Assembly: GCF_009708215.1 (NCBI RefSeq)
Contig: NZ_CP046175.1
Coordinates: forward strand, 4,464,001 to 4,528,000
From: Occultella kanbiaonis
GTDB lineage: Bacteria > Actinomycetota > Actinomycetes > Actinomycetales > Beutenbergiaceae
Direction of reading: 5' to 3'
Length of the DNA stretch: 64,000 nucleotides
The notes below the pieces were generated by a model. It did no database searches. It saw only the letters and a program-made list of their open reading frames with translations, and was not told where the DNA came from. Shown piece after piece: positions 1 through 64,000 of the stretch. The translations under genes were made by a program, and so were the position numbers. Every line of letters starts with the position of its first letter. Position 1 is the first letter of the stretch.

Positions 1-54
1 CGCCGGGTGGACGGCGTGCTGACCCCGAAGGGGCTGATCCTCGCCGTCGAGTGA
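1..54 (+). CDS. C-terminal end of an unidentified protein (partial)
   Basis: An open frame runs from the window edge to a TGA and encodes 17 residues ending VLTPKGLILAVE. The gene begins upstream of the window. The fragment is too short to assign a family. It converges on the penicillin acylase gene, with about 48 bp between the two stop codons. Confidence 0.5.
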   Translation, partial: RRVDGVLTPKGLILAVE

Positions 55-102
55 GCGGTCTCGGGCCGGGTCCGAATCTCTCCCGGCCAGCTTCCGCTCG
101 GC

Positions 103-2784
103 TCAGCCGGGTGGCGTGAGCGTGAGGGTCCGGTCCTGCGTGTCCTCGACGGCGGCCCGGGTGACCGCCCACGGGTACGGCTCGCCGGAGACCCACCGCT
201 CGAACTGATCGTCGTAGTTGCCCGAGGTCGGGTGCCCGGAGTTGCCCAGGAAGTTCTGCCACGTCGAGGCATCCCGGTCCGCGAGGTCGATGACCATCCG
301 CATCGACGGCCCGGCGGTCACGGACAGGTCCGCGTAGCCGCCGACCCAGGCGCTCGCGTCCCAGCTGGTCGCGTTCACCGATGAGCTGCCCCCGCCGACC
401 TCGCGCGGATCCGGGTTGAAGTAGTCCGAGACGATGCCTGGCACCCCACCACCGCCGCCGAGCAGCGCGTGCGTTGGCGCGATCTGGTGGGAGCGACCCC
501 AGCGCCAGTCGTCGGGATCCTTGCCCTGCGAGACGGTCAGCTGCGCGCGGGCGTCGACCAGGGCGAGCCCCAGGATCTCGTCCCGCTGCTCCACCACGGT
601 CAGGGTGGCCCGGTCGTCCCACCACGGACTGGCCTCGTCCTCGAGCAGGTTGCGCACCACGTCGAGCGAGCCGCTGTCCCCACTGGGTCGCTGGGCCTCG
701 GGCACCTGGTCCCAGAACGTCAGCCGGAGCAGGTTCGTCCAGACCGCGGCGAAGTAGGCGGCCGCTGGCGAGTCCTGGTCGTTGACGTAGTCCCAGTCGT
801 CGAAGAGGTCGACCGCCTCGGCCACGAACTCGTCCTGGACCCGCATCTGTTGCAGCACGGGGACCAGCATCTGCGCGTACGGGTTGGCCTCGTCGAGCTG
901 GATCCGGGTCATGTCCGACGTCGTGAACGGCTCACCGGCATCGATCTGTGCGGTGATCAGGTCCCGGATCCGCTGGGCCCGGTAGCCCCGGTCCACGTCG
1001 GTGGCGAGGTCCGGGGCGTTCCCGGGCGAGGTCACGGCCTGGTTCGCCGTGACGATGAAGCCCTCCGCCGGGTCGGTGACGGACGGCATCTGCTCGGGCG
1101 GCACCAGGCCCTGCCAGTCGTGGGCCGGATCCCAGCCCAGCCGCGGCCACCGCCCGTCCGAGGGCACCACCGCGCCGGCGACGTCCGCTCGGATCGGCAC
1201 CGCACCGGCCGCCTGGTAGCCGATCACACCGTCCGTGGTCGCGAACACGAAGCTCTGCGACGGCGAGTCGTAGATCGCGGCCGCTTCGGCAACGTCGTCC
1301 GCGTCGGCGGCGAGGTTCATTGCGAACAGTGCGTCCGCCGTGCGACCCGGGGTCAGCGCCGTCCAGCTCAGGGCGATCGCGTACCCGGACAGACCGGTCG
1401 GCGGGGAGCCGTCGGGCAGCGGCAGGTCCCCGGCCGCCCGGGTGCTGTCGATCGCGTCCGAGACGATCGGTCCGTGCGGGGTGGATCGGACCGCGATGGT
1501 CACGTCGTCACCCCCGTTGACCTCGATCACCTCGGTGCGCTCGAGCAGCGGGAGCCGGTCGCCGGCCCGCAGGTAGGTGCCGTCGGCGTAGACCCGCTCC
1601 AGGAAGAAGTCGCTCGCGTCAGAGGTCAGGTTCGTCAGACCCCAGGCGAGGTCCGGGTTCTGACCGATGACGATCCCGGGCAGCCCGGAGAAGCTGTATC
1701 CGGCGACGTCGAACGGGCAGTCCTCGGAGCGCTCGTTGCAGTGCAGGCCGACCTGGTACCAGATCCCGGGGGCACCGAGACCGAGGTGGGGGTCGTTCGC
1801 GAGCAGCGGCTGCCCGGACTCCGTGTGCTCGCCCGAGATGACCCACGAGTTCGAGCCGAGGCCATCGCCCGCGCCCAGCAGGGCCGGGATCGCGTCCAGG
1901 GCGTTCTGCGCGGCGGCGGCCACGTCGCCGGCGGCGATGCTTGCGTTCGCGTACGGATCCTGCGTGAAGCCGGCACCGGCGTCCGCCTCCCCCTCGCCAC
2001 CACCGGTCAGGTCCATGCCCTGGGCCTGCGCCTCCTCCGCGGCGGCGGCCTCCTGCTGCGTGACGACCTCCGCGGCCGTGGGCAGGATCGGCAGGTTCCT
2101 CGAGCTGTCGTAGCCGGGGTACAGGGCCCCGACCAAATCGAGGTCACCGACCTGGCCGTAGATGGCCGATCTGGCGAGCTCGTCGCCGTAGTTCGAACGC
2201 AGGTCCCAGGCCATGGCCTTGAGCCACGCGAGCGAGTCGATCGGGTCCCACGGCTCGATGGTGTCGACCTCGACGGACATCCCGAGCACCGTGTACTCGA
2301 GCCCGAGCTGACTGGGCTGGCGACCGTCCAGGTAGGCGTTCACCCCGTCTGCGTAGGCACTGAGGTAGGAGCGGGTCGCCGGGTCCAGCAGATCCCACTC
2401 CTGCTCGGCGACCTGGCGCCAGCCGAGGGTACGGGTCGCGATGTCCGCTTCGAGGGCCGCGTCGTTGGCGCCCACCAGTTCGGACAGTCGCCCCGCGGTC
2501 ACGTGGCGGCGGTAGTCCATCTCGAAGAACCGGTCCTGCGCGTGCACGTATCCCTGGGCCATGAACAGGTCCTCGGCGCTGTCGGCGTAGATCTGCGGGA
2601 TGCCCAGTTCGTCGCGAATCACCTCGACCTCGCCGGTCAGTCCGTCGAGTTGCTGGGTGCCACCGTGATCGGGCAGCGGACGGCGCACGAAGATCACCGT
2701 GGTGATCACCCCGGCGACGAGAACGACGACGAGGAAGACGGCCACGGCCAGAGCGATACGTCGAGCAACGGAGATCCCAGCCAC
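103..2784 (-). CDS. Penicillin acylase family protein (Ntn hydrolase)
   Basis: About 893 residues, typical of the penicillin G/cephalosporin/acyl-homoserine-lactone acylase family. These enzymes hydrolyse amide bonds and mature by self-cleavage. A single N-terminal membrane segment (about residues 9-33) suggests a membrane-anchored or exported enzyme. The processing site is visible at GLGSNSW, where the Ser near residue 311 would become the first residue of the beta chain and the nucleophile. The conserved NDPHLGL motif follows soon after. An Ala/Glu/Gly-rich stretch before the cut site fits a linker peptide. The substrate cannot be deduced. The start is uncertain: the frame is open to a TTG at 2823, and I chose the GTG at 2784 because it leaves more room for the divergent fmdB promoter. 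Neither has a good ribosome binding site. Confidence 0.85.
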   Translation of the reverse strand: MAGISVARRIALAVAVFLVVVLVAGVITTVIFVRRPLPDHGGTQQLDGLTGEVEVIRDELGIPQIYADSAEDLFMAQGYVHAQDRFFEMDYRRHVTAGRLSELVGANDAALEADIATRTLGWRQVAEQEWDLLDPATRSYLSAYADGVNAYLDGRQPSQLGLEYTVLGMSVEVDTIEPWDPIDSLAWLKAMAWDLRSNYGDELARSAIYGQVGDLDLVGALYPGYDSSRNLPILPTAAEVVTQQEAAAAEEAQAQGMDLTGGGEGEADAGAGFTQDPYANASIAAGDVAAAAQNALDAIPALLGAGDGLGSNSWVISGEHTESGQPLLANDPHLGLGAPGIWYQVGLHCNERSEDCPFDVAGYSFSGLPGIVIGQNPDLAWGLTNLTSDASDFFLERVYADGTYLRAGDRLPLLERTEVIEVNGGDDVTIAVRSTPHGPIVSDAIDSTRAAGDLPLPDGSPPTGLSGYAIALSWTALTPGRTADALFAMNLAADADDVAEAAAIYDSPSQSFVFATTDGVIGYQAAGAVPIRADVAGAVVPSDGRWPRLGWDPAHDWQGLVPPEQMPSVTDPAEGFIVTANQAVTSPGNAPDLATDVDRGYRAQRIRDLITAQIDAGEPFTTSDMTRIQLDEANPYAQMLVPVLQQMRVQDEFVAEAVDLFDDWDYVNDQDSPAAAYFAAVWTNLLRLTFWDQVPEAQRPSGDSGSLDVVRNLLEDEASPWWDDRATLTVVEQRDEILGLALVDARAQLTVSQGKDPDDWRWGRSHQIAPTHALLGGGGGVPGIVSDYFNPDPREVGGGSSSVNATSWDASAWVGGYADLSVTAGPSMRMVIDLADRDASTWQNFLGNSGHPTSGNYDDQFERWVSGEPYPWAVTRAAVEDTQDRTLTLTPPG

Positions 2785-2903
2785 GCTCCGAGAGTAACGG
2801 CCGCCCGACGGCGCGCGAGGCAACGCATCGCGGGCGCGTAGAATGAGCGATCGGGTCGGCGACGCGCCGGCCCGATCGCCTGTTGGTTATCCCGGAGGAC
2901 CCT

Positions 2904-3296
2904 GTGCCGACCTACGCCTACGCCTGCCAGAACTGCGGCCACGCGTTCGACATCTACCAGTCCTTCAGCGACGACGCGCTCACCGAGTGCCCGAACTGCC
3001 ACGAACCCCGGCTGCGCAAGGTGTTCTCGCCGGTCGGTGTGGTCTTCAAGGGATCCGGCTTCTACCGTACGGACTCGCGCGGCACCTCGACGTCCTCGGA
3101 GGGCGCGGGCAAGAGCGACGCCGGTTCGTCGTCGAAGACCAAGCCGTCGGAGTCCTCAAGCGGCTCCTCGTCCGGTGGTTCGTCCTCGGGCGACTCCTCG
3201 AGCGCCAGTTCCTCGAAGAAGTCGTCCTCCGGCGACTCCTCCTCCGGCGGCTCCTCCAGCAGCGGCAGCAAGGCCGCGGCTCCCGCCGCCAACTGA
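2904..3296 (+). CDS. FmdB/RPP-type zinc ribbon protein with Ser-rich tail
   Basis: 130 residues. The N-terminus MPTYAYACQNCG is the classic start of the FmdB putative regulatory family. Two CxxC pairs (CQNC, CPNC) form one zinc ribbon in the first 45 residues. The GTG at 2904 is chosen because it gives this family N-terminus and lies 4 nt behind GGAGGA (2894-2899). The C-terminal half is almost entirely Ser/Gly with Lys and Asp, and looks disordered. Its role in the cell is unknown; FmdB proteins commonly sit near mscL in actinobacteria, as here. It is divergent from the acylase gene. Confidence 0.85.
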   Translation: MPTYAYACQNCGHAFDIYQSFSDDALTECPNCHEPRLRKVFSPVGVVFKGSGFYRTDSRGTSTSSEGAGKSDAGSSSKTKPSESSSGSSSGGSSSGDSSSASSSKKSSSGDSSSGGSSSSGSKAAAPAAN

Positions 3297-3459
3297 CGCT
3301 CGCACCGGTCTGGAGCCTCGCACGCTCCTGGCTCGTCAAACCGGGGCGCGGCCGAACGTCGTTCCCCGCATGCACAGGAAGCGGCGGTACGCCTGCGTGT
3401 CCACAGGCTCGAACCCGGGCCGACCACCGACAGGCATGACCTGACTACCGTCGGCCCCG

Positions 3460-4146
3460 ATGAGAGCCGACCGGGGACCCCGTACCAGGACGCAGCGAAG
3501 GAACGCGCCAGCCGTCCGATGGCGCGCCGTCCTGTGGCGCTACCGCTTCGTCCTCGCCGCGGCGTGCCTGGGGTGGGCAGCAGTGCTGGCTCTCACGGAC
3601 CTGCGGCCCCCGGCGCCACCGACCACGGACGTCCTGGTGGTGACCGGCACCCTGCCGGCGGGGTCCGTCCTGACCGCTGCGGACCTGGAGGTGCGACAGG
3701 TCCGAGACCCACCGCCGGAGACGGTGCCGCTGGCGGAGGCGGTGGGTGCGCCGCTCACGATCGGGGTGAGCCCTGGGATGCCGGTGGTTCCTACCCTGCT
3801 CGTCGGGCCGGGTCTGGCGGCTGCGGCGCCGGCCGACACGGTCGTGGTCCCGATCCGACTCGCGGATCCCGCGCTCGCCCAACTGGTCCGGGTGGGTGAC
3901 CTGCTCGACCTGTACCTGGCCCCGGTGGACTCCGGCGGCCAGGTCCTGGAGTCCGAGCTGATCACGTCCGGGGCATTGGTCCTGAGCCGCGTGGACGCCC
4001 AGGAAGCGGATGCGTCGCTCTTCGCCGGGACTGCCCCGGCGGCCACGGGTGTCGTGATCGCCGCCGTCGCTGCCCAGGACGCCGCCCGTGTGAGCGGTGC
4101 GAGCGCGGTGGCCCCGTTCCGCGCCGTCCTCGTCGACCGTGACTGA
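3460..4146 (+). CDS. SAF domain protein (CpaB/RcpC-like)
   Basis: 228 residues with one transmembrane helix near residues 30-46, followed by an extracytoplasmic SAF domain. The segment VLVVTGTLPAGSVLTAADLEVRQV matches the SAF signature of Flp pilus assembly protein CpaB and of flagellar FlgA. No pilus genes lie nearby, so this is a stand-alone copy, which is common between fmdB and mscL in Micrococcales. It may act as a periplasmic or cell-wall binding module, but no function can be claimed. A strong hairpin follows it. Confidence 0.75.
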   Translation: MRADRGPRTRTQRRNAPAVRWRAVLWRYRFVLAAACLGWAAVLALTDLRPPAPPTTDVLVVTGTLPAGSVLTAADLEVRQVRDPPPETVPLAEAVGAPLTIGVSPGMPVVPTLLVGPGLAAAAPADTVVVPIRLADPALAQLVRVGDLLDLYLAPVDSGGQVLESELITSGALVLSRVDAQEADASLFAGTAPAATGVVIAAVAAQDAARVSGASAVAPFRAVLVDRD

Positions 4147-4176
4147 TCCGCCGTGACCTGACGGGACCGGACGCAC

Positions 4177-4213
4177 GTGAGGGGTGGGAGCCGGTCGGCT
4201 CCCCACCCCTCAC
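4177..4213. terminator. Bidirectional hairpin terminator between SAF gene and mscL
   Basis: GTGAGGGGTGGGAGCC pairs with GGCTCCCCACCCCTCAC across a tiny loop: about 16 pairs with a one-base bulge. It lies between two convergent stop codons and can serve both genes. It has no long U tract, as is usual in high-GC actinobacteria. Confidence 0.75.
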
Positions 4214-4237
4214 GACCGGGCTCCCGGCCAATTCCGA

Positions 4238-4612
4238 TCAGGCCTGGTTGCCCGAGCGCAGGGAGTCGCGGATCTCGCGCAGCAGCGCGATCTCCTCCGC
4301 GGTCTCCGCAGCCGCTTCGTCAGCCGGGGTGACCATCCGGGCCTTGACGGCCTCGTACGGCTTGACGATCCCGAAGTAGACCACGAAGGCCAGAATGAGG
4401 AAGGCGACGACGGCCGTCAGGAACGGACCGACGGTCGTGAACCCGCCCGGTGCCCACTCGTCGAAGTTCGGCGCTCCGCCGGCCTTCGCGATGATCTCGA
4501 GGATGATGTTCGTGAAGGCGGTGACCACCGCGGCGAACGACGTGGCCATGATGAATGCCACGGCAAGCTCGACCAGGTTGCCCCGCATGATGAAGTCCTT
4601 GAAACCGCCCAA
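4238..4612 (-). CDS. mscL: Large-conductance mechanosensitive channel MscL
   Basis: 124 residues, forming a homopentameric emergency release valve in the inner membrane. The N-terminus GGFKDFIMRGNLVELAVAF is the MscL signature and first helix. A second membrane helix follows (about residues 65-90), then the charged C-terminal bundle EEIALLREIRDSL. I start it at a TTG (4612), preceded by AGGGGA, because that places the conserved GFKDF at the N-terminus. The frame extends to 4669, but the extra residues are unlike MscL. Confidence 0.93.
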   Translation of the reverse strand: MGGFKDFIMRGNLVELAVAFIMATSFAAVVTAFTNIILEIIAKAGGAPNFDEWAPGGFTTVGPFLTAVVAFLILAFVVYFGIVKPYEAVKARMVTPADEAAAETAEEIALLREIRDSLRSGNQA

Positions 4613-4803
4613 GGCTGGTCCCCTCTCTCTGATGGCTGCACAGCCGGATGCGGAGTGATTGCGGCGCAATCGTGATGAATCTGTGTGCGGGGACCAAGGT
4701 AGTCACTCCTGGCACCCCCGCACCTTGACGCTCCATGAACCACGGATCCGGGCGTGTCGGAGCGCGAGTCATGACGCGTCCCAGTGCCGCTGGGATCAGT
4801 GCG

Positions 4804-7800
4804 TCAGGACCAGTGCGGCGGCACGTCGCGTCGGAGCCGGTCGTCGTCGGAGTCGGACGCGCCGTCGCCCCAGGCGCGGTCGTCGTCCTCCCAGGCCCGG
4901 TTCGGGATCGTCGGCTCGGACCGGCCGGACGGGCGAGTCGCGTCGTCGGCGTCGCCAACGGCGTCGTCGGTCGACCCCGGTTCCGCAGTTGCGCCGCCGG
5001 CCTCCCCGGTGTCCGGGTCCGCATCGGCCTCCGGAGCGCCCGCGTCGGTGTCAGCCTCGGTGGATGCCGTCTCCGCGTCAGTCGCCGCGGCGGCCGGGCT
5101 GGTCGTGGTCGCAAGCCCAGAGCGCCGCACGGCCGCCCCGAGGACCGCGTCCACGTGCGTGCCGCGCCTGGCGATGCCGAGCTCGGCGCGCAGTTCCTCG
5201 CGCAGCTCGTCGGTCGACCGGGGCACGGAGTCGGAGCCGATCCAGGCCACCAGGGCATCGAGCTCGTCGTCGCCGTAACGGCTCAACGGTTGGCCGGACG
5301 TGACGTCGGGACGGTCCCCGCGCAGGCCGGCGATCGGCGCCCTGGCAGCCGGCCGGGACGGCTGCGCACCGACCATGGCCAGGCCGCGGGCGGAAGTCGT
5401 GGGCCGGGCCGGGTCACCCTCGGCGGCAGCGTCCTCGTCATCGCTGAGTTCGGCGGGCGGGGCGCCCGAACCTGGGCGGGTGACAGTCACGTTCCGCTCC
5501 GCCAGCACCGCGTGGACGTCGGCTGCGATCCGCTCGGCCTCACCCTGCGGGTCCATGAACACGGCCGTGGAGAACACCATCCGGACCCGCCACCCGCGGT
5601 TCGCGAGGCGGTGCACCCAGTGCCGGTCCCGCCGTCGCAGGCTCGGCTCGGCGACGTACTCCGGGTCGTCGGTGAGTACGGCGACCAACAGCTCCCCCGG
5701 CAGGTCCGGGTGACCGATGGCCAGCGGGACGCGGACGCCCCCTGGAACCCCGTAGCGCGGCACCACGGTGAGCCCGAGCCGCCAGAGCCGCTCGGCGAGA
5801 TCCACGAGCAGCCGGTCGGGTACGTGATCGTCGGTGTCCTCGTCGAGTTCGGCGTGACCGCTCGCGGCGAGGCCGAGGACGTCCTTGAGCATCCGGGCAC
5901 CCTCGGAGCGGAGCCGCTCGGGGTCGAGGTCCTCAGGGGCGAGGCAGCTGACGACGGTGAGCCGGTGCCGCACGGCGTCCAGCGCATCGACGAGGTACTC
6001 GGCACCGTCCGGTCCGGAGATCGCCCCGAACCGGTGCAGGACCCGGCCGTGCGGCGTCTTGCCGTAGCCGAGGCTGAGGATGATCGCGTCCCGGCGCAGC
6101 CCGGCGACCGACTCGACGTCGACGACGGTGAAGGCGTCCGTGCCGGACTGGTCGAAGAACGAGGACATCGCGGCGCTGCCGGCGGCCGTGGAGAGCACGG
6201 CCTCACGGACCCGGTCCGCGTGCCGGCTGTTCAGCGCGATCACGGCCAGCGACTGCTCCGGCCGGGTGAGCGCGTGGTCGATGACGAGGTCGACGACCCG
6301 GTCCACCTCGGCCTGCACGCTCTCGACCACGTCCGAACCGGGCGCCGGCATCCCGGTCCCGTCCACCAGGTCGAGGGTGATCCGAGGACTGTGCGGGGGC
6401 GCCGGCACCGGACTGATGATGTCCGCGTAACCGTGCCGGGCGAGGAACGCGGCGATATCCGTGTCCTGGTCCACCCGGTCCCCGGGCAGGGTTGCCCGCG
6501 GGAGGAGGTCCAGTGCCCGCACCGTCCCGGTGCCGCCCCGGCGGGTGTCACCGAAGACGACGACCTGCCGGGCCCGGGCGATGGCCGAGATAGCCTGCTC
6601 GACCGGCAGGTGCTGCACGGCGTCGAGCACGAGCAGGTCGACCTCCCGGCCGGGCGGGAGCACCTGCGGCACCACCATCGGCGGGACGATCCACACCGGC
6701 CGCGGGGCCCAGGCGACGTCGCCGAACTTGGCCAGCAGCGCCTTGAGGTCCGTGGTGCCCCGCATCACCTCGCGGTAGAACTCCTGAGCACGTGGACGGT
6801 CGGCCGCGATCGCCGCCCGCACCCGCGCGGCCGATCCGGCCAGCACCGGTGCCACCAGGCTCGCGGTCTGGCCTTCGTCCAGCTCCCGGAGCCGGTCCGC
6901 GGCCTCGTCCAGGGACTCGGCCTCGAGGCCGGCCATGGCCGGGTCCTCGGCGAGCATCTCCTCAAGCACGCTCGACCACCAGGCAAGGTCGAACTCGGCG
7001 CCGACCAGGCTCGTCGGCACCCGGCGCTGGCTCAGGTCCGCCACCAGCGGCGCCAGTCCGAGGCCGTTGAGCTTGGCGAGCACGGCGGCCCGCTCGGGCA
7101 TCTGGCGGGCCGCCGCGTCGTCGGCACCGAGCCGCTCGAGACGGGTGGCGAGCTCGGCGAGGGGGACCTGGTCGAGGCGGCGGCCGCCGAGCGTGGAGGC
7201 GAGCACCGGGGAGAGCCGGTCGACGAGGTCGGTGACCTCCTGCGCGGTCCGTCCGATCGCCGTCATCTGCTCGGGCACACGCGGCCAGCCGCCGCCCGCG
7301 CAGTGCCGGCGCCACACGTCCCGGCGCGCGGCCACCTCGACCAATTCCGCGTGCAGATCACCGACGGTGACACCGGGTCGGAGCAGGTCCTTGGCCTGCT
7401 TGCGCAGCCGGCGCCGGGCACCCCAGGACAGGTCCACCTGGTGCTGGACCCGCCAGGCCCGGGTGCCGGTCGCGGCCACCATGTCCGTGGCGGACCGTTC
7501 GAACACCTGCGGGGTGAACACGTCCAGCGAGGACTGGATGCCGTCGAGCAGGATCAGCTGCTCGGTCCACTGGCCGAGGCTCTGCGCCTCGTCGAGTCCG
7601 GTCTGCGCCGAGGCCGCCGCGACCTGCTCGCGCATCGTCGGGAGCACCTCGTTGAGCGCTCGAACATCCTCGAGGGTGGCCTTGGCGTGGTCGGCGCTGG
7701 TCAGCTCGGCACCGAACCACGGCGTGTCCGAGGCCCGGAGCTGGAACGCGCCGAGGGCACCGGCGCGGGCGAGTTCCTCGCGGGCACGGGTGCGCTCGTC

Positions 7801-9399
7801 GGAGTCCATGGTCCGGACCGCGGTACCGGCCAGACGCACCTGGGTGCGCGGTCCGGGCCGCGCCGCGGTCAGTTCGGCCAGTGCCTGCAGCGCCTGGTAG
7901 GCGCTCGCCGACCACGGCGGACGCGGGGTGTGCAGGGCATTGATGTACCCCGAGAGCCGCTTCCGGGCGGCCACCAGGTCCTGGCGCTGCGCGGCGACGG
8001 CGGCGGGGTCCACCTCCGGGTCGGTCGGGTTCAACCCGTCGACGAGGCGGCGGGCCGCGGTCGTGTTCCAGCTCGGATCGTTGCTCAGGTCGAGGGCGAG
8101 GTCGGCGACGCCGACGGCGCGCATCGCGTCGAGCAGGGCACGTGCGGCCCGGCGGGTGCCGGGCACGTACAGCACGCGTTGGCCCTCGGCGGCCGCCTGC
8201 GCCACCACCGCGGTGACGGTGGCCGGCACATCGACCCCTGGCGGGGCGTCGACGAGGACGTGGCCGCCGGCGCGCACCGCGTCCAGCACCCGGTGCTGGC
8301 CCGCGTCCAGGTCCCCGGCACCGCGCTCGGTCGTGGGGTCCCGGTCCTCCGGCTCGGCGGCGGGAACGGTCGACCGCAGGGCGGCGCGGGCGGCGCCGTC
8401 GCCCGCGAGCGCGGCCACCACCTCGTGCTCGGCGAGGCCGGCCTGCTGGGCGTCGAGGTCGTCAGCGAGGGCCTGGCCCGGGTGCACGAACGCGCCGACG
8501 ATGATCCGGGCGTCGATCCGGAACTCGGGCAGGGCCCGGCCGAGCTCCTCGATCGTGGCCAGGGCCGGGCTCGGTGAGAAGCCGTGGGTGCCCATCGTGG
8601 ACCGCGCCACCTCGGCCGGGTCCACGTCGACCCCGTGGGCGCGCAGTTCGCGCACCAGCACCGAGTTGACCTCGACGGCGGGGTCGAGTTCGAGGTCGAT
8701 CTCGGCCTCCGTCCCGTGACCGGTCAGGCGCACCGGGCGCAGCAGCACGGGTGCGTGCACGAGGCGGGTGGTCGGCGCGCTCACCCCGGACGCCGGTGTG
8801 GCATCGTCCGCGCCCAGCGCGGGCACGGTGCCCGCGTCAGCGGCCAGCTCGACCTCCGCCGTCACGCCCGACGCGGGCTCCGCCGTCGGGCCCTCGTCCG
8901 TAGCAGGCGCAGCGGACCGGGCACCGGAGACCTCGGTGCCGGTCACCGGCGTCGCCGGGTACGGCTCGCGCGCGGCCTCGCCGGGCGATTCCGTTCGCCA
9001 GGTGGCGACGCCCACGGCGACGTAGGTGGGTGCCACCCCGTAGCGCTGGGCGAGTTCCTCGGTCCGGGCTCCCATGACGCGGGCCCGGCGCCGGGCCTGG
9101 GTGAGCGCGGAACCCTCCCGGACCAGGTTGGACAGCCGGGTCGAGCGGCCCGCGAAGAGCTGCGCGATGCCGCTGGGGTGGGCTGCGGTCAGATCGACGA
9201 GCGCGTCACCGAGCGCGTCCACGTCCCAGAGGGCGCTGCCCCCGGCGAGGTCGGCGAGCCGGTTGCGCCACTGCGCCGTCGCCTCCGCGACCGTGCGCTC
9301 CCGGGCGGTCGGTTCCGGAGCGGTCTCCTCGTCGGGAGGCTGCGGTGCCGGGGCGGCCTTGCGGCCGCCTGGCAGCGGGAATCGAACGGGCGGGGTCAC
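4804..9399 (-). CDS. Giant SF1 helicase/AAA-like protein with eroded ATPase motifs
   Basis: 1531 residues. The layout recalls actinobacterial DNA2/NAM7-like helicases (DUF4011 type): a helical N-terminal region, a first RecA-like domain from about residue 345, a second RecA-like domain with VVDVESVAGLRRDAIILSLGYG, then a C-terminal endonuclease-fold-like segment (WVHRLANRGWRVRMVFSTAVF) and a charged tail. The expected Walker A GxxxxGK[ST] is APPGVDVPAT with no Lys, and the expected Walker B DE is LVLDAVQHL. It therefore probably does not hydrolyse ATP in the usual way. The N-terminal and C-terminal 100-200 residues are Ala/Asp/Glu-rich and probably disordered. It lies alone between mscL and a DUF488 gene. 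Function unknown. Confidence 0.8.
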   Translation of the reverse strand: MTPPVRFPLPGGRKAAPAPQPPDEETAPEPTARERTVAEATAQWRNRLADLAGGSALWDVDALGDALVDLTAAHPSGIAQLFAGRSTRLSNLVREGSALTQARRRARVMGARTEELAQRYGVAPTYVAVGVATWRTESPGEAAREPYPATPVTGTEVSGARSAAPATDEGPTAEPASGVTAEVELAADAGTVPALGADDATPASGVSAPTTRLVHAPVLLRPVRLTGHGTEAEIDLELDPAVEVNSVLVRELRAHGVDVDPAEVARSTMGTHGFSPSPALATIEELGRALPEFRIDARIIVGAFVHPGQALADDLDAQQAGLAEHEVVAALAGDGAARAALRSTVPAAEPEDRDPTTERGAGDLDAGQHRVLDAVRAGGHVLVDAPPGVDVPATVTAVVAQAAAEGQRVLYVPGTRRAARALLDAMRAVGVADLALDLSNDPSWNTTAARRLVDGLNPTDPEVDPAAVAAQRQDLVAARKRLSGYINALHTPRPPWSASAYQALQALAELTAARPGPRTQVRLAGTAVRTMDSDERTRAREELARAGALGAFQLRASDTPWFGAELTSADHAKATLEDVRALNEVLPTMREQVAAASAQTGLDEAQSLGQWTEQLILLDGIQSSLDVFTPQVFERSATDMVAATGTRAWRVQHQVDLSWGARRRLRKQAKDLLRPGVTVGDLHAELVEVAARRDVWRRHCAGGGWPRVPEQMTAIGRTAQEVTDLVDRLSPVLASTLGGRRLDQVPLAELATRLERLGADDAAARQMPERAAVLAKLNGLGLAPLVADLSQRRVPTSLVGAEFDLAWWSSVLEEMLAEDPAMAGLEAESLDEAADRLRELDEGQTASLVAPVLAGSAARVRAAIAADRPRAQEFYREVMRGTTDLKALLAKFGDVAWAPRPVWIVPPMVVPQVLPPGREVDLLVLDAVQHLPVEQAISAIARARQVVVFGDTRRGGTGTVRALDLLPRATLPGDRVDQDTDIAAFLARHGYADIISPVPAPPHSPRITLDLVDGTGMPAPGSDVVESVQAEVDRVVDLVIDHALTRPEQSLAVIALNSRHADRVREAVLSTAAGSAAMSSFFDQSGTDAFTVVDVESVAGLRRDAIILSLGYGKTPHGRVLHRFGAISGPDGAEYLVDALDAVRHRLTVVSCLAPEDLDPERLRSEGARMLKDVLGLAASGHAELDEDTDDHVPDRLLVDLAERLWRLGLTVVPRYGVPGGVRVPLAIGHPDLPGELLVAVLTDDPEYVAEPSLRRRDRHWVHRLANRGWRVRMVFSTAVFMDPQGEAERIAADVHAVLAERNVTVTRPGSGAPPAELSDDEDAAAEGDPARPTTSARGLAMVGAQPSRPAARAPIAGLRGDRPDVTSGQPLSRYGDDELDALVAWIGSDSVPRSTDELREELRAELGIARRGTHVDAVLGAAVRRSGLATTTSPAAAATDAETASTEADTDAGAPEADADPDTGEAGGATAEPGSTDDAVGDADDATRPSGRSEPTIPNRAWEDDDRAWGDGASDSDDDRLRRDVPPHWS

Positions 9400-9622
9400 C
9401 CGACCACGCTAACGAACTCCTGGCCCGGATAGCACTCTGACCCGCCGAGGTGGGGCGTGCAACGGTGCGATCACGGCCACAATCCGCGCCGATCGACGGC
9501 GGCCGGGCCCACACCGGGTCCGGACATGGAAGGACGGTGTGCGCCACGCAGGGGGCAGGCGACGCACACCGCCGAGGAAGAGTGTGGCCCGCAGATGCTC
9601 CGAATGCAAACTCCGGCCCGGA

Positions 9623-9958
9623 TCAGTCCTCGAGGTAGGTCCTGAGGACCACCGCCTGGTTGTGTTCGGTGTCCTTCGCGCCGTAGAGCAGGGTGATGTC
9701 GCCGTGGGTGCCGATGAGATTCCGGAGCGTCGCCACGGCGGCGTTGGCGTCGAGCTCGTCGCGGTAGCGGCGGGCGAACTCCTCGAACTTCGGCGGCTCG
9801 TGCCCGAACCAGGAGCGCAGCTCATTGCTCGGTCCGACGTCCTTCAACCACACGTCGACGCGGGCCTTGTGCACCCCGCGCGGCCAGATCCGGTCCACGA
9901 GGATCCCGTAGCCCTCGTCGGCGGTGCGGTCCTCGTAGACCCGTTTGATCGCGATCAT
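9623..9958 (-). CDS. DUF488 family protein
   Basis: 111 residues, full length for the short DUF488 class. Family features are RVYE at the start, GYGILVDRIWPRG and WLKDVGPSNELRSWF in the middle, and ITLLYGAKDTEHNQA near the end. Biochemical role unknown. The ATG follows a strong GGAGGA. It is transcribed toward the helicase-like gene, with about 220 bp of otherwise featureless sequence (9400-9622) between them. Confidence 0.85.
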   Translation of the reverse strand: MIAIKRVYEDRTADEGYGILVDRIWPRGVHKARVDVWLKDVGPSNELRSWFGHEPPKFEEFARRYRDELDANAAVATLRNLIGTHGDITLLYGAKDTEHNQAVVLRTYLED

Positions 9959-9980
9959 CGGTCCTCCTCCGGTCCTGCAC

Positions 9981-10610
9981 TCACTCCCGGGGGGTCAGGT
10001 AGCCACGGGAGAACGCTGTGGCGACGGCGGCCGCCCGGTCATTGACGCCGAGCTTGGCGTAGGCATGCAGGAGGTGCGTCTTGACCGTCGCCTCACTGAT
10101 GAACAGCGCCCGCGCCGCGTCCCGGTTGGAGGAGCCGCCGGCGACGAGCTCGAGCACCTCCAGCTCGCGCTGCGAGAGAGGATCCCACGCGGGCCGGCGG
10201 CGCTGTCCGATCAGCCTGGTCGCCACCGCGGGCGAGAGGACCGCCCGGCCCGCGGCGGCGGCCTCGACGGCCCGGAACAGTTCCTCCCTCGGCGCGTCCT
10301 TGAGCAGGTAGCCGGTCGCGCCGGCGTCGATCGCGGGCAGCATGTCGGCGTCCGTGTCGTAGGTGGTGAGCACCAGCACCCGGGCCGGAACCCCCCGCTC
10401 GGCGAGTTCCCTGATGGCGGCCACCCCGTCCGTGCCTGGCATCCGCAGGTCCATCAGGATGACGTCCGGCCCGAGCCGCTCGGCCGCGGCGACCGCCTCG
10501 GCGCCGTCGCCGGCCTCGCCGAGCACGTCGAAACGCGGGTCGGCGCCGAACATGCTGCGCAGTCCGTCCCGCACCACGGGATGGTCGTCGACGATCAGCA
10601 GCGAGATCAT
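9981..10610 (-). CDS. NarL/FixJ-type response regulator
   Basis: 209 residues. It has an N-terminal receiver domain with acidic pair Asp8/Asp9, phospho-acceptor Asp54 in LMDLRMPG and Lys in YLLKDA, and a C-terminal LuxR-type helix-turn-helix (about 145-205; LSQRELEVLELVAGG). It is the partner of the kinase immediately upstream, whose stop overlaps this ATG by 4 nt (ATGA), so the two are translationally coupled. With the ABC exporter genes next upstream it probably controls that exporter in response to envelope or drug stress. This is inferred from context. Confidence 0.93.
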   Translation of the reverse strand: MISLLIVDDHPVVRDGLRSMFGADPRFDVLGEAGDGAEAVAAAERLGPDVILMDLRMPGTDGVAAIRELAERGVPARVLVLTTYDTDADMLPAIDAGATGYLLKDAPREELFRAVEAAAAGRAVLSPAVATRLIGQRRRPAWDPLSQRELEVLELVAGGSSNRDAARALFISEATVKTHLLHAYAKLGVNDRAAAVATAFSRGYLTPRE

Positions 10611-11872
10611 CGCGCGCTGCCCGCCGGGATCGCGGGGACGGTGGCCGAGACCGCGGTGCCGCCACCGGGCTCGGACTCGATGTCGAGGCGACCGGCGAGT
10701 CGCTGCACCCGCTGCCGCATGCCGGCGAGCCCGAACCCGCCGGTCCCGGCGCCGTCGGGGCGCGCGGCGCCAGGATCGAACCCGACGCCGTCGTCCCGGA
10801 TGTCGAGCGTGACCAGGTCCTCCATGTAGGACAGGGTCAGGCCCACCCGGGTGGCCGCGGCGTGCTTGGCGACGTTCGCGAGCCCTTCCTGCGCGGCGCG
10901 CAGCAGGGTCAGCTCGACGTCGACATGCATCGGGCGGGGATCGCCCGTGATGGTCAGCGCCGCCTCGACGTGGTGCACCTGCGACCACCGGGCCGCCACG
11001 TCGTCGATGGCGTCCGGAAGCCGGGCGCCCACGAGCACGTGCGGCTCGACCGCATGGACCGTGCGACGCGCCTCGGTGAGACTCTCCCGGGCGAGCGTCA
11101 CGGCGTTCGTCACGTGCCGGCGCACCGCGTCCGGTCGATCCATCGTCTGCTCCGCAGCCTGGAGCTGCGTGAGGATCCCGGCCAGGCTCTGCGCCAGGGT
11201 GTCGTGGATCTCTCGCGCCATCCGCTGCCGTTCGTCCAGCACGCCCGCCTCCCGCGCCTGGGTCAGGAGCTGCGCATGCAGGCCGGCGTTCTCCGCCAAT
11301 GCCGCCTCGAGGCGCTCGTTGGCCTCGTGCAGCTCGGCGAGCGCCCGCTGCTGCCGCCGGCCATGCTGGTCGGTGCTGGCAGCGACGTGGAAGAAGGTCA
11401 AGGACAGCCCGACGCTGACCATGCTGACCGCGGCCCACAGCCACCAATCGCCTGCGACGATGTTCGACACGCCGCCCACGTAGGTCACGGCCATGATCAG
11501 CGACGTGGCGACCACCCCGACGTACCGCCAGCGGCCACGCAGGTACTCGAAGGCGTGAACGAAGCCGACGAAGGCGAAGATCCCGTACGGGGGCGCGAGC
11601 ACCACCAGGGCGGCGCACCACACCATCAGCCCGACGTAGTACAGGCCCAGCAGGCGGGCGTCGGGGTCGGGTCCGCGATCCAGGTGACCGAGCCAACCCA
11701 GCCAGCCGGCGACCACCGCGGTGAGGCCGAGCACTGCCGGCACGATGACCGGCCCCATCAGGGCGATGACCGTGCTGACCGTCAGCAGGGCGTACGGGAG
11801 CACCCTCATCACGGCCCGCTCGCGCCGCTCCACGCGTGCGGACTCCCGGCGCAGTTCGGCCTCAATGCTCAT
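10607..11872 (-). CDS. DesK/NarX-type sensor histidine kinase
   Basis: 421 residues. About five or six membrane helices fill residues 24-165, followed by a coiled-coil stretch (168-210). A HisKA_3 dimerisation domain carries phospho-acceptor His223 in REIHDTLAQS. A HATPase domain carries an N-box (EGLANVAKHA) and G-box (DDGVGFDPG). There is no large extracytoplasmic sensor, so the signal is probably felt within the membrane, as in antibiotic-sensing DesK/LiaS-like kinases. The start follows GGGGAG. It lies 18 nt downstream of the ABC permease gene and is probably co-transcribed with it. Confidence 0.93.
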   Translation of the reverse strand: MSIEAELRRESARVERRERAVMRVLPYALLTVSTVIALMGPVIVPAVLGLTAVVAGWLGWLGHLDRGPDPDARLLGLYYVGLMVWCAALVVLAPPYGIFAFVGFVHAFEYLRGRWRYVGVVATSLIMAVTYVGGVSNIVAGDWWLWAAVSMVSVGLSLTFFHVAASTDQHGRRQQRALAELHEANERLEAALAENAGLHAQLLTQAREAGVLDERQRMAREIHDTLAQSLAGILTQLQAAEQTMDRPDAVRRHVTNAVTLARESLTEARRTVHAVEPHVLVGARLPDAIDDVAARWSQVHHVEAALTITGDPRPMHVDVELTLLRAAQEGLANVAKHAAATRVGLTLSYMEDLVTLDIRDDGVGFDPGAARPDGAGTGGFGLAGMRQRVQRLAGRLDIESEPGGGTAVSATVPAIPAGSAR

Positions 11873-11890
11873 CGTCTACTCCCCGCGCCC

Positions 11891-12631
11891 CTACTCCCAG
11901 CGAAAGTACCGCGCGGCCAGTGCGCCGGCCACGGTCGCCCACCCCAGCATGACGGCGACGAGCAGCAACTGCGGCCAGTCCCCTCCGGTCGCGTCCTGCA
12001 GCGACTGTACGCCGGCGCCCAACGGGGTCGCGTCGGAGATGGTGCGGAGCACACCGGTCATCGACTCGCGCGGGATCCACAGGCCTGCGAAGAACAGGAG
12101 CGGGAAGAACAGCACCAGGCCGATGGCGCTGGCGCCCGCGCCGCCCGGCGCGAGCGCTGCCACGAGCAGCCCGATCGCCAGCATCGAGACCGTGGCCAGC
12201 GCGAATGCGACCAGATACGCGACCGGGTTGCCGGGCAGTTCCACGGCGAACACGAGTCGAGCGATGACCAGGACCACCACGGTGGTGGCCAGGGACATCA
12301 GCGCGGACATCAGCAGCTGCGCGCCGAGCAGCAGGGCCGGCCGGGCCGGGGTGGTGCGCATCCGCCGCAGGACGCCCTTCTCACGGTAGGTCGCGAGCTG
12401 GAGCGGGAGGCTGGTGAGCGCCACCGTGGCGATGGCCATCGCGACCACCAGCGGCGTGTACAGGTCGATCACCCGGAGGCCGCCGAGGTCGGGATCTGGT
12501 TCGCGGAACGCCGGGACTGCGCCGAGGATGATGAGCAGGACCGGGGGCAGTGCGAGCGCGAAGATCACGCTGATCGGCTCGCGCAGGAAGAGTTTCGTCT
12601 CGGTCGCGGTGAGTCTGAGCAGGGCGGACAC
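11891..12631 (-). CDS. ABC-2 type transporter permease (DrrB-like)
   Basis: 246 residues from the GTG at 12631, which has GGAG just upstream and lies 10 nt after the ATPase stop. There are six predicted membrane helices, and the ABC-2 pattern YREKGVLRRMRTTP sits before the third. It pairs with the neighbouring ATPase as a multidrug or antibiotic exporter of the DrrAB type. The frame is open to 12685, but that would overlap the ATPase gene and lacks a ribosome binding site. Confidence 0.9.
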   Translation of the reverse strand: MSALLRLTATETKLFLREPISVIFALALPPVLLIILGAVPAFREPDPDLGGLRVIDLYTPLVVAMAIATVALTSLPLQLATYREKGVLRRMRTTPARPALLLGAQLLMSALMSLATTVVVLVIARLVFAVELPGNPVAYLVAFALATVSMLAIGLLVAALAPGGAGASAIGLVLFFPLLFFAGLWIPRESMTGVLRTISDATPLGAGVQSLQDATGGDWPQLLLVAVMLGWATVAGALAARYFRWE

Positions 12632-12641
12632 GGTGGTCTCC

Positions 12642-13550
12642 TCAGTCGTGGATGGGGCGGCCGGTGAGCGCGACGAACGCGTCATCCAGCGTTGTCTGAT
12701 CGACCCGCAGGTCGGCGGCGACTATCTGGTGACGGGCCAGCACGGTCGTGACGGCGAGCAGGAGGTCGCCGGTGCCGGTCACGAGGACCCTGGGGCCGGC
12801 CCGTTCGACCGAGACGACCTCGGGCAGGGCGGTCAGCAGGGCGTCGTCCAGCGGCGCCGACGGTCGGAACCGGATCCGTTGCCGGCCGTCGGCCCGCTCG
12901 ATGAGGCCGGCCGGGGTGTCGAGGGCGATGAGCCGCCCGGAGTCGATCAGGGCGATCCGGTCGCAGAGCCGCTCGGCCTCCTCCATGAAGTGTGTGACCA
13001 GCAGGATCGTGACGCCTCGGTCGCGGATGGTCTCGATGAGGTCCCAGGTGTCGCGGCGGGCCTGCGGGTCAAGGCCGGTGGTGAGTTCGTCCAGGACCGC
13101 CACCTTCGGGTCGCCGACCACCGCGAGCGCGATGGACAGGCGCTGCTTCTGGCCGCCGGACAGGTGCCGGAACTGGGTCGCCACCTTGTCGGTGAGGTGC
13201 AGGGCGCCGATCAGTTCCCGCCAGTCGACCGGGTCGCGATAGAACGAGCTGTACAGCGCCATCGCCTCACCGACGGTCAGCTTGTCCGGTAGTTCGCTCT
13301 CCTGCAGCTGGACGCCGAGGACGTGCTGCAGCTCGCCGTCGCCGCCCTGGGGGTCGATCCCGCAGACCCGGATGGTGCCGGCGTCCGGCGTGCGCAGGCC
13401 CTCGATGCACTCCACGGTGGTGGTCTTCCCGGCCCCGTTCGGGCCGAGGATCCCGAAGATCTCACCGCGCTCGACGGCGAAGCTGACGCCGTTCACCGCG
13501 GTGTGCGGGCCGTAGCGTTTGAGCAGGTGGTCCACCTCGATGATTGCCAT
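12642..13550 (-). CDS. ABC transporter ATP-binding protein (DrrA-like)
   Basis: 302 residues. It has Walker A GPNGAGKT (36-43), signature LSGGQKQR, Walker B VAVLDELTTGLDP (Leu in place of the usual Pro after the catalytic Glu) and switch His in LLVTHFMEEAERL. The C-terminal 70 residues match the DrrA accessory domain. It is first gene of a likely four-gene operon (ATPase, permease, kinase, regulator), the classic arrangement of self-regulated exporters. Substrate unknown. Confidence 0.92.
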   Translation of the reverse strand: MAIIEVDHLLKRYGPHTAVNGVSFAVERGEIFGILGPNGAGKTTTVECIEGLRTPDAGTIRVCGIDPQGGDGELQHVLGVQLQESELPDKLTVGEAMALYSSFYRDPVDWRELIGALHLTDKVATQFRHLSGGQKQRLSIALAVVGDPKVAVLDELTTGLDPQARRDTWDLIETIRDRGVTILLVTHFMEEAERLCDRIALIDSGRLIALDTPAGLIERADGRQRIRFRPSAPLDDALLTALPEVVSVERAGPRVLVTGTGDLLLAVTTVLARHQIVAADLRVDQTTLDDAFVALTGRPIHD

Positions 13551-13657
13551 GCCTCAACGGTGCTGGACGTCGCGGCGCGCCGGATCGACCTCCCGGCCAG
13601 AGACCGACGGCGGTCCGGTGGGTGCGGGCATCAACCAGTCGGTGGATGCGGTGTGCG

Positions 13658-14101
13658 CTACTCGGTCAGCCTCGCGACCTCGGTGAGCCAGCGTCGCTGC
13701 CTGCGGGTCTCCACGGCGCGTGGGTGGTAGTGCTCGCGCACCCAGCCCACGGCATCCTCGGTGCTCATCCCGGCCTCGATCGCCAACACGGCCAGAGCCG
13801 TCCCGGTCCGGCCGACGCCGGCACCGCAGGCGATCTCGACCCGCTCCGAGGCCGCTCGTCGGTGGGCCTCGCGCAGGGCATCCAGGGCGTCCTCGGTGGA
13901 CGCGGGCAGGCCGAAGTCACGCCAGCGGACCCACCGGTACGGCCAGCCCTCGAGCCGGGGATCGCGCCCCAGCAGGTAGACGGCGAAGTCCGGGACGGGC
14001 ACGTCCCCGCGGGGTCGGCGCCAGCCGGTCCCGCGGACCCGGCGACCATCGGGGAACTCCACCACCCCGGCGCCCGGATCCCAGCTGCTCACAGGCTCCA
14101 C
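13658..14101 (-). CDS. Protein tyrosine phosphatase-like protein
   Basis: 147 residues. The phosphatase loop is ACGAGVGRTG, with catalytic Cys92 and Arg98 in the CX5R spacing. The His that normally precedes the Cys is Ala. A following helix (AIEAGMSTEDAVGWVREHY) matches dual-specificity phosphatases. The domain is short, so it is probably a minimal enzyme. It starts at a GTG (14101) and is divergent from the LLM oxidoreductase, with about 47 bp between them. Substrate unknown. Confidence 0.8.
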   Translation of the reverse strand: MEPVSSWDPGAGVVEFPDGRRVRGTGWRRPRGDVPVPDFAVYLLGRDPRLEGWPYRWVRWRDFGLPASTEDALDALREAHRRAASERVEIACGAGVGRTGTALAVLAIEAGMSTEDAVGWVREHYHPRAVETRRQRRWLTEVARLTE

Positions 14102-14148
14102 GGTAGTGCCCCGGAATAGGCCTCGGGCGGGCGCGGTTCGCCTCTGAC

Positions 14149-14964
14149 ATGGAGCTCGAAGTGGTGCTGCCCGACGAGTCGCCGACGATGTCGGTGAGCA
14201 CGCTCGTCGACCTGGCTCGCGCGGCCGAGGATCTCGGATACACCTGCGCGTGGCTGCCCGACCATGTGCTGCCGCCCGGTGAGTACGGCGCGACGTTCGG
14301 CGGCGTGTACGAGCCGCTCGTCACGATAGGGCATCTGGCCGCCGTCACCGAGCGCCTGCGGCTGGGCACCTCGGTGCTGGTCGCCCCGCTGCGCAACCCG
14401 TTCGTCCTCGCCAAGCAGGTCGCCACACTGCACCGCCTCTCGGCGGGGCGGGTCGTGCTGGGCGTCGGGGTCGGCTGGAGCGAGCAGGAGTTCGACGCCG
14501 TCGGCGCCGTGTTCCGCGACCGCGGCGCGATCACCGATGACGTGCTGGCCCTGTTGCGCCACCTGTTCGACGCCGGCAGCGCGCCCTATCAGGCCCGACG
14601 GTTCTCCTATCAGCACGGGGTGTTCGCCCCGGTTCCGGAGGGCGGGGTGGCGATCATGGTCGGCGGCAACAGCGACGCGGCGCTGCGACGTGCCGCGAAG
14701 TACGCCGACATCTGGCAGGGCATCCCCGCGAGCCCTGCCGCCTTCGCCGAACGGGCGCACCGGCTCGCCGACCTCGCGGGCGACCGTGACGTGGTGGCCG
14801 CGCTGCGGCTCGGCTGGGACGGTGCCGCACCGGTCGAGCAGATCGCCGCGGAGGTTGCCGCGTACGCGGATGCGGGGGCGGAGCGGGTCGCGGTCCACTT
14901 CGGAGATTGGGTCGGTACCCGAGAACGGCTGGAGGATCTGGCCGGGGCACTGGCCCGCCGCTGA
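14149..14964 (+). CDS. LLM-class flavin-dependent oxidoreductase
   Basis: 271 residues with the luciferase-like TIM-barrel pattern. It has the early EDLGYTCAWLPDHVL, then LRLGTSVLVAPLRNPFVLAKQVATLHRLSxGR and GVGVGWSEQEFDAVG, and an F420/FMN-binding Gly-rich segment (IMVGGNSDAALRRAA). In actinobacteria this class often uses F420. The substrate cannot be read from sequence. Single-gene unit, convergent with the HicB-like gene. Confidence 0.88.
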   Translation: MELEVVLPDESPTMSVSTLVDLARAAEDLGYTCAWLPDHVLPPGEYGATFGGVYEPLVTIGHLAAVTERLRLGTSVLVAPLRNPFVLAKQVATLHRLSAGRVVLGVGVGWSEQEFDAVGAVFRDRGAITDDVLALLRHLFDAGSAPYQARRFSYQHGVFAPVPEGGVAIMVGGNSDAALRRAAKYADIWQGIPASPAAFAERAHRLADLAGDRDVVAALRLGWDGAAPVEQIAAEVAAYADAGAERVAVHFGDWVGTRERLEDLAGALARR

Positions 14965-15032
14965 CCGCGCCCACATGCTGCACGGCGCTGCCCCGCTCAC
15001 CTCATGAAGGGGCGCGGCAGTGCGACGGGTGG

Positions 15033-15419
15033 TCAGGCGTCCAGCAGTTGCGAGACTCGTTGGTGTGAAAGGCCGACAAGTTGTGCGGTGTCGCGCATGG
15101 AGACGCCCTGATCATGAAGGGCCCGAATGGCCGTGGCGCGATCGTCCTCGAACTGCTTGCGCTTCGCGTACAACTCGTCACGCTCACGCTCGAAGACCTG
15201 CCAGGCAGCCGCGGCCTCGTCACCGAGCGCCTTGCGAAAGTCGTACTGCACAGCCACGTCATCTGGATCAACGTCCAGCAACCCGGAGACCAAGTCACGC
15301 ACTTCATCGTCGAGCTCGGAGAGCCGACGAACCTCGGTAGCCCCTCCCGGGACGCCCTCAACCTCGGCGACCCAGTAGCGCCCCTCGCGGGAGACGTCGA
15401 CCTTGTAGGTCACGGTCAC
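15033..15419 (-). CDS. HicB-like antitoxin with helix-turn-helix
   Basis: 128 residues. The N-terminus (YKVDVSREGRYWVAEVEGVPG) is the HicB RNase-H-like fold pattern. The C-terminus has a helix-turn-helix (MRDTAQLVGLSHQRVSQLL) for DNA binding and autoregulation. The start is a GTG (15419) overlapping the toxin stop by 4 nt (GTGA). The frame runs open to 15698, but that region belongs to the toxin gene. A helical segment rich in Glu/Arg/Lys (about 70-100) links the two domains. Confidence 0.8.
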   Translation of the reverse strand: MTVTYKVDVSREGRYWVAEVEGVPGGATEVRRLSELDDEVRDLVSGLLDVDPDDVAVQYDFRKALGDEAAAAWQVFERERDELYAKRKQFEDDRATAIRALHDQGVSMRDTAQLVGLSHQRVSQLLDA

Positions 15420-15673
15420 TTGTCCAACCACCCTTCTCCGAAGATGCCCTCTAGGGCCTTCTCGTTTGATCGAGTCACGATCTTGGTCATCTGTCCCGAG
15501 TGTCCGGTGAGCGCGACGCGCCCCACCTCGTTCCCGTCCTGGTCGAGTACAGCCCAGATGGTATGGGAGCCCTTGCCGCGCTTCGGGAGTTTCGACACGG
15601 TGTACCCGAGCGACTTGGCAGCCTTCCGAGCCGCCTTCAGAACCTGATCCGCAGATCGTGTGCCACTGACCAT
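15416..15673 (-). CDS. HicA-like mRNA interferase toxin
   Basis: 85 residues with the HicA fold pattern: an N-terminal helix (VLKAARKAAKSLGYTV), KRGKGSHTIW with catalytic-type His37, and a beta strand rich in Val/Gly. HicA toxins cleave mRNA when free of HicB. The toxin-first order and 4-nt overlap are typical of hicAB. The ATG is only 1 nt downstream of a -10-like TATAGT, so either the transcript starts differently or the start codon is mis-assigned. No better in-frame start is visible. Confidence 0.75.
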   Translation of the reverse strand: MVSGTRSADQVLKAARKAAKSLGYTVSKLPKRGKGSHTIWAVLDQDGNEVGRVALTGHSGQMTKIVTRSNEKALEGIFGEGWLDK

Positions 15674-15674
15674 G

Positions 15675-15720
15675 ACTATAGTCTAATCGCCTAGACAATC
15701 AAGTGTCCACTTGACTAGAC
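15675..15720 (-). promoter_or_regulatory. hicAB promoter/operator palindromes
   Basis: A perfect inverted repeat TCAAGTG-TC-CACTTGA (15699-15714) and a second one, GTCTA-6-TAGAC (15681-15696), sit just upstream of the toxin. On the minus strand TTGATT (15697-15702) and TATAGT (15675-15680) are 16 bp apart and overlap both palindromes. This fits an operator for the HicB helix-turn-helix. It is AT-rich compared with its surroundings. Confidence 0.6.
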
Positions 15721-15973
15721 ACAAACGAGTGGCCGGCGTGGATCTGCCGGAAGCAGGACAGATATAGGTCGTCCGGGCCGAGGTGAACGCCCTGACTCGT
15801 GGCAGGGCCGCGCGACCGCCTGGATCAACATCGTCGCCCCGGTGACGATCAGCGACCCGTGGTGAGCCACTGCATGGATGACTCCATCCACTTCGGATCT
15901 GGAGGTCGGAACTCGCTCGCGAACCCAGTCAAAAGGTTCCTGGTTGGATGTGGCTGCGCCCGCACCCGGACCC

Positions 15974-16049
15974 TGGTGCCCCCGGCGCGATTCGAACGCG
16001 CGACCTACCGCTTAGGAGGCGGTTGCTCTATCCCCTGAGCTACGGGGGC
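15974..16049 (-). tRNA. tRNA-Arg (anticodon CCT)
   Basis: A 76-nt cloverleaf on the minus strand. The acceptor stem GCCCCCG/CGGGGGC closes it, with discriminator A and an encoded CCA at the 3' end. The T loop is GTTCGAATC. The anticodon loop CTCCTAA gives anticodon CCT, which reads AGG. Its 3' end faces the hicAB pair, a common position for integrated DNA. Confidence 0.95.
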
Positions 16050-16123
16050 CCAAGGTGGAAGACTACCGGCCCGGCGGGCTTCGAAGCGAAGCGGGCACCG
16101 GTGTGGTGTGACACCGTGGGGCC

Positions 16124-16585
16124 GTGCCCGCCACCGTCACCTCCCGCGTGATCGGCCTGGACGCCACGGCCCTGTTCGACCGGGTCACGGCGCTGGCCAA
16201 CCACGAGCGCCTGATCCCGCTGACGCGCATCTGCGCGCCGGCCCGCCGGCCCCGAGTGGGCGACCGGGTGGTCGCCACGTCCGCGTGGGTGCTGCGGGAC
16301 GTCATGCTGCTGACCCACTACGAGAGGCCCGACGGCGTCGCGGACCTGGGCTCCGCCGTCGCCCCCGTCGGGCGGGCCGTCTACCGCAAGACCGGTCCGC
16401 TGCTACTCGGCACCGCCGAGATCGTCGTCACGGCCCTCGGGCCGACGACGGCCCGCGTCGACTGGAGCGAGGACGTGCGGCTCGTTGCACCGTGGCGGCC
16501 GGCCGAGGCACTCGTGCGCCCACTGCTGGGACTGATGACGGCCCGGGCCCTGCGGCTGCTCGCGGAGGCCACCGAGCGCAACTGA
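16124..16585 (+). CDS. SRPBCC family (polyketide cyclase/dehydrase-like) protein
   Basis: 153 residues with a START/Bet v1-type helix-grip pattern: an N-terminal strand TVTSRVIGLDATALFDRVT, a middle strand ATSAWVLRDVMLLTHYE, and a long C-terminal helix EALVRPLLGLMTARALRLLAE. These bind hydrophobic ligands or act as cyclases or transporters; no specific role can be assigned. It starts at a GTG and is divergent from the tRNA. A C/G homopolymer-like tract follows the stop. Confidence 0.75.
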   Translation: MPATVTSRVIGLDATALFDRVTALANHERLIPLTRICAPARRPRVGDRVVATSAWVLRDVMLLTHYERPDGVADLGSAVAPVGRAVYRKTGPLLLGTAEIVVTALGPTTARVDWSEDVRLVAPWRPAEALVRPLLGLMTARALRLLAEATERN

Positions 16586-16604
16586 GGCCTGCCGCCCCCA
16601 ACGA

Positions 16605-16670
16605 CCCCCGGCCCCGGCCCCCGCCCCCGGCCCCCGGCCCCGGCCCCCGGCCCCGGCCTCGGCCCCGCCC
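16605..16670. repeat. Low-complexity CCCCGG-type tract
   Basis: About 66 bp built almost only of C4-6/G2 units (imperfect CCCCGG and CCCCCGG repeats), directly after the SRPBCC gene. It may be a slippage-prone spacer. No coding function is visible in the rest of 16586-16848. Confidence 0.7.
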
Positions 16671-16848
16671 ATACGTGACGGCGCGTCGAGCGCGCGCTTC
16701 CCACGTTGGACCGCGACCGGAACCGGGGGCAACAGCACGGTCGGCGCAGGCGGGCGAGCTCGCGGCGCATCGTGACGCCGATCGCTAGCCGCGGGATGTC
16801 TCAACATGTGAGAATGGCGAGACTTCCGCTCACCCATCTGGAGGTTCG

Positions 16849-16965
16849 ATGAAGAGCACCGCCACGACCGGACGTGCACACCCGCGCACGCCGGCGTCCG
16901 CCGTCCGATCCGCTACCGCGTCACCGACCACGCGCCGGCGCCGACGCACCGAGACACCGAGGTGA
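16849..16965 (+). CDS. Small basic ORF upstream of rocD (possible leader or remnant)
   Basis: 38 codons starting at an ATG with a good ribosome binding site (GGAGG at 16840-16844), rich in Thr, Ala and Arg (MKSTATTGRAHP...). It ends 7 nt before the rocD start. In many Micrococcales a dimethylarginine hydrolase gene precedes rocD, so this may be a deletion remnant or a leader peptide, or chance. A second frame across the same DNA (no start codon) ends in a TGA that overlaps the rocD ATG by 4 nt, so disruption by frameshift is possible. Confidence 0.35.
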   Translation: MKSTATTGRAHPRTPASAVRSATASPTTRRRRRTETPR

Positions 16966-16972
16966 TCGCGGC

Positions 16973-18139
16973 ATGAGCGCCCTCGCGGTCAACTACGCCC
17001 CGCTCGACATCGACATCGCCGACGGCGACGGCGTGTGGATCACCGACACCGCCGGCAACCGCTACATCGACTGCCTCGCGGGGTACTCGGCCCTGAACTT
17101 CGGGCATCGCAACCCCGAGCTGACGGCGGCCGCGCACGCCCAGCTGGACCGGGTCACGCTCACCGCACGCGCGATCGGCAACGACCGCCTGCTCCCGTTC
17201 GCCGAGGCCGTCACCGCGCTCACCGGCACGGAGATGCTGCTGCCGATGAACACTGGCGCGGAGGCGGTGGAGACCGCCATCAAGACGGCCCGCAAGTGGG
17301 GCTACGACGTCAAGGGCGTGCCGCGCTACGACGCCACGATCATCGTGGCCGCGAACGCGTTCCACGGCCGCACCACGACGATCATCTCGATGTCCACCGA
17401 CCCGGAGGCCAGGGAGGGGTTCGGCCCCTACACGCCCGGGTTCCGGGTGGTGCCCTACGGGGACGCCGCCGCCGTGGCCGAGGCGATCGACGAGACCACC
17501 GTGGCCGTGCTCGTCGAACCCGTGCAGGGCGAGGCCGGGGTGATCATCCCGCCGGAGGACTACCTCGAGGCGATCCGGGCCACCTGCACGGCCGCGAACG
17601 TGCTCCTGGTGCTGGACGAGATCCAGTCCGGGCTCGGCCGCACCGGGGCCACCCTCACCCAGGACCTGTCCGGCGTGCGGGCGGACCTGACCACGCTCGG
17701 CAAGGCGCTCGGCGGCGGCATCATCCCGACGTCGGCGCTGGTCGGCCGCAGGGACGTGATCGAGGTCGTCACCGCGGGGACGCACGGGTCGACCTTCGGC
17801 GGCAACCCGCTCGCCTGCGCCGTCGGCCTCGCGGTCACCAAGATCCTCGGCACCGGCTACTACCAGGAGCGGGCCCGCTCGCTGAGCCCGATCCTCGCCG
17901 ACCGGGCCAAGGACCTGGTGGCCGAGGGGCTGCTCACCGATGTCCGCTGCCTCGGGCTGTGGATCGGCGTGGACGTTGCGAACCTGACCGGGCGCCAGGT
18001 CAGCATCAGGCTCGCCGAGCGGGGCGTGATCGCCAAGGAGACCCACGGCAACACGATCCGGTTCGCGCCGCCCCTGTGCGTCACCGAGGACGAGTTGCAC
18101 CAGGTCATGGACGCACTCACGGCCGCCCTTCGCGCGTGA
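16973..18139 (+). CDS. rocD: Ornithine--oxo-acid aminotransferase RocD
   Basis: 388 residues. A class III PLP aminotransferase converting ornithine and 2-oxoglutarate to glutamate semialdehyde in arginine catabolism. Visible features are FGHRNPEL, MNTGAEAVETAIK, FHGRTTTIISMS, VEPVQGEAGV, PLP-contact Asp215 in LVLDEIQSG, PLP Lys244 in TLGKALGGG, and HGSTFGGNPL. The ATG at 16973 starts MSALAVNYAPLD. This is shorter than most orthologues, which carry 15-25 extra residues. The frame extends to a GTG at 16874, but that segment is low-complexity Arg/Pro. Confidence 0.93.
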   Translation: MSALAVNYAPLDIDIADGDGVWITDTAGNRYIDCLAGYSALNFGHRNPELTAAAHAQLDRVTLTARAIGNDRLLPFAEAVTALTGTEMLLPMNTGAEAVETAIKTARKWGYDVKGVPRYDATIIVAANAFHGRTTTIISMSTDPEAREGFGPYTPGFRVVPYGDAAAVAEAIDETTVAVLVEPVQGEAGVIIPPEDYLEAIRATCTAANVLLVLDEIQSGLGRTGATLTQDLSGVRADLTTLGKALGGGIIPTSALVGRRDVIEVVTAGTHGSTFGGNPLACAVGLAVTKILGTGYYQERARSLSPILADRAKDLVAEGLLTDVRCLGLWIGVDVANLTGRQVSIRLAERGVIAKETHGNTIRFAPPLCVTEDELHQVMDALTAALRA

Positions 18140-18152
18140 GGGGGCCAGACGG

Positions 18153-18184
18153 CCGGCCCGAGTGCTGACGGGGCCTCGGGCCGG
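18153..18184. terminator. Hairpin between rocD and the universal stress gene
   Basis: CCGGCCCGAG and CTCGGGCCGG form a 10-bp perfect stem with a 12-nt loop, placed between two convergent stops. It probably terminates both genes. Confidence 0.65.
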
Positions 18185-18218
18185 TCCGGCCCCGGGGCTG
18201 CTCAGAACCCGGTGCCGG

Positions 18219-19151
18219 TCAGGGCCGGCGCTTCCAGCCCATCGCGATCGGCGGCAGGCCCTCGTCCGCCACCCGTGTCGGCACGACCATCACCGGGCAC
18301 GCCGAGTGGTGCAGCACCTGCTGGGAGGTGCTGCCGAGCAGCATCCCGGCGAAGCCGCCACGCCCGCGCGAGCCGACGACGACCAGGTCGACGGCAGTGG
18401 AGAACTCCGAGAGCAGGGCGGCGCCGTTGCCGTCCAGGGCGTGGCGGCGCACGGTCAGGTCACGGCCCTCGAGGGCGTGGTCGACGGCGACGTTGAGTCC
18501 TTCCTTGACGTCGGCGAGCACCCCCTCCCGGTCCACGGACGCGGGCAACCAGCCGAGCAGCCCGGCGCCGGCCCCGATCGGTACGGCCACCACCGCCGTC
18601 AGCTCGGCGCCCCAGACCTCGGCCTCCTCGATGGCCCGGGTCAGGGCGACCTTGGCCGAATCCGAACCGTCGACGCCCACCACGATCCGCTTGACCGGGA
18701 TCGGGGTCTCCTCCCCCTCGCGCAGGGGCACCACCACAGTGGGGCAGTGCGCGTGCGCCGGCAGCGCCGAGGAGACGGTGCCGAGGATGCGCTCGGCGAA
18801 CCCGCTCGTGCCCCGGGTGCCGACCACCGCCAGGCACACCTGCTTGGTCAGGTCCACCAGCACGCCCGCCGCGTCACCGGTCTCGAGGTCGCTGGTCACG
18901 TCCACTCCACGACCGCTGACGCGCTCGATCGCCTCATCGAGGACGGCCTGCGCACCCTCGCGGATCGCGGTGTCGTCCAGGGTGGCGTAACCGCCGTCGA
19001 GCGAGGCAGCCGCGAACGTCGGCAGAGCGTACGCACACACCAGGTGCAACCGCCAACCGACCCGCTTCGCTTGGGCGACCGCCCAGTCCAGAGCGTTCAG
19101 ACTCGCCGCTGAGCCATCCACGCCGACAAGGACCACCTGTTCGTGTTCCAT
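18219..19151 (-). CDS. Tandem-domain universal stress protein
   Basis: 310 residues with two UspA domains. Each ends in the ATP-binding signature G-2x-G-9x-G-S/T: VVGTRGTSGFAERILGT in domain 1 and VVGSRGRGGFAGMLLGS in domain 2. The first begins VVLVGVDGSAASLNALDWAV. This is the ATP-binding, dormancy-associated class common in actinobacteria. The ATG at 19151 is chosen because upstream codons to 19214 do not resemble the family. Confidence 0.92.
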   Translation of the reverse strand: MEHEQVVLVGVDGSAASLNALDWAVAQAKRVGWRLHLVCAYALPTFAAASLDGGYATLDDTAIREGAQAVLDEAIERVSGRGVDVTSDLETGDAAGVLVDLTKQVCLAVVGTRGTSGFAERILGTVSSALPAHAHCPTVVVPLREGEETPIPVKRIVVGVDGSDSAKVALTRAIEEAEVWGAELTAVVAVPIGAGAGLLGWLPASVDREGVLADVKEGLNVAVDHALEGRDLTVRRHALDGNGAALLSEFSTAVDLVVVGSRGRGGFAGMLLGSTSQQVLHHSACPVMVVPTRVADEGLPPIAMGWKRRP

Positions 19152-19273
19152 GACCGCTTCACCGCCGTCCCTTGGGAATCTCTTTGACCATTGTGCCCCG
19201 TCCGCGCGCACCACGCAGCCTTGCCCACGCGTGATCGGCGAACTGAAACGAGAAGTTAACCGGCCCGGAAAAT

Positions 19274-19312
19274 ACGACTGGCCCGCCCCCTGATCGGGGG
19301 CGGGCCAGTCGT
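19274..19312 (-). terminator. Strong terminator after the NlpC/P60 gene
   Basis: ACGACTGGCCCGCCCCC pairs with GGGGGCGGGCCAGTCGT across a 5-nt loop, a 17-bp perfect stem. On the minus strand it is followed by TATTTTCC, so it is an intrinsic terminator for the hydrolase gene. It may also act on the opposite strand. Confidence 0.85.
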
Positions 19313-19326
19313 GGCGGGGATCGGGC

Positions 19327-20115
19327 TCAGAGAACCCGGATGAAGGTGGGGTTCGCGCGGTAGATCGGGCCCGCGGTCAGCGGGGTGCCGGGGTTCCGCG
19401 CGGCGATGTGCTGGTCGCCACCGAGGTAGATGCCGACGTGGCCGGGCCACCAGATCAGGTCACCGGGCTGCGCCTCGGCGGCCGAGACGATGGTGCCGGC
19501 GCTGCGCTGGGCGGAGGAGCTGCGCGGCAGGCTGATGCCCACCTGGGCGAACACGTAGGACGTGAACCCGGAGCAGTCGAACCCGGACGGCGTGCCCCCG
19601 CCGTACACGTACGGGGTGCCGATGTAGCGGTAGGCGATGTCGACCACGGCGGCGGCGGACGCCGACGTCACCTGCGGGGCGGCGGCGGCGGGCGCCTCCT
19701 CGACGGCCTCACGCTCGGTGCTCCGCGACGCCTGGCTCTCCGACGCCGTGGTGCGGGCGGTCGGGGTGACCACGACGGGCGGCGGGGGCGGCGGCGGAGC
19801 GGCCTCTGAGGTCGCCTCGACAGCAGTGAACGACCACGCGGCGTCAGCAGCGACGGTGACGACCTCGGACGTGGTGCCCGGGGAGTCGAGGTTCGCTGCG
19901 GCGGCGGCGGTCAGGTTCGCGGCCTGGACGGGAGCGACGTTGTTCGGGGCGGCGATGCCGGCCGAGGCGCTCAGCGTGAGAATGATCCCCGAGGAGGCCA
20001 CGGCGGCGACGGCGCGGCGACCGACGGTCCCCGCTACGGCCTGACCGAACGTGGTCAAGGGGGTGACGGGGCGGCGTGCGGCTCGGTGCCGGGCGCCTGC
20101 GATGCATTCAGTCAA
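19327..20115 (-). CDS. Secreted NlpC/P60 (C40) peptidoglycan endopeptidase
   Basis: 262 residues. After a basic N-terminus, a signal or membrane segment (about residues 35-58; VAAVASSGIILTLSASAGIA) directs export. Then comes an Ala/Pro-rich linker with a poly-Pro run, and a C-terminal NlpC/P60 domain with Cys181 in GFDCSGF, His226 in PGHVGIYLGG and His237. It would cut stem peptides in the cell wall during growth or resuscitation. The TTG at 20115 is chosen: AGGAGAGG lies 7 nt upstream, and this is the end of the riboswitch. Control by c-di-AMP fits known actinobacterial cell-wall hydrolases. Confidence 0.9.
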   Translation of the reverse strand: MTECIAGARHRAARRPVTPLTTFGQAVAGTVGRRAVAAVASSGIILTLSASAGIAAPNNVAPVQAANLTAAAAANLDSPGTTSEVVTVAADAAWSFTAVEATSEAAPPPPPPPVVVTPTARTTASESQASRSTEREAVEEAPAAAAPQVTSASAAAVVDIAYRYIGTPYVYGGGTPSGFDCSGFTSYVFAQVGISLPRSSSAQRSAGTIVSAAEAQPGDLIWWPGHVGIYLGGDQHIAARNPGTPLTAGPIYRANPTFIRVL

Positions 20116-20128
20116 TGTGGTACCTCTC

Positions 20129-20306
20129 CTGACGCCTACGAGGTGAGCTGTCGGGTTCGGGTGGGAGATCACCCGGTCTGCCGGACCTCACAGTCCGGCG
20201 GGACTTCACCCCAAGGAGTTCATCTGCTGCGAACTCCACAAGGATTGGGTCCCCCGTCCCTGTCTCTACTGATACGGGAACCTCGTTCGGTGACAGGGCT
20301 AGGCGT
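20129..20306 (-). promoter_or_regulatory. c-di-AMP riboswitch (ydaO/yuaA class)
   Basis: The 5' leader of the NlpC/P60 gene carries the conserved blocks of the ydaO motif in order: ACGGGGGACCCAA, TTGGGGTGAAGTCCC, CCCGAACCCGACAGCT and CACCTCGTAGGCGTC, ending in AGGAGAGG. The outer stem pairs ACGCC near 20306 with GGCGT near 20131. In Streptomyces and relatives this riboswitch turns off cell-wall hydrolase genes when c-di-AMP is high. The motif abuts the ribosome binding site. Confidence 0.93.
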
Positions 20307-20433
20307 TCCGTCCGAGGTACTCGCCGAAGGAGGGTTTCGTCGAGCGAGGTTGAGGCTACATGACGCTCCCGGCGATTGTCACGTTCTGATCACGAAGTGT
20401 GTCCCAACGTGCATCCGCGACGCCCCGTCGGCC

Positions 20434-21120
20434 CTACTTGCCGACCTTCACGAAGAGGTGCCGCGCGGTCTCCTCGGGCAGGTCGAGGGCGTACTCGGCG
20501 CCGTCGACGCTGACCGTGATGACGTCCTGCCGCCGCTGCGAGGTCAGGGTCGCACCGGGACGCATGCCGGCCTCGCCGAACCGCGCGAGCAGCTCCACGT
20601 CCACCTGGAGGGGCTCCCCGATGCGGGAGAGCACGAATTCGGTGGGCTCGTCACGGGCGGCGTCCGCGAGCGCCACGCCGAGATCGATCGGGACCTTCGC
20701 GTCGCCGAACTCCTCCAGCCCGGGGATCGGGTTGCCGTACGGGTCGTGGTCCGGGTGGTCCATGAGGGTGAGCAGACGCTCCTCCACCTGGCGGCTCATC
20801 ACGTGCTCCCAGCGGCACGCCTCTTCGTGCACGTGCGGCCAGTCCAGCCCGATCACGTCGGTGAGCAGGCGCTCCGCGAGGCGGTGCTTGCGCATCACCC
20901 GGGTGGCGCGCGCCATGCCCTCCTCGGTCAGCTCCAGGTGTCGGTCCCCGGTGACGACCATCAGACCGTCCCGTTCCAGCCGTGCGACCGTCTGGGAGAC
21001 GGTCGGGCCGGAGTGGCCCAGTCGCTCGGCGATCCGGGCTCGCAACGGCACGATCCCATCCTCGATGAGCTCGAAAACCGTCTTCAGGTACATCTCGGTG
21101 GTGTCGATCAGATCGGCCAT
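20434..21120 (-). CDS. ideR: IdeR/DtxR-family iron-dependent repressor
   Basis: 228 residues. It has an N-terminal winged helix (about 4-65; HSGPTVSQTVARLERDG recognition helix), a dimerisation/metal domain and a C-terminal SH3-like domain. All known IdeR ligands are at their standard numbers: Met10, Cys102, Glu105 and His106 (site 2), and His79, Glu83 and His98 (site 1). The Cys argues for Fe(II) sensing rather than the Mn sensing of MntR. It lies alone, convergent with nothing and divergent from the citrate-synthase-like gene. Confidence 0.93.
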   Translation of the reverse strand: MADLIDTTEMYLKTVFELIEDGIVPLRARIAERLGHSGPTVSQTVARLERDGLMVVTGDRHLELTEEGMARATRVMRKHRLAERLLTDVIGLDWPHVHEEACRWEHVMSRQVEERLLTLMDHPDHDPYGNPIPGLEEFGDAKVPIDLGVALADAARDEPTEFVLSRIGEPLQVDVELLARFGEAGMRPGATLTSQRRQDVITVSVDGAEYALDLPEETARHLFVKVGK

Positions 21121-21264
21121 GGCGTCCTATCCATCCCCTTGCTCCAGAATCTCGACTCACCCTAGTCGCTGCCGCACGAGATCGGCCCTCGGACCCGACC
21201 GGTCACGACGCCGGCGGCGGTCGGCACTGGTCCGTGGGACGCCCGCGATCACCTACCCTTCACC

Positions 21265-22269
21265 GTGATGAGTGTCATACCCCCGATCTCCACCGTGGAC
21301 CCCACCGCCGGGCTCCGATACCGCGGTCTCGACGTCGGCGACCTGGTCCGCAGGCATCCGTACGGGCAGGTCTGGGCACTGCTCGTGGACGGCACCCTTG
21401 ACGGCGCGGCGCTGGCGCCGGCCGAGTCGTTCCCGCTGCCAGTGCGCACCGGGGACCACCGGGTCGACCTGCAGGCGGCGCTGGCCGCGCTGGCTCCGGT
21501 CTGGGGCTTCTTGCCGCTCACGGACGTCGACGGCGTCCGGTTGCGCACCGATCTCGCCCGCGCCTCCGCGATGGCGTTCTCGTTCCTCGCGCAGTCCGCC
21601 CGCAGCGAGGACCTGCCCTCGATCGGCCGGCGGGAGATCGTCGGCGCCGGCGGCCTGGCCGAACGGTTCCTGATGACCTGGCACGGCGAGGTGCCCGAGC
21701 AGGAGGCGACGGCGATCAACGCCTGCTGGGTGGCCCTGGCCGAGCACGGGCTGGCCACCTCCACCCGCGCAGCCCGCCTGATCGCGGGGACCGGGGCGGA
21801 TGCCGCCGCGTGCCTGTCCGGAGCGGTGGCCGCCTCCAGCGGCCCGATCGGAGGCGGCGCCACGGCTCGCTCGCTCGGCGTCGTCGACGCCGCCGAGGAG
21901 CTCGGCGACGCACGCGCCGCCGTCCGGGCCGCCTTCGAGGCGGGCACCCTGTTCGGCTTCGGCAACTCCGGCTACACCGGGGCCGACCCCCGGGTGACGG
22001 CGTTGCGCCAGGTTGCCGCGGACCTCAACATCGAGCGGCTCGAGGTGGCCACGGCGGTCGCTGAGGCGGCCCGGGCCGAGTACGCCGACCGGGGCCTGCC
22101 GCTGCCCACCGACCGCGGCGACCACGTGATGTTCTGGGCGGGGCTACTGCTCGACTCGGCACGGGTCCCGGCCCGGATGTTCACCGCGATGTTCGCGTGT
22201 GCCCGGCTGGCCGGCTGGAGTGCCCACATCACCCAGGTGCACCAGGAACGACGAGCCGCGAACGCGTGA
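21265..22269 (+). CDS. Citrate synthase-like protein lacking catalytic residues
   Basis: 334 residues with the actinobacterial CitA fold pattern (TAGLRYRGLDVGDLV early, AEHGLATSTRAAR in the middle, MFTAMFACARLAGWSAHI at the end). The catalytic His motif PLHGGA is here GPIGGGA (Gly196). The GHRVY motif is GFGNSGY (Asn234). The Asp/Glu near the end, normally before MFT or LFT, is Arg304. It is also shorter than active enzymes. Probably a pseudoenzyme or altered function. It sits next to serC, a neighbourhood I recall for citA in mycobacteria. The start is GTG or the next ATG. Confidence 0.8.
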   Translation: MMSVIPPISTVDPTAGLRYRGLDVGDLVRRHPYGQVWALLVDGTLDGAALAPAESFPLPVRTGDHRVDLQAALAALAPVWGFLPLTDVDGVRLRTDLARASAMAFSFLAQSARSEDLPSIGRREIVGAGGLAERFLMTWHGEVPEQEATAINACWVALAEHGLATSTRAARLIAGTGADAAACLSGAVAASSGPIGGGATARSLGVVDAAEELGDARAAVRAAFEAGTLFGFGNSGYTGADPRVTALRQVAADLNIERLEVATAVAEAARAEYADRGLPLPTDRGDHVMFWAGLLLDSARVPARMFTAMFACARLAGWSAHITQVHQERRAANA

Positions 22270-23408
<1,139 letters not shown>

Positions 23409-23409
<1 letters not shown>

Positions 23410-24209
23410 TGCGCGGCCTCACGGGGCGGGTCGCCCTCGTCACCGGCGCCGGGCACGGCATCGGCGCGGCGATCGCCGGCCGGCTCGCGGCCGAAGGGGC
23501 GGGCGTGGTCGGCGTGGACGTGGACCTGCCCGCCGTGCAGGCCGTCGTCTCCGGGCTCGGCGACGGCGGCCTCGCCCTGAGGATGGACGTCACCGACCGG
23601 GACAGCATCGACGCGGCGGTGGCCGCGGCGGTCGAGGAGTTCGGCGGCATCGACATCCTCGTGAACAACGTCGGGGTGGCCGGCGGGATCCCGCTCGAGG
23701 ACGTCGACGACGCCGAGTGGGACCGGCAGGTCGCTCCCACCCTGCGCGGTGCGGTGCGGTGCATCCAGGCGTGTCTGCCCGAGCTGCTGCGGGCCGCCGG
23801 CGGCGGCCGGATCATCTCGATCGCCTCGGTGAACGGGATGACGGCGGTCGGTGACGTGCCGTACTCGGCGGCCAAGGCCGCCCTGATCAACGCGTCCCTG
23901 AACATTGCGGTGGAGTACGGGCCGAAGGTGCAGGGCACCGTCGGCGGCGGCTCGGGCTGGGTTCGCTCGAACGTGGTCTCCCCCGGCACCATCGTGACCA
24001 GGAACTGGACCGAGGGCGGCCCCGAGCAGCTCGAGACACTGGACAAGATGGCCCAGCTCTACCCGATGGGCCGGGTGGGCCAGCCGGACGAGGTAGCGGC
24101 CGCCGTCGCGTTCCTGGCCTCGGACGACGCGTCCTGGATCACCGGCGTCAACCTGCCGGTCGACGGTGGCTTCATGACCGGTCCGCTGGTCCGGATCCGG
24201 GACTTCTAG
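23409..24209 (+). CDS. Short-chain dehydrogenase/reductase (SDR)
   Basis: 266 residues, classical SDR. NAD(P)-binding TGAGHGIG (12-19) and NNVG are present, with catalytic Ser140, Tyr152 and Lys156 (YSAAK). Asp36 at the end of the second strand suggests NAD preference. An insertion of about ten residues, rich in Gly (QGTVGGGSGW), lies before RSNVVSPG. The product is unknown; coupling to serC (TGATG overlap) may reflect co-expression only. It ends 5 bp from the convergent CbiQ gene. Confidence 0.88.
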
Positions 24210-24214
24210 GCTCG

Positions 24215-25057
24215 TCAGCCGAACACCCCGAGGGCGCCCCACCCGGCCAGCAGGCCGAGGCGCCAGGTCACCAGCAGCACCGCCGTCACCGTCGCGAGCG
24301 CGACCACCGTGAGGACCGCGTCACCCGGGGTGAGCCGGGCCGGGTCGTGGATCGTGCGGCGTCCGGCGCCGAGCCCGCGGGTCTCGAGCGCGATCGACAT
24401 CCGCTCCCCGCGGCGCAGGGTCGTCACCAGCAGGGTGAACGACGCGCGGGCGAGGGCGCGCGGCGAGCGGGGCAGCGCGATCGGCCGCTCGGCGGGTCGC
24501 GACCGGGCCTCTGGTGACCGCTGGCGCCGCATCGCCTGTGCCTGCCGGATCGTCTGCCACTGCTGCGGCAACTGTTCGAGGAGCCGGTACCCGGCCAGCA
24601 CCGCGTAGGCGAAGGCGCCGCTGAGCCGCACGTGCTGATGCAGGCTGGTCATGAGCCGGGCACCGTCGGTGGTGAGCACGAAGCCGAGCGACAGCGTGCC
24701 GATGAGCAGCGTCCGGACCGCCAGCGAGATCCCGATCTCGAGCCCCGGCGCCGTCACGTCGAGCGGCCCGAACGACCAGACGACCTGCCCCTGCCGGGTC
24801 AGCGCATTGACCGTGAACAGGCTGAGCCCGAAGAGGGCGAACGGCAGGTGCGCCCGCGCCATGGTGCCGAGCGGGATCCTCCCCGCCAGGATGACCGCCG
24901 GCACCGCGAGCAGGTAGAGGACCGTGGGGGTCCACGGGTCGAAGACACCGGTCACGACGGCCGAGATCACCAGGACGAGGGCGAGCTTGACGGCCGGGTC
25001 GCGCCGGTGCAGAGCAGAGTCGACGTCGAGCGGTCGCCCGAACGCGGCCGCGCTCAC
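24215..25057 (-). CDS. ECF transporter T component (CbiQ/EcfT family)
   Basis: 280 residues with several membrane helices and the coupling motif region (TIRQAQAMRRQR ... TTLRRGERMSIALETRGLG), whose Arg-rich helices engage the ATPases. It would form the energising module with the tandem ATPase gene and the YkoE-like S component. The GTG at 25057 overlaps the ATPase stop by 4 nt. The long open frame beyond it is the antisense shadow of the ATPase gene. Confidence 0.9.
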   Translation of the reverse strand: MSAAAFGRPLDVDSALHRRDPAVKLALVLVISAVVTGVFDPWTPTVLYLLAVPAVILAGRIPLGTMARAHLPFALFGLSLFTVNALTRQGQVVWSFGPLDVTAPGLEIGISLAVRTLLIGTLSLGFVLTTDGARLMTSLHQHVRLSGAFAYAVLAGYRLLEQLPQQWQTIRQAQAMRRQRSPEARSRPAERPIALPRSPRALARASFTLLVTTLRRGERMSIALETRGLGAGRRTIHDPARLTPGDAVLTVVALATVTAVLLVTWRLGLLAGWGALGVFG

Positions 25058-26871
25058 GCGACGGCCCCGGGTCCGAGGTTCAGAGCCTCGTCGAGGGTCT
25101 CGAGCAGATGCCGCAGCGCCACGCCGCTGCCGCGCCAGCCCTCCAGCAGCGGCGGCAGTGCGAGGCCGGCCCGCTCCAGCGCCGGGCCTGTGAAGACGTC
25201 GTCGACGCCGCCCCGGGCGAGGACCCCACCATCGGCGAGGACCACCACCTCGTCGGCCAGGGTGGCGACCAGGCGCAGGTCGTGGCTGACCAGGACCACG
25301 CCGCGCCCGTCGTCGGCGAGCCCACGCAACGCACGGGCGACGGCGGCGGTGGTGACCCGGTCCTGGCCGAACGTCGGCTCGTCGGCGAGGAACACCTCGT
25401 CCTCGCAGACGGCCATGGCCGCCAGGGAGAGCCGCCGCTGCTGCCCGCCGGACAGCCGGAACGGGTCCCGGTCGGCCACCGCGCCCAGGTGGTAGCGCGC
25501 CAGAACGGCGTCGACGACATCGGCGGGGTCGACGGTGCCGGCGGCGTTCGCGAGCGCCGGTGCCGGACCCGCCGAACCGGGCGGACCCGGCGAACCTGGC
25601 GGGCGCACCGGAACCGACGAACCTGGCGGACGCACCCCGTGCGCGACCTCGGCCCGGACCGAGCGCGCGAGGAACTGATGCTCGGGGTTCTGGAACACCA
25701 GGCCGGCCGGTGGCCCGTCGATCGTGCCGGTGAACGGCAGCAGTCCGGCCAGGGCGAGCAGCAGGCTCGACTTGCCGCACCCGTTCACCCCGACGACGGC
25801 GGTGATCCGGCCGCGGGTCACGTCCAGGTCCACGTCGGTCAGGACCTGCGCCGCGCCGCGGCGCACGCCGAGCCCGCGGGCGCGCAGGACGACCCCTCCA
25901 GCGCGAGCCGACGACGACGGTGCCGACGGTGCCGACGCGGACAACGCCGACGGTGCCGACGACCGTGGTGCCGATGACGACCGGCGCACGCTCCGCCGTC
26001 GGGCCATCAGCTCCACCAGACCCGCGCGCAGCGCGGCACGCCCGGGTGCGACCTCGCGGCCAAGCGCCAGGCCGACCTCGATCCCGGCCGGGAGCCACGC
26101 CCCGGCGCCCGCCAGGGCCACGCCGTGCTCGCGCAGGACCTGCGGCGTCGGCCCGGCGGCCCGGACCCGGCCGGCGTCATCGAGGACGACCACGAGCTCG
26201 GGCAGCCGCCCCAGCTCGTCGAGGCGGTGCTCGATGAGGATCTGTGCGGGTCCGGGTGCCGCGAGGAGCGCGCCGATCCGCCGGGCGGCCGCGGTGTCGA
26301 GCAGCGCCGTCGGCTCATCGAGGAGCAACACCTCCGGACGCGCCACGAGGGCCGCCGCGAGCGCGACCCGCTGACCCTGCCCGCCGGAGAGCTCGCCGGT
26401 GCGTCGCCCGATCAGGTCCGAGGCACCGACCGCCGCGAGCGCCGCACGCACCCGGGAGCCGATCTGCGCCGGCGGCACCGCTCGGTTCTCACAGGCGAAC
26501 GCGACCTCGTCCACGACCGTGGGCAGGCACAGCTGGTCCGCGGGGTCCTGCGTGAGGGTGCCGACCCGCCCGGCCAGGACCGGCACGGGGGTGGTGGTCG
26601 GGTCGGTGCCGGCGATGCGGACCCGGCCGGTCACGTCGGCATCGATGGTGCCCGGGACCACCCCGGCGAGGACCCGTAGCACGGTGCTCTTGCCGGACCC
26701 GGACGAGCCCATCAGCAACAGCCGCTGCCCGGCGGGCACGTCCAGGTCCACGCCCGCGAGGGACGGTGCGGACGCCGTCGGGTAGTGCACCCGCAGGTCC
26801 CGCACGGTGACCGCGGCCGAGGGCTCGGGCGGCGTGCGGCGATCCGCGGCGGACGCGGGCGCGGCCGTCAT
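25054..26871 (-). CDS. ECF transporter tandem ATP-binding protein (YkoD-like)
   Basis: 605 residues, two ABC ATPase domains in one chain. Domain 1 has Walker A GSSGSGKS (55-62), LSGGQGQR and LLLDEPTALLD. Domain 2 has GVNGCGKS (361-368), LSGGQQRR and FLADEPTFGQD. The linker (about 295-325) is Ser/Ala/Arg-rich, and a Pro/Gly-rich insert of imperfect RPPGS-type repeats (about 410-440) interrupts domain 2. The fused A1-A2 layout is that of YkoD in the thiamine-precursor transporter YkoEDC. The ATG overlaps the YkoE stop by 1 nt. Confidence 0.92.
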   Translation of the reverse strand: MTAAPASAADRRTPPEPSAAVTVRDLRVHYPTASAPSLAGVDLDVPAGQRLLLMGSSGSGKSTVLRVLAGVVPGTIDADVTGRVRIAGTDPTTTPVPVLAGRVGTLTQDPADQLCLPTVVDEVAFACENRAVPPAQIGSRVRAALAAVGASDLIGRRTGELSGGQGQRVALAAALVARPEVLLLDEPTALLDTAAARRIGALLAAPGPAQILIEHRLDELGRLPELVVVLDDAGRVRAAGPTPQVLREHGVALAGAGAWLPAGIEVGLALGREVAPGRAALRAGLVELMARRRSVRRSSSAPRSSAPSALSASAPSAPSSSARAGGVVLRARGLGVRRGAAQVLTDVDLDVTRGRITAVVGVNGCGKSSLLLALAGLLPFTGTIDGPPAGLVFQNPEHQFLARSVRAEVAHGVRPPGSSVPVRPPGSPGPPGSAGPAPALANAAGTVDPADVVDAVLARYHLGAVADRDPFRLSGGQQRRLSLAAMAVCEDEVFLADEPTFGQDRVTTAAVARALRGLADDGRGVVLVSHDLRLVATLADEVVVLADGGVLARGGVDDVFTGPALERAGLALPPLLEGWRGSGVALRHLLETLDEALNLGPGAVA

Positions 26872-27551
26872 CAGCGGGTGCGGGCGGCGCTGCGCTGGGC
26901 CCGCCCGATGGCGTAGTTGTCCAGCACGCCGGTGCGCAGCAGGGCGTCCCCGATGAGCTTCGCGAGGAGCCCGCAGAGCAGGATGCCGCTGGCGAACTGC
27001 AGGCCCACGCGCAGCGCGAAGAAGTCCTGCCCGGCCCATCCGAACCGGACCATCCCGAGCACCAGGTTGAACAGGGCTGCGCTGATCCCGGAGGCCAGGA
27101 ACACGCCCCAGCCGTACCGGCGGTACCTGGTGAGCGCGAACGGGAGCTCGGCGCCGACGCCCTGGATCAGGCCGACCAGGAGCAGCATCGGTCCGACCGG
27201 TGAGGCCAGGAACACCACCTCGACGATCGCGGCGATGATCTCGACGACGATGCCGACGCCGGGCTTGCGGACGATGTAGACCGCGAGCGGGGCGACGACC
27301 ATCCAGCCGCCGGCGAGGGCGTTCTGGGCGAGATCGCCGAACGGGCCCATCGCCACCTGGAGCCAGCCCCACAGCTGCACGAGGGCCCAGTAGAGGAAGC
27401 CGAAGACGACGGCGAGGGCGGCGAGGAGGACCAGGTCGTGCAGGGTGATCGGGGCCCGGCGGGGCGCGGTGGGGTCGGGGCGTGGGGTGCCCTGCTTCGG
27501 GGCGTTCTGGCCCTGGGCGTCCCGGCGTGGGCCTTCGGTTCGCGCGCTCAT
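26871..27551 (-). CDS. ykoE: YkoE-like ECF substrate-specificity (S) component, HMP/thiamine
   Basis: 226 residues: a charged 35-residue N-terminus, then about six membrane helices. The start ITLHDLVLLAALAVVFGFLYW and the end LAKLIGDALLRTGVLDNYAIGR fit the YkoE family that binds hydroxymethylpyrimidine or thiamine. The TPP riboswitch upstream supports this. It overlaps the YkoF-like gene by 4 nt. Confidence 0.9.
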   Translation of the reverse strand: MSARTEGPRRDAQGQNAPKQGTPRPDPTAPRRAPITLHDLVLLAALAVVFGFLYWALVQLWGWLQVAMGPFGDLAQNALAGGWMVVAPLAVYIVRKPGVGIVVEIIAAIVEVVFLASPVGPMLLLVGLIQGVGAELPFALTRYRRYGWGVFLASGISAALFNLVLGMVRFGWAGQDFFALRVGLQFASGILLCGLLAKLIGDALLRTGVLDNYAIGRAQRSAARTR

Positions 27552-28261
27552 CGGTCGCCCGCAGTGCTCGGCGAGCTGGGCGAGTTCAGCGAGATGGTCG
27601 CGTGCGTGGCCACATGCCGGACGGACCGGCCGACGGTGAGCCAGGCGTCCCCGATGGTGGTGAGCACGTCGGCGAGGTCGCCGTCGAGGCGGGTTGCGAA
27701 GTGTTCGCTGCGGGTGAGCGTGCCCCGCTCGCGGGCGTCGTCGATGGCGGCGTAGATGGCGCTCATGTGATCGCCGTCGGGACCGTCGTGCAGGGGGTAC
27801 AGCGACCAGTGCGCGGCGGCGCGCAGACCGGTGGGCGGGATCGGCGCGAGCCGCTCCGGAGCGAACGCGACGCCGTCGGCCACCTCGCAGGCGACCTCGC
27901 CCGGGCAGCCGCGGGAGAGCAGCACCTGGGCCACGGTGTGCACGCCGGTGCGCCCGGCCCGCGCGATCACCGCGGTGAGGTAGCCGACCACATCGGACTC
28001 GGTGCCACGTACGAACGTGGAGACGTCGTCGGTGACGACCTCGAGCCCGGCCGGACGGTCCACGGCGAGGGCATCGATGATGACCTCGACGAACCGATCC
28101 GTGAGCGGAAGCAGCGTGAACCGGGCACCGACGCCGTACGCGCCCGGGGTGGGCGACGCCTCGGCGGACGTGCCGGCGGCGGGGATGGAGCCGTTGGTCG
28201 GTGCCGTGGCGGCGGCGGTGGCGGGTGCGGGCGGAGTGAAGGGGCTGGTGACTTCGGGCAT
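27548..28261 (-). CDS. ykoF: YkoF-like thiamine/HMP-binding protein
   Basis: 237 residues. After an Ala/Pro-rich lead there are two YkoF-type ferredoxin-like repeats (about 45-120, GARFTLLPLTDRFVEVIIDAL; and 145-225, AHWSLYPLHDGPDGDHMSAIY). YkoF binds thiamine and is thought to hand pyrimidine or thiamine to the YkoEDC transporter. No signal peptide is seen. The ATG at 28261 follows GAGAGGA. First gene of the four-gene thiamine operon. Confidence 0.88.
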   Translation of the reverse strand: MPEVTSPFTPPAPATAAATAPTNGSIPAAGTSAEASPTPGAYGVGARFTLLPLTDRFVEVIIDALAVDRPAGLEVVTDDVSTFVRGTESDVVGYLTAVIARAGRTGVHTVAQVLLSRGCPGEVACEVADGVAFAPERLAPIPPTGLRAAAHWSLYPLHDGPDGDHMSAIYAAIDDARERGTLTRSEHFATRLDGDLADVLTTIGDAWLTVGRSVRHVATHATISLNSPSSPSTAGDR

Positions 28262-28286
28262 CGTCGGGTCCTCTCGTCGAAGGACC

Positions 28287-28309
28287 CCCGGCGAGTGCAC
28301 GACGCCGGG
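28287..28309 (-). promoter_or_regulatory. Hairpin between TPP aptamer and ykoF
   Basis: CCCGGCG-9 nt-CGCCGGG forms a 7-bp stem ending about 25 nt before the ykoF start. A second stem, GGCACG/CGTGCC, lies at 28333-28347. These probably form the expression platform of the TPP riboswitch. Whether control is by termination or by sequestering the ribosome binding site cannot be told; there is no U run. Confidence 0.5.
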
Positions 28310-28356
28310 CCCAACCCACGTCGGAGACCTCCGGCACGGGTCGTGCCCGACAACTG

Positions 28357-28452
28357 CCCTACTCCCTACGCTGGTGCTAACCAGTTCAGGTTCCTCGGGT
28401 CTGCGGCCGGTGTACCGACCGCACTCTCAGCGCCAACGCGCTCCCCGGGGGC
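28357..28452 (-). promoter_or_regulatory. TPP riboswitch (THI element)
   Basis: On the minus strand the conserved THI-box parts appear in order: GGGGAGC, GCTGAGAGTGCGG, CGCAGACCCGAGGAACCTGA, CTGGTTAGCACCAGCG and TAGGGAGT. This is a full thiamine pyrophosphate aptamer, about 100 nt upstream of ykoF. It represses the transporter when TPP is plentiful. Confidence 0.96.
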
Positions 28453-28666
28453 TATGTCACGGCCACCCTAGCCCCGAACCTGTACCGCGGAGCAGGCGCC
28501 GTCCAATCCGTGGACGGCTACCGGCCGGAGATGGACCGCGCGAACTCGCTGCGCCGCCGACCCAGTCACCTGGCCCTCGAGTTAGTCATGAACAACCGCC
28601 TACCTCGACGGCTGGGTGACTACATCGACCACGCCGTCAGCCGCATCATCAAACCCGTGCGCTGGG

Positions 28667-29998
28667 TCACGCGGCCTGGCCGCCGTCGGTGGCCTGCTGG
28701 GAGGCGACCTCCACGCGGGCGCGTTCGCGGGCGGCGCGCTCCTCGGCGTTCGTGAGGATCAGGTGCGGGCGGCGGCGCAGCCGGTAGGACACCTCGATCT
28801 GCCAGTTCCGGTGCGCCCACAACGCGGCCGCCGCGGCCACCAGCACCGAGGCGATCGCGCCGATCCCGATGGACCAGCGCGGCCCCCAGGCCTCGGCGAC
28901 CCAGCCCACGAACGGGGAGCCGATCGGGTTCCCGGCGAACAGCACCACCACGTACAGGCTCATCACGCGGCCCCGGATCGCGGGGTCGGTGCCGATCTGG
29001 ATGGCGGCGTTCGCGGTCGTGAGCATGGTGATGGAGAAGAAGCCCACCGGGATGCACGCGAGCGCGAAGAGCTCATAGGTGGGCGCGAGCGACATCAGGC
29101 CGGAGAACACTCCGAACAGCGCGGCGGCGGCGATCACGCTGCGCACCCGGGGCTGCTTGCGCCGAGCGGCGAGCAGCGCGCCGGCGAGCGACCCGATCGC
29201 GAGGATCGAGCCGAGGATGCCGTACTCGCTCGCGTCCTTGCCGAACTCGATCCGGGCCATCACCGCGGAGGTGAGCTGGAAGTTCAGGCCGAGTCCGCCC
29301 ACCACGAACACGACGATCATGATCATCATGATGTCGCTGCGGTGCCGGACATAGGCCATCCCGGCCCGCAGTTGCCCCTTGGCGCGCGCGATCCGTGGCG
29401 ACACGTGCAGCTCGGCGGTACGCATGATCGCCATCACGAAGATGGTCGCGGCGAACGAGACCGCGTTGATGATGAACACCCAGCCCGGTCCGACGAGTGC
29501 GATCAGGAGCCCGGCCGCGCCGGGTCCGATCAGCCGGGCAGCGTTGAACGACGCACTGTTCAGGGCGACCGCGTTCGCGAGCCCGCTGGCCGGCACGAGC
29601 TCGGAGACGAACGTCTGCCTGGCCGGGGCGTCGAACGCGCTCGCCACCCCGAGCAGGGTCGCCAGCACGTACACGTGCCACAGCTCGGCGTGCCCGAACA
29701 GCACGAGCGCACCGAGAGCCACCGCGAGCAGACCGAGGATGCCCTGCGTTGCCATGAGCAACTTGCGCCGGTCGATCCGGTCCGCGAGCAGGCCGGCGTA
29801 CGGGCTGAGCAGCACCGACGGCGCGAACTGCAGCCCGGTGACGATCCCGACGGCGAGGCCCGAGTCGTCGGACAGTTCGGTCAGGACCAACCAGTCCTGG
29901 GCGATCCGCTGCATCCAGGTGCCCACGTTGGCCACGAGGGCACCGGCGAACCAGAGCCGGTAGTTGTAGTGCCTCATCGAGGCGAACATCGCGCTCAC
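28667..29998 (-). CDS. MFS transporter (EntS/MFS_3-like exporter)
   Basis: 443 residues, about 12 membrane helices. The start MFASMRHYNYRLWFAGALVANVGTWMQRIAQDWLVL and the A-loop LLADRIDRRKLLMATQ are typical of the MFS_3 family of siderophore and macrolide exporters. The GTG at 29998 overlaps the MarR stop by 4 nt (GTGA), so the pair is coupled. It is probably an efflux pump controlled by that MarR regulator. Substrate unknown. The C-terminus is Arg-rich and cytosolic. Confidence 0.9.
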   Translation of the reverse strand: MSAMFASMRHYNYRLWFAGALVANVGTWMQRIAQDWLVLTELSDDSGLAVGIVTGLQFAPSVLLSPYAGLLADRIDRRKLLMATQGILGLLAVALGALVLFGHAELWHVYVLATLLGVASAFDAPARQTFVSELVPASGLANAVALNSASFNAARLIGPGAAGLLIALVGPGWVFIINAVSFAATIFVMAIMRTAELHVSPRIARAKGQLRAGMAYVRHRSDIMMIMIVVFVVGGLGLNFQLTSAVMARIEFGKDASEYGILGSILAIGSLAGALLAARRKQPRVRSVIAAAALFGVFSGLMSLAPTYELFALACIPVGFFSITMLTTANAAIQIGTDPAIRGRVMSLYVVVLFAGNPIGSPFVGWVAEAWGPRWSIGIGAIASVLVAAAAALWAHRNWQIEVSYRLRRRPHLILTNAEERAARERARVEVASQQATDGGQAA

Positions 29999-30507
29999 TG
30001 GGTGTAGATCCTCCGCATGATCTCCTCGGCGTCGGAGAGCGTCTGCCGTTCGGCGGGCGTCAGGGATGCGAGCCGTCGGGAGAGCCACTGGTCCCGACGG
30101 CGCCGCGTGGCGATGATGTGCTGCTCGCCCGCCTCCGTGAGCGAGACGACGACCTGTCGCTTGTCCCCCGGGTGGGCCGCCTTGGTGACCATGCCGAGGT
30201 CCATCAGGGTCTGGATCGTGCGGGTCATCGTGGGCGCGCTCACGTGCTCGCGCTCGGCGAGGGCGCTCGGGCTCTGCGGGCCCAGGTTGAACAGGCCGCC
30301 GAGCACCGCTCCCTGTGCCTCGCTGACGGCGTTGGAACGCTCCGCACGCAGCCGCCTCGAGGTGCGCAGCAGGGTCACCCGCAGCCGGGCGGCGAGGCCG
30401 CCGTCACCGCGTGACGGTTGCTTGCGCGCAGATGCCGCCGAAGCTCCCCCGAGGGACGCGCCGCCGACGGCGGAACCCGCAGGAGGAGTGGGAGTCGCGT
30501 CGGTCAC
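29995..30507 (-). CDS. MarR-family transcriptional regulator
   Basis: 170 residues. After a 35-residue Ala/Gly/Ser-rich lead, a winged helix-turn-helix follows (about 75-130; SPSALAEREHVSAPTMTRTIQTLMDLGMV, wing HPGDKRQVVVSLTEAG). The start GTG lies 7 nt beyond a consensus-like -10, so the mRNA is probably leaderless. It overlaps the downstream MFS gene by 4 nt. A perfect palindrome covers the promoter, so autoregulation is likely. Confidence 0.9.
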   Translation of the reverse strand: MTDATPTPPAGSAVGGASLGGASAASARKQPSRGDGGLAARLRVTLLRTSRRLRAERSNAVSEAQGAVLGGLFNLGPQSPSALAEREHVSAPTMTRTIQTLMDLGMVTKAAHPGDKRQVVVSLTEAGEQHIIATRRRRDQWLSRRLASLTPAERQTLSDAEEIMRRIYTQ

Positions 30508-30508
30508 G

Positions 30509-30544
30509 ATACTCGAGTATAGATCATTAGTTCGGCTAAGTAAA
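30509..30544 (-). promoter_or_regulatory. Leaderless marR-mfs promoter with palindromic operator
   Basis: On the minus strand TTTACT (30539-30544) and TATACT (30516-30521) are spaced by 17 bp. The GTG start (30507) is 8 nt after the -10. The 12-bp perfect palindrome ATACTCGAGTAT (30509-30520) overlaps the -10 and the predicted start site, a position where a bound MarR dimer would block transcription. Confidence 0.75.
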
Positions 30545-30620
30545 CTTCGACCTCCGCCGGAGGTGGCGTCCGCAGCCGATTTGCGGCACGTCAGGGTGCG
30601 TAATTCTGCCGTTCCGCAAC

Positions 30621-30653
30621 GGTCAACCACTGGTCACGGCCCGTTCACCCGGG
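30621..30653 (+). promoter_or_regulatory. PHO box (three 11-bp direct repeats)
   Basis: GGTCAAC (30621), GGTCACG (30632) and GTTCACC (30643) start at exact 11-bp steps, matching the actinobacterial PhoP-binding direct-repeat unit (G[GT]TCAYY). They lie 60-90 bp upstream of a PhoX phosphatase gene, the expected target. This was seen directly; binding by PhoP is inferred. Confidence 0.75.
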
Positions 30654-30712
30654 CCGCGCCTGGGCGTCCTAGCGTCCGTAGCGTCCCCGTCTGCGCGAAG
30701 GAGCAGTCCCCG

Positions 30713-32761
30713 ATGTTGACATCACCCCGCAAGCTCTTGCCGCTGATCGCGAACCACAGCAGCAACCGCTCCCCCATGACCTGCAAGTACCGCTGCGGCG
30801 ACGCCTGCTTCCACGAGGTGCCGAACACCTCCGAAGGCGCCTACCTCGGCGACATCATCGCCTCCGGCATCTCCCGCCGGAGCCTGCTCAAGGTCGGCGC
30901 CGTGGTGGCCGTGGCCGGCGCCGGCGCCGCGACCCTCGGCGCCCAGCCCGCCGCCGCCGCCCCGGCGCAGGCGGCCCGTGGCCTCGCGTTCACGCCCGTC
31001 CCGCCGAACTCCGAGCACGCCGTCAGCGTGCCGGAGGGCTACACCTCGAAGGTACTGATCCGGTGGGGCGACGCGCTCTTCTCGGACGCGCCGGCGTTCG
31101 ACCCCGAGAACCAGAGCGCCGCCGCCCAGGAGCGCCAGTTCGGCTACAACAACGACCACCTCGACCTCTTCGAGATCCGCCGCGACGAGCACGTCATGGT
31201 GATCAACCACGAGTACACGAACGAAGAGATCATGTTCCCCGGCTACGACCCGGCGGCTCCCACGCAGGACCAGGTGGAGATCGCCTGGGCCGCGCACGGC
31301 CTCACCGTCGTCGGCGTCACCGGTGCGGCGCAGGGTCGCCCCTCCGGCGAGCTGACCACCGTCGTCGACCACCGGCTGAACCGCCGGCTGACGGCGACCA
31401 CACCGTTCGAGCTGACCGGCCCGGTGGCCGGCAGCGAGCACGTGCGCACGACGGCCGACCCGGACGGCCGCACCGTGCTCGGCACCCTGAACAACTGCGC
31501 CGGCGGCGTGACGCCGTGGCGGACCTGGCTGACCGCCGAGGAGAACTTCAACCAGTACTTCGCAGGAGCGGACGAGGTGACCGACCCGGTGGTCCGCGAG
31601 CGGCTGCGTCGCTACGGCCTGCCCGGTGGCGCCTCGGAGCGGAAGTGGGAGGCGTACGACCCGCGATTCGACCTCGGCGCGGAGCCGAACGAGGTGAACC
31701 GGTTCGGCTGGATCGTCGAGGTCGACCCGTTCGACCCCGAGTCCACCCCCCGCAAGCGCACCGCCCTCGGCCGGTTCAAGCACGAGGCGGCCAACATCCA
31801 CCTGAGCCGGCAGAACCAGGTGGTCGCCTACATGGGTGACGACGAGCGGTTCGACTACCTGTACAAGTTCGTCTCCCGGGATGCCTTCCGCCGCAACAAC
31901 CCCGAGCACAACGCCACCCTGCTGGACAACGGCACCCTGTACGTCGCGCTGTTCAACGGGAACTCGCCGGTCGAGGAGATCGACGGGTCCGGCACCCTCC
32001 CCAGCGACGGTGGGTTCGACGGCGCCGGCGAGTGGATCCCGATCGTCACCAGCGACGAGGCCGGCGCGCACTCCCACGTGGAGGGCATGACCGGCGTCGA
32101 GGTGCTGCTGTTCACCCGCCAGGCCGGCGACGCCGTGGGCGCCACGAAGATGGACCGGCCGGAGGACGTCGAGACGAACCCGCTGACCGGTGTGCTCTAC
32201 GTCGCGCTGACCAACAACACCAACCGCGGCACCGGCACGAACCCCGGCCCGGACGAGACGAACCCGCGCTCGTCCAACCGGCACGGGCACGTCATCGAGC
32301 TGATGGAGACCGGGAACGACCCGCGCGCCTACACCTTCGACTGGCGGATCTTCCTGCTCTGCGGGGACCCGAACGACCCGAGCACCTACTTCGCCGGGTA
32401 CGACAAGTCGCAGGTGTCCCCGATCTCCTGCCCGGACAACGTCACCTTCGACCCCTACGGGAACCTCTGGATCAGCACCGACGGCAACGCCCTCGGCACG
32501 AACGACGGGCTGTTCGGCGTCGCCGTCGACGGGGAGTACCGCGGCCAGGTCAAGCAGTTCCTGACCGTGCCGATCTCCGCGGAGACCTGTGGCCCCAAGG
32601 TCACCGAGACCCGCGTGCTGGTCTGCGTGCAGCACCCGGGTGAGCGCTCCGGCGCCACGTTCGAGAACCAGTTCTCGCACTGGCCCGACGGCGGCACGTC
32701 CGTCCCGCGGCCGGCCGTCGTCGTCGCATGGCGTCCGGACGGTATCCGGATCGGCCGCTGA
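30713..32761 (+). CDS. phoX: PhoX family alkaline phosphatase (Tat-exported)
   Basis: 682 residues, DUF839/PhoX family. These are Ca/Fe-dependent phosphomonoesterases released outside the membrane to scavenge phosphate. A twin-arginine signal, SRRSLLK (54-60), precedes a hydrophobic segment and an Ala-rich cleavage region. The typical pre-signal MTCKYRCGDACFHEVPNTS is present. In the body are HEYTNEE, NCAGGVTPWRTWLTAEEN, MDRPEDVETNP and PDNVTFDPYGNLWISTDG. ATG 30713 follows AAGGAG; the open frame upstream to 30017 is shadow. The PHO box upstream supports phosphate-starvation control. Confidence 0.94.
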   Translation: MLTSPRKLLPLIANHSSNRSPMTCKYRCGDACFHEVPNTSEGAYLGDIIASGISRRSLLKVGAVVAVAGAGAATLGAQPAAAAPAQAARGLAFTPVPPNSEHAVSVPEGYTSKVLIRWGDALFSDAPAFDPENQSAAAQERQFGYNNDHLDLFEIRRDEHVMVINHEYTNEEIMFPGYDPAAPTQDQVEIAWAAHGLTVVGVTGAAQGRPSGELTTVVDHRLNRRLTATTPFELTGPVAGSEHVRTTADPDGRTVLGTLNNCAGGVTPWRTWLTAEENFNQYFAGADEVTDPVVRERLRRYGLPGGASERKWEAYDPRFDLGAEPNEVNRFGWIVEVDPFDPESTPRKRTALGRFKHEAANIHLSRQNQVVAYMGDDERFDYLYKFVSRDAFRRNNPEHNATLLDNGTLYVALFNGNSPVEEIDGSGTLPSDGGFDGAGEWIPIVTSDEAGAHSHVEGMTGVEVLLFTRQAGDAVGATKMDRPEDVETNPLTGVLYVALTNNTNRGTGTNPGPDETNPRSSNRHGHVIELMETGNDPRAYTFDWRIFLLCGDPNDPSTYFAGYDKSQVSPISCPDNVTFDPYGNLWISTDGNALGTNDGLFGVAVDGEYRGQVKQFLTVPISAETCGPKVTETRVLVCVQHPGERSGATFENQFSHWPDGGTSVPRPAVVVAWRPDGIRIGR

Positions 32762-32787
32762 GCGAGCCGGCCCTCATCCGGTGCGCG

Positions 32788-34263
32788 TCAGCCGAACCAG
32801 ACCTGCAGCGGTCCGCGGATGTAGTAGAGGACGAACAGGATCGCCGCGCCCCACATCAGCGGGTGCACCTTCGAGGCCTTGCCGACGGCGATCTTGATCA
32901 CGACGAAGGCGATGAAGCCGGCGCCCATGCCCGCGGTGATCGAATAGGTGAACGGCATCAGGATGATCGCCAGGAACGCTGGGAGGGAGACCTCGATGTT
33001 CTTCCAGTCGATCCCGGTCACCTGGGACATCATCAGGAAGCCGACCAGCACCAGCGCCGGGGTGGCGGCCTCCGACGGGACGATGTCCACGATCGGGGAC
33101 AGGAACGTGGCGAGCAGGAACGCGATGCCGGTGACCACCGAGGCGAGCCCGGTCCGGGCCCCCTCACCCACACCGGCCGCGGACTCGATGTAGCTGGTGT
33201 TGGACGAGACCGACCCGGCGCCACCGGCGACCGCGGCGATGGAGTCCACCACGAGGATCGCGCGAGTGCGCGGCGGGTTGCCCTGTTCGTCCAGGAGCCC
33301 GGCCTCGCTGCCGACCGCGACCATCGTGCCCATCGTGTCGAAGAAGTCGGCGAGCAGCAGGGAGAACACGAGCAGGACGACGGTGATGATGCCGACCTTC
33401 TCGATCGACCCGAACAGCGAGAAGTTCCCGAGCAGGTCGAAGTCCGGGACCGCGACGGGCGAATCCGGGAGCGCCGGTGTGTTGAGCTTCCACCCGCTCG
33501 CGTTCGACCCGTCCGGGGTCTGCGGGCCGATGTTCGCGATCGCCTCGATGATGATCGCCAGGACGGTGGCGGCGATGATCGAGATGAGCAGGGCGCCCTT
33601 CACCTTCTTGACCCAGAGCACGATCGTGAGGATCAGCCCGATCACGAACACCAGCATCGGCCACCCGACCAGGGAACCGCCGATCCCGAGCTCCACCGGC
33701 GTGGCCAGGGATGCCGGGATCCGGACGATGCCCGCGTCGACGAGGCCGATGAACGCGATGAACAGGCCGATGCCGACACTGATCGCGGTCTTGAGCTCCA
33801 CCGGCACCGCCTTGAAGACCGCCTCCCGGAACCCGGTGAGCACCAGGACGAGGATGATGATGCCCTCGAGCACCACGATGCCCATCGCGTCCGCCCAGGT
33901 CATGTCCGGCAGGATCGCGATCGAGAACGCGACCACGGCGTTCAGGCCGAGCCCGGCGGCGAGCGCGATCGGGAAGTTCGCGGCCACCCCCATCACGATC
34001 GACATCACGCCGGCGATCAGGGCGGTCGCGGCGGCGACCTTGGCGACCGACGTCGCCCCGTCGCCGCCGAGGAAGTTGCCGGTGCCGTCGGCCACGGTGC
34101 CGATGATCAGCGGGTTCAGAACGATGATGTAGCTCATCGCGAAGAACGTGACGAGGCCTCCACGGACCTCCCGTCCGACGGTCGAACCACGCTCGGAGAT
34201 CTTGAAGAACTTGTCCAGGGGACCGGACGCCACGGCCGCGTCATCGGTGCGAGGGGTGCTCAT
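32788..34263 (-). CDS. NCS2 family purine permease (guanine/hypoxanthine, PbuG/PbuO-like)
   Basis: 491 residues, about 14 membrane segments. The start LDKFFKISERGSTVGREVRGGLVTFFAMSYIIVLNP and the later FDTMGTMVAVGSEAGLLD and SSNTSYIESAAGVGEGARTGLASVVTG are signatures of the AzgA-like branch of nucleobase/proton symporters, which take up adenine, guanine and hypoxanthine. It is divergent from the DUF2530 gene and convergent with phoX. No purine riboswitch is seen upstream. Confidence 0.93.
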   Translation of the reverse strand: MSTPRTDDAAVASGPLDKFFKISERGSTVGREVRGGLVTFFAMSYIIVLNPLIIGTVADGTGNFLGGDGATSVAKVAAATALIAGVMSIVMGVAANFPIALAAGLGLNAVVAFSIAILPDMTWADAMGIVVLEGIIILVLVLTGFREAVFKAVPVELKTAISVGIGLFIAFIGLVDAGIVRIPASLATPVELGIGGSLVGWPMLVFVIGLILTIVLWVKKVKGALLISIIAATVLAIIIEAIANIGPQTPDGSNASGWKLNTPALPDSPVAVPDFDLLGNFSLFGSIEKVGIITVVLLVFSLLLADFFDTMGTMVAVGSEAGLLDEQGNPPRTRAILVVDSIAAVAGGAGSVSSNTSYIESAAGVGEGARTGLASVVTGIAFLLATFLSPIVDIVPSEAATPALVLVGFLMMSQVTGIDWKNIEVSLPAFLAIILMPFTYSITAGMGAGFIAFVVIKIAVGKASKVHPLMWGAAILFVLYYIRGPLQVWFG

Positions 34264-34350
34264 GGGTCGCCATCCTGGCAGAGGAACGATGCGCGGAACA
34301 CCCTTGGACACCCGGCCCGGTCGCACCCGGTCCTGTCCTACGATCGGGGG

Positions 34351-34602
34351 GTGTCCCCCTCCCCTGACCGCCCGGCGCCGAAGGAGCTCGCTCCCGCGCG
34401 GGTGAACGCGAAGGCGCTCGTCCTGGTCGGCATCGGAGCATGGCTGGCTGCCCTCGTGGTGCTCGGGGTGCTGCACCTGACCGGGTCGGTCATCGACGGA
34501 CGCTGGCCGCTGATCTGCGTCGCCGGCCTGCTCCTGGGCTGGGTCGGGTTCTGGTGGCTGCACCGCGTCCATCTCATCAACGACGAAGGAATCTCCGAGT
34601 GA
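34351..34602 (+). CDS. DUF2530 small membrane protein
   Basis: 83 residues, two transmembrane helices (about 20-41 and 50-69), C-terminus HLINDEGISE. It matches DUF2530, an actinobacterial family usually found beside the NCS2 permease gene, as here. It starts at a GTG with only a weak G-rich ribosome binding site, so it may be nearly leaderless. The stop overlaps the next gene by 4 nt. Function unknown. Confidence 0.8.
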   Translation: MSPSPDRPAPKELAPARVNAKALVLVGIGAWLAALVVLGVLHLTGSVIDGRWPLICVAGLLLGWVGFWWLHRVHLINDEGISE

Positions 34603-35534
34603 AACTGCTGCTCCCGAACTCGATCCCCATCACCGTCACGGCGCCCGACGGCGTCACGACCGCGGTCTACGACGTCGCCGCCCCGATCCCCGCCGAGCAC
34701 AGTGACGCGGAGGCGATCGTGGTGTGGGGCAGCTCGGGCGAGCGGATCGCGGCCATGGTGACCGAGCTGCCGAAGCTCCGGTGGATTCAGGCCCTGATGG
34801 CCGGCACCGACTCCGTGGCCGCGGCCGGGTTCGACGATTCCGTGGTGCTGACGTCCGGTGGCGGGCTGCACGACGCGCCCGTCGCCGAGCACACCCTCGC
34901 GCTCATCCTCGCGGCCGCGCGCCGGCTCGATACGGCCGTCCGCGCCGGTGACGCCCACGAGTGGTACAAGTCCCTGGACGTGAACCAGGCGTTCGGGACC
35001 GCCGGGACGTTCACCACGCTGTTCGGAGCGAAGGTCGTGATCTGGGGCTTCGGCGGGATCGGCACCCGGCTGGCCGGCTTCCTCACCGCGCTCGGAGCCC
35101 AGGTGACCGGAGTGGCCACCACCGCCGGGGAACGGGCCGGCTACCGGGTGATCACCCCCGCGGACCTGCCCGGCGAGCTCGCCGACACCGACGTGCTCGT
35201 CGACATCCTCCCGGCGCTGCCGACCACGCAGAAGGTGGTCGACGCCGCGATCCTTGGCGCGCTGCCGGCGCACGCCTGGTTCGTCAACGTCGGCCGGGGC
35301 GCCACCGTGGACGAGGCCGCGCTGCGGCAGGCACTGGTCGAGCAGAGCATCGGCGGCGCCGCGCTGGACGTGTTCGCCACCGAGCCGCTGCCCGCTGACG
35401 ACCCGCTCTGGGGCTCCCCCAACCTGATCGTCACCCCGCACAGCGCGGGTGGCCGCCCGCAGGACCCGGAGCAGCGGATCGAGGAGAACCTGCGCCGGTT
35501 CCTGGCCGGCGAGGAACTCCTGTACACGGTCTGA
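34599..35534 (+). CDS. D-2-hydroxyacid dehydrogenase family protein
   Basis: 311 residues. Rossmann motif GFGGIG (150-155) and the catalytic set Arg233 (NVGRGATVDE), Glu262 (ATEPLP) and His281 (TPHSAG) are intact. The protein reduces 2-keto acids or oxidises D-2-hydroxyacids; the substrate is not evident. The GTG start lies inside the DUF2530 stop (GTGA) with GAAGGA upstream. It ends before a long inverted repeat. Confidence 0.9.
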   Translation: MKLLLPNSIPITVTAPDGVTTAVYDVAAPIPAEHSDAEAIVVWGSSGERIAAMVTELPKLRWIQALMAGTDSVAAAGFDDSVVLTSGGGLHDAPVAEHTLALILAAARRLDTAVRAGDAHEWYKSLDVNQAFGTAGTFTTLFGAKVVIWGFGGIGTRLAGFLTALGAQVTGVATTAGERAGYRVITPADLPGELADTDVLVDILPALPTTQKVVDAAILGALPAHAWFVNVGRGATVDEAALRQALVEQSIGGAALDVFATEPLPADDPLWGSPNLIVTPHSAGGRPQDPEQRIEENLRRFLAGEELLYTV

Positions 35535-35538
35535 GCGA

Positions 35539-35595
35539 GCGAGGGTGCGATCGGGCGGCGGATCCCGCCGATCGGCCGCAGGACCGCACCCTCGC
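35539..35595. terminator. Long inverted repeat between convergent genes
   Basis: GCGAGGGTGCG (35539-35549) and CGCACCCTCGC (35585-35595) are perfect complements. A smaller stem (GGCGG/CCGCC) lies inside. It lies between the dehydrogenase stop and the convergent hydrolase stop and probably acts as a bidirectional terminator. Confidence 0.7.
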
Positions 35596-35621
35596 GGGTC
35601 GGCTCGCGGGTCGGCGGCGGG

Positions 35622-36494
35622 TCAGCGGGTGACCCGGCTGATGAAGTCGCGCAGCAGGAGGTTCACGAGGACCGGGTCGCGGGCCATCGGGAGGTGCCCG
35701 GCGCCGTCGATCTCGACGTGCTCGCCCCCGGTCAGGTCGGCGACGATCCGGCCCCGCTCGGGCACCTGACACCGGTCCTCGGACCCGGTGATGACGAGCA
35801 CCGGGCACCGGATGGCCGCGCAGGCGGCCCGGGCCGCGGCCTCGCCGGAGTACCTCGACGGCGGTGCCTCCTCATCCGCGAGCTTCACCTCCGCCGTCGT
35901 ATCCTGCGCCCAGGCGACCAGGTCCTCGACCTGCTTCGTCGAGTGCGGCTCGGGGAACAGCTGCTCGAAGAAGAACCGCGCGAAGCCGGGCCAGTCCCGC
36001 AGCCAGTAGTGCCGGTTGAGTTTGGCCCAGCCCTCATCGGTGTCGAGCACGGCGTCGAAGTCGTAGGCGACCTTCCACGGGTGCGGCGCCGTCAGCGGCA
36101 GGCCGGGGTTGATCGCGACCACGCCACGCACCCGCTCGGGGCGTTCGGCGGCCATGACCAGCGCGAGCCCGGCCCCGCTGCAGACCCCGCACAGCACGGC
36201 CGCGGCGGCGTCGACCTCGTCGAGCACCGCCCACGCGTCCTCGACCATGCGCTCGAACGCGAAGTCGGCAGGGTCCGTGGTCCGGTCCGAGCCGCCGTTG
36301 CCGCGTGGGTCCGCCGTCACCACCCGGAAGAACCGGGCCAGGAACGGTACCTGCGCCTTCCACGCGCGGCCCTGCGTGATCACGTCCGGCATCAACAGAA
36401 AGACCGTCGGTGCACCGGTGCCGAAGACCTCGAAGTGGGTGCGGACCCCGCGCACGCTCACGTGGCCCGCGCGGGTCGGCGCGAGCGCGCGCAT
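35622..36494 (-). CDS. Alpha/beta hydrolase with Cys in the nucleophile position
   Basis: 290 residues, full alpha/beta-hydrolase fold. The nucleophile elbow is G-V-Cys105-S-G, so Cys replaces the usual Ser, as in dienelactone hydrolases. Acid Asp240 (ITGSEDR) and His267 (DGAGHLPM) complete the triad. The oxyanion strand TVFLLMPDVITQGRAWKAQVPFLARFFRVVTADPRGNG closely resembles the hydrolase half of the fusion protein next to it, indicating duplication. The ATG overlaps the fusion gene stop by 1 nt. It is the last gene of a three-gene operon. Confidence 0.88.
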   Translation of the reverse strand: MRALAPTRAGHVSVRGVRTHFEVFGTGAPTVFLLMPDVITQGRAWKAQVPFLARFFRVVTADPRGNGGSDRTTDPADFAFERMVEDAWAVLDEVDAAAAVLCGVCSGAGLALVMAAERPERVRGVVAINPGLPLTAPHPWKVAYDFDAVLDTDEGWAKLNRHYWLRDWPGFARFFFEQLFPEPHSTKQVEDLVAWAQDTTAEVKLADEEAPPSRYSGEAAARAACAAIRCPVLVITGSEDRCQVPERGRIVADLTGGEHVEIDGAGHLPMARDPVLVNLLLRDFISRVTR

Positions 36495-38884
36495 CAGAGC
36501 AGCTCCGCCAGCATGGCCGCGGCCCGTGCCGCACCGTCGGTCTCCACCGGGAGCGCCGTCGGGACGCGATCGATCTCGGCGGCCATGGCCGCTGCGAGCG
36601 CGTCCGGGTCGGACGCCTCGGCGTAGTCGACGCAGCGGCCCGCCCGGTACCGCTCGAGCCGGTGCCGCACGTGCACGTTCTGCTCGAAGTGGTGCTGCAG
36701 CGGGACGTACAGGAACGGCCGGCCGGCCGCAGCGAGCTCCATGGACGTGGTCAGCCCGCCCTGGACCACGGCCAGGTCGCACGCGCCCAGGTGCCGGTAC
36801 AGGTCCGGGACGTACCCGCGATAGGTGACGCCCCGCCGTCGGGGCAAGTCGTCGGGATCGATCCGCGGACCGGTGACGACGAGGACGTGCAGGCCGTCGA
36901 CGGCCCGGCGGGCGGCCGGCACGGCGTCCAGGACGCGGCGCAGCAGCGAGGTGCCGACTCCCGAGCCGCCGACCGTGACCACGCAGAGCCGGTCGTCGGT
37001 GCGCAGGCCCAGCCGGCGGCGCAGCGCCTCGCGCTCTGCGTCGGTCGGCGGCACGAAGCCGGTCACGTACCCGGCGAAGTCGAAGTTCGCCTCGGTCCAC
37101 TCGCGGATGCCGGGCAGTCCCGGCCCGAACGCGAGGTCCACCACGTCGTCGGGGTTGCCCACGAAGATCGAGCGGTCCCGGATCCGCCGGTAGCGGGCCC
37201 GCTGCTCGATCATCTCCGCGTTGTAGTCGGTCGTGAGCGCCACCTCGGCCTCACCGCCGTCGGGCATCGGCACCCAGCCGACGAAGTCGGTCATCCACGC
37301 GAACGAGAACCGCTTGAGCTCGGGGTTCTCGTGCAGGAAGTAGTCGACGTCCCAGGCTTCGTCACCGATGACGAGATCGTAGGTGCCGTCCGCGACGACG
37401 TCGGCGAAGACCATGAAGTTGTTCACCAGGATCTCGTCCATCTGGCGGATCGCCTGGAACGCGTGCAGGTCGTGGTCGGCGGAGGCGTCCTCGAAGTGGG
37501 CCGACTCGTTCGCCAGCCATGCCGATGCGGGATGGACGCGTTCGCCGGCGTCGGTGAGCACGCGGGTCACCGGGTGCTGGGTGAGCCAGTCGATCTGGAG
37601 GTCCGGGTGGTGGGTGCGCAACGCCTGGGCGACGGCGAGGTCCCGCCGGGCGTGACCGAGGCCGATCGGGGAGGACAGGTAGAGGGCGCGCCGGGGCCGG
37701 CGCTGCGCGCGCGTCCAGGTCCGACGGCGAGGCTGAGGCTGCCAGCGCGTGTCCGGCCGGTCCGGGGTGCTCGAGGCGGCCGGCGCGGCGGGCCCGGGTC
37801 GGGTGACGCTGACGGTGTCCATCGCGAACTCCTTGATCAGGAGGTTGGTGCGGACCCGGTCCCGGGCGGGCAGGCCGTGCCCACCGCCGTCGACCAGGAC
37901 GAGTTCACCGCGGGTCAGGTCGGCGAGCCGGATCCCGATGGCCGCGGGCCGTACCGCGTCCTCGAGCCCGTGCACGACGAGCACGGGGCAGCGCACCTGC
38001 TCGCACAGCGGGTCGAGCGGGGTCCGGGTGGCGCCCTCCAGGCCGAGGCGTCCGGCCGTCGTGTCCGCGAGGGTCTGCGGGCTGATCTGGTGGGCCCACC
38101 GGACCACGTCCTCGATCGGCTTCGTGGAGTGGGGCTCGGTGAACATCTTCCGGGCGAAGAAGTCGACGTAGTCGTCGTACCCGCCGCCGAGCCAGTAGTC
38201 CTTGTTGTACTTGGCCCAGCCCTGCGTGGTGTCGAGGTGGCCGTCCCACGCGTACTTCTCCCGTTCTGGCGCCGCCACGGCCAGCCCACAGGACGGCGCG
38301 ATGGCCACGAGCGCCATCACCCGCTCCGGGTGGCGCGCCGCGAGGTGGACCGCCCAGGCCGCGCCGCAGGAGTAGCCGACCACGACGGCCCGGTCGGTGC
38401 CGGTCGCGTCCAGCACGGCGGCCGCGTCGGCCGCGTACTGCTCGTCGGTGTAGGCGGGTGCCCCCGCGGGCCGCCCGGCCGCGCCGCTGCCCCGACCGTC
38501 GAAGGTGATGACCCGGAAGTACCTCGCCAGGTAGGGCACCTGCGCCTTCCAGAACCGGGACGGCACCAGGGACCAGGTCGGCAGCAGCAGGATCGTCGTC
38601 GCCCCGGAGCCGGATACGGCGTACGGGATGCGCACCCCGTCGCGGATGGTGACGCCGGTGGTGTTCGGGGCACGGGCCGGCCGGGGCTCGTCGCGGACCG
38701 GCGGCGCGTTCCCCCGGCTCGGGGCCGCCACGACCCCCGCCGGAGGGATGGACCCTCCGGCGGTGTGGCCGACCCGGCCCTCGGCGGCGTGAGTGAACCG
38801 GAGGACCCTGGCTCGCGTCGGGCTGCCTCGCCCGACCACGGGACGTCCCGTCATGTCCGCAGTGTCCTCCGGTTCGGTACTCAT
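36494..38884 (-). CDS. Alpha/beta hydrolase-glycosyltransferase fusion protein
   Basis: 796 residues in two enzymes. The first part (about 75-360) is an alpha/beta hydrolase with Ser172 in GYSCG, an acid in VHGLEDA and a His in DGGGHGLP. A Pro/Arg-rich linker (365-400) follows. The second part (400-796) is a GT-B glycosyltransferase of the MurG/UGT type: it starts LYLSSPIGLGHARRDLAVAQAL and has the donor-site pattern VQGGLTTSMELAAAGRPFLYVPLQHHFEQN near the end. The join is in frame with no weak spot, so the fusion looks real. The ATG at 38884 follows AAAGGG. The substrate is unknown; a lipid or polyketide-like acceptor is a guess. Confidence 0.85.
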   Translation of the reverse strand: MSTEPEDTADMTGRPVVGRGSPTRARVLRFTHAAEGRVGHTAGGSIPPAGVVAAPSRGNAPPVRDEPRPARAPNTTGVTIRDGVRIPYAVSGSGATTILLLPTWSLVPSRFWKAQVPYLARYFRVITFDGRGSGAAGRPAGAPAYTDEQYAADAAAVLDATGTDRAVVVGYSCGAAWAVHLAARHPERVMALVAIAPSCGLAVAAPEREKYAWDGHLDTTQGWAKYNKDYWLGGGYDDYVDFFARKMFTEPHSTKPIEDVVRWAHQISPQTLADTTAGRLGLEGATRTPLDPLCEQVRCPVLVVHGLEDAVRPAAIGIRLADLTRGELVLVDGGGHGLPARDRVRTNLLIKEFAMDTVSVTRPGPAAPAASSTPDRPDTRWQPQPRRRTWTRAQRRPRRALYLSSPIGLGHARRDLAVAQALRTHHPDLQIDWLTQHPVTRVLTDAGERVHPASAWLANESAHFEDASADHDLHAFQAIRQMDEILVNNFMVFADVVADGTYDLVIGDEAWDVDYFLHENPELKRFSFAWMTDFVGWVPMPDGGEAEVALTTDYNAEMIEQRARYRRIRDRSIFVGNPDDVVDLAFGPGLPGIREWTEANFDFAGYVTGFVPPTDAEREALRRRLGLRTDDRLCVVTVGGSGVGTSLLRRVLDAVPAARRAVDGLHVLVVTGPRIDPDDLPRRRGVTYRGYVPDLYRHLGACDLAVVQGGLTTSMELAAAGRPFLYVPLQHHFEQNVHVRHRLERYRAGRCVDYAEASDPDALAAAMAAEIDRVPTALPVETDGAARAAAMLAELL

Positions 38885-38932
38885 TGCCCACCCTTTCCGC
38901 AGCGCCGCCGTTCGCATGGCCGCCGGTGCCCG

Positions 38933-40069
38933 TCAGGGCCGGATCTCGAGCACCCGGTTGAACGGGGTCTGCGCGATCGACGCGAACCGGGTGAACCCGG
39001 CCGCGGTGGCGACGTCCCGGATCCGCGCCGGACCGGCCTGGGTGCCCAGGGCCAGACCCACGTCCTGCGACAGCGACGCCGGCGTGCACAGCAGCGTGGA
39101 GAAGCCGTAGTACGCCCGGCCCACCGGGTTCAGGTTGTCCTCGACGTGATCGCCGGCCATCGGCTCGACGACCATCCAGGTCCCGTCCGGGGCCAGCGCC
39201 CGCCGGACCTGCTCGGCCGCGCCGACCGGGTCGCCCATGTCATGCAGGCAGTCGAACATCGTGATCAGGTCGAAGCCAGAGCCGGGCAGCGCCTGAGCGG
39301 GCGCCACCTGGAAGTCGACCCGGTCCGCCACGCCTGCGTCCGCCGCGCGACGCCGGGCGGTGGTGATCGACGCCTCGTGGTAGTCGGAGCCGACGAACCG
39401 CGAGTTCGGGAAGGCCTGCGCCATCAGCACCGTGGAGGCGCCGTGGCCACAGCCGACGTCCGCGACCAGGGCGCCCTCCTGCAGCTTCTCGACCACGCCG
39501 TCCAGGGCGGGCAGCCAGGAGTCGATCAGGTTGGCGTTGTAGCTCGGGCGGAAGAACCGCTCACAGCCGACGTGCACGTCGGTGACGTGCTCGTGCCAGC
39601 CGTAGCCGGCGCCGTTGCGGGCCGCGTCGAGGATGTGGTCGACGTCGTGGACGGTGCCGAGGGCGATCTGGAAGAACCCGGGCAGGAACGCCGGGCTGTC
39701 CTCGACCGTGAGCGCGATGGCCTGCTCCGGCGGAAGGGTGTACCGGCCCGACGGCGGGTCGTACGTCAGGTAGGCACCGGCGGCCTGGGCGTTCAGCCAC
39801 TCGCGCGCGTACGGCTCCGCCGTACCGGTGCGTGCGGCCAGTTCGGCGGGCGTGGTCGGCCCGTTGGCGGCCAGGTCCTTGTAGTAGCCGAGCTTGTCGC
39901 CGAGGACGACGAGCGCGGCGTTCAGGGTGGCGCCGACCTCGTCGACCGCGCGGAACACGAACGCCATCAGGGCATCCATGTCGATGGCGGGGGCCGCCTC
40001 CGGCGGCGTGGTGGCAGCCGGCTCGGGGGCGGTCGGCTGGGTGCTCGGGGCGGATGTCTCGGTGCTCAT
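38933..40069 (-). CDS. Class I SAM-dependent methyltransferase (Rv2258c-like)
   Basis: 378 residues. A 30-residue Ala/Pro/Thr-rich lead is followed by a winged-helix dimerisation domain (about 35-115; TPAELAARTGTAEPYAREWLNAQAAGAYL). The Rossmann domain has SAM motif VADVGCGHGAS (203-213), SDYHEAS and TMFDCLHDMGDPVGAAEQV. This layout matches mycobacterial Rv2258c-type small-molecule methyltransferases. ATG 40069 follows GGAGGA. It is the first gene of the operon with the hydrolase-GT fusion 48 bp downstream. Confidence 0.9.
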   Translation of the reverse strand: MSTETSAPSTQPTAPEPAATTPPEAAPAIDMDALMAFVFRAVDEVGATLNAALVVLGDKLGYYKDLAANGPTTPAELAARTGTAEPYAREWLNAQAAGAYLTYDPPSGRYTLPPEQAIALTVEDSPAFLPGFFQIALGTVHDVDHILDAARNGAGYGWHEHVTDVHVGCERFFRPSYNANLIDSWLPALDGVVEKLQEGALVADVGCGHGASTVLMAQAFPNSRFVGSDYHEASITTARRRAADAGVADRVDFQVAPAQALPGSGFDLITMFDCLHDMGDPVGAAEQVRRALAPDGTWMVVEPMAGDHVEDNLNPVGRAYYGFSTLLCTPASLSQDVGLALGTQAGPARIRDVATAAGFTRFASIAQTPFNRVLEIRP

Positions 40070-40261
40070 CGGATCCTCCGTTGGTTCCTCTTGTGTGACG
40101 TGGGGGTTGTGGTTCGCGGCTGATGCCGTGGCTGCGAACGTAGATTCGCCGGGCGGCGGCCCGCGTCAGGTGCCCCACCTAGTCCGTGGGGCGACGACCT
40201 CCCCCCACCGCCGGTACCGATCACGAGCGCGCCCTGTTGATCGCCACACGTAGCACCGGGC

Positions 40262-40311
40262 GGAGCGTCAGTGGTGTGATTCCGACGTGCTGGGCGCCTC
40301 GGAACCACACC
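40262..40311. repeat. Palindromic repeat copy A
   Basis: GGTGTGATTCCGA (40273-40285) and TCGGAACCACACC (40299-40311) form a 13-bp stem with one mismatch and a 13-nt loop. It is preceded by CGGAGCGTCAGTGGTG, identical to copy B. It starts 1 nt after the stop codon of the AbiEi/DUF559 gene and could also act as its terminator. Confidence 0.8.
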
Positions 40312-40312
40312 G

Positions 40313-41281
40313 TTAGCGCGGAGCGGGGCCTTGTGTGCAGCGCGGGCATGGTTTGAGCTCGCCGGCCCAGCCGCGGTGGTGCAGGATCTCGGCGATCCAC
40401 CGGGCGGTCCGGCACGGCGTGGTGAAGGCCAGTCCGTAGGTGACCCGTGCCGTCGGCGCCCCGGAGGCCGCCAGTTCGGCCAGATCGCGGGCAGCGTCAT
40501 CGTCACGTGCGGCGGCGTCGCCGTGGAAGGCGAGACCGTCGAGCTCGACCACGAGCCCGAACTGCCGGTACCTGACGTCCTGGTGCGTGCGGATCCCGAG
40601 CGATGAGCTCTCGTGCTGGCGGTTGGCGGTCGGAAGTCCGTGGACACGCTCGACGTTGTCGCGGTAGCCACGCTCGAGAACCGAGCACACGCCGTCGCGC
40701 AGGTCGCTGAGCATCGAGACGATCATCGCTCGCCCGGCGACACGTCGCCGGCTGGCGAGCACGATGAGGATCCGGTCCACCGTGGTCCGGCGCGACTGTG
40801 CGACCCTGGCGAGCGTGGCGAAACCCGCAGCGACGGCCCCCGCGCGGATGTGCTTGGACATCTCGTCGATCGTCGCGTGCTCGATGCGCACCCGCGGCGG
40901 CGCGCGATGCCACAGCACCCGGTCGTCGAGGTCGCTCACGTGGCGCACCTCCACGCCCTCCGGGAGCCGGACAGCGCGGCCCCGTGCGATCGCGATCTGC
41001 ACGTTCCCCGGAGCCGGACCGGGCAACGCGGAGGCGCCCGCCAACGCAGCCGGCCACGCCGTCAGCACCGCGGCCCACTCGCGCTGCCGCTGCGTCAACG
41101 GACCGGTGTGGTTCACGAAGACGCCCGGGTGGACGCGCCGGAGCTCGCGCCGCCGGACCATCCGTTCGATGTCATGCAGCAGTGCACCCGCCTCGAGCAA
41201 CTGCCACCGCGCGACCACGCCGTCCTGCACCGAGAGCAGTTCCCGTGGAGGCACGCGATCGAGCTCGAACCGTTCCGTCAT
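40313..41281 (-). CDS. AbiEi/DUF559-type protein with Vsr-like endonuclease fold
   Basis: 322 residues. The N-terminal part (about 10-60; VQDGVVARWQLLEAGALLHDIERMVRRRELRRVHPGVF) is the winged-helix AbiEi antitoxin-like domain. The C-terminal part has the DUF559/Vsr-like nuclease pattern VVELDGLAFHGDAAARDDDAARDLAELAASG. Proteins of this form are abundant, highly variable singletons in actinobacteria with unknown function; no AbiEii-type toxin lies next to it. It is bracketed by three copies of a palindromic repeat. A CPRC near the C-terminus may bind metal. Confidence 0.8.
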   Translation of the reverse strand: MTERFELDRVPPRELLSVQDGVVARWQLLEAGALLHDIERMVRRRELRRVHPGVFVNHTGPLTQRQREWAAVLTAWPAALAGASALPGPAPGNVQIAIARGRAVRLPEGVEVRHVSDLDDRVLWHRAPPRVRIEHATIDEMSKHIRAGAVAAGFATLARVAQSRRTTVDRILIVLASRRRVAGRAMIVSMLSDLRDGVCSVLERGYRDNVERVHGLPTANRQHESSSLGIRTHQDVRYRQFGLVVELDGLAFHGDAAARDDDAARDLAELAASGAPTARVTYGLAFTTPCRTARWIAEILHHRGWAGELKPCPRCTQGPAPR

Positions 41282-41453
41282 CGCGGCACGGTGTCACGCC
41301 CGAGGTCGCAGATACCCGATCACGAACGAACCCTGTGGACGGCCAAGCGTCGGGGCCGCGCCTGTGCGGGCACGGGTCAACCGTCAGCGGGGCGCCCACG
41401 ATCACGCACGCCCGGCCGCGAGCACCCTGGATCGCCCCACCGCCGAACAGGTC

Positions 41454-41507
41454 GGAGCGTCAGTGGTGCGATTCCGACGCACTGGGTACCTCGGAATCGC
41501 ACCACTG
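41454..41507. repeat. Palindromic repeat copy B
   Basis: CAGTGGTGCGATTCCGA (41461-41477) and TCGGAATCGCACCACTG (41491-41507) form a perfect 17-bp stem around a 13-nt loop. It shares with copy A the 16-nt lead CGGAGCGTCAGTGGTG. Confidence 0.85.
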
Positions 41508-41605
41508 CGGCCCAGGCATGGGACGGTCCGAGGGGACCACGCGAGGCGACCGCGCCCGCACGCTCCTTCCCGCTCCGCGCTCCCCGCCCACCGGCCCACT
41601 GTTGA

Positions 41606-41643
41606 GGTGCGATCCGACGTACCGGGTGCGTCGGAACCACACC
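41606..41643. repeat. Palindromic repeat copy C
   Basis: A 38-bp element with arms GGTGCGATCCGACG and CGTCGGAACCACACC around ACC-GG-GTG. It is the same family as copies A and B but more diverged in the left arm. It ends about 43 bp before the LuxR gene. Confidence 0.7.
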
Positions 41644-41685
41644 GATCACGCGGAATTGAATGCGACGGTTCCCTAGACTTGAGCG

Positions 41686-44406
41686 GTGACGCTCCTCGGC
41701 AGGGCGGCCGAGCAGGAGACGGTGTCCCGCCTCCTGGCCTCGGCGCGCCTGGGCAGCGGCGGGGTGCTGACGATCATCGGCGAACCGGGGGTCGGCAAGA
41801 CGTCGCTGCTCACCGAGGCACTCGCCGGCGTCCCGCCCGGCGACGTCCGCGTGCTCCGGGTCACGCCCGCCGAGGCCGAGGGGAACCTCCCGTTCGCGGC
41901 GCTGCACGCGCTGGTGCTACCCGCGCTGCCGCTGCTCGATGACATCCCGGCCCCGCAGGCCGCAGCCCTGGGGACCGCGCTGAGCCTGCGGCACGGTGGC
42001 GGCCCGGACCGGTTCGCCATCGGCGCCGCGACGCTGAGCCTGCTCTCCCGCTACGCCGATGACGGGCCCGTCGTCGTGGTGCTCGACGACGTGCAGTGGG
42101 CGGACCAGCCCTCCGTCGACGCCGTCGCGTTCGCAGCCCGCCGGGTGCGCAACGACCCGATCGCGATCCTGATCGCGGGACGCAGTGCCGAGGTGCCGGA
42201 GCCGGTGCGGGGGCTGCCCACGATCGAGCTCGGTGGCCTGTCCCCCGAGGCCGCGGCGCAGCTGCTGGAGGAGGCGTTCGGCTCGTCGGACCGGCGTCGC
42301 GACTCCGACGGTCTGTACCGCTCGACGGGTGGGAACCCGCTGGCGCTGCTCGAGCTGGCCGGCGAGCCGAATGCGGGCGACGACGGCGGCGCCGGCCTGC
42401 CGCGGACGCTGCCCGACCGGCTGCAGCGCACCTTCGCCCGACGCCTGGAGGCGCTCACCCCGGACGAGCGCACCGTCGCGATGGTGGCCGCGATGGCCGG
42501 TGACGACCTTCGGCTCACCCGCGCGGCCTGCGGCCGTCTCGGCGTCGACCCCGCCGGACTGGACGGTGCCGCCGGGGCCGGCCTGCTCGCCGTCGACGGC
42601 GGTCACGTGACCTTCCGGCACCCGCTCCTGCGCGCGGCCGCCTACGGCTCCGCGCGCCCGGACCTGCGGCGACGGGCCCACCTCGCGCTCGCCGACGAAC
42701 TCGCCGGGGTGGACGCGGACCGGCACGCCTGGCACCTGGCCGCGGCCACGACCCAGCTGGACGAGTCCGTCGCCGCGCTCCTGGCCGAGCTCGGCCGCCG
42801 GGCAGGAGTGCGCACCGCGTTCACGGTCGCCTCCACCGCCTTCGAGCGGGCGGCGCGGCTGAGCCCGGACCCCGGTGACAGTCACGACCGGCTGATCGCC
42901 GCCGCGCACGCGGCGTGGGCCGGCGGGCAACGCGTTCGGGCCCTGGCCCTGCTCGACGAGGTGGAGCCGCCGAGCGGACCCGCGACCGCGACCGGCACCG
43001 AGCTACGGGCCACCATCGCGGTGCGCTCGGGCTCCGCGCGGGAGGGCCTTGGCCTCCTCGAGCGCGCGGCCGATCTGGCCGACCCCGACCAGCGCGTCCT
43101 GATCCTGGCCCAGGCCTGGCACGCCTGCATGTATCTCGCCGACACCGGCGCCATGCGGCGGATCGACGCGCGGCTCGCCGCCGCGCTGCCGTTCGCGACG
43201 GACCCCGTGGCCCGCGCCGTCGGGCTGGCCGCGTCCGGGACCGCGGGGGTGCTGCTCGGCCGGGACAGCACGGTCCTGCTCAGGGACGCCGTGTCACAGC
43301 TGGCCGACCACGTCGACCCGCTCGCGCACCCGGCGGCACTTCCGTGGCTGCTGCTGGCGCCGTTGTTCCTGCGGGACGCCGACGGCGGCGGCGAGCTGCG
43401 TACCCTCGTGGACCGGGTGCGGGCCCGGGTCGGTGTCGGAGCCCTGCCGAACCTGCTCTTCCACGTGGCCCGGGACCAGGCGACCACGAACGCCTGGGAC
43501 CGGGCGGCGGCCAACTACGACGAGGCGGCCCGGCTGGCCCGGGAGACCGGTCAGGGTGGCGAGCTGGCGATGTCGCTCGCGGGGCTGGCCTGCCTGGAGG
43601 CACGCTCGGGTCGGGCAACACAGTGCCGTGAGCACGCCGCGGACGCGCTGGCGCGCTGCCAGGAGCGGTCGATCCGGTTCGGGGAGATCTGGTGCGAGCT
43701 CGCCGTGGGCGAGCTCGCCCTCTCCGAGGGCAGGTCGGCCGAGGCCGTGCAGCGGCTCGGTGCCGTCGCGGCCCGGCTCGACGAGGACGAGGTCGGCGAC
43801 CCCGATCTGCATCCCGGGCCGGATCTGGTCGACGCGCTGCTGCGGACCGGTGACGCCGGCGCCGCGGCAGAGCGGGCCGGCGCGTTCGCGGCCGCCGCCA
43901 CCGTGAACGGCCGGCCCTGGACCCTCGCGCGGGCCGACCGTGCGCTCGGTCTGATCGCCGCCGAGGATGACTTCGAGGCCCATTTCGCCTCCGCGCTGGC
44001 GCACCACCGGCACACCCGGGACGAGTTCGAGACCGCGCGGACCCACCTCGCGTACGGGATGCGGCTCCGCCGGGCCGGGCGCCGGGTCGACGCCCGCGCG
44101 TCCCTGCGGGCGGCACTGGCGTCCTTCGACGAACTGGGCGCGCGGATCTGGGCGGCGAACACCCGGACCGAGCTGGAGGCGACCGGGGAGCACGTGCCGC
44201 CGCGCGAGGCCGCCGGCCCCGGTGCGCTCACCCCCCAGGAACTCCAGGTGTGTCTCCTCCTGGCCGAGGGCCGGACCACCCGGGAGGCCGCGGCCGCCCT
44301 CTTCCTGAGCCCGAAGACGATCGAGTACCACCTGCGCAAGGCCTACACGAAGCTCGCGATCCACTCCCGCGACGAGCTCGCCACGGCCCTGCGCGACGCC
44401 GGCTGA
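41686..44406 (+). CDS. LAL-type LuxR family regulator with AAA ATPase
   Basis: 906 residues. An N-terminal NTPase domain has Walker A GEPGVGKTS (32-40) and Walker B VVVLDDVQW, then winged-helix and TPR-like helical repeats, and a C-terminal LuxR helix-turn-helix (about 845-900; LTPQELQVCLLLAEGRTTREAAAALFLSPKTIEYHLRKAYTKL). This is the large ATP-binding LuxR class that often controls nearby catabolic or secondary-metabolite genes. No obvious target lies beside it. The start GTG lies 6 nt after TAGACT, so the transcript may be leaderless. Confidence 0.92.
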   Translation: MTLLGRAAEQETVSRLLASARLGSGGVLTIIGEPGVGKTSLLTEALAGVPPGDVRVLRVTPAEAEGNLPFAALHALVLPALPLLDDIPAPQAAALGTALSLRHGGGPDRFAIGAATLSLLSRYADDGPVVVVLDDVQWADQPSVDAVAFAARRVRNDPIAILIAGRSAEVPEPVRGLPTIELGGLSPEAAAQLLEEAFGSSDRRRDSDGLYRSTGGNPLALLELAGEPNAGDDGGAGLPRTLPDRLQRTFARRLEALTPDERTVAMVAAMAGDDLRLTRAACGRLGVDPAGLDGAAGAGLLAVDGGHVTFRHPLLRAAAYGSARPDLRRRAHLALADELAGVDADRHAWHLAAATTQLDESVAALLAELGRRAGVRTAFTVASTAFERAARLSPDPGDSHDRLIAAAHAAWAGGQRVRALALLDEVEPPSGPATATGTELRATIAVRSGSAREGLGLLERAADLADPDQRVLILAQAWHACMYLADTGAMRRIDARLAAALPFATDPVARAVGLAASGTAGVLLGRDSTVLLRDAVSQLADHVDPLAHPAALPWLLLAPLFLRDADGGGELRTLVDRVRARVGVGALPNLLFHVARDQATTNAWDRAAANYDEAARLARETGQGGELAMSLAGLACLEARSGRATQCREHAADALARCQERSIRFGEIWCELAVGELALSEGRSAEAVQRLGAVAARLDEDEVGDPDLHPGPDLVDALLRTGDAGAAAERAGAFAAAATVNGRPWTLARADRALGLIAAEDDFEAHFASALAHHRHTRDEFETARTHLAYGMRLRRAGRRVDARASLRAALASFDELGARIWAANTRTELEATGEHVPPREAAGPGALTPQELQVCLLLAEGRTTREAAAALFLSPKTIEYHLRKAYTKLAIHSRDELATALRDAG

Positions 44407-44452
44407 GCCGCCTCGGACCGAGCGATGGAACACGCCGGTACCGACGGCCGGA

Positions 44453-44881
44453 TCACACCGGGCCGGTCAGGTGGATCAGGCCGGCGGAAGTGGCGCGGAA
44501 CCCGCACGCCTCGAGGTAGAACTCCGCCAGGGGCGGCTCGAAGTCCACGAAGAGCCACTCGCACCCCGCTGCTCGTGCCTCCTCGACCGCGCGGCGCACC
44601 ACCACGGTGCCGAGCCCTTGCCGCTGGTGGGTGGGTCGAGTCTTGGTGTCGATCAGGAACGCGTGGTCACCGCCGTCCCAGGCCACGTTGACGAACCCGA
44701 CGAGCTGACCGGCGCCGGACCGAGCGGTCACCCAGCCCAGTGAGTGTGCGCGCACCCGATCCCACCACCCGGCCTCGGGTGAGCCGCCGTGTGATCTGGT
44801 GAGCTCGACGAGCTCGTCGTCGGACACCGGTGCCCGCCACTCGATCTGCGTGTCCGGGGCCACCATCGGAGGAGTCGACAT
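44453..44881 (-). CDS. GNAT family N-acetyltransferase
   Basis: 142 residues. Acetyl-CoA site TRPTHQRQGLGTVVVRRAVEEARAAG is the GNAT motif A, followed by WLFVDFEPPLAEFYLEACGF (motif B). The substrate is unknown. The ATG at 44881 has GGAG very close (2 nt), so the start could be slightly different. It is convergent with the LuxR gene. Confidence 0.85.
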   Translation of the reverse strand: MSTPPMVAPDTQIEWRAPVSDDELVELTRSHGGSPEAGWWDRVRAHSLGWVTARSGAGQLVGFVNVAWDGGDHAFLIDTKTRPTHQRQGLGTVVVRRAVEEARAAGCEWLFVDFEPPLAEFYLEACGFRATSAGLIHLTGPV

Positions 44882-44931
44882 CACTCCACCCTGCACAAGA
44901 CCAGAGCACACCGCGAACCGGGACCGCCGTC

Positions 44932-46152
44932 CTACCGGGCCTGCGGGAGGTGGGCGACGAGCACCGGCCCGGAGGACCGCACCCTGAGCGGGCCGTCCGC
45001 GGCGGAGACGAACGCGCTCTGCCCCGTCGAGAGGGTCATTCCCCCGGTGTCGGTGGTCAACGAGACGGTCGCCCGGCCACCCGGGCCGGCATCGGCCTCC
45101 GGCGCCCACCGATGCAGGCACACCACCAGGCGCGGCCCGTGCGCGGGCCCGGGCACCGGCCCGGGTGCGCCCGGCGACGCCCACAACCCCAGATCACCGG
45201 CAGGCGACGCGAACACTGAAGCGACGCCGTCGGGCACTGCCTCGAGCCGTGGCGGCTCGCCGACGGTCAGGCCGGCGATCCGCAGCACCTGCCGCAGGTC
45301 CACGTGCTCCAGGCTCAGGCCCGCGCGAACCACGTTGCCGGAGGACGCCGTCAGTTCCAGACCCATCCCACTCAGGTAGCCGTGGATCATCCCGGGCGGC
45401 AGGTACCGGACCTCGCCGGGCTCCATCCGGACCTGGTTCAGGAGCAGCGCCAGGACCACCCCGACGTCACCGGGGTGGTGTTCGGCGAGGAGGGTGACCA
45501 GGCCGGCATCGGGATGCTCGGGGTGCTCCCGAGCGGCCCGGGCGAGACCCCCGGCGATCTGCCGCTGTTTCGTCGCGCTCGACGCGAGCAGGGTGGTGAG
45601 CGCGTAGAGCAGCTCGTCGCCGGGACCGGCCTGCGTCAGCGCGGAGACGATCGGGGCCAGGATCGACAGGTCCCAGCCGGCCAGCGACGCGTGGATCGCC
45701 GGCACCGGCCGGAACCCGGCGAGCATCCGCACGCCTGAGAACGCATGGATCAGTCCCGGACGGGCGGAGTCGTCCGGGTAGAGGCGCTGCGGGGCGTAGG
45801 CATCGACGCCGGCCGCCTCCTCGCGGGCGTGGCCGACCCGTGCCTGGGTGGCGTCTGGGCACACCTGCAGCGGCAGCGGTGCCCTGGTGGCGAGCAGACG
45901 CGCCTCGAACGGCAGCCGGCGGCCGCCGTCACGGGTGGCCGCGTCCCCGAGCGTCGCGGCCGGGTGCGCCGCGACGAACCGGTCCAGCCGGACCGCGTGG
46001 CCGCCCTCGATGAGCTGCGAGGACTCCTCACCGTGGGCGCCGATCCGCACCTCGGCGAGCGGGTGCCCGTCCGTCGGCACGCCGAGCAGGCGCTGGAGCA
46101 GGTCCCCGGAGCCCCAGCGGTAGCGCAGCAGCGGATTGGTGAGCAGGTGCAC
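44932..46152 (-). CDS. manA: Mannose-6-phosphate isomerase (class I) homologue with altered metal ligands
   Basis: 406 residues, cupin-type class I PMI pattern: YRWGSGDLLQRLLG at the start, AEVRIGAH, LPFEARLLATRAPLPLQVCPD, and PPGMIHGYLSGMGLELTASSGNVVRAGL. In E. coli ManA zinc is held by Gln97, His99, Glu134 and His255. Here the equivalents are Gln96, Cys98, Gly133 (SARPG in place of NHKPE) and His257. His to Cys may still bind metal; loss of the Glu is more serious. It may be inactive or changed in function. Start GTG 46152; it lies 8 bp after the phosphodiesterase stop. Confidence 0.82.
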   Translation of the reverse strand: MHLLTNPLLRYRWGSGDLLQRLLGVPTDGHPLAEVRIGAHGEESSQLIEGGHAVRLDRFVAAHPAATLGDAATRDGGRRLPFEARLLATRAPLPLQVCPDATQARVGHAREEAAGVDAYAPQRLYPDDSARPGLIHAFSGVRMLAGFRPVPAIHASLAGWDLSILAPIVSALTQAGPGDELLYALTTLLASSATKQRQIAGGLARAAREHPEHPDAGLVTLLAEHHPGDVGVVLALLLNQVRMEPGEVRYLPPGMIHGYLSGMGLELTASSGNVVRAGLSLEHVDLRQVLRIAGLTVGEPPRLEAVPDGVASVFASPAGDLGLWASPGAPGPVPGPAHGPRLVVCLHRWAPEADAGPGGRATVSLTTDTGGMTLSTGQSAFVSAADGPLRVRSSGPVLVAHLPQAR

Positions 46153-46160
46153 GGCAGGAG

Positions 46161-47096
46161 TCAGCGGACTTCGTGCAGGACCTGGGCGTCGCGGATGTAC
46201 ATGCCGGCCGCGGCGAGCCGTTCGGCGGTGACGTTCGCGTCCACGTGCGCGCCGACGGTGGCGCCGCCGCCCATCGGGACCACCGAGTGCAGGATCGTGT
46301 CGGCGTAGACGTGCACGAGGTTGAAGGCCTGAGCGCCGTCACGGCCGCGGGTGCCCCGGTCCGGGGTCTGCAGGTCCTGGGTGTAGCAGGTGGCCGACGC
46401 CACCGACACCGGGATCCCGGCGAAGGTGGACGTGGACGAGTAGTGGTAGTGCCCGGCCAGGATGGCGCGCACGTCCGTGCCGGTCAGGACCGCGGCGAGC
46501 GCCTCCTGGTCGCGCAGCTCGAACGTGACGAGCAGGTCCATCACGCACGGAGCCGGCGGGTGGTGCAGGGCGAGGACGGTGCCCTCCGGAGCGGGCTCGG
46601 CGAGCACCGCGGCCAGCCACTCGAGCTGGGCCGGGGTGATCTCACCGTGGTGGCGGCCCGGCACCGTGGAGTCGAGGACGACGATGCGCAGCCCGCCGAG
46701 CATGACCACCCGGTCGTAGGGCTCGGTGAGATCCGCCTCGGACCCGTCGGCCGGTGCGTCCAGGAGGGTGCGCCGCATGGTGGCCCGGTCGTCGTGGTTG
46801 CCCATCACCCAGATCAGCTCGGCGCCGAGGCGCTCCGCCACGGGCGCCACGATCCCGCGCAGGATGCGGTACGCCTCCTCCTCGCCCCGGTCCGCGAGGT
46901 CCCCGGTGAAGATCAGCGCCTCGGGGCGCAGGTTGGTGGCCGCCAGGTCCGCGAGCAGGGCCTCGAGGTGGTCACGCATCGGCGCCACGCCGTGCAGCAG
47001 CTCACCCTCCGGCAGGAAGTGGGTGTCGGACAGGTGCACCAGCACGTGGTTCGGGTGCGGGTACTCGGCGGCGCGCAGAGGCAGTGAGGAGGTCAC
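46161..47096 (-). CDS. cpdA: Metallophosphoesterase (CpdA/Rv0805-like 3',5'-cyclic nucleotide phosphodiesterase)
   Basis: 311 residues with all calcineurin-like motifs in order: DTHF, GDLADRG, GNHDDR, LHHPPAP and GHYHYSS. The size and the insert match the class III cyclic nucleotide phosphodiesterases such as mycobacterial Rv0805. It would hydrolyse cAMP or a related phosphodiester using two metals. I chose the GTG at 47096; the frame stays open to a GTG at 47141, and neither has a strong ribosome binding site. Confidence 0.87.
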
Positions 47097-47204
47097 GGGT
47101 CCGAGTGTGGTGCACCCGTCGAACCGCGAGTTGAACGGCACATGAACAGCCCGGACCGGTCCGGGCCGGCGTGGTCTCGGTCGCCCGGCTCGGCCGGCGC
47201 GGCG

Positions 47205-48050
47205 TCAGCTCAGGACGACGGCGGCCGCCTGCTCCCAGCGCTCGCGCCAGTCCCCGATCGGCTCGACGCCGATCGCCGTCAGCGCGGTGTGGTCGAGCAC
47301 GGACCAGGCCGGGCGGGGCGCCGGGCGCGCGAACGAGGCCGAGTCCGTCGGCGTCACCTTCGCCGGGTCGTGGCCGGCGGAGGCCACGACGGCGCGGGCG
47401 AAGTCGAACCAGGACGCCTGCCCCGCGGAGGTGGCGTGGTAGGTGCCGGTCGGGGCGTCCGCGGCGATCAGCGCGGCGATCAGACGCGCGACGTCCACGG
47501 TCCAGGTGGGCTGGCCGACCTGGTCGTCGACGACGCTGAGCGAGTCCTTCTCGGCGGCGAGGCGGGCCATCGTCGCGGCGAAGTTCGGGCCGTGTGCGCC
47601 GTACAGCCAGGCGATCCGCAGGATCCAGTGCTCGGGCGCTTCGGCGCGCACGGCCCACTCCCCCGCGGCCTTCGTGCGTCCGTACGCGGACCGGGGGGCG
47701 ATCGGCGCGTCCTCGGCATACGGTTCGGCAGCGTCGCCGGCGAACACGTAGTCGGTGGAGATCTGCACGAGCCGGGCGCCGGCCGCGGCGCAGGCACGGG
47801 CCAGGTTCGCCGGGCCGACGGCGTTCGCGGTGAACGCGTCCGCCTCGGCGGTCTCGGCCGCGTCGACGGCGGTCCAGGCCGCGCAGTTGACCACCAGGTC
47901 CGCACCGGCGAGGGCCTCGGGGGTGATCGGGCCGGCCGTGATGTCCAGCTCCGCCCGCGAGCGCGGCAGCACGTCATGCCCCGCGTCGCGCAGGACCGTC
48001 ACGACGTCGGTGCCGAGCATGCCGGACGCGCCGGTGACCAGGATCTGCAC
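47205..48050 (-). CDS. rmlD: dTDP-4-dehydrorhamnose reductase RmlD
   Basis: 281 residues, extended SDR. NAD(P) motif TGASGMLG (6-13), VVNCAAWTAVDAAE, STDYVFAGDA, catalytic Tyr and Lys in SAYGRTKAAGE and ILRIAWLYGAHGPNF mark RmlD, which makes dTDP-L-rhamnose for cell-wall polymers. The other rml genes are not in the window. A perfect 18-bp palindrome (GCCCGGACCGGTCCGGGC, 47149-47166) lies after its stop and may be its terminator. Confidence 0.92.
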   Translation of the reverse strand: MQILVTGASGMLGTDVVTVLRDAGHDVLPRSRAELDITAGPITPEALAGADLVVNCAAWTAVDAAETAEADAFTANAVGPANLARACAAAGARLVQISTDYVFAGDAAEPYAEDAPIAPRSAYGRTKAAGEWAVRAEAPEHWILRIAWLYGAHGPNFAATMARLAAEKDSLSVVDDQVGQPTWTVDVARLIAALIAADAPTGTYHATSAGQASWFDFARAVVASAGHDPAKVTPTDSASFARPAPRPAWSVLDHTALTAIGVEPIGDWRERWEQAAAVVLS

Positions 48051-48103
48051 GTGTTCTCCCTGTAGTCCGTGCCGGGACAGGTCCGTCGACGGCAGCGTCC
48101 ACT

Positions 48104-48787
48104 CTAGCCGTTGGCCCCGGTGCCGCCGTCCCCCTCGGCATCGCCGGTCCCGTCCGCGGACCCGGTGGGATCGGCGTCCGCGAGGAGCTCACGCAGGTCC
48201 GTGAGCTCCTCTGGCTGGGCCGTGACGATCTGCTCGGCGAGGGCCTCGAGCTCCGGGCTGGTGCCGGTGGTCAGCACCTCCTCGGCGAGGGCCAGGGTGG
48301 CCTCGTGATGGGCGATCATCGCGTTCAGGTAGATGACGCTCGCCTCGGAGCCGGTGCCAACGAACAGCTCCTGCAGTTCCTCCGGCGTGAGCATCCCGGT
48401 GAGGGTGCCGGCCGCCGCGGGGTCGGCGGGCTCCTCGCCCCAGGCGACCAGCAGCAGCTGGAGGTCCTCGCTCTCGCGGCCCTGCACGTTGCTCAGGGTC
48501 CCGGCCAGCACGAGCACGTCCTGCGGCACTCCGGCCTTGCTGAGGATCGCCTGGTGCATCTGCGAACTCTGCGCGTGGTAGGCCCGGATCGCGTTCGCGA
48601 AGTCGATGTCCGCCTGGTTGCCCGGCTCGGGCTCGGCGGTGGACTGCTCGGCGCTCGGGCTCGCCGCGGTCTGTTCGCCGGCGGTCTCAGTGGCCGACGG
48701 GGACGTCTGGGGCGACGGGTCCGTGCAGCCCACCAGGAGCCCGAGGGCGAGGGCGGCGACTGCACACTGGACAAGACGGCGCGTCAT
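48104..48787 (-). CDS. DUF305 family lipoprotein
   Basis: 227 residues. Signal peptide with lipobox LLVGC, so it is a lipoprotein with the Cys at about residue 21. A Ser/Thr/Glu-rich linker follows, then a DUF305 ferritin-like helical bundle. The second half shows the classic YLNAMIAHHEATLALAEEVL. The first motif is weak (DFANAIRAYHAQSSQMHQ). DUF305 proteins are linked to metal (copper) handling by some authors, but this is not established. The tail is Gly/Asp-rich. Confidence 0.85.
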   Translation of the reverse strand: MTRRLVQCAVAALALGLLVGCTDPSPQTSPSATETAGEQTAASPSAEQSTAEPEPGNQADIDFANAIRAYHAQSSQMHQAILSKAGVPQDVLVLAGTLSNVQGRESEDLQLLLVAWGEEPADPAAAGTLTGMLTPEELQELFVGTGSEASVIYLNAMIAHHEATLALAEEVLTTGTSPELEALAEQIVTAQPEELTDLRELLADADPTGSADGTGDAEGDGGTGANG

Positions 48788-48865
48788 GACGGTCCTTCGT
48801 TTCCCACGCCCCGGTTCGCACGGTGCGGGGGGCAGGCCCACCCTAACGGCCGCCGGCCGGCCGGC

Positions 48866-49246
48866 TCAGTCGACGAGCCGGGAGGAGTCGAGCGAGTCGC
48901 TGATGGCGGAGCTGATCCGGGCGTAGAGCGCGTCGGCCCCGTGGAGCAGGTCCCGGTACTGCTCGGGCAGGTCCCCGGTCGCGAACACGGCCAGCTCCGG
49001 CCGGCGCGTGACCCTGCCGCGCTTGTTCACGGCGACCCCGACGGCCGTCACCTCGTAGCGCCACCGGGGCTCGTCCAGCGGCCGCCCGGCGTCATCGGTC
49101 CCGACCAGGGAGATCGCCTCGATGAGCTCGTCGACGAGGAGCTCGGTGCCCCAGCGCGGATGCGTCAACCGCTCCCGGAGCTGCTCCGGGAGCGCGTGCA
49201 CGAACGTCGCCGACGCCCGGACCGTGGTCGCAGGTTCCGCGCTCAT
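48866..49246 (-). CDS. Conserved hypothetical protein
   Basis: 126 residues, no recognised domain. The composition and codon use are normal for the genome. A basic HPRWGTELLVDELIEAISLV segment and a beta-rich middle (RWRYEVTAVGVAVNKRGRV) suggest a small soluble alpha/beta protein. The ATG at 49246 is chosen because it removes an unlikely 39-residue lead. Confidence 0.65.
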   Translation of the reverse strand: MSAEPATTVRASATFVHALPEQLRERLTHPRWGTELLVDELIEAISLVGTDDAGRPLDEPRWRYEVTAVGVAVNKRGRVTRRPELAVFATGDLPEQYRDLLHGADALYARISSAISDSLDSSRLVD

Positions 49247-49432
49247 CGGATCCGACCCAGCCCTTCGCACCCGGAGGCGTCCATTGCACAATCCTTCGTC
49301 TCGATCGGGCCGGACACGCGCCCCTGCATCGGCCCCACCCGCCACGATACTTGCGTACGGCACCGGAAGCGCAACCCGAGCCCCACCGGGTTCGGTTGAT
49401 CTGGGGGTGATTGGCCGGTTCGGTCCACCCGT

Positions 49433-50122
49433 TCACCCCACCGCGGGCTCGCGAAGCGTGATCTGCAGGCCGCGGGCGCGGTCGAGGACGTCGCTCAGCA
49501 CCCGTAGCCGCGGGTCCGGCACGTCGTGGAAGGACCGCCGCGGCAGGTCGGTGAGGACGGTCAGCCGCGGGTCCTCCAGCACCTGCGCGGCCAGGGCACG
49601 GTCGCCGCCGAGGACCATCCCGGCGGAGCCCGCGCCCGCCGCCGGGAGGGCATGCTCGCCGAGGATGCGCACGACGTGCCCGACGACGGCGGTGACGAGC
49701 TCGTCGGCCTGGTTGCCCCGCCGTCGGGCGAACCGCTGCTGCGACCAGCCGCCCGCGGCCGTGCGCGACTGCACGTAGCGGGTGCCGCTCTTGTGGGCGA
49801 GCAGGTCGGCGCCGTGCGCCCGCCCGACGGCGTATCCGCCTCGCCGGACCAGGATCAGCACGAGGTCGGTCGGGCCGTGCGCCCAGCCGGGTACGTCGGC
49901 GAGAGCGGTGGGCGGCTCACCCGGCCACGCGGTCAGCGCCGCCGTGGCGCCGTCCGCACCGAGCAGCGTGACGCCGTCCGGTCCCGGCAGGTCCCCCACC
50001 GTCGCACCGGGCCCACCGCCCAGGACCACCTCGGCGCCACCGTGCCGCTCGCCGAAGCCGGCCACCCAGCGCCCGACGCGCGCGCCCGGCACCTCGACGC
50101 GGCGTTCGGGCTGGGCTGGCAC
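49433..50122 (-). CDS. acVLRF1-family peptidyl-tRNA hydrolase (Vms1/eRF1-like)
   Basis: 229 residues. The segment SRTAAGGWSQQRFARRRGNQA is the loop of the VLRF1 domain shared with eukaryotic Vms1/ANKZF1, which releases nascent chains from stalled ribosomes. The Gln in this loop is the catalytic candidate. Actinobacterial members (acVLRF1) are thought to act in ribosome rescue. It starts at a GTG (50122) and lies 63 bp from the next gene downstream. Confidence 0.82.
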   Translation of the reverse strand: MPAQPERRVEVPGARVGRWVAGFGERHGGAEVVLGGGPGATVGDLPGPDGVTLLGADGATAALTAWPGEPPTALADVPGWAHGPTDLVLILVRRGGYAVGRAHGADLLAHKSGTRYVQSRTAAGGWSQQRFARRRGNQADELVTAVVGHVVRILGEHALPAAGAGSAGMVLGGDRALAAQVLEDPRLTVLTDLPRRSFHDVPDPRLRVLSDVLDRARGLQITLREPAVG

Positions 50123-50185
50123 CCACCGATCATGTCAGGTGCCCCGACCTGCCCGGGCGACCGGCCGCCGTCGGGCCGGGCGGCG

Positions 50186-50785
50186 TCAGTGGGCGCGGCG
50201 ACGCAGCGCCGTCAGCAGATCCGAGAGCGCCGGGGCAGGGTCGGCATGCACGGCGTCGGTGTCGGTGCGGTAGCGGTGCACCCGCAGCCGCCCGTGCACC
50301 CTCGTGGTGTCCTCGGTCCACTCCGGGAGCCGGACCAAGTCACCGACGGCGCGTGGGTCCACCGCGGTCCGAGTGGCGGTGGTGGCGCCGGAGGCGTCCG
50401 TGGTGAGCGTGACGTCGCGCAGCTCACCGGTGCGGAGCAGCCAGAACTCATGGACCTGACGCGAGGCGTCCGCTCCGAGGCGCGCGCCCTTGTTGTCGGT
50501 GACGAAGTGCTCCTCCACCAGGGCGGTGGTCACCCGCCAGCCGCCGATGGGTTCCCGGCGTTCCAGGGTCGGGACCAGCACGGACTCGCCGAGTTCGTGC
50601 CACCCGAACTGCTCGGCAGCACGCGGTGCCCGGTACTCCTGGGACACCCACTCGTCCTGCGGCACCCGGGCCGCCTCCAACTCGTGCGCGACCTTGCGCG
50701 CGAACGCGAGCACATGAGTGAACGCGACCGGGTCGTTCGGCTCCGCCGCGGTCAGATCGCTGGGTTGTTCGACCGTCTCCGACAT
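50186..50785 (-). CDS. Conserved hypothetical protein
   Basis: 199 residues, no domain I can name. It begins MSETVEQPSDLTAAEPNDPV and is soluble, with a beta-rich middle (HEFWLLRTGELRDVTLTTDASGATTATRTAV) and a basic C-terminus. The ATG at 50785 follows AGGAGG, a strong ribosome binding site that decides the start. It lies downstream of a pair of 61-bp repeats. Confidence 0.7.
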   Translation of the reverse strand: MSETVEQPSDLTAAEPNDPVAFTHVLAFARKVAHELEAARVPQDEWVSQEYRAPRAAEQFGWHELGESVLVPTLERREPIGGWRVTTALVEEHFVTDNKGARLGADASRQVHEFWLLRTGELRDVTLTTDASGATTATRTAVDPRAVGDLVRLPEWTEDTTRVHGRLRVHRYRTDTDAVHADPAPALSDLLTALRRRAH

Positions 50786-50884
50786 GACGCCTCCTGCTGT
50801 GGTGGCTCCACTTTCGAGTCTCCCACAGGGGCGCCCACGGCGCAGGTCGCTCCTGCCCAGGCGGCGTGGCTCGCCGGGCGCCTC

Positions 50885-50945
50885 GTTCCCCTGACTCGAA
50901 AGGCGGGTCGCGTGCACAACCATCGACAGTTCACGTCAGCGGAAC
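50885..50945. repeat. 61-bp palindromic direct repeat, copy 1
   Basis: Begins GTTCCCCTGACTCGAAA and ends GTCAGCGGAAC, so the ends are inverted repeats (11 bp with one mismatch). The middle includes GCGGGTCGC and CCATCGACAGTTC. Copy 2 is 74 bp downstream. It lies in the intergenic region before the hypothetical gene. Confidence 0.85.
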
Positions 50946-50958
50946 CCCCGGGCGCCAC

Positions 50959-51019
50959 GTTCCCCTGACTCGAAAAGCGGGTCGCATGCGGAGCCATCGA
51001 CAGTTCGGGTCAGCGGAAC
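50959..51019. repeat. 61-bp palindromic direct repeat, copy 2
   Basis: Same 61-bp element as copy 1 with about 7 differences. Its last 10 bp cover the stop codon of the 2-phosphosulfolactate phosphatase-like gene, so the element has been recruited into that coding end. Confidence 0.85.
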
Positions 51020-51834
51020 GGATCGGCCGGGACGAACCCATGGCCCTCGGCGAGTGCGCCGGCGAGCAGGGGGACGACGTCGGATCCGCCCACCTCGGCG
51101 GCGATACGCACGTCCTCGGCGTGGCCAGCGGCGATCAGTTCGCGCCCGCTCGCAAGGTCGGCCAGCAGCGCCGGCCAGCCGGCGCCGTCGGCCGCGGCGC
51201 GCGCCTCGAGAAACGCAGCCCGGGCCACCCGCGCCTCGGGTGAGCACACCCCGGGCGCACCTGCCGACGCGGCCGCACCACCGCCGTCGGGCAGTTCCTC
51301 GGCGACGGCGTCGATCACGGCACCGGCGCCCCAGAGGTCCTCCACCGCCGGGCGCAGCGTGTCGTCCGGCCACCGCTCACCGGCCGCGACGACCAGGATG
51401 CCGACGCCTCGGCTGGCGGCCCACCGACCGACCGCGGTCGCGTTGCGCAGGCAGCCGGCCAGCACCTGCGCGCCTGCGGACTGCAGCGAGAAGGAGATCG
51501 TGGCGCCGTTCGGTGACGGCAGCACGACGCGCCGGACGCCCTCAGCGCTGCGCAGGGAACCGGGGGCGAGGGTGATCCGGCCGGGTCCCGCCTCGTCCCG
51601 GTGGACGGCGAGTTCGGCGTCGTGGCGCAGGGCGTACTCGGCGGCGTCGGCACGCGCCCAGGGGTAGGGCAGCACCGTGATGCCGCGGTCCGCGGCCACC
51701 GAGACGGCAGTGCTGAAGCTCAGCACGTCCACCACCACCGCGATCTCGCCGGGCCGGATCAGCGCCGCCCCGGCCCGGCCCCACTCGAAGCGGACGCGAG
51801 CACCCGCCTGGGTGTGGCCGGCGTCGGGAGTCAT
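51010..51834 (-). CDS. 2-phosphosulfolactate phosphatase family protein (ComB-like)
   Basis: 274 residues with the ComB pattern: FEWGRAGAALI, VVVDVLSFSTAVSVA, LPSPNGATISF, VLAGCLRNATAV and VVAAGERW. In methanogens ComB removes phosphate from 2-phospho-3-sulfolactate in coenzyme M synthesis. Actinobacteria do not make coenzyme M, so the real substrate here is unknown. The ATG overlaps the MFS stop by 4 nt. The repeat copy 2 forms its C-terminus. Confidence 0.85.
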   Translation of the reverse strand: MTPDAGHTQAGARVRFEWGRAGAALIRPGEIAVVVDVLSFSTAVSVAADRGITVLPYPWARADAAEYALRHDAELAVHRDEAGPGRITLAPGSLRSAEGVRRVVLPSPNGATISFSLQSAGAQVLAGCLRNATAVGRWAASRGVGILVVAAGERWPDDTLRPAVEDLWGAGAVIDAVAEELPDGGGAAASAGAPGVCSPEARVARAAFLEARAAADGAGWPALLADLASGRELIAAGHAEDVRIAAEVGGSDVVPLLAGALAEGHGFVPADPFR

Positions 51835-53063
51835 AGGATCCCGGCCCGACGGCGGGTGGTCCGGTTCGCGTGCACGGACCAGCGGGGCACCCAGCGCCAG
51901 AGCGCGAGCGCCGCCACGGCGCCGAGAGCGCCCATCGTCCCGATCCCGGCCGCGAGGGACCCGAGCGCCGTGCCGGCCGAGACCACGAGCGGGCCGGAGG
52001 CGCTGCCGGAGTCGGAGAACAGCCGCCAGATGCCGAGGTACTGCGCACGTTCACCCGGTGGTGCGGTGTCCGCGCCGAGCGTCATCAGGATGCCGGAGCC
52101 GATGCCGTTTCCGAAGCCCATGATCATGGCGACGATGCTGACACTGACGAGGCCGTCGGTGAAGGTCAGGGCGATCATCGCGGCGCCCATCACGAGCATG
52201 GACGGGATCGCCACCCAGAGCCGGCCGTACCGGTCCATGACCTTGCCGGCGGGGTAGAACAGGAGCATGTCGATGGCGCCGGAGATTCCGAACACCAGGG
52301 CGGTCGCGGAGGGCTCGAAGCCGAGGTGCTCGGTCCACAGCGGCAGCACCGTCTGGCGGGCGCCCCGGACCGCGCCGATGAGCAGCACGGCGACGCCGAG
52401 GGTGCGGAACACGGGCAGGTACTCGCGCAGCACGGCCCGCATCGGGCGGCGCGGCGCGGCGTCCCGGGCGGCCACGGTGCGCTCGTGGGCCACCTCCGGC
52501 GCGACGATCACCACGATCGCCGCGGCCAGGGACGTGCCCACCCCGAGCCAGTAGGCGTTCGCGGTGTCCGCGCCGCCGTGGATCAGGGCGGCGCCGGCGA
52601 ACGGGCCGATGAACAGACCGATCCGAGCGACCCCGCCGAGCGTGGACAGCGCCCTGGCCCGGCGCAGCGGGTGGATCACCTCGGTCAGGTAGGACTGCCT
52701 GGCGAGGGTGTAGACGGAGTTCGTGGCCCCGACCAGCAGCACGCCCGCACCGATCACGATGAGGTTGGGTGCGAGAGCGAGGGTGGCCATGCCGGCCATC
52801 GCGACGATCGAGGAGCCGATCATGGCCTTGCGGTCGCCGAACCGGGCCGCGAGCATCCCGGCGGGCACGTCGGCGAGGATCTGCCCGATCGGCAGCAGGG
52901 CGGCCACCAGGGCCGCGGTGGCCAGGTCCGCGCCGAGGCCGATCGCAGTGACGGCGATCAGCGGCAGCATCGCCCCGACGCCGATCTCGAACAGCAGCGA
53001 GGGCAGGTACACGCCAGGGATCATCGTCCGCAGGGACGTGGTGTGTTCGGGGGTCGGTGTCAT
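51831..53063 (-). CDS. MFS transporter
   Basis: 410 residues, 12 membrane helices. The A-loop AGMLAARFGDRKAMIGSSI and the second-half loop AGKVMDRYGRLWVAIPSML are standard MFS_1 features. It is of the drug/metabolite efflux type, substrate unknown. The ATG at 53063 is used; the frame extends to a GTG at 53084. It is first in a two-gene unit with the ComB-like gene. Confidence 0.9.
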   Translation of the reverse strand: MTPTPEHTTSLRTMIPGVYLPSLLFEIGVGAMLPLIAVTAIGLGADLATAALVAALLPIGQILADVPAGMLAARFGDRKAMIGSSIVAMAGMATLALAPNLIVIGAGVLLVGATNSVYTLARQSYLTEVIHPLRRARALSTLGGVARIGLFIGPFAGAALIHGGADTANAYWLGVGTSLAAAIVVIVAPEVAHERTVAARDAAPRRPMRAVLREYLPVFRTLGVAVLLIGAVRGARQTVLPLWTEHLGFEPSATALVFGISGAIDMLLFYPAGKVMDRYGRLWVAIPSMLVMGAAMIALTFTDGLVSVSIVAMIMGFGNGIGSGILMTLGADTAPPGERAQYLGIWRLFSDSGSASGPLVVSAGTALGSLAAGIGTMGALGAVAALALWRWVPRWSVHANRTTRRRAGIL

Positions 53064-53346
53064 CGCGGGGCCATCGTCTCGCACCCGGATGGCCGGGCGC
53101 AGAGGGGGTCATTGGTCAAGACGGGTGGCGCGACGTGGCCACCAACGCCGCGGCGACATGCGATCCCAACCCACCGAGCTGAGGTCATGATGCCGCGTGT
53201 CCGGGGTGCGCTCCCACGTGCGCGGGCCTAGATTGGGTCCGGGGCAGACAGGCTGCGGATTACATGCCAATGCCCGTCGGCTCACGCTCGATTCCAGCCA
53301 CTAGTCTTTGTGGATATTCAGAAATCTGGGGGAATGAGATCAGCCG

Positions 53347-55119
53347 ATGAATTCGGTGTGGGGACGAAGGGCCCTGCGCGCCGTCTGGGACTGCTTCAGT
53401 TGGGCGACCGCCGTTCTACTCGTGGTCGGGGCGCGGTACGACTTCACCCTGCCCGATGACCTCTGGGCCTCGGTCGGTTGGTACGTCGCTGCGGCCTGCG
53501 TGCTCCAAGTCGGCGTCGGCACCGCGCTCATGCTGTATCGGGGCCGCTACAGGACCGCGAGCTTCGACGAGTCGATCGGTATGGCGGTCACCGCCGTCAC
53601 CGTCGGGGCGCTCTTGGCGATCAGCTTCGTGGTGCTGCTCGGCTCATCGTTCCCCCGCGCCGTAGCCGTCTTGACCCCGCCCATCGCACTGCTCTTCATG
53701 GCCGCGGGCCGCTGGATGTATCGGGCGAGCACCAGCTGGCAGAAGAACGCCCGGGTGCGCAACAAGCGGGTGCTCATCTACGGAGCTGGGGATGCGGGGC
53801 ATCAGTTGATCCGGCTGATCGCCACCGACGACGCGACCCAATACCGAGTGGTCGGATTCATCGACGACGACAAGGCCAAGAGGAATCTCAGGTTGCTGGG
53901 CGTGCCGGTGCTCGGCCGCCGCGAGCACCTCCTTGATGTCGCGGCGAAGGCCGGTGCCCGCACGGTGATCTTCGCCGTTACGAACGCGGACGCCGCGACG
54001 ATCCGGGAAGTCTCCGACCTGGTCCTTGGTGGCGGGCTCAAGTTCCTGGTGCTGCCGCCCCTGACCGATCTGATCGGTGGGCGCGTCCGCCTCAGCGATG
54101 TCCGGGAGGTCGAGGTGAGCGACATCCTTGGGCGGCGTCAGATCAAGACCGACATCGACTCGATCGCCGGCTACCTGACCGGGCGTCGGGTGCTGATCAC
54201 GGGTGCTGGTGGTTCGATCGGATCCGAGCTCGCGCGGCAGGTACACCGGTTCGGTCCCTCCGAGCTGACCATGCTCGATCGCGACGAGTCCGCGCTGCAC
54301 GGCGTCCAGCTCTCGATCTACGGGCAGGGCCTGCTCGACACGCCTGACGTGGTGCTCTGCGACATCCGCGATGAGGACGCGCTGCGAAAGGTGTTCGCAG
54401 CCCGGCGCCCGGAGGTCATCCTCCACACCGCCGCGCTCAAACACCTGCCGATGCTCGAGCAGTACCCGGAGGAGGCGTGGAAGACGAATGTCCTGGGAAC
54501 CCTCAACGTGCTCCGGCTCGCGGATGAGTGCAGCGTGCGACAGTTCGTCAACATCTCCACGGACAAAGCGGCCGATCCCAGCAGCGTCCTCGGCCACACG
54601 AAACGGATCGCGGAACAACTGACGGCGTGGCAGGCGGCGCGGGCCGATGGCACGTACCTGTCGGTCCGGTTCGGCAACGTGCTCGGCTCGCGCGGATCCA
54701 TGCTGCACACGTTCAGCGCTCAGATCGCCAAGGGCGGGCCCGTCACGGTCACGCACCCCGAGATCACGCGCTACTTCATGACGATCCCCGAGGCATGTGA
54801 GCTCACGATCCAGGCCGCCGCGATCGGACGCGGCGGTGAGGTCCTCGTCCTGGACATGGGCGAACCGGTCAGCATCCTCGACGTCGCCAAGCGCATGATC
54901 GCGAACTCCGGCAAGCGGATCGACATCGCGTTCACGGGGCTTCGCGACGGCGAGAAGATGCACGAGGTGCTCATCGGGCGGGAGGAGGCCGACGCCCGGC
55001 CGTTCCATCCCCTGATCACGCACGTCCCGGTGCCGCCGGTGGCACCGGAGGACCTGCCTACGGCCCATTCCCCCGGTGCTCCGGAGGCCGTCGAGCATCG
55101 CCGCCCGCTAGTCACCTAG
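53347..55119 (+). CDS. pglF: Polysaccharide UDP-GlcNAc 4,6-dehydratase, PglF/WbpM-like
   Basis: 590 residues. Four N-terminal membrane helices (to about residue 125), a CoA-binding-like Rossmann domain (YGAGDAG near 146), then the catalytic domain with NAD motif GAGGSIGSE (286-294), HTAALKHLP, NISTDKAADPSSVLGHTKR and FGNVLGSRGSM. It makes UDP-4-keto-6-deoxy-GlcNAc at the membrane. The active-site position that is Tyr in most SDRs and Met in characterised PglF/WbpM is Leu here (LGHTK). It is separated from pglE by about 2 kb of other genes. Confidence 0.9.
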   Translation: MNSVWGRRALRAVWDCFSWATAVLLVVGARYDFTLPDDLWASVGWYVAAACVLQVGVGTALMLYRGRYRTASFDESIGMAVTAVTVGALLAISFVVLLGSSFPRAVAVLTPPIALLFMAAGRWMYRASTSWQKNARVRNKRVLIYGAGDAGHQLIRLIATDDATQYRVVGFIDDDKAKRNLRLLGVPVLGRREHLLDVAAKAGARTVIFAVTNADAATIREVSDLVLGGGLKFLVLPPLTDLIGGRVRLSDVREVEVSDILGRRQIKTDIDSIAGYLTGRRVLITGAGGSIGSELARQVHRFGPSELTMLDRDESALHGVQLSIYGQGLLDTPDVVLCDIRDEDALRKVFAARRPEVILHTAALKHLPMLEQYPEEAWKTNVLGTLNVLRLADECSVRQFVNISTDKAADPSSVLGHTKRIAEQLTAWQAARADGTYLSVRFGNVLGSRGSMLHTFSAQIAKGGPVTVTHPEITRYFMTIPEACELTIQAAAIGRGGEVLVLDMGEPVSILDVAKRMIANSGKRIDIAFTGLRDGEKMHEVLIGREEADARPFHPLITHVPVPPVAPEDLPTAHSPGAPEAVEHRRPLVT

Positions 55120-55162
55120 TCACCGCCTCTCGGCACCAGGCGAGCCACGCCGGCAAGACAAA

Positions 55163-55204
55163 GGGCCCGTGTGGACACATCCAAGGACATGTCCACACGA
55201 GCCC
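55163..55204 (-). terminator. Hairpin terminator for the repeat-peptide gene
   Basis: GGGCCCGTGTGGACA (55163-55177) pairs with TGTCCACACGAGCCC (55190-55204), one mismatch, 12-nt loop. On the minus strand it is followed by CCTTTGTCTT, so it terminates the repeat-peptide gene and, from the other side, pglF. Confidence 0.8.
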
Positions 55205-55217
55205 ACGACCCGAAGGG

Positions 55218-55499
55218 TCAGATCAGTTCGTCGCCCCACCCGTTGCGGATGAGCTCATCGCCCCAGCCCGCACGGATGAGCTCATCGCCCCAACCGTTGC
55301 GGATGAGTTCGTCCCCCCAGCCCGCACGGATGAGCTCATCGCCCCAACCGTTGCGGATCAACTCGTCGCCCCAGCCCGTGGCGACGGCGTCGTCGGATTG
55401 CGTGGCAGCGATGGCCGCGGGTCCGACGGCGACGAGTCCGAGTGCGGTCGCAGCTGCGACGACGGCAACTCGGAATCTCAGACGGAAGGTCTTCTTCAT
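55218..55499 (-). CDS. Secreted tandem nonapeptide-repeat protein (possible peptide precursor)
   Basis: 93 residues. A clear signal peptide (KKTFRLRFR, hydrophobic VAVVAAATALGLVAVGPAAIA, cleavage near AIA-AT) is followed by ten residues and then six tandem copies of a nine-residue unit, GWGDELIR with alternating N or A before the G. The unit boundary is Arg, except at the end, so trypsin-like cleavage would give NGWGDELIR and AGWGDELIR. The copies differ at synonymous sites yet keep the same amino acids, so the peptide sequence is under selection. Strong AAAGGAG ribosome binding site. I know no family with this repeat; function unknown. Confidence 0.85.
   Translation of the reverse strand: MKKTFRLRFRVAVVAAATALGLVAVGPAAIAATQSDDAVATGWGDELIRNGWGDELIRAGWGDELIRNGWGDELIRAGWGDELIRNGWGDELI
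55221..55382 (-). repeat. Six 27-bp tandem repeats inside the peptide gene
   Basis: Six units of 27 bp, arranged as alternating N and A versions (54-bp super-repeat). Codons for Asp, Glu, Leu, Gly and Arg vary between units, but the encoded GWGDELI is constant. Confidence 0.95.
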
Positions 55500-55650
55500 A
55501 TTCAGGCTCCTTTAGACGGGGTAAGGCGCGGGGTATCCACAAACGTGGCTTGCACGATCAAATCTACCCCAGCCCTCCCGTCGGAGCGACCCCTCCGTAT
55601 CACACTGGGCGGGTGAATCACCAACCGGCGTGACGCCGGCCGAGGGTGAC

Positions 55651-56493
55651 TCAGGCGATCGGTTCCTCCTCGGGCGACGACTCCGCGTCGGGCCCACTCG
55701 CCGCGGTCGGCCCGACGGCGACCACCTCGATGTCGGTCTCGTCCAGGTGCGGCGAACTCTGCTGCCACTCGTGACCCTGTGGCGGGACATCAGTCTCGGA
55801 GTGGGCGCCGCAGCCGTGGTCGAGGGCTACGACCTTGCCGTCATCGGGCGACCACTCGTTCGCGCAGACCCCGAACACGGTGCCGAGCGACCCGGCGATC
55901 CGCACGATGAAGCCACACTCGGCGCAGTTCGCGCCGGCAGCCTTGGTGCCCGCCGTATCCGGACCCTGGGAGCCCGCGTACCACCGGCTGGCCGCGGCAT
56001 CGATGGCCTTGCGGTTCATGACCCGGTCGCGTCCGAGACCCAGTTCCGCGATCGCGATCCGGTCTTCCTCAGGGTCCCCGGTGGCCAGGTAACCGGGCTC
56101 GAGCCGCTCGTCCTCGGCCACGTACGGAAGCCGGTCGGTCGGCCCGAGGTCGCCGGGTGCCAGTCGGTCGGCCCACGGGAGCCAGGCGGGGGCCAGCAGG
56201 GCGCCGTCGCCCGGCAGCAGTCCGCTCTCGCAGACGGTCGCGGTCCGGGACCGCGAGATCCGGGACACGGTCACGTACCAGCGCCAGCCCTCGTAGCCGG
56301 GCGAAGTGGCCGCGAAGTAATGGGTCGCGAGTCGGTCCGCCTCCAGCACCATGCCGAGGTGGTCGCCGACGTCCTTCGCGCCTCCTTCGAGCAGTGCCTC
56401 GCGGGCCTGGTCGACGGCGGCTGCGAGGACGGCGTCCTTGGCAGGCCGGCGTGCGCTGGTGGTCGTTGAGGGCACGGTGAAGGTCTCCGTCAT
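55651..56493 (-). CDS. DUF3027 domain protein
   Basis: 280 residues, actinobacterial DUF3027. Typical parts are DHLGMVLEADRLATHYFAATSPGYEGWRWYVTVSR, LLAPAWLPWADRLAPGDLGPTD and a Cys-containing GANCAECGFIVRIAGSLGTVFGVCANEWSPDDGKVVALDHGCGAHSETD that may bind a metal. Function unknown; usually found beside a cold-shock gene, as here (5 bp apart). The C-terminus is acidic. Confidence 0.88.
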   Translation of the reverse strand: MTETFTVPSTTTSARRPAKDAVLAAAVDQAREALLEGGAKDVGDHLGMVLEADRLATHYFAATSPGYEGWRWYVTVSRISRSRTATVCESGLLPGDGALLAPAWLPWADRLAPGDLGPTDRLPYVAEDERLEPGYLATGDPEEDRIAIAELGLGRDRVMNRKAIDAAASRWYAGSQGPDTAGTKAAGANCAECGFIVRIAGSLGTVFGVCANEWSPDDGKVVALDHGCGAHSETDVPPQGHEWQQSSPHLDETDIEVVAVGPTAASGPDAESSPEEEPIA

Positions 56494-56498
56494 GGGTC

Positions 56499-56882
56499 TC
56501 AGGCGTCGAACTCGTCGGCCACGACGCGCAGCATCTGGGCCACCTTGGTGGCCTCGGCCTTGTCCGGGTAGCGGCCCGCGCGGAGCTTGTTGCCGGCGCG
56601 GTCGAGCAGTTTGATCAGGTCCTCGACGATCGGGCCCATGTCCTCGGCCGGGCGACGGTGCGCCCGCGCCACGGACGGGCCGGCGTCGAGCACCCGCACC
56701 GAGAGCGCCTGGAGACCGCGGCGGCCGTCGGCCACACCGAACTCCAGGCGGGTGCCGGGCTTCGGCGCCGGGGTGTCAGGGGGCATCGCGGAGGCGTGCA
56801 GGAAGACCTCACCGCCGTCGTCGGAGGCGATGAAGCCGAAGCCGCGGTCGGCGTCGAAGAACTTGACCTTGCCGGTGGGCAC
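56499..56882 (-). CDS. Cold-shock domain protein with C-terminal extension
   Basis: 127 residues. An N-terminal cold-shock domain (GKVKFFDADRGFGFIASDDGGEVFLHASAM) with RNP-type aromatics binds single-stranded RNA or DNA. The 60-residue C-terminal part (EDMGPIVEDLIKLLDRAGNKLRAGRYPDKAEATKVAQML) is helical and typical of the long actinobacterial CspB. It starts at a GTG (56882) behind AGGGA; the longer frame to 56942 is less like the family. Confidence 0.9.
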   Translation of the reverse strand: MPTGKVKFFDADRGFGFIASDDGGEVFLHASAMPPDTPAPKPGTRLEFGVADGRRGLQALSVRVLDAGPSVARAHRRPAEDMGPIVEDLIKLLDRAGNKLRAGRYPDKAEATKVAQMLRVVADEFDA

Positions 56883-57161
56883 GAGGATCCCTGACTCTCT
56901 CTGGTTCGTGATGCGGGCGCGCCGAAGCGCGCTCGCAGACATGGTGCGACGCCCAGTTTACCCGGATGCCCCGACGACGCCGAGCCAATACGGTGTTGAC
57001 ACCGTCGCCCTGCTCGGCGTCGTTCTGTCGAACCCGGCGCGCCCAGGAATACGTCCTCCAGGGGAGCGGTAGCCTGAAAATGTGGGCTCCGCTCCGCATC
57101 CACCACCAGATGAGGGACAACGAACTTCCGGGACTCTAGAGGGTAAGGAGCACAACTTCCG

Positions 57162-58406
57162 ATGCACGCGACTGCCGATGCACGCGACGCCGAGACCCCC
57201 GCCCCCGAGCGAGACGCCTCACGGTCGCTCCGGCCAGGGTCGAGCGATGTGAGCGCCCGCATCCACCTGTCGTCACCCGACATCGGCGCGGAGGAGGAGG
57301 AAGCGGTCCTCAGCGCACTCCGGTCAGGCTGGATCGCGCCGGTCGGGCCACATGTCGACAAGTTCGAGAGCGACCTCGCCGCGCTCACCGAGAGAAGGCA
57401 CGCCGTCGCGCTGTCCTCCGGGACCGCCGCGCTCCACTTGGGACTACTCACCCTCGACGTCGAGGAAGGGGACTCGGTCATCACTTCGACATTGACGTTC
57501 GCCGCAACGGCAAACGCGATTGTGTACACGCGTGCCCGGCCAGTGTTCGTGGACGCCGACAGTACGGGGAATATGAATCCTGCGCTGCTCCGACTTGCGG
57601 TCGAGGACCAGGAGTATCGTGGCCGACGGGTGGCCGCAATCCTGCCTGTTGACCTATTTGGCAAGATGGCCGACCACGAATCGATCGGCAACATCGCGAA
57701 CGAGTTCGCGATTCCCGTGCTTACCGACGCAGCGGAATCCTTGGGTGCATCGAGAGATGGCCAACCTGCAGGTTCGACCGGTACTGCCGCCGCGGTGTCA
57801 TTCAATGGCAACAAGATAATCACGACGTCTGGTGGCGGAGCGTTGCTCACCGATGATCTCGGAATTGCACAGCGTGCTCGCTATCTCGCAACTCAGGCGC
57901 GGCAGCCCACTCGACACTACGAACACGTCGACATCGGATACAACTACCGCCTCTCGAACCTGCTCGCCGCACTGGGAAGTAGCCAACTGCTACGACTGCC
58001 AGAGATGATAGATCGGCGTCGAGCGCACCGCCTGATGTATCGCAAGATGTTCAGCGAAGTCCCCGGAGTGAGCGTCTTCGGTGGACTCGACGGTTCAGAG
58101 GGCAGTGGATCCACTCGCGACAACTTTTGGCTCACATCAATCATCGTGGACGCCGAAGTCGCGGGCTGGAGCGCCGACCAGCTCATCACGCACTTGGAGC
58201 GCGCCAACATCGAGGCTCGCCCGATCTGGAAGCCGATGCACCTCCAACCCATATTCGCAAGCAGCGACTGCTACGTCGACGGCACCAGCGATTCATTCTT
58301 CGAATGCGGACTCTCCCTACCCAGCGGCTCGTCGCTCGGACCGGCCGACACTCAACGGATCCGGGCAGCGATCATGGAATTTCTGGAAGGCGGCCCGGGA
58401 AAATGA
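57162..58406 (+). CDS. pglE: DegT/DnrJ/EryC1/StrS aminotransferase, PglE-like
   Basis: 414 residues, PLP enzyme that aminates a UDP-4-keto-6-deoxy sugar. It has ALSSGTAALHLGL, DAAESLGAS and PLP Lys in SFNGNKIITTSGGG; GYNYRLSNLLAALG is present. A 35-residue charged lead precedes the family start. AAGGAG lies before the ATG. With pglF, pglC and pglD it gives the UDP-di-N-acetylbacillosamine route. From here the DNA is more AT-rich, with rarer codons. Confidence 0.92.
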   Translation: MHATADARDAETPAPERDASRSLRPGSSDVSARIHLSSPDIGAEEEEAVLSALRSGWIAPVGPHVDKFESDLAALTERRHAVALSSGTAALHLGLLTLDVEEGDSVITSTLTFAATANAIVYTRARPVFVDADSTGNMNPALLRLAVEDQEYRGRRVAAILPVDLFGKMADHESIGNIANEFAIPVLTDAAESLGASRDGQPAGSTGTAAAVSFNGNKIITTSGGGALLTDDLGIAQRARYLATQARQPTRHYEHVDIGYNYRLSNLLAALGSSQLLRLPEMIDRRRAHRLMYRKMFSEVPGVSVFGGLDGSEGSGSTRDNFWLTSIIVDAEVAGWSADQLITHLERANIEARPIWKPMHLQPIFASSDCYVDGTSDSFFECGLSLPSGSSLGPADTQRIRAAIMEFLEGGPGK

Positions 58407-59020
58407 GAACCGGGCTCTACGCACCAATAAAGCGCTTCGGGGATATTATCCTGTCCGCACTGGCTCTGGTCCTGACCGCACCAATACAACTCGTCGTCGC
58501 TTGCCTCCTCGTGACAACCCAAGGACGCCCAGTACTCTTCAGGCAGCTACGACCGGGGCTCGCCGAACAGGAATTCACGATCGTCAAGTTCCGAACCATG
58601 CGCGACCCGGTGTATGAGAAGGAACCTGACGCGCTCAGGATCACACGAACCGGCCGATTCCTGCGCGAAACCAGCCTTGACGAGTTGCCAACTTTCTACA
58701 ACGTCCTCGCCGGACATATGAGTATCGTTGGGCCGCGCCCGCTTCTGCCTGAGTATCTACCGCTATACACTGAGGATCAGCGACGTCGGCACGAGGTTCG
58801 GCCAGGAATCACCGGAATTGCCCAACTGGCCGGCCGTAACTCCGTGCCATGGGCGAGACGGCTGGAACTTGACGTGGAGTACGTCGAGCGGATGTCGGTA
58901 CTCCTCGACGCGTCCATAGCGGTGCGGACCCTGCACCTCGTCATTCGTCGACGAGGCGTCGCCGAACCTGGGCATGCTACCTCGAGCCGTTTCGACGAAG
59001 GGCCACGCACCCATGCCTGA
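58403..59020 (+). CDS. pglC: Sugar transferase (phosphoglycosyl transferase), PglC-like
   Basis: 205 residues, small monotopic phosphoglycosyl transferase. One reentrant hydrophobic helix (FGDIILSALALVLTAPIQLVVACL) is followed by the catalytic Asp-Glu pair (TSLDELPTFYNVLAGHMSIVGPRPLLPEYLPLY) and RPGITGIAQLAGRN. It moves a sugar-1-phosphate onto undecaprenyl phosphate, the first membrane step. The ATG overlaps the pglE stop by 4 nt. Size and context fit PglC with UDP-diNAcBac. Confidence 0.93.
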   Translation: MRTGLYAPIKRFGDIILSALALVLTAPIQLVVACLLVTTQGRPVLFRQLRPGLAEQEFTIVKFRTMRDPVYEKEPDALRITRTGRFLRETSLDELPTFYNVLAGHMSIVGPRPLLPEYLPLYTEDQRRRHEVRPGITGIAQLAGRNSVPWARRLELDVEYVERMSVLLDASIAVRTLHLVIRRRGVAEPGHATSSRFDEGPRTHA

Positions 59021-59657
59021 CGGAACCGTCGTCTTCGGGGCCTCTGGATTCGGCCGGGAAGCTATCGACGTGATCCTCGACATCCGGACCGCTGACCCTA
59101 TGGCATTGCCACCGCTCCTCGGTGTGATGGACGATCGACCGACCCAAGAGGGTCTCGAGAAGCTCGCCGTCCTCGGTGTGCGATACCTCGGCCCCATCGC
59201 CCGATGGTCGGAGTACCAGGGCACTGCGAACTATGTCGTCGGCATCGGTGACCCTCGGACTCGGTATGACGTGGTTTCACGGACAGATCCGTCTTCCGAG
59301 AGCGCGGCGACAATCGTGCATCCATCGGCAACCGTCGGCCATGCGACGCGCTTGGGCCGCGGGGTCATCGTGTGCGCCGGTGTGCAGATCTCGAACAACG
59401 TGACGCTCGGCGACCACGTCCACATGAACCCGAATTCCACGGTGGGCCACGATGCCCGCGTCCTCGATTTTGTCTCCATCAATCCCGGAGCAGTCATCTC
59501 CGGCGACTGTCTCATAAGCGATCGAGTGCTTATCGGGGCCAACGCCACCGTGCTTCAGGGCCTCGCGGTCGGCGCGGAGGCGATCGTGGGCGCCGCAGCG
59601 TGCGTCGTACGTGACGTCGCGGCAGGACGCACGGTCAAGGGCGTACCCGCCGCATGA
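59013..59657 (+). CDS. pglD: Acetyltransferase, PglD-like (left-handed beta helix)
   Basis: 214 residues. Nucleotide-sugar-binding N-terminus VVFGASGFGREAIDVI, then hexapeptide repeats (IVHPSATVGHATRLGRGVIVCAGVQISNNV...) with catalytic-type His in VGHDARV. It acetylates the amino group of the UDP-sugar made by PglE. The ATG at 59013 is 8 nt inside the end of pglC and has GAAGGG upstream. Confidence 0.92.
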   Translation: MPDGTVVFGASGFGREAIDVILDIRTADPMALPPLLGVMDDRPTQEGLEKLAVLGVRYLGPIARWSEYQGTANYVVGIGDPRTRYDVVSRTDPSSESAATIVHPSATVGHATRLGRGVIVCAGVQISNNVTLGDHVHMNPNSTVGHDARVLDFVSINPGAVISGDCLISDRVLIGANATVLQGLAVGAEAIVGAAACVVRDVAAGRTVKGVPAA

Positions 59658-60931
59658 AACGTCCGAGTTCTCTCCGCCGCTCCACCGCCTCGCCCGCCAG
59701 TGCGCGAGACTCTGCCGAAGGTTCAACCGCATCCTTGAGCACCGCACACGCCATCGGGTTGGTCACGATCTCCCGCTTCGGGACACTCGGCGTCTCCCTT
59801 ATCGGCGGCGTCCTCTTGGCTCGGTCCCTCGATGTGCCGGCTCGTGGCGTCCTGTCTGTTTCGATCACGCTGGTCTCCCTCCTGGCATCGGTGGGAGCTG
59901 CCGGCCTCGAGACGGCCGCCCTACGGTCTGCCGGCGGTAGTGACGGCGCCACCGTGCTCTACACATCGATCAGGCGCACGGCGGTCGTCGCAGGCGTATG
60001 CGTGCCTGTCGCGCTCGTGCTGCTTGCGTTCCAAGTGCCCTTCGCCGGCCTCCAACCACTGGAGGTCGCAATAGCGGTTGCCACCATTCCTCTCGTCGTC
60101 CTGAGCCAACTCCTCAGCAACTGCCTCCTTGGCATGAGGCGCTACCACATCTGGACCATCTCCACCGTCGGAACGGTCACAGCCTATGTAGTTGGCATCG
60201 CGGGCCTGACGATCGCCGGCGTCACTTCGCTGGGCCCCTACCTCACGGCTTTCACCCTCGGCTACGTGTTCAGTGCGATCGTGCTCTTGGGCTCCCTGCG
60301 GGGCAGGGCGCATCGACAATCCCGCGACGCTGCTGCCAGGCTCGCCACCAGCGCCAGGCGCATGACCGCAATCACGCTCTTGCAGATGCTTTTCCTTCGC
60401 ATCCACGCGCCACTCGTTCAAGCTCTTGGATCCAGCGGGGCTGCTGGACTCCTCGCGGTTGCGACTCCACTAGTCGATGCCCTCCTCTTCCTTCCGGTCG
60501 CTGCCGGACTCGTACTTCTCCCTCGCTATTCTGCGCAGAACAGCGCCCCCGCAAGGCCCCTACGGGACGCGCTCCGAGTCTCTCTCATCACGGCATTCGG
60601 AGCCCTCGCACTTGGTCTAATCGCACCTATCGTCGTGCCGTTCCTCTACGGGGCGGACTATGCAGAAGCCTCGACACTCGTCCAACTGATGCTTCCTGGA
60701 GCCATTGCATTCGCGTTCGCACGAGTGCTCCAGAGCCACCTATTGGCCGTCGAGAGCTACGGCACGCTCGTACTCGGCAGCCTGCTCGCCGTCATATTGT
60801 CAGTGGTCGCGCAACTCATCCTGTCGCCACACCTCGGTGCCCCGGGTGCTGCGATCGCCATCGCTGTCGGTTACATCACGATGACCGTCACGTTCTGTGT
60901 CGGATACGCACGGAGACCCCAGCATGCTTGA
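59654..60931 (+). CDS. wzx: Polysaccharide flippase (Wzx/MATE-like)
   Basis: 425 residues, about 12 membrane helices after a charged 30-residue lead. The pattern IGLVTISRFGTLGVSLIGGVLLARSLDVPARGVLSVS is typical of the polysaccharide transporter family that moves lipid-linked repeat units across the membrane. The ATG overlaps the pglD stop by 4 nt. The exact cargo is inferred from the cluster. Confidence 0.87.
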   Translation: MKRPSSLRRSTASPASARDSAEGSTASLSTAHAIGLVTISRFGTLGVSLIGGVLLARSLDVPARGVLSVSITLVSLLASVGAAGLETAALRSAGGSDGATVLYTSIRRTAVVAGVCVPVALVLLAFQVPFAGLQPLEVAIAVATIPLVVLSQLLSNCLLGMRRYHIWTISTVGTVTAYVVGIAGLTIAGVTSLGPYLTAFTLGYVFSAIVLLGSLRGRAHRQSRDAAARLATSARRMTAITLLQMLFLRIHAPLVQALGSSGAAGLLAVATPLVDALLFLPVAAGLVLLPRYSAQNSAPARPLRDALRVSLITAFGALALGLIAPIVVPFLYGADYAEASTLVQLMLPGAIAFAFARVLQSHLLAVESYGTLVLGSLLAVILSVVAQLILSPHLGAPGAAIAIAVGYITMTVTFCVGYARRPQHA

Positions 60932-62186
60932 TTCGGACGCACGTCGACGGGGTGGCAGCCACAACCGGACTAGGGCGACTTGGCGTAAGAATCAGCCCGA
61001 GAGCCCGAGCTCCGAGTCACCACCATCCCAGGTGTGGGCCATCGCCGTGCTGGCAGCGACCGTATTCACGACACCGTTCGCGGGCGCGTTCAGCGCTCTT
61101 ACCTACATCGGCCTCCCGATGCTCGGTGTTGGGGTCCTTCTCGACGCCCTACGTCGGAGGAACACGACGGGACATCCGCCGAGTCCGGGTCCAGTGTTGT
61201 TGTCAACGTGGCTCGCCTTCACCACGCTCGTGACAGCTCTTTTCTCGGACCAAGCCGAGCTTGCCCCGCTGGCTCTGGTGGGTCTGGTTGCACTTACGGG
61301 CTGCCTAGCAGCCAGTTACTACCGGTCGGCGGGCGACCTCCGTCTCGTCGAGTCGACAATACTTGTGACGTCGTCAGTCACGGCGATTGCCTTCATTTCT
61401 TTTGCAGGCCCGCGAGTCTTTGGCGGGGAAACCAACTCCTGGACCCTCATCTATGAGAACTCCACCTGGATCAACTCCAATACACTCGGCCTGGTATTCG
61501 CCATCGCAATTGGAGCGGGCGTCGGACGCTGCCTGCGAGCCGATCGACGCCGCCTCCTACCAGTTCTCGCCATCGCACTCTGCACGGCTGCCCTCGCGTT
61601 GACATTCTCGCGGAGCGCATATCTCGCCGGGGGCGCAATCCTGCTGCTCGTACTCGTCGGTAAGCGCAAATCCTTCCTCCTGCTCCTGCCCGTTCTCCTG
61701 GTTGGTTACGCCAACCTTCCAATGGCGGTCCAAGATCGTGTCACCTACACCACTTCGGGCGCCGGCGGGCTGGATCCTTCGTCCTCGGTCAGGCTTGAGT
61801 TATGGGAGGCTGCGCTCGCTATAGCTCGTGACAACCCAGTGCTTGGCGTTGGCTTCCACTCGATTCGCCCCGCGCTCACCGACTATGGCGCACCCGAGGG
61901 GCTCGCATTTCCCCACAACACCTATTTGACCCTTCTGCTGGGAACCGGTGCGATCACGTTCGCCATCGTGATGGTCTGGGTAGGTCGATATTTTGCTCGT
62001 CTTGTGCGGCAGTCCCATCGAGATCCCACGGGTCCAGTTTGGACCCGCCTACTTCCATTGACAGCCGCACTGGTTTGCTCATTCTTCGGCGAGCCGCTTC
62101 TTAGCCCGATCCCGACGGTCATGCTCGTCGCACTGTTGACAGCTCCATTTGCGAGAACCGCTTCCGGGAGGCCCAGTGACGTATAG
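60924..62186 (+). CDS. O-antigen ligase/polymerase family protein (Wzy/WaaL)
   Basis: 420 residues, about 10-12 membrane helices with a large outer loop (SVRLELWEAALAIARDNPVLGVGFHSIRPALTDYG) that contains the catalytic-type His region, and the end ...AFPHNTYLTLLLGTGAI. This is the Wzy_C/O-antigen ligase superfamily, either polymerase or ligase. The ATG at 60924 is 8 nt inside the flippase gene. Confidence 0.88.
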   Translation: MLDSDARRRGGSHNRTRATWRKNQPESPSSESPPSQVWAIAVLAATVFTTPFAGAFSALTYIGLPMLGVGVLLDALRRRNTTGHPPSPGPVLLSTWLAFTTLVTALFSDQAELAPLALVGLVALTGCLAASYYRSAGDLRLVESTILVTSSVTAIAFISFAGPRVFGGETNSWTLIYENSTWINSNTLGLVFAIAIGAGVGRCLRADRRRLLPVLAIALCTAALALTFSRSAYLAGGAILLLVLVGKRKSFLLLLPVLLVGYANLPMAVQDRVTYTTSGAGGLDPSSSVRLELWEAALAIARDNPVLGVGFHSIRPALTDYGAPEGLAFPHNTYLTLLLGTGAITFAIVMVWVGRYFARLVRQSHRDPTGPVWTRLLPLTAALVCSFFGEPLLSPIPTVMLVALLTAPFARTASGRPSDV

Positions 62187-63336
62187 AATTCTCCAGATCA
62201 GTGGAACTGCGACCGGTGGCGGATGGTTCGTCGACCAAGTCTCGGAGTTGGCGAGAAGGGGCCACCAGGTCGAAACCGTTGTTACCGGCGACGGCCCACT
62301 GAAGGATCGCCTCGAGACGCTTGGAGTCAAGGTACATGTGATCCCATTCCGAGGATATCGTCCAGGCGAATTGTGGCGCGTTTGGCGAGCATATCGGCAC
62401 TTGGCGAAATTGATCCGTGACGGAGAGTTCGACGTCGTGCACGCTCATCTGTACAAGACAATTATCGTGTGCCGGACGATTCTGCGTGGACGGGCACGCC
62501 CTGCGTTGATATCGCAGGTGGCCGGGACGGTCCATCTGCAAAGTCCAGTGCTCTCGGCGATCGATCGTGCCACGATGCGTTGGGATACGACACTCGTGGC
62601 ATCGTGTACGGATTTTGCGGAGACTTACCAGAGACTCGGTGCGCGCAATGTCCGTACGAATTTCTACGGATGCCACACGGATGCCTTTACTCCCTCGGAC
62701 AGCCCCTCACCCTTTCGTGAAGAGTTCTCCTTGGGCATATCCGACATTGGTGTCGGCATGGTCGCACACATGTATCCAACCACCCTGCGCGCGTTCCAAA
62801 CTGTCGGCGTCAAAGGACACGAGACATTCATCGATGCGGCCGCCATCCTCGCAGAACGCTACGACAGCTTGAGATTCTTTGTCGTCGGGGACGAGTTCAG
62901 CGGGGACGGCAGTTATCGCCGCACACTGCAGCAACGTGCGGATAAACTCGTGTCGACGGACAGACTTCAATTCTTGGGACATCGGACCGACATGCGAAAC
63001 GTCCTTTCAGGCCTCGACATTCTGAGCAACCCATCCCTCAGCGAGTCCGCTTCGTATACGATGATCGAGGCTGCGCTGATGGAGAAGCCCGTTGTCGCGA
63101 CCCGTGTCGGAGGGCTGAAGGACACTGTGCTGGACGGACGAACCGGTCGACTCGTAGACCCAGCGGACGCCTCCCAGTTGGCCGAGGCCATCGGCATGTT
63201 GATCGAGGACGCTAACCTGCGGCGTGAGTTCGGAAGGACGGGCCGGCGACATGTCCTCGGGCTCTTCGACATTCACGCGACGGTCGACGTTCTTGAGGAG
63301 ATCTATGCGGACACCATCGACGGAGTCCGCCCGTGA
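62176..63336 (+). CDS. Glycosyltransferase family 4 protein
   Basis: 386 residues, GT-B fold. N-terminal donor/acceptor domain (YRILQISGTATGGGWFVDQVSELARRG), C-terminal donor site with FFVVGDEFSGDGSYR, LQFLGHRTDMRNVLSGLDILSNPSLSESASYTMIEAALMEKPVVATRVGG. Retaining transferase for an unknown sugar in the polymer. GTG start behind GGGAGG, overlapping the previous gene by 11 nt. Confidence 0.92.
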   Translation: MTYRILQISGTATGGGWFVDQVSELARRGHQVETVVTGDGPLKDRLETLGVKVHVIPFRGYRPGELWRVWRAYRHLAKLIRDGEFDVVHAHLYKTIIVCRTILRGRARPALISQVAGTVHLQSPVLSAIDRATMRWDTTLVASCTDFAETYQRLGARNVRTNFYGCHTDAFTPSDSPSPFREEFSLGISDIGVGMVAHMYPTTLRAFQTVGVKGHETFIDAAAILAERYDSLRFFVVGDEFSGDGSYRRTLQQRADKLVSTDRLQFLGHRTDMRNVLSGLDILSNPSLSESASYTMIEAALMEKPVVATRVGGLKDTVLDGRTGRLVDPADASQLAEAIGMLIEDANLRREFGRTGRRHVLGLFDIHATVDVLEEIYADTIDGVRP

Positions 63337-64000
63337 CGAGGCGGTGGCCGCGCCTCTTGCTGAAGGCTGCGAGGGGGACTCGAGGTCGGAGCTATCCACT
63401 CTTTCCCCGCGAGACCTGGACAACGCAATACCCGCTGGACTGGCGCGGCCTGGCGGCACCGACTGATGCCCACGGTGCAGTGATGGTGGGTCAGGACGAC
63501 GGCAAGCCCTGGCTTCATCCTGTTGCGACCAGCTTCGCCCTGCTTGCGCGGCTTCAGGCCAATCCAGAGCCTTCGGACGGCACGATCATCGAGGCATCAG
63601 TCCGCAGTCTCATCGGCGCCCAGCAGTCAGATGGTTCGTGGCGCTACCCGGTCGCCGTGCCGAGGTACGGAGCACGCCCAGGATGGTCCTCCGGTATGGC
63701 CCAGGGACTCGCGATCTCTGCATTGACGCGGTCGCTCGCGGTGGTCGCGGATCCCACGCTCGCCGTCACGATCGAAGCCAGTGTCCGTCGCGCGCACGAT
63801 CACCTGATGCTGCCGACAACCGCGGGCGGTTGCTCGATCCTTGACGCTGCAGGAGCACCGTTCTTCGAGGAGTGCCCGGTCGAGCCGGTTCCCTACATCC
63901 TGAATGGCGCCTGCTTCGCACTGATCGGACTCTGGGACTTCGAGCGGGCCTTCGGAGGAGAGGCTGGCGCCCAAGCGGCGCGCCGGCTGTCTGCCCTACT
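63333..64000 (+). CDS. D-glucuronyl C5-epimerase family protein (partial)
   Basis: N-terminal 222 residues; the gene runs off the window. It has the (alpha/alpha)6-type C5-epimerase C-terminal pattern: SQ/QQSDGSWRYPV, GWSSGMAQGLAISALTRS and PYILNGACFALIGLWDFERAFG. The family flips glucuronic acid to iduronic acid within a polymer (heparan-type chemistry in animals). GTG 63333 overlaps the GT stop by 4 nt. No signal peptide is visible in the part present, though the N-terminus is basic. Confidence 0.85.
   Translation, partial: MTRRWPRLLLKAARGTRGRSYPLFPRETWTTQYPLDWRGLAAPTDAHGAVMVGQDDGKPWLHPVATSFALLARLQANPEPSDGTIIEASVRSLIGAQQSDGSWRYPVAVPRYGARPGWSSGMAQGLAISALTRSLAVVADPTLAVTIEASVRRAHDHLMLPTTAGGCSILDAAGAPFFEECPVEPVPYILNGACFALIGLWDFERAFGGEAGAQAARRLSAL

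Follow-up and report, generated by a model that had tools for sequence, protein, structure and literature searches.

The locus considered here raises the question of what is encoded by a small gene of soil actinobacteria whose product consists, beyond a Sec-like signal peptide and a short linker, of six copies of the heptapeptide GWGDELI. The gene lies in a 64,000-nucleotide stretch of DNA (hereafter the window) from the genome of Occultella kanbiaonis, which is a single contig of 5.65 Mb. The gene, its parts and the two genes that mark its chromosomal slot are as follows.

51831 to 53084, minus strand: MFS transporter gene, the downstream marker of the slot
55163 to 55204, minus strand: terminator-like hairpin of 19 pairs (terminator scan and RNA fold)
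55218 to 55499, minus strand: peptide gene, 93 aa, ATG to stop (ORF call)
55221 to 55376, minus strand: six GWGDELI cores with RN/RA spacers
55356-55376, 55329-55349, 55302-55322, 55275-55295, 55248-55268 and 55221-55241, minus strand: the individual cores
55377 to 55406, minus strand: linker ATQSDDAVAT between the signal peptide and the first core
55407 to 55499, minus strand: Sec-like signal peptide, residues 1-31, with a candidate cut between AIA and A (hydropathy and AXA scan)
55507 to 55513, minus strand: ribosome-binding site AAAGGAG, also conserved in an alignment of the Occultella leaders
55537 to 55548, minus strand: leader inverted repeat CCAC-N4-GTGG, its arms kept and its loop varied in four species
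55651 to 56493, minus strand: DUF3027 gene, the upstream marker of the slot

As originally predicted, the open reading frame was confirmed as a real gene: it has a ribosome-binding site, a Sec-like signal peptide and a terminator-like hairpin, and it is present in all four Occultella genomes searched (genus g1). The N-terminus of the protein comprises a basic n-region followed by a hydrophobic segment whose Kyte-Doolittle maximum over 12 residues is 2.34; the signal peptide was assigned by a simple hydropathy and AXA scan, in which the cut site after residue 31 is a candidate. The terminator-like site combines the 19-pair stem with a TTTGTCTT tail, and none of 200 shuffled sequences folded as stably (z -6.13). 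A simple sigma-70 scan revealed no promoter upstream of the gene. The CCAC-N4-GTGG repeat of the leader, which closely follows a -10-like TAGATT, may serve the peptide gene as a binding site for a regulator or as an RNA hairpin.

The cores are spaced exactly 9 residues apart, the stop codon directly follows the last Ile, and the array was recovered independently by Tandem Repeats Finder. The original prediction described a secreted protein of six identical nonapeptides; the secreted-type repeat protein and the six cores stand, while the array consists strictly of five GWGDELIR(N/A) nonapeptides and a terminal GWGDELI heptapeptide without R-N/A. The residues preceding the first copy are AT rather than R.

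GWGDELI is present in six copies in O. kanbiaonis (G000), O. aeris (G001) and O. glacieicola (G002), and in eight copies in O. gossypii (G003), where the two additional units preserve the alternation of RN and RA. Between the window gene and that of O. glacieicola the repeats differ at 23 nucleotides and at no residue (pS 0.64, pN 0.008), while pN in the signal peptide and linker is 0.125, which shows selection on the peptide and, together with the presence of the gene in the other species, excludes a chance origin. At the level of codon comparison, strong selection on the GWGDELI core between Occultella species is thus shown. Within the window gene the six cores exist in five DNA versions, with a pS of 0.646 versus a pN of 0.016; the latter small value stems solely from averaged paths between Leu codons, and its closeness to zero is partly by construction, because the units were selected for having the core. 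No such bias affects the comparison between species. The selection proposed in the original prediction is therefore borne out, with nonsynonymous change in the repeats far below synonymous change and with homologues existing in relatives.

A pattern search for the motif, as the original prediction had suggested, found it in 7 of 396 genomes of the order, all belonging to Occultella or to genus g8, and in 2 of 394 genomes of the class, both of them Occultella (the order and class samples overlap). Among the 24 genomes of the family, GWGDELI proteins were found in three g8 genomes, with five copies in G021 and four each in G015 and G017; the gene of G017 is cut by the contig end and hence lies outside the 14 complete genes described below. 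These g8 proteins have Gly-rich or similar spacers, such as NGGGGNQAL, QLNPGGSQVQ and NGGDGGVQTS, in which N or Q and never Arg follows the core. Further g8 genes carry related cores: four and three units of GGGDEELI type in G018 and G014, with spacers like SVPPRVSTQ or STPPQQSVQ, and a single C-terminal core in G016 (GADEEVI), G019 (GADEEVI) and G020 (GGDEEVI). In genus g7 the units are more numerous, with 15 copies of GGKDGDEFI in G013, 16 copies of GGKDGDEFI in G012 and 22 copies of GPKDGSEFI in G011. The layout of a multi-copy precursor is thus supported by the relatives.

The 14 complete genes contain 98 units whose last residues are [DSTE]E[LFV]I; as units were located by this end, any unit that had lost it is uncounted. 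Within each gene all units share the same last seven core residues, except for 2 of the 22 units in G011. The core varies from clade to clade yet retains (D/S/E)E(L/F/V)I, apart from one G011 unit with Thr before the Glu. Because g8 keeps GWGDELI but with other spacers, the seven-residue core is taken as the constrained element; the comparison indicates that the constrained unit is a heptapeptide core with a C-terminal Ile and not a nonapeptide. For the same reason the release of equal nonapeptides by a trypsin-like protease cutting after Arg, put forward originally, does not hold as a general mechanism: no Arg follows the g8 GWGDELI cores, and the spacers of G018 and G014 are of the SVPPRVSTQ/STPPQQSVQ type. 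Arg after the core was seen elsewhere only in genus g7 (RAAL), where one gene alternates RAAL with AAAF.

The repeat period also bears on the possibility of an RTX-like calcium-binding protein. The RTX consensus consists of tandem GGxGxDxUx nonapeptides, and the Occultella array has a nine-residue period with glycine and hydrophobic positions similar to it (x-G-x-G-x-acidic-x-hydrophobic-x); sub-threshold scores were obtained with RTX and calcium-repeat models (25.2 bits with a cut-off of 625, and 16.8 with one of 1000), and the ten plasmid matches listed, out of 110 records, included calcium-binding proteins with 39-47% identity. However, position 6 is Glu instead of Asp in all six window units, and four relatives scanned gave no NCBIfam match. 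The period is 9 in Occultella, 16-18 in complete g8 genes, 15-16 in G017 (as estimated from its spacers) and 10-18 in g7. Since relatives keep the core but lose the nine-residue period (periods 10-18), this reading was dropped and is extremely improbable.

In all 11 complete Occultella and g8 genes the core forms the C-terminus of the protein, and in the three g7 proteins (3/3) one residue (C, L or G) follows the last core. A Sec-like signal peptide, defined by a basic n-region, a hydrophobic stretch and AXA, is recognisable in 11 of the 14 genes, comprising all those of Occultella and g8; the three g7 leaders have no recognisable one, with hydropathy maxima of 0.78-1.50 and 0-1 basic residues before them. 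The putative kinship of the g7 genes to the others is based on position and the short core, and not on alignable leaders. These features are pertinent to a possible, if rather unlikely, alternative, namely an unprocessed flexible chain of short linear motifs binding one partner at many sites, acting as a sponge or as a multivalent ligand that is secreted or on the surface, with the prophage ORFs described below as single-site competitors. A conserved core with spacers free in length fits beads on a string equally well, the internal spacers share no common cleavage site, and g7 proteins without a recognisable signal peptide could act inside the cell. Against such a chain, the core is the very end of the protein in all 11 complete Occultella and g8 genes, as if a free Ile end mattered, and multivalency is not required, because three g8 genes are single-copy.

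The gene occupies a conserved chromosomal slot. For 22 of the 24 family genomes the DUF3027 locus was retrieved and the stretch behind DUF3027 read. Members of the slot occur in 15 of the 24 genomes (Occultella 4/4, g8 8/8, g7 3/3); among the other nine, no such gene was found in the eight readable slots, and G006 has no DUF3027 match. In g8 the peptide gene lies between DUF3027 and the MFS gene, all on the same strand. In the window a polysaccharide gene (53347-55119) on the opposite strand intervenes between the peptide and MFS genes, so that the surface-polysaccharide neighbour of the original prediction does adjoin the gene there. It falls outside the conserved neighbourhood of DUF3027 upstream and MFS downstream, however: the polysaccharide neighbour is absent from the g7 and g8 slots, and no polysaccharide gene separates the peptide gene of O. 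glacieicola from the MFS gene, which is reached within the 1.5 kb read. A functional link to polysaccharides was accordingly rejected. The MFS gene was likewise refuted as an obligate partner, as G005 has it beside DUF3027 but lacks the peptide gene, and the same holds for 2 of 26 slots of other families (41% identity). These 26 loci were fetched from among 54 other-family genomes having DUF3027, and none contained a motif-ending ORF or such repeats in the 1.5 kb downstream.

The DUF3027 proteins themselves (L085-L106, L129-L154) often contain a (I/V)DE(L/F/S)-like stretch, behind which comes an acidic tail rich in Ala and Pro whose length varies widely. The tail of DUF3027 was considered as a source of the motif and rejected, several tails having (I/V)DELD(I/L)EV-like residues and no copy of the core. 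Elsewhere in the window, a gene at 41686-44406, 11 kb from the peptide gene, encodes a 906-aa regulator with AAA_16 and LuxR-type (GerE) domains, which is not TPR-type. Two tandem 74-base copies with 88% matches (50874-51019) span the junction of genes 50186-50923 and 51010-51834, and a simple CCCCGG/CCCCCGGCCCCGG array is located at 16605-16667.

Multi-core precursors are common among RiPPs, and the gene could instead encode the precursor of another exported bioactive peptide (bacteriocin-like, metal-binding or RiPP) with no signalling role. The g7 layout, in which a leader without a signal peptide precedes 15-22 cores, looks RiPP-like. Against this, the 19 of 24 window neighbours scanned included neither a modifying enzyme nor an immunity gene, nor a dedicated ABC exporter. 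Graspetide- or lanthipeptide-type rings, which we take to need Ser/Thr/Lys/Cys chemistry, are excluded in Occultella and g8, because GWGDELI contains no Ser, Thr, Lys or Cys. Such a precursor thus appears improbable.

Two extra single matches to the motif, in O. glacieicola (G002) and O. gossypii (G003), proved to be the ends of 16-aa ORFs in prophage regions. The mini-ORF MFGFFFGLFGWGDELI is found at L065 of O. glacieicola and also in the viral contig L078, and MFRFFFGFLGWGDELI is found at L066 of O. gossypii. Both end in GWGDELI followed by the stop codon, have the ribosome-binding site GGAGGTGA before the ATG, and are followed by strong hairpins (z -3.46 and -3.55, 1 of 200 shuffles each). 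Contig L078 carries genes for terminase, portal, head and tail proteins, with an integrase at one end, and the phage genes of L066 include those for tape measure, minor tail and endolysin proteins. At L065, near a tRNA-Arg, the mini-ORF follows an HTH_17 (excisionase-like) gene, which is oriented divergently from an HTH_3 gene; the HTH_3 (repressor-like) assignment scored 25.4 bits against a cut-off of 23, and the CI-repressor model fell below its cut-off. At L066 no further phage ORF was seen between the mini-ORF and a tRNA-Thr. The final 24 nt are identical between the two mini-ORFs and match the terminal chromosomal copy of O. glacieicola at 23 of 24 positions, so the mini-ORF end is consistent with capture from a host gene. 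According to the motif pattern, such extra matches are absent from the window genome and from O. aeris; they occur in 2 of 4 Occultella genomes versus 0 of 392 other genomes of the order (Fisher p 8e-5, with relatedness ignored). That prophage genes share the host core suggests an undescribed peptide signal common to host and virus.

The mini-ORFs may alternatively be unrelated to the secreted peptide and represent Phe-rich leader peptides before a terminator, with host codons captured accidentally. E. coli pheL and pheM are Phe-rich leader peptides ahead of a terminator, and MF(G/R)FFFG followed by a strong hairpin resembles this arrangement. Yet both ORFs end in the exact seven-residue host core, the extra matches are confined to the genus with the chromosomal GWGDELI gene, and at L066 nothing except the hairpin lies downstream of the mini-ORF before the tRNA within the stretch read, leaving no gene to attenuate there. 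We consider this explanation quite unlikely. A DNA-level function was also rejected: GATGAGCTCATC, one common coding of DELI, is a perfect palindrome, but the codons vary and the genes with DEFI break the palindrome.

Searches beyond the family added little to this distribution. With a g7 protein as query, matches were found in 4 of 149 genomes, of which those in G011 and G012 are the known genes; the match in G000 is a frame full of stops and that in G144 (L157) a low-complexity frame, and both were rejected. The frame at L157, from an unrelated family, comprises 198 residues with SRGRAPLGGEDGG-type repeats. Among viral contigs the motif pattern occurred in seven, six of them with unrelated frames and one being L078, the O. 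glacieicola prophage; further patterns matched 13, 3, 1 and 0 contigs, and only L078 was relevant. Named phages gave one weak unannotated record with the repeats, and short partial matches in 100 records with the mini-ORF, none covering 80% among the matches listed (10 of 100). The FFFG pattern was present in 3 of 198 genomes of the order, with the mini-ORF only in O. glacieicola. The domain family DUF7620 (PF24596) was dismissed, as it scored 18.7 bits against a cut-off of 27 and neither of the two genomic members that passed the cut-off in 59 genomes has the motif at its end. Neither GWGDELI nor GWGDEL is mentioned in an open-licence collection of 5.39 million papers, and nothing on the gene appeared among the articles listed there on actinobacterial peptide pheromones, phage-borne pheromones and Ruania repeat peptides.

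Returning to the question of function, we put at about an even chance the proposal that the product is a multi-copy secreted propeptide whose short linear peptide acts outside the cell, most likely as a signal between cells. A constant core is repeated 3-22 times per gene, or present once in three g8 genomes, while the spacers vary freely in length and sequence. In the best reading, by analogy, the signalling peptide would end in -(D/S/E)E(L/F/V)I and work like the Phr or cCF10 pheromones. The propeptide would be exported via Sec and cleaved by signal peptidase; extracellular proteases would then cut the exposed spacers, in Occultella probably after Arg, and trimming would yield peptides ending in Ile, to be sensed by a putative receptor. 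If, as may be the case, this peptide is also released from the prophage ORFs, a prophage could feed, copy or jam the signal of its host, in the way that iCF10 from a plasmid competes with cCF10 from the chromosome. Counting against the signal-propeptide reading are the failure to find a receptor among the 19 of 24 neighbours scanned, the lack of a recognisable signal peptide in g7, the extra residue after the last g7 core, the basis of g7 kinship in position and short core, the three single-copy g8 genes and the occurrence of the prophage ORF in only 2 of 4 Occultella genomes.

A broader idea, which we hold only tentatively, is that these genes represent a peptide language of Actinomycetota with a clade-specific core and many copies per secreted precursor, and that a temperate-phage mini-gene with the exact core of the host reads, mimics or jams host density for the choice between lysogeny and lysis. 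As far as we found, such a language has not been described so far. The signals of Actinomycetota are typically enzyme-made small molecules, encoded oligopeptides being typical of Bacillota (PMC10075063), and those named are cyclic or modified peptides and butyrolactones (PMC4748050). If true, this would be a new peptide-signalling family in Actinomycetota, with up to 22 copies, clade-specific cores and prophage copies of the host core, and host-phage peptide crosstalk would be testable with short synthetic peptides. General handles for searches are offered by small genes in whose internal repeats the amino acids are conserved and the codons are not, and by mobile mini-ORFs ending in the same residues as such repeats.

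Among known systems, the gene was not filed under RRNPPA, RTX or graspetides, because each of these groups has a defining feature that was looked for here and not found (for RRNPPA and graspetides, among the 19 of 24 neighbours scanned). Fungal Kex2 repeat proteins have a dibasic cleavage site at each repeat, and no basic pair of this type is present in any listed spacer of Occultella, g7 or g8. The layout is otherwise like that of yeast alpha-factor and the fungal Kex2-processed repeat proteins in having a secreted precursor with repeated identical peptides and spacers (PMC5850478, PMC7329392). Unlike these, it belongs to a prokaryote, and the g8 GWGDELI spacers contain no Arg.

RRNPPA propeptides contain a mature peptide of 5-10 residues, usually C-terminal, which is imported by the oligopeptide permease and acts on a cytoplasmic receptor. 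Membership of this group is not claimed, because a TPR-type receptor was sought among 19 of the 24 predicted neighbours (40.3 to 64 kb) and was not found. In comparison with Rap-Phr, the present system differs in its Actinomycetota host, its up to 22 copies, its clade-specific acidic-hydrophobic core and the lack of an adjacent TPR receptor in the neighbours scanned, and it is known here from sequence alone. In Enterococcus, the cCF10/iCF10 and cAD1/iAD1 pairs likewise comprise a chromosomal peptide of 7-8 residues and a mobile-element product ending in the matching peptide; these pheromones derive from lipoprotein signal peptides and differ in sequence from the inhibitors (PMC7117660, PMC5552905). 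Unlike these, Occultella has a dedicated repeat-protein precursor in the host and an identical core in the prophage, with no PrgX-like receptor seen. Tandem pheromone copies, with up to eight reported, and phage-borne Rap-Phr systems are known in Bacillota, and that of phi105 has two identical peptide copies (PMC11343458). As in those Rap-Phr systems (PMC11343458), a small propeptide, with a Sec-like signal peptide in 11 of 14 genes, ends in a putative C-terminal peptide and carries internal copies separated by short spacers, the core is more conserved than the spacers, and phages carry it too.
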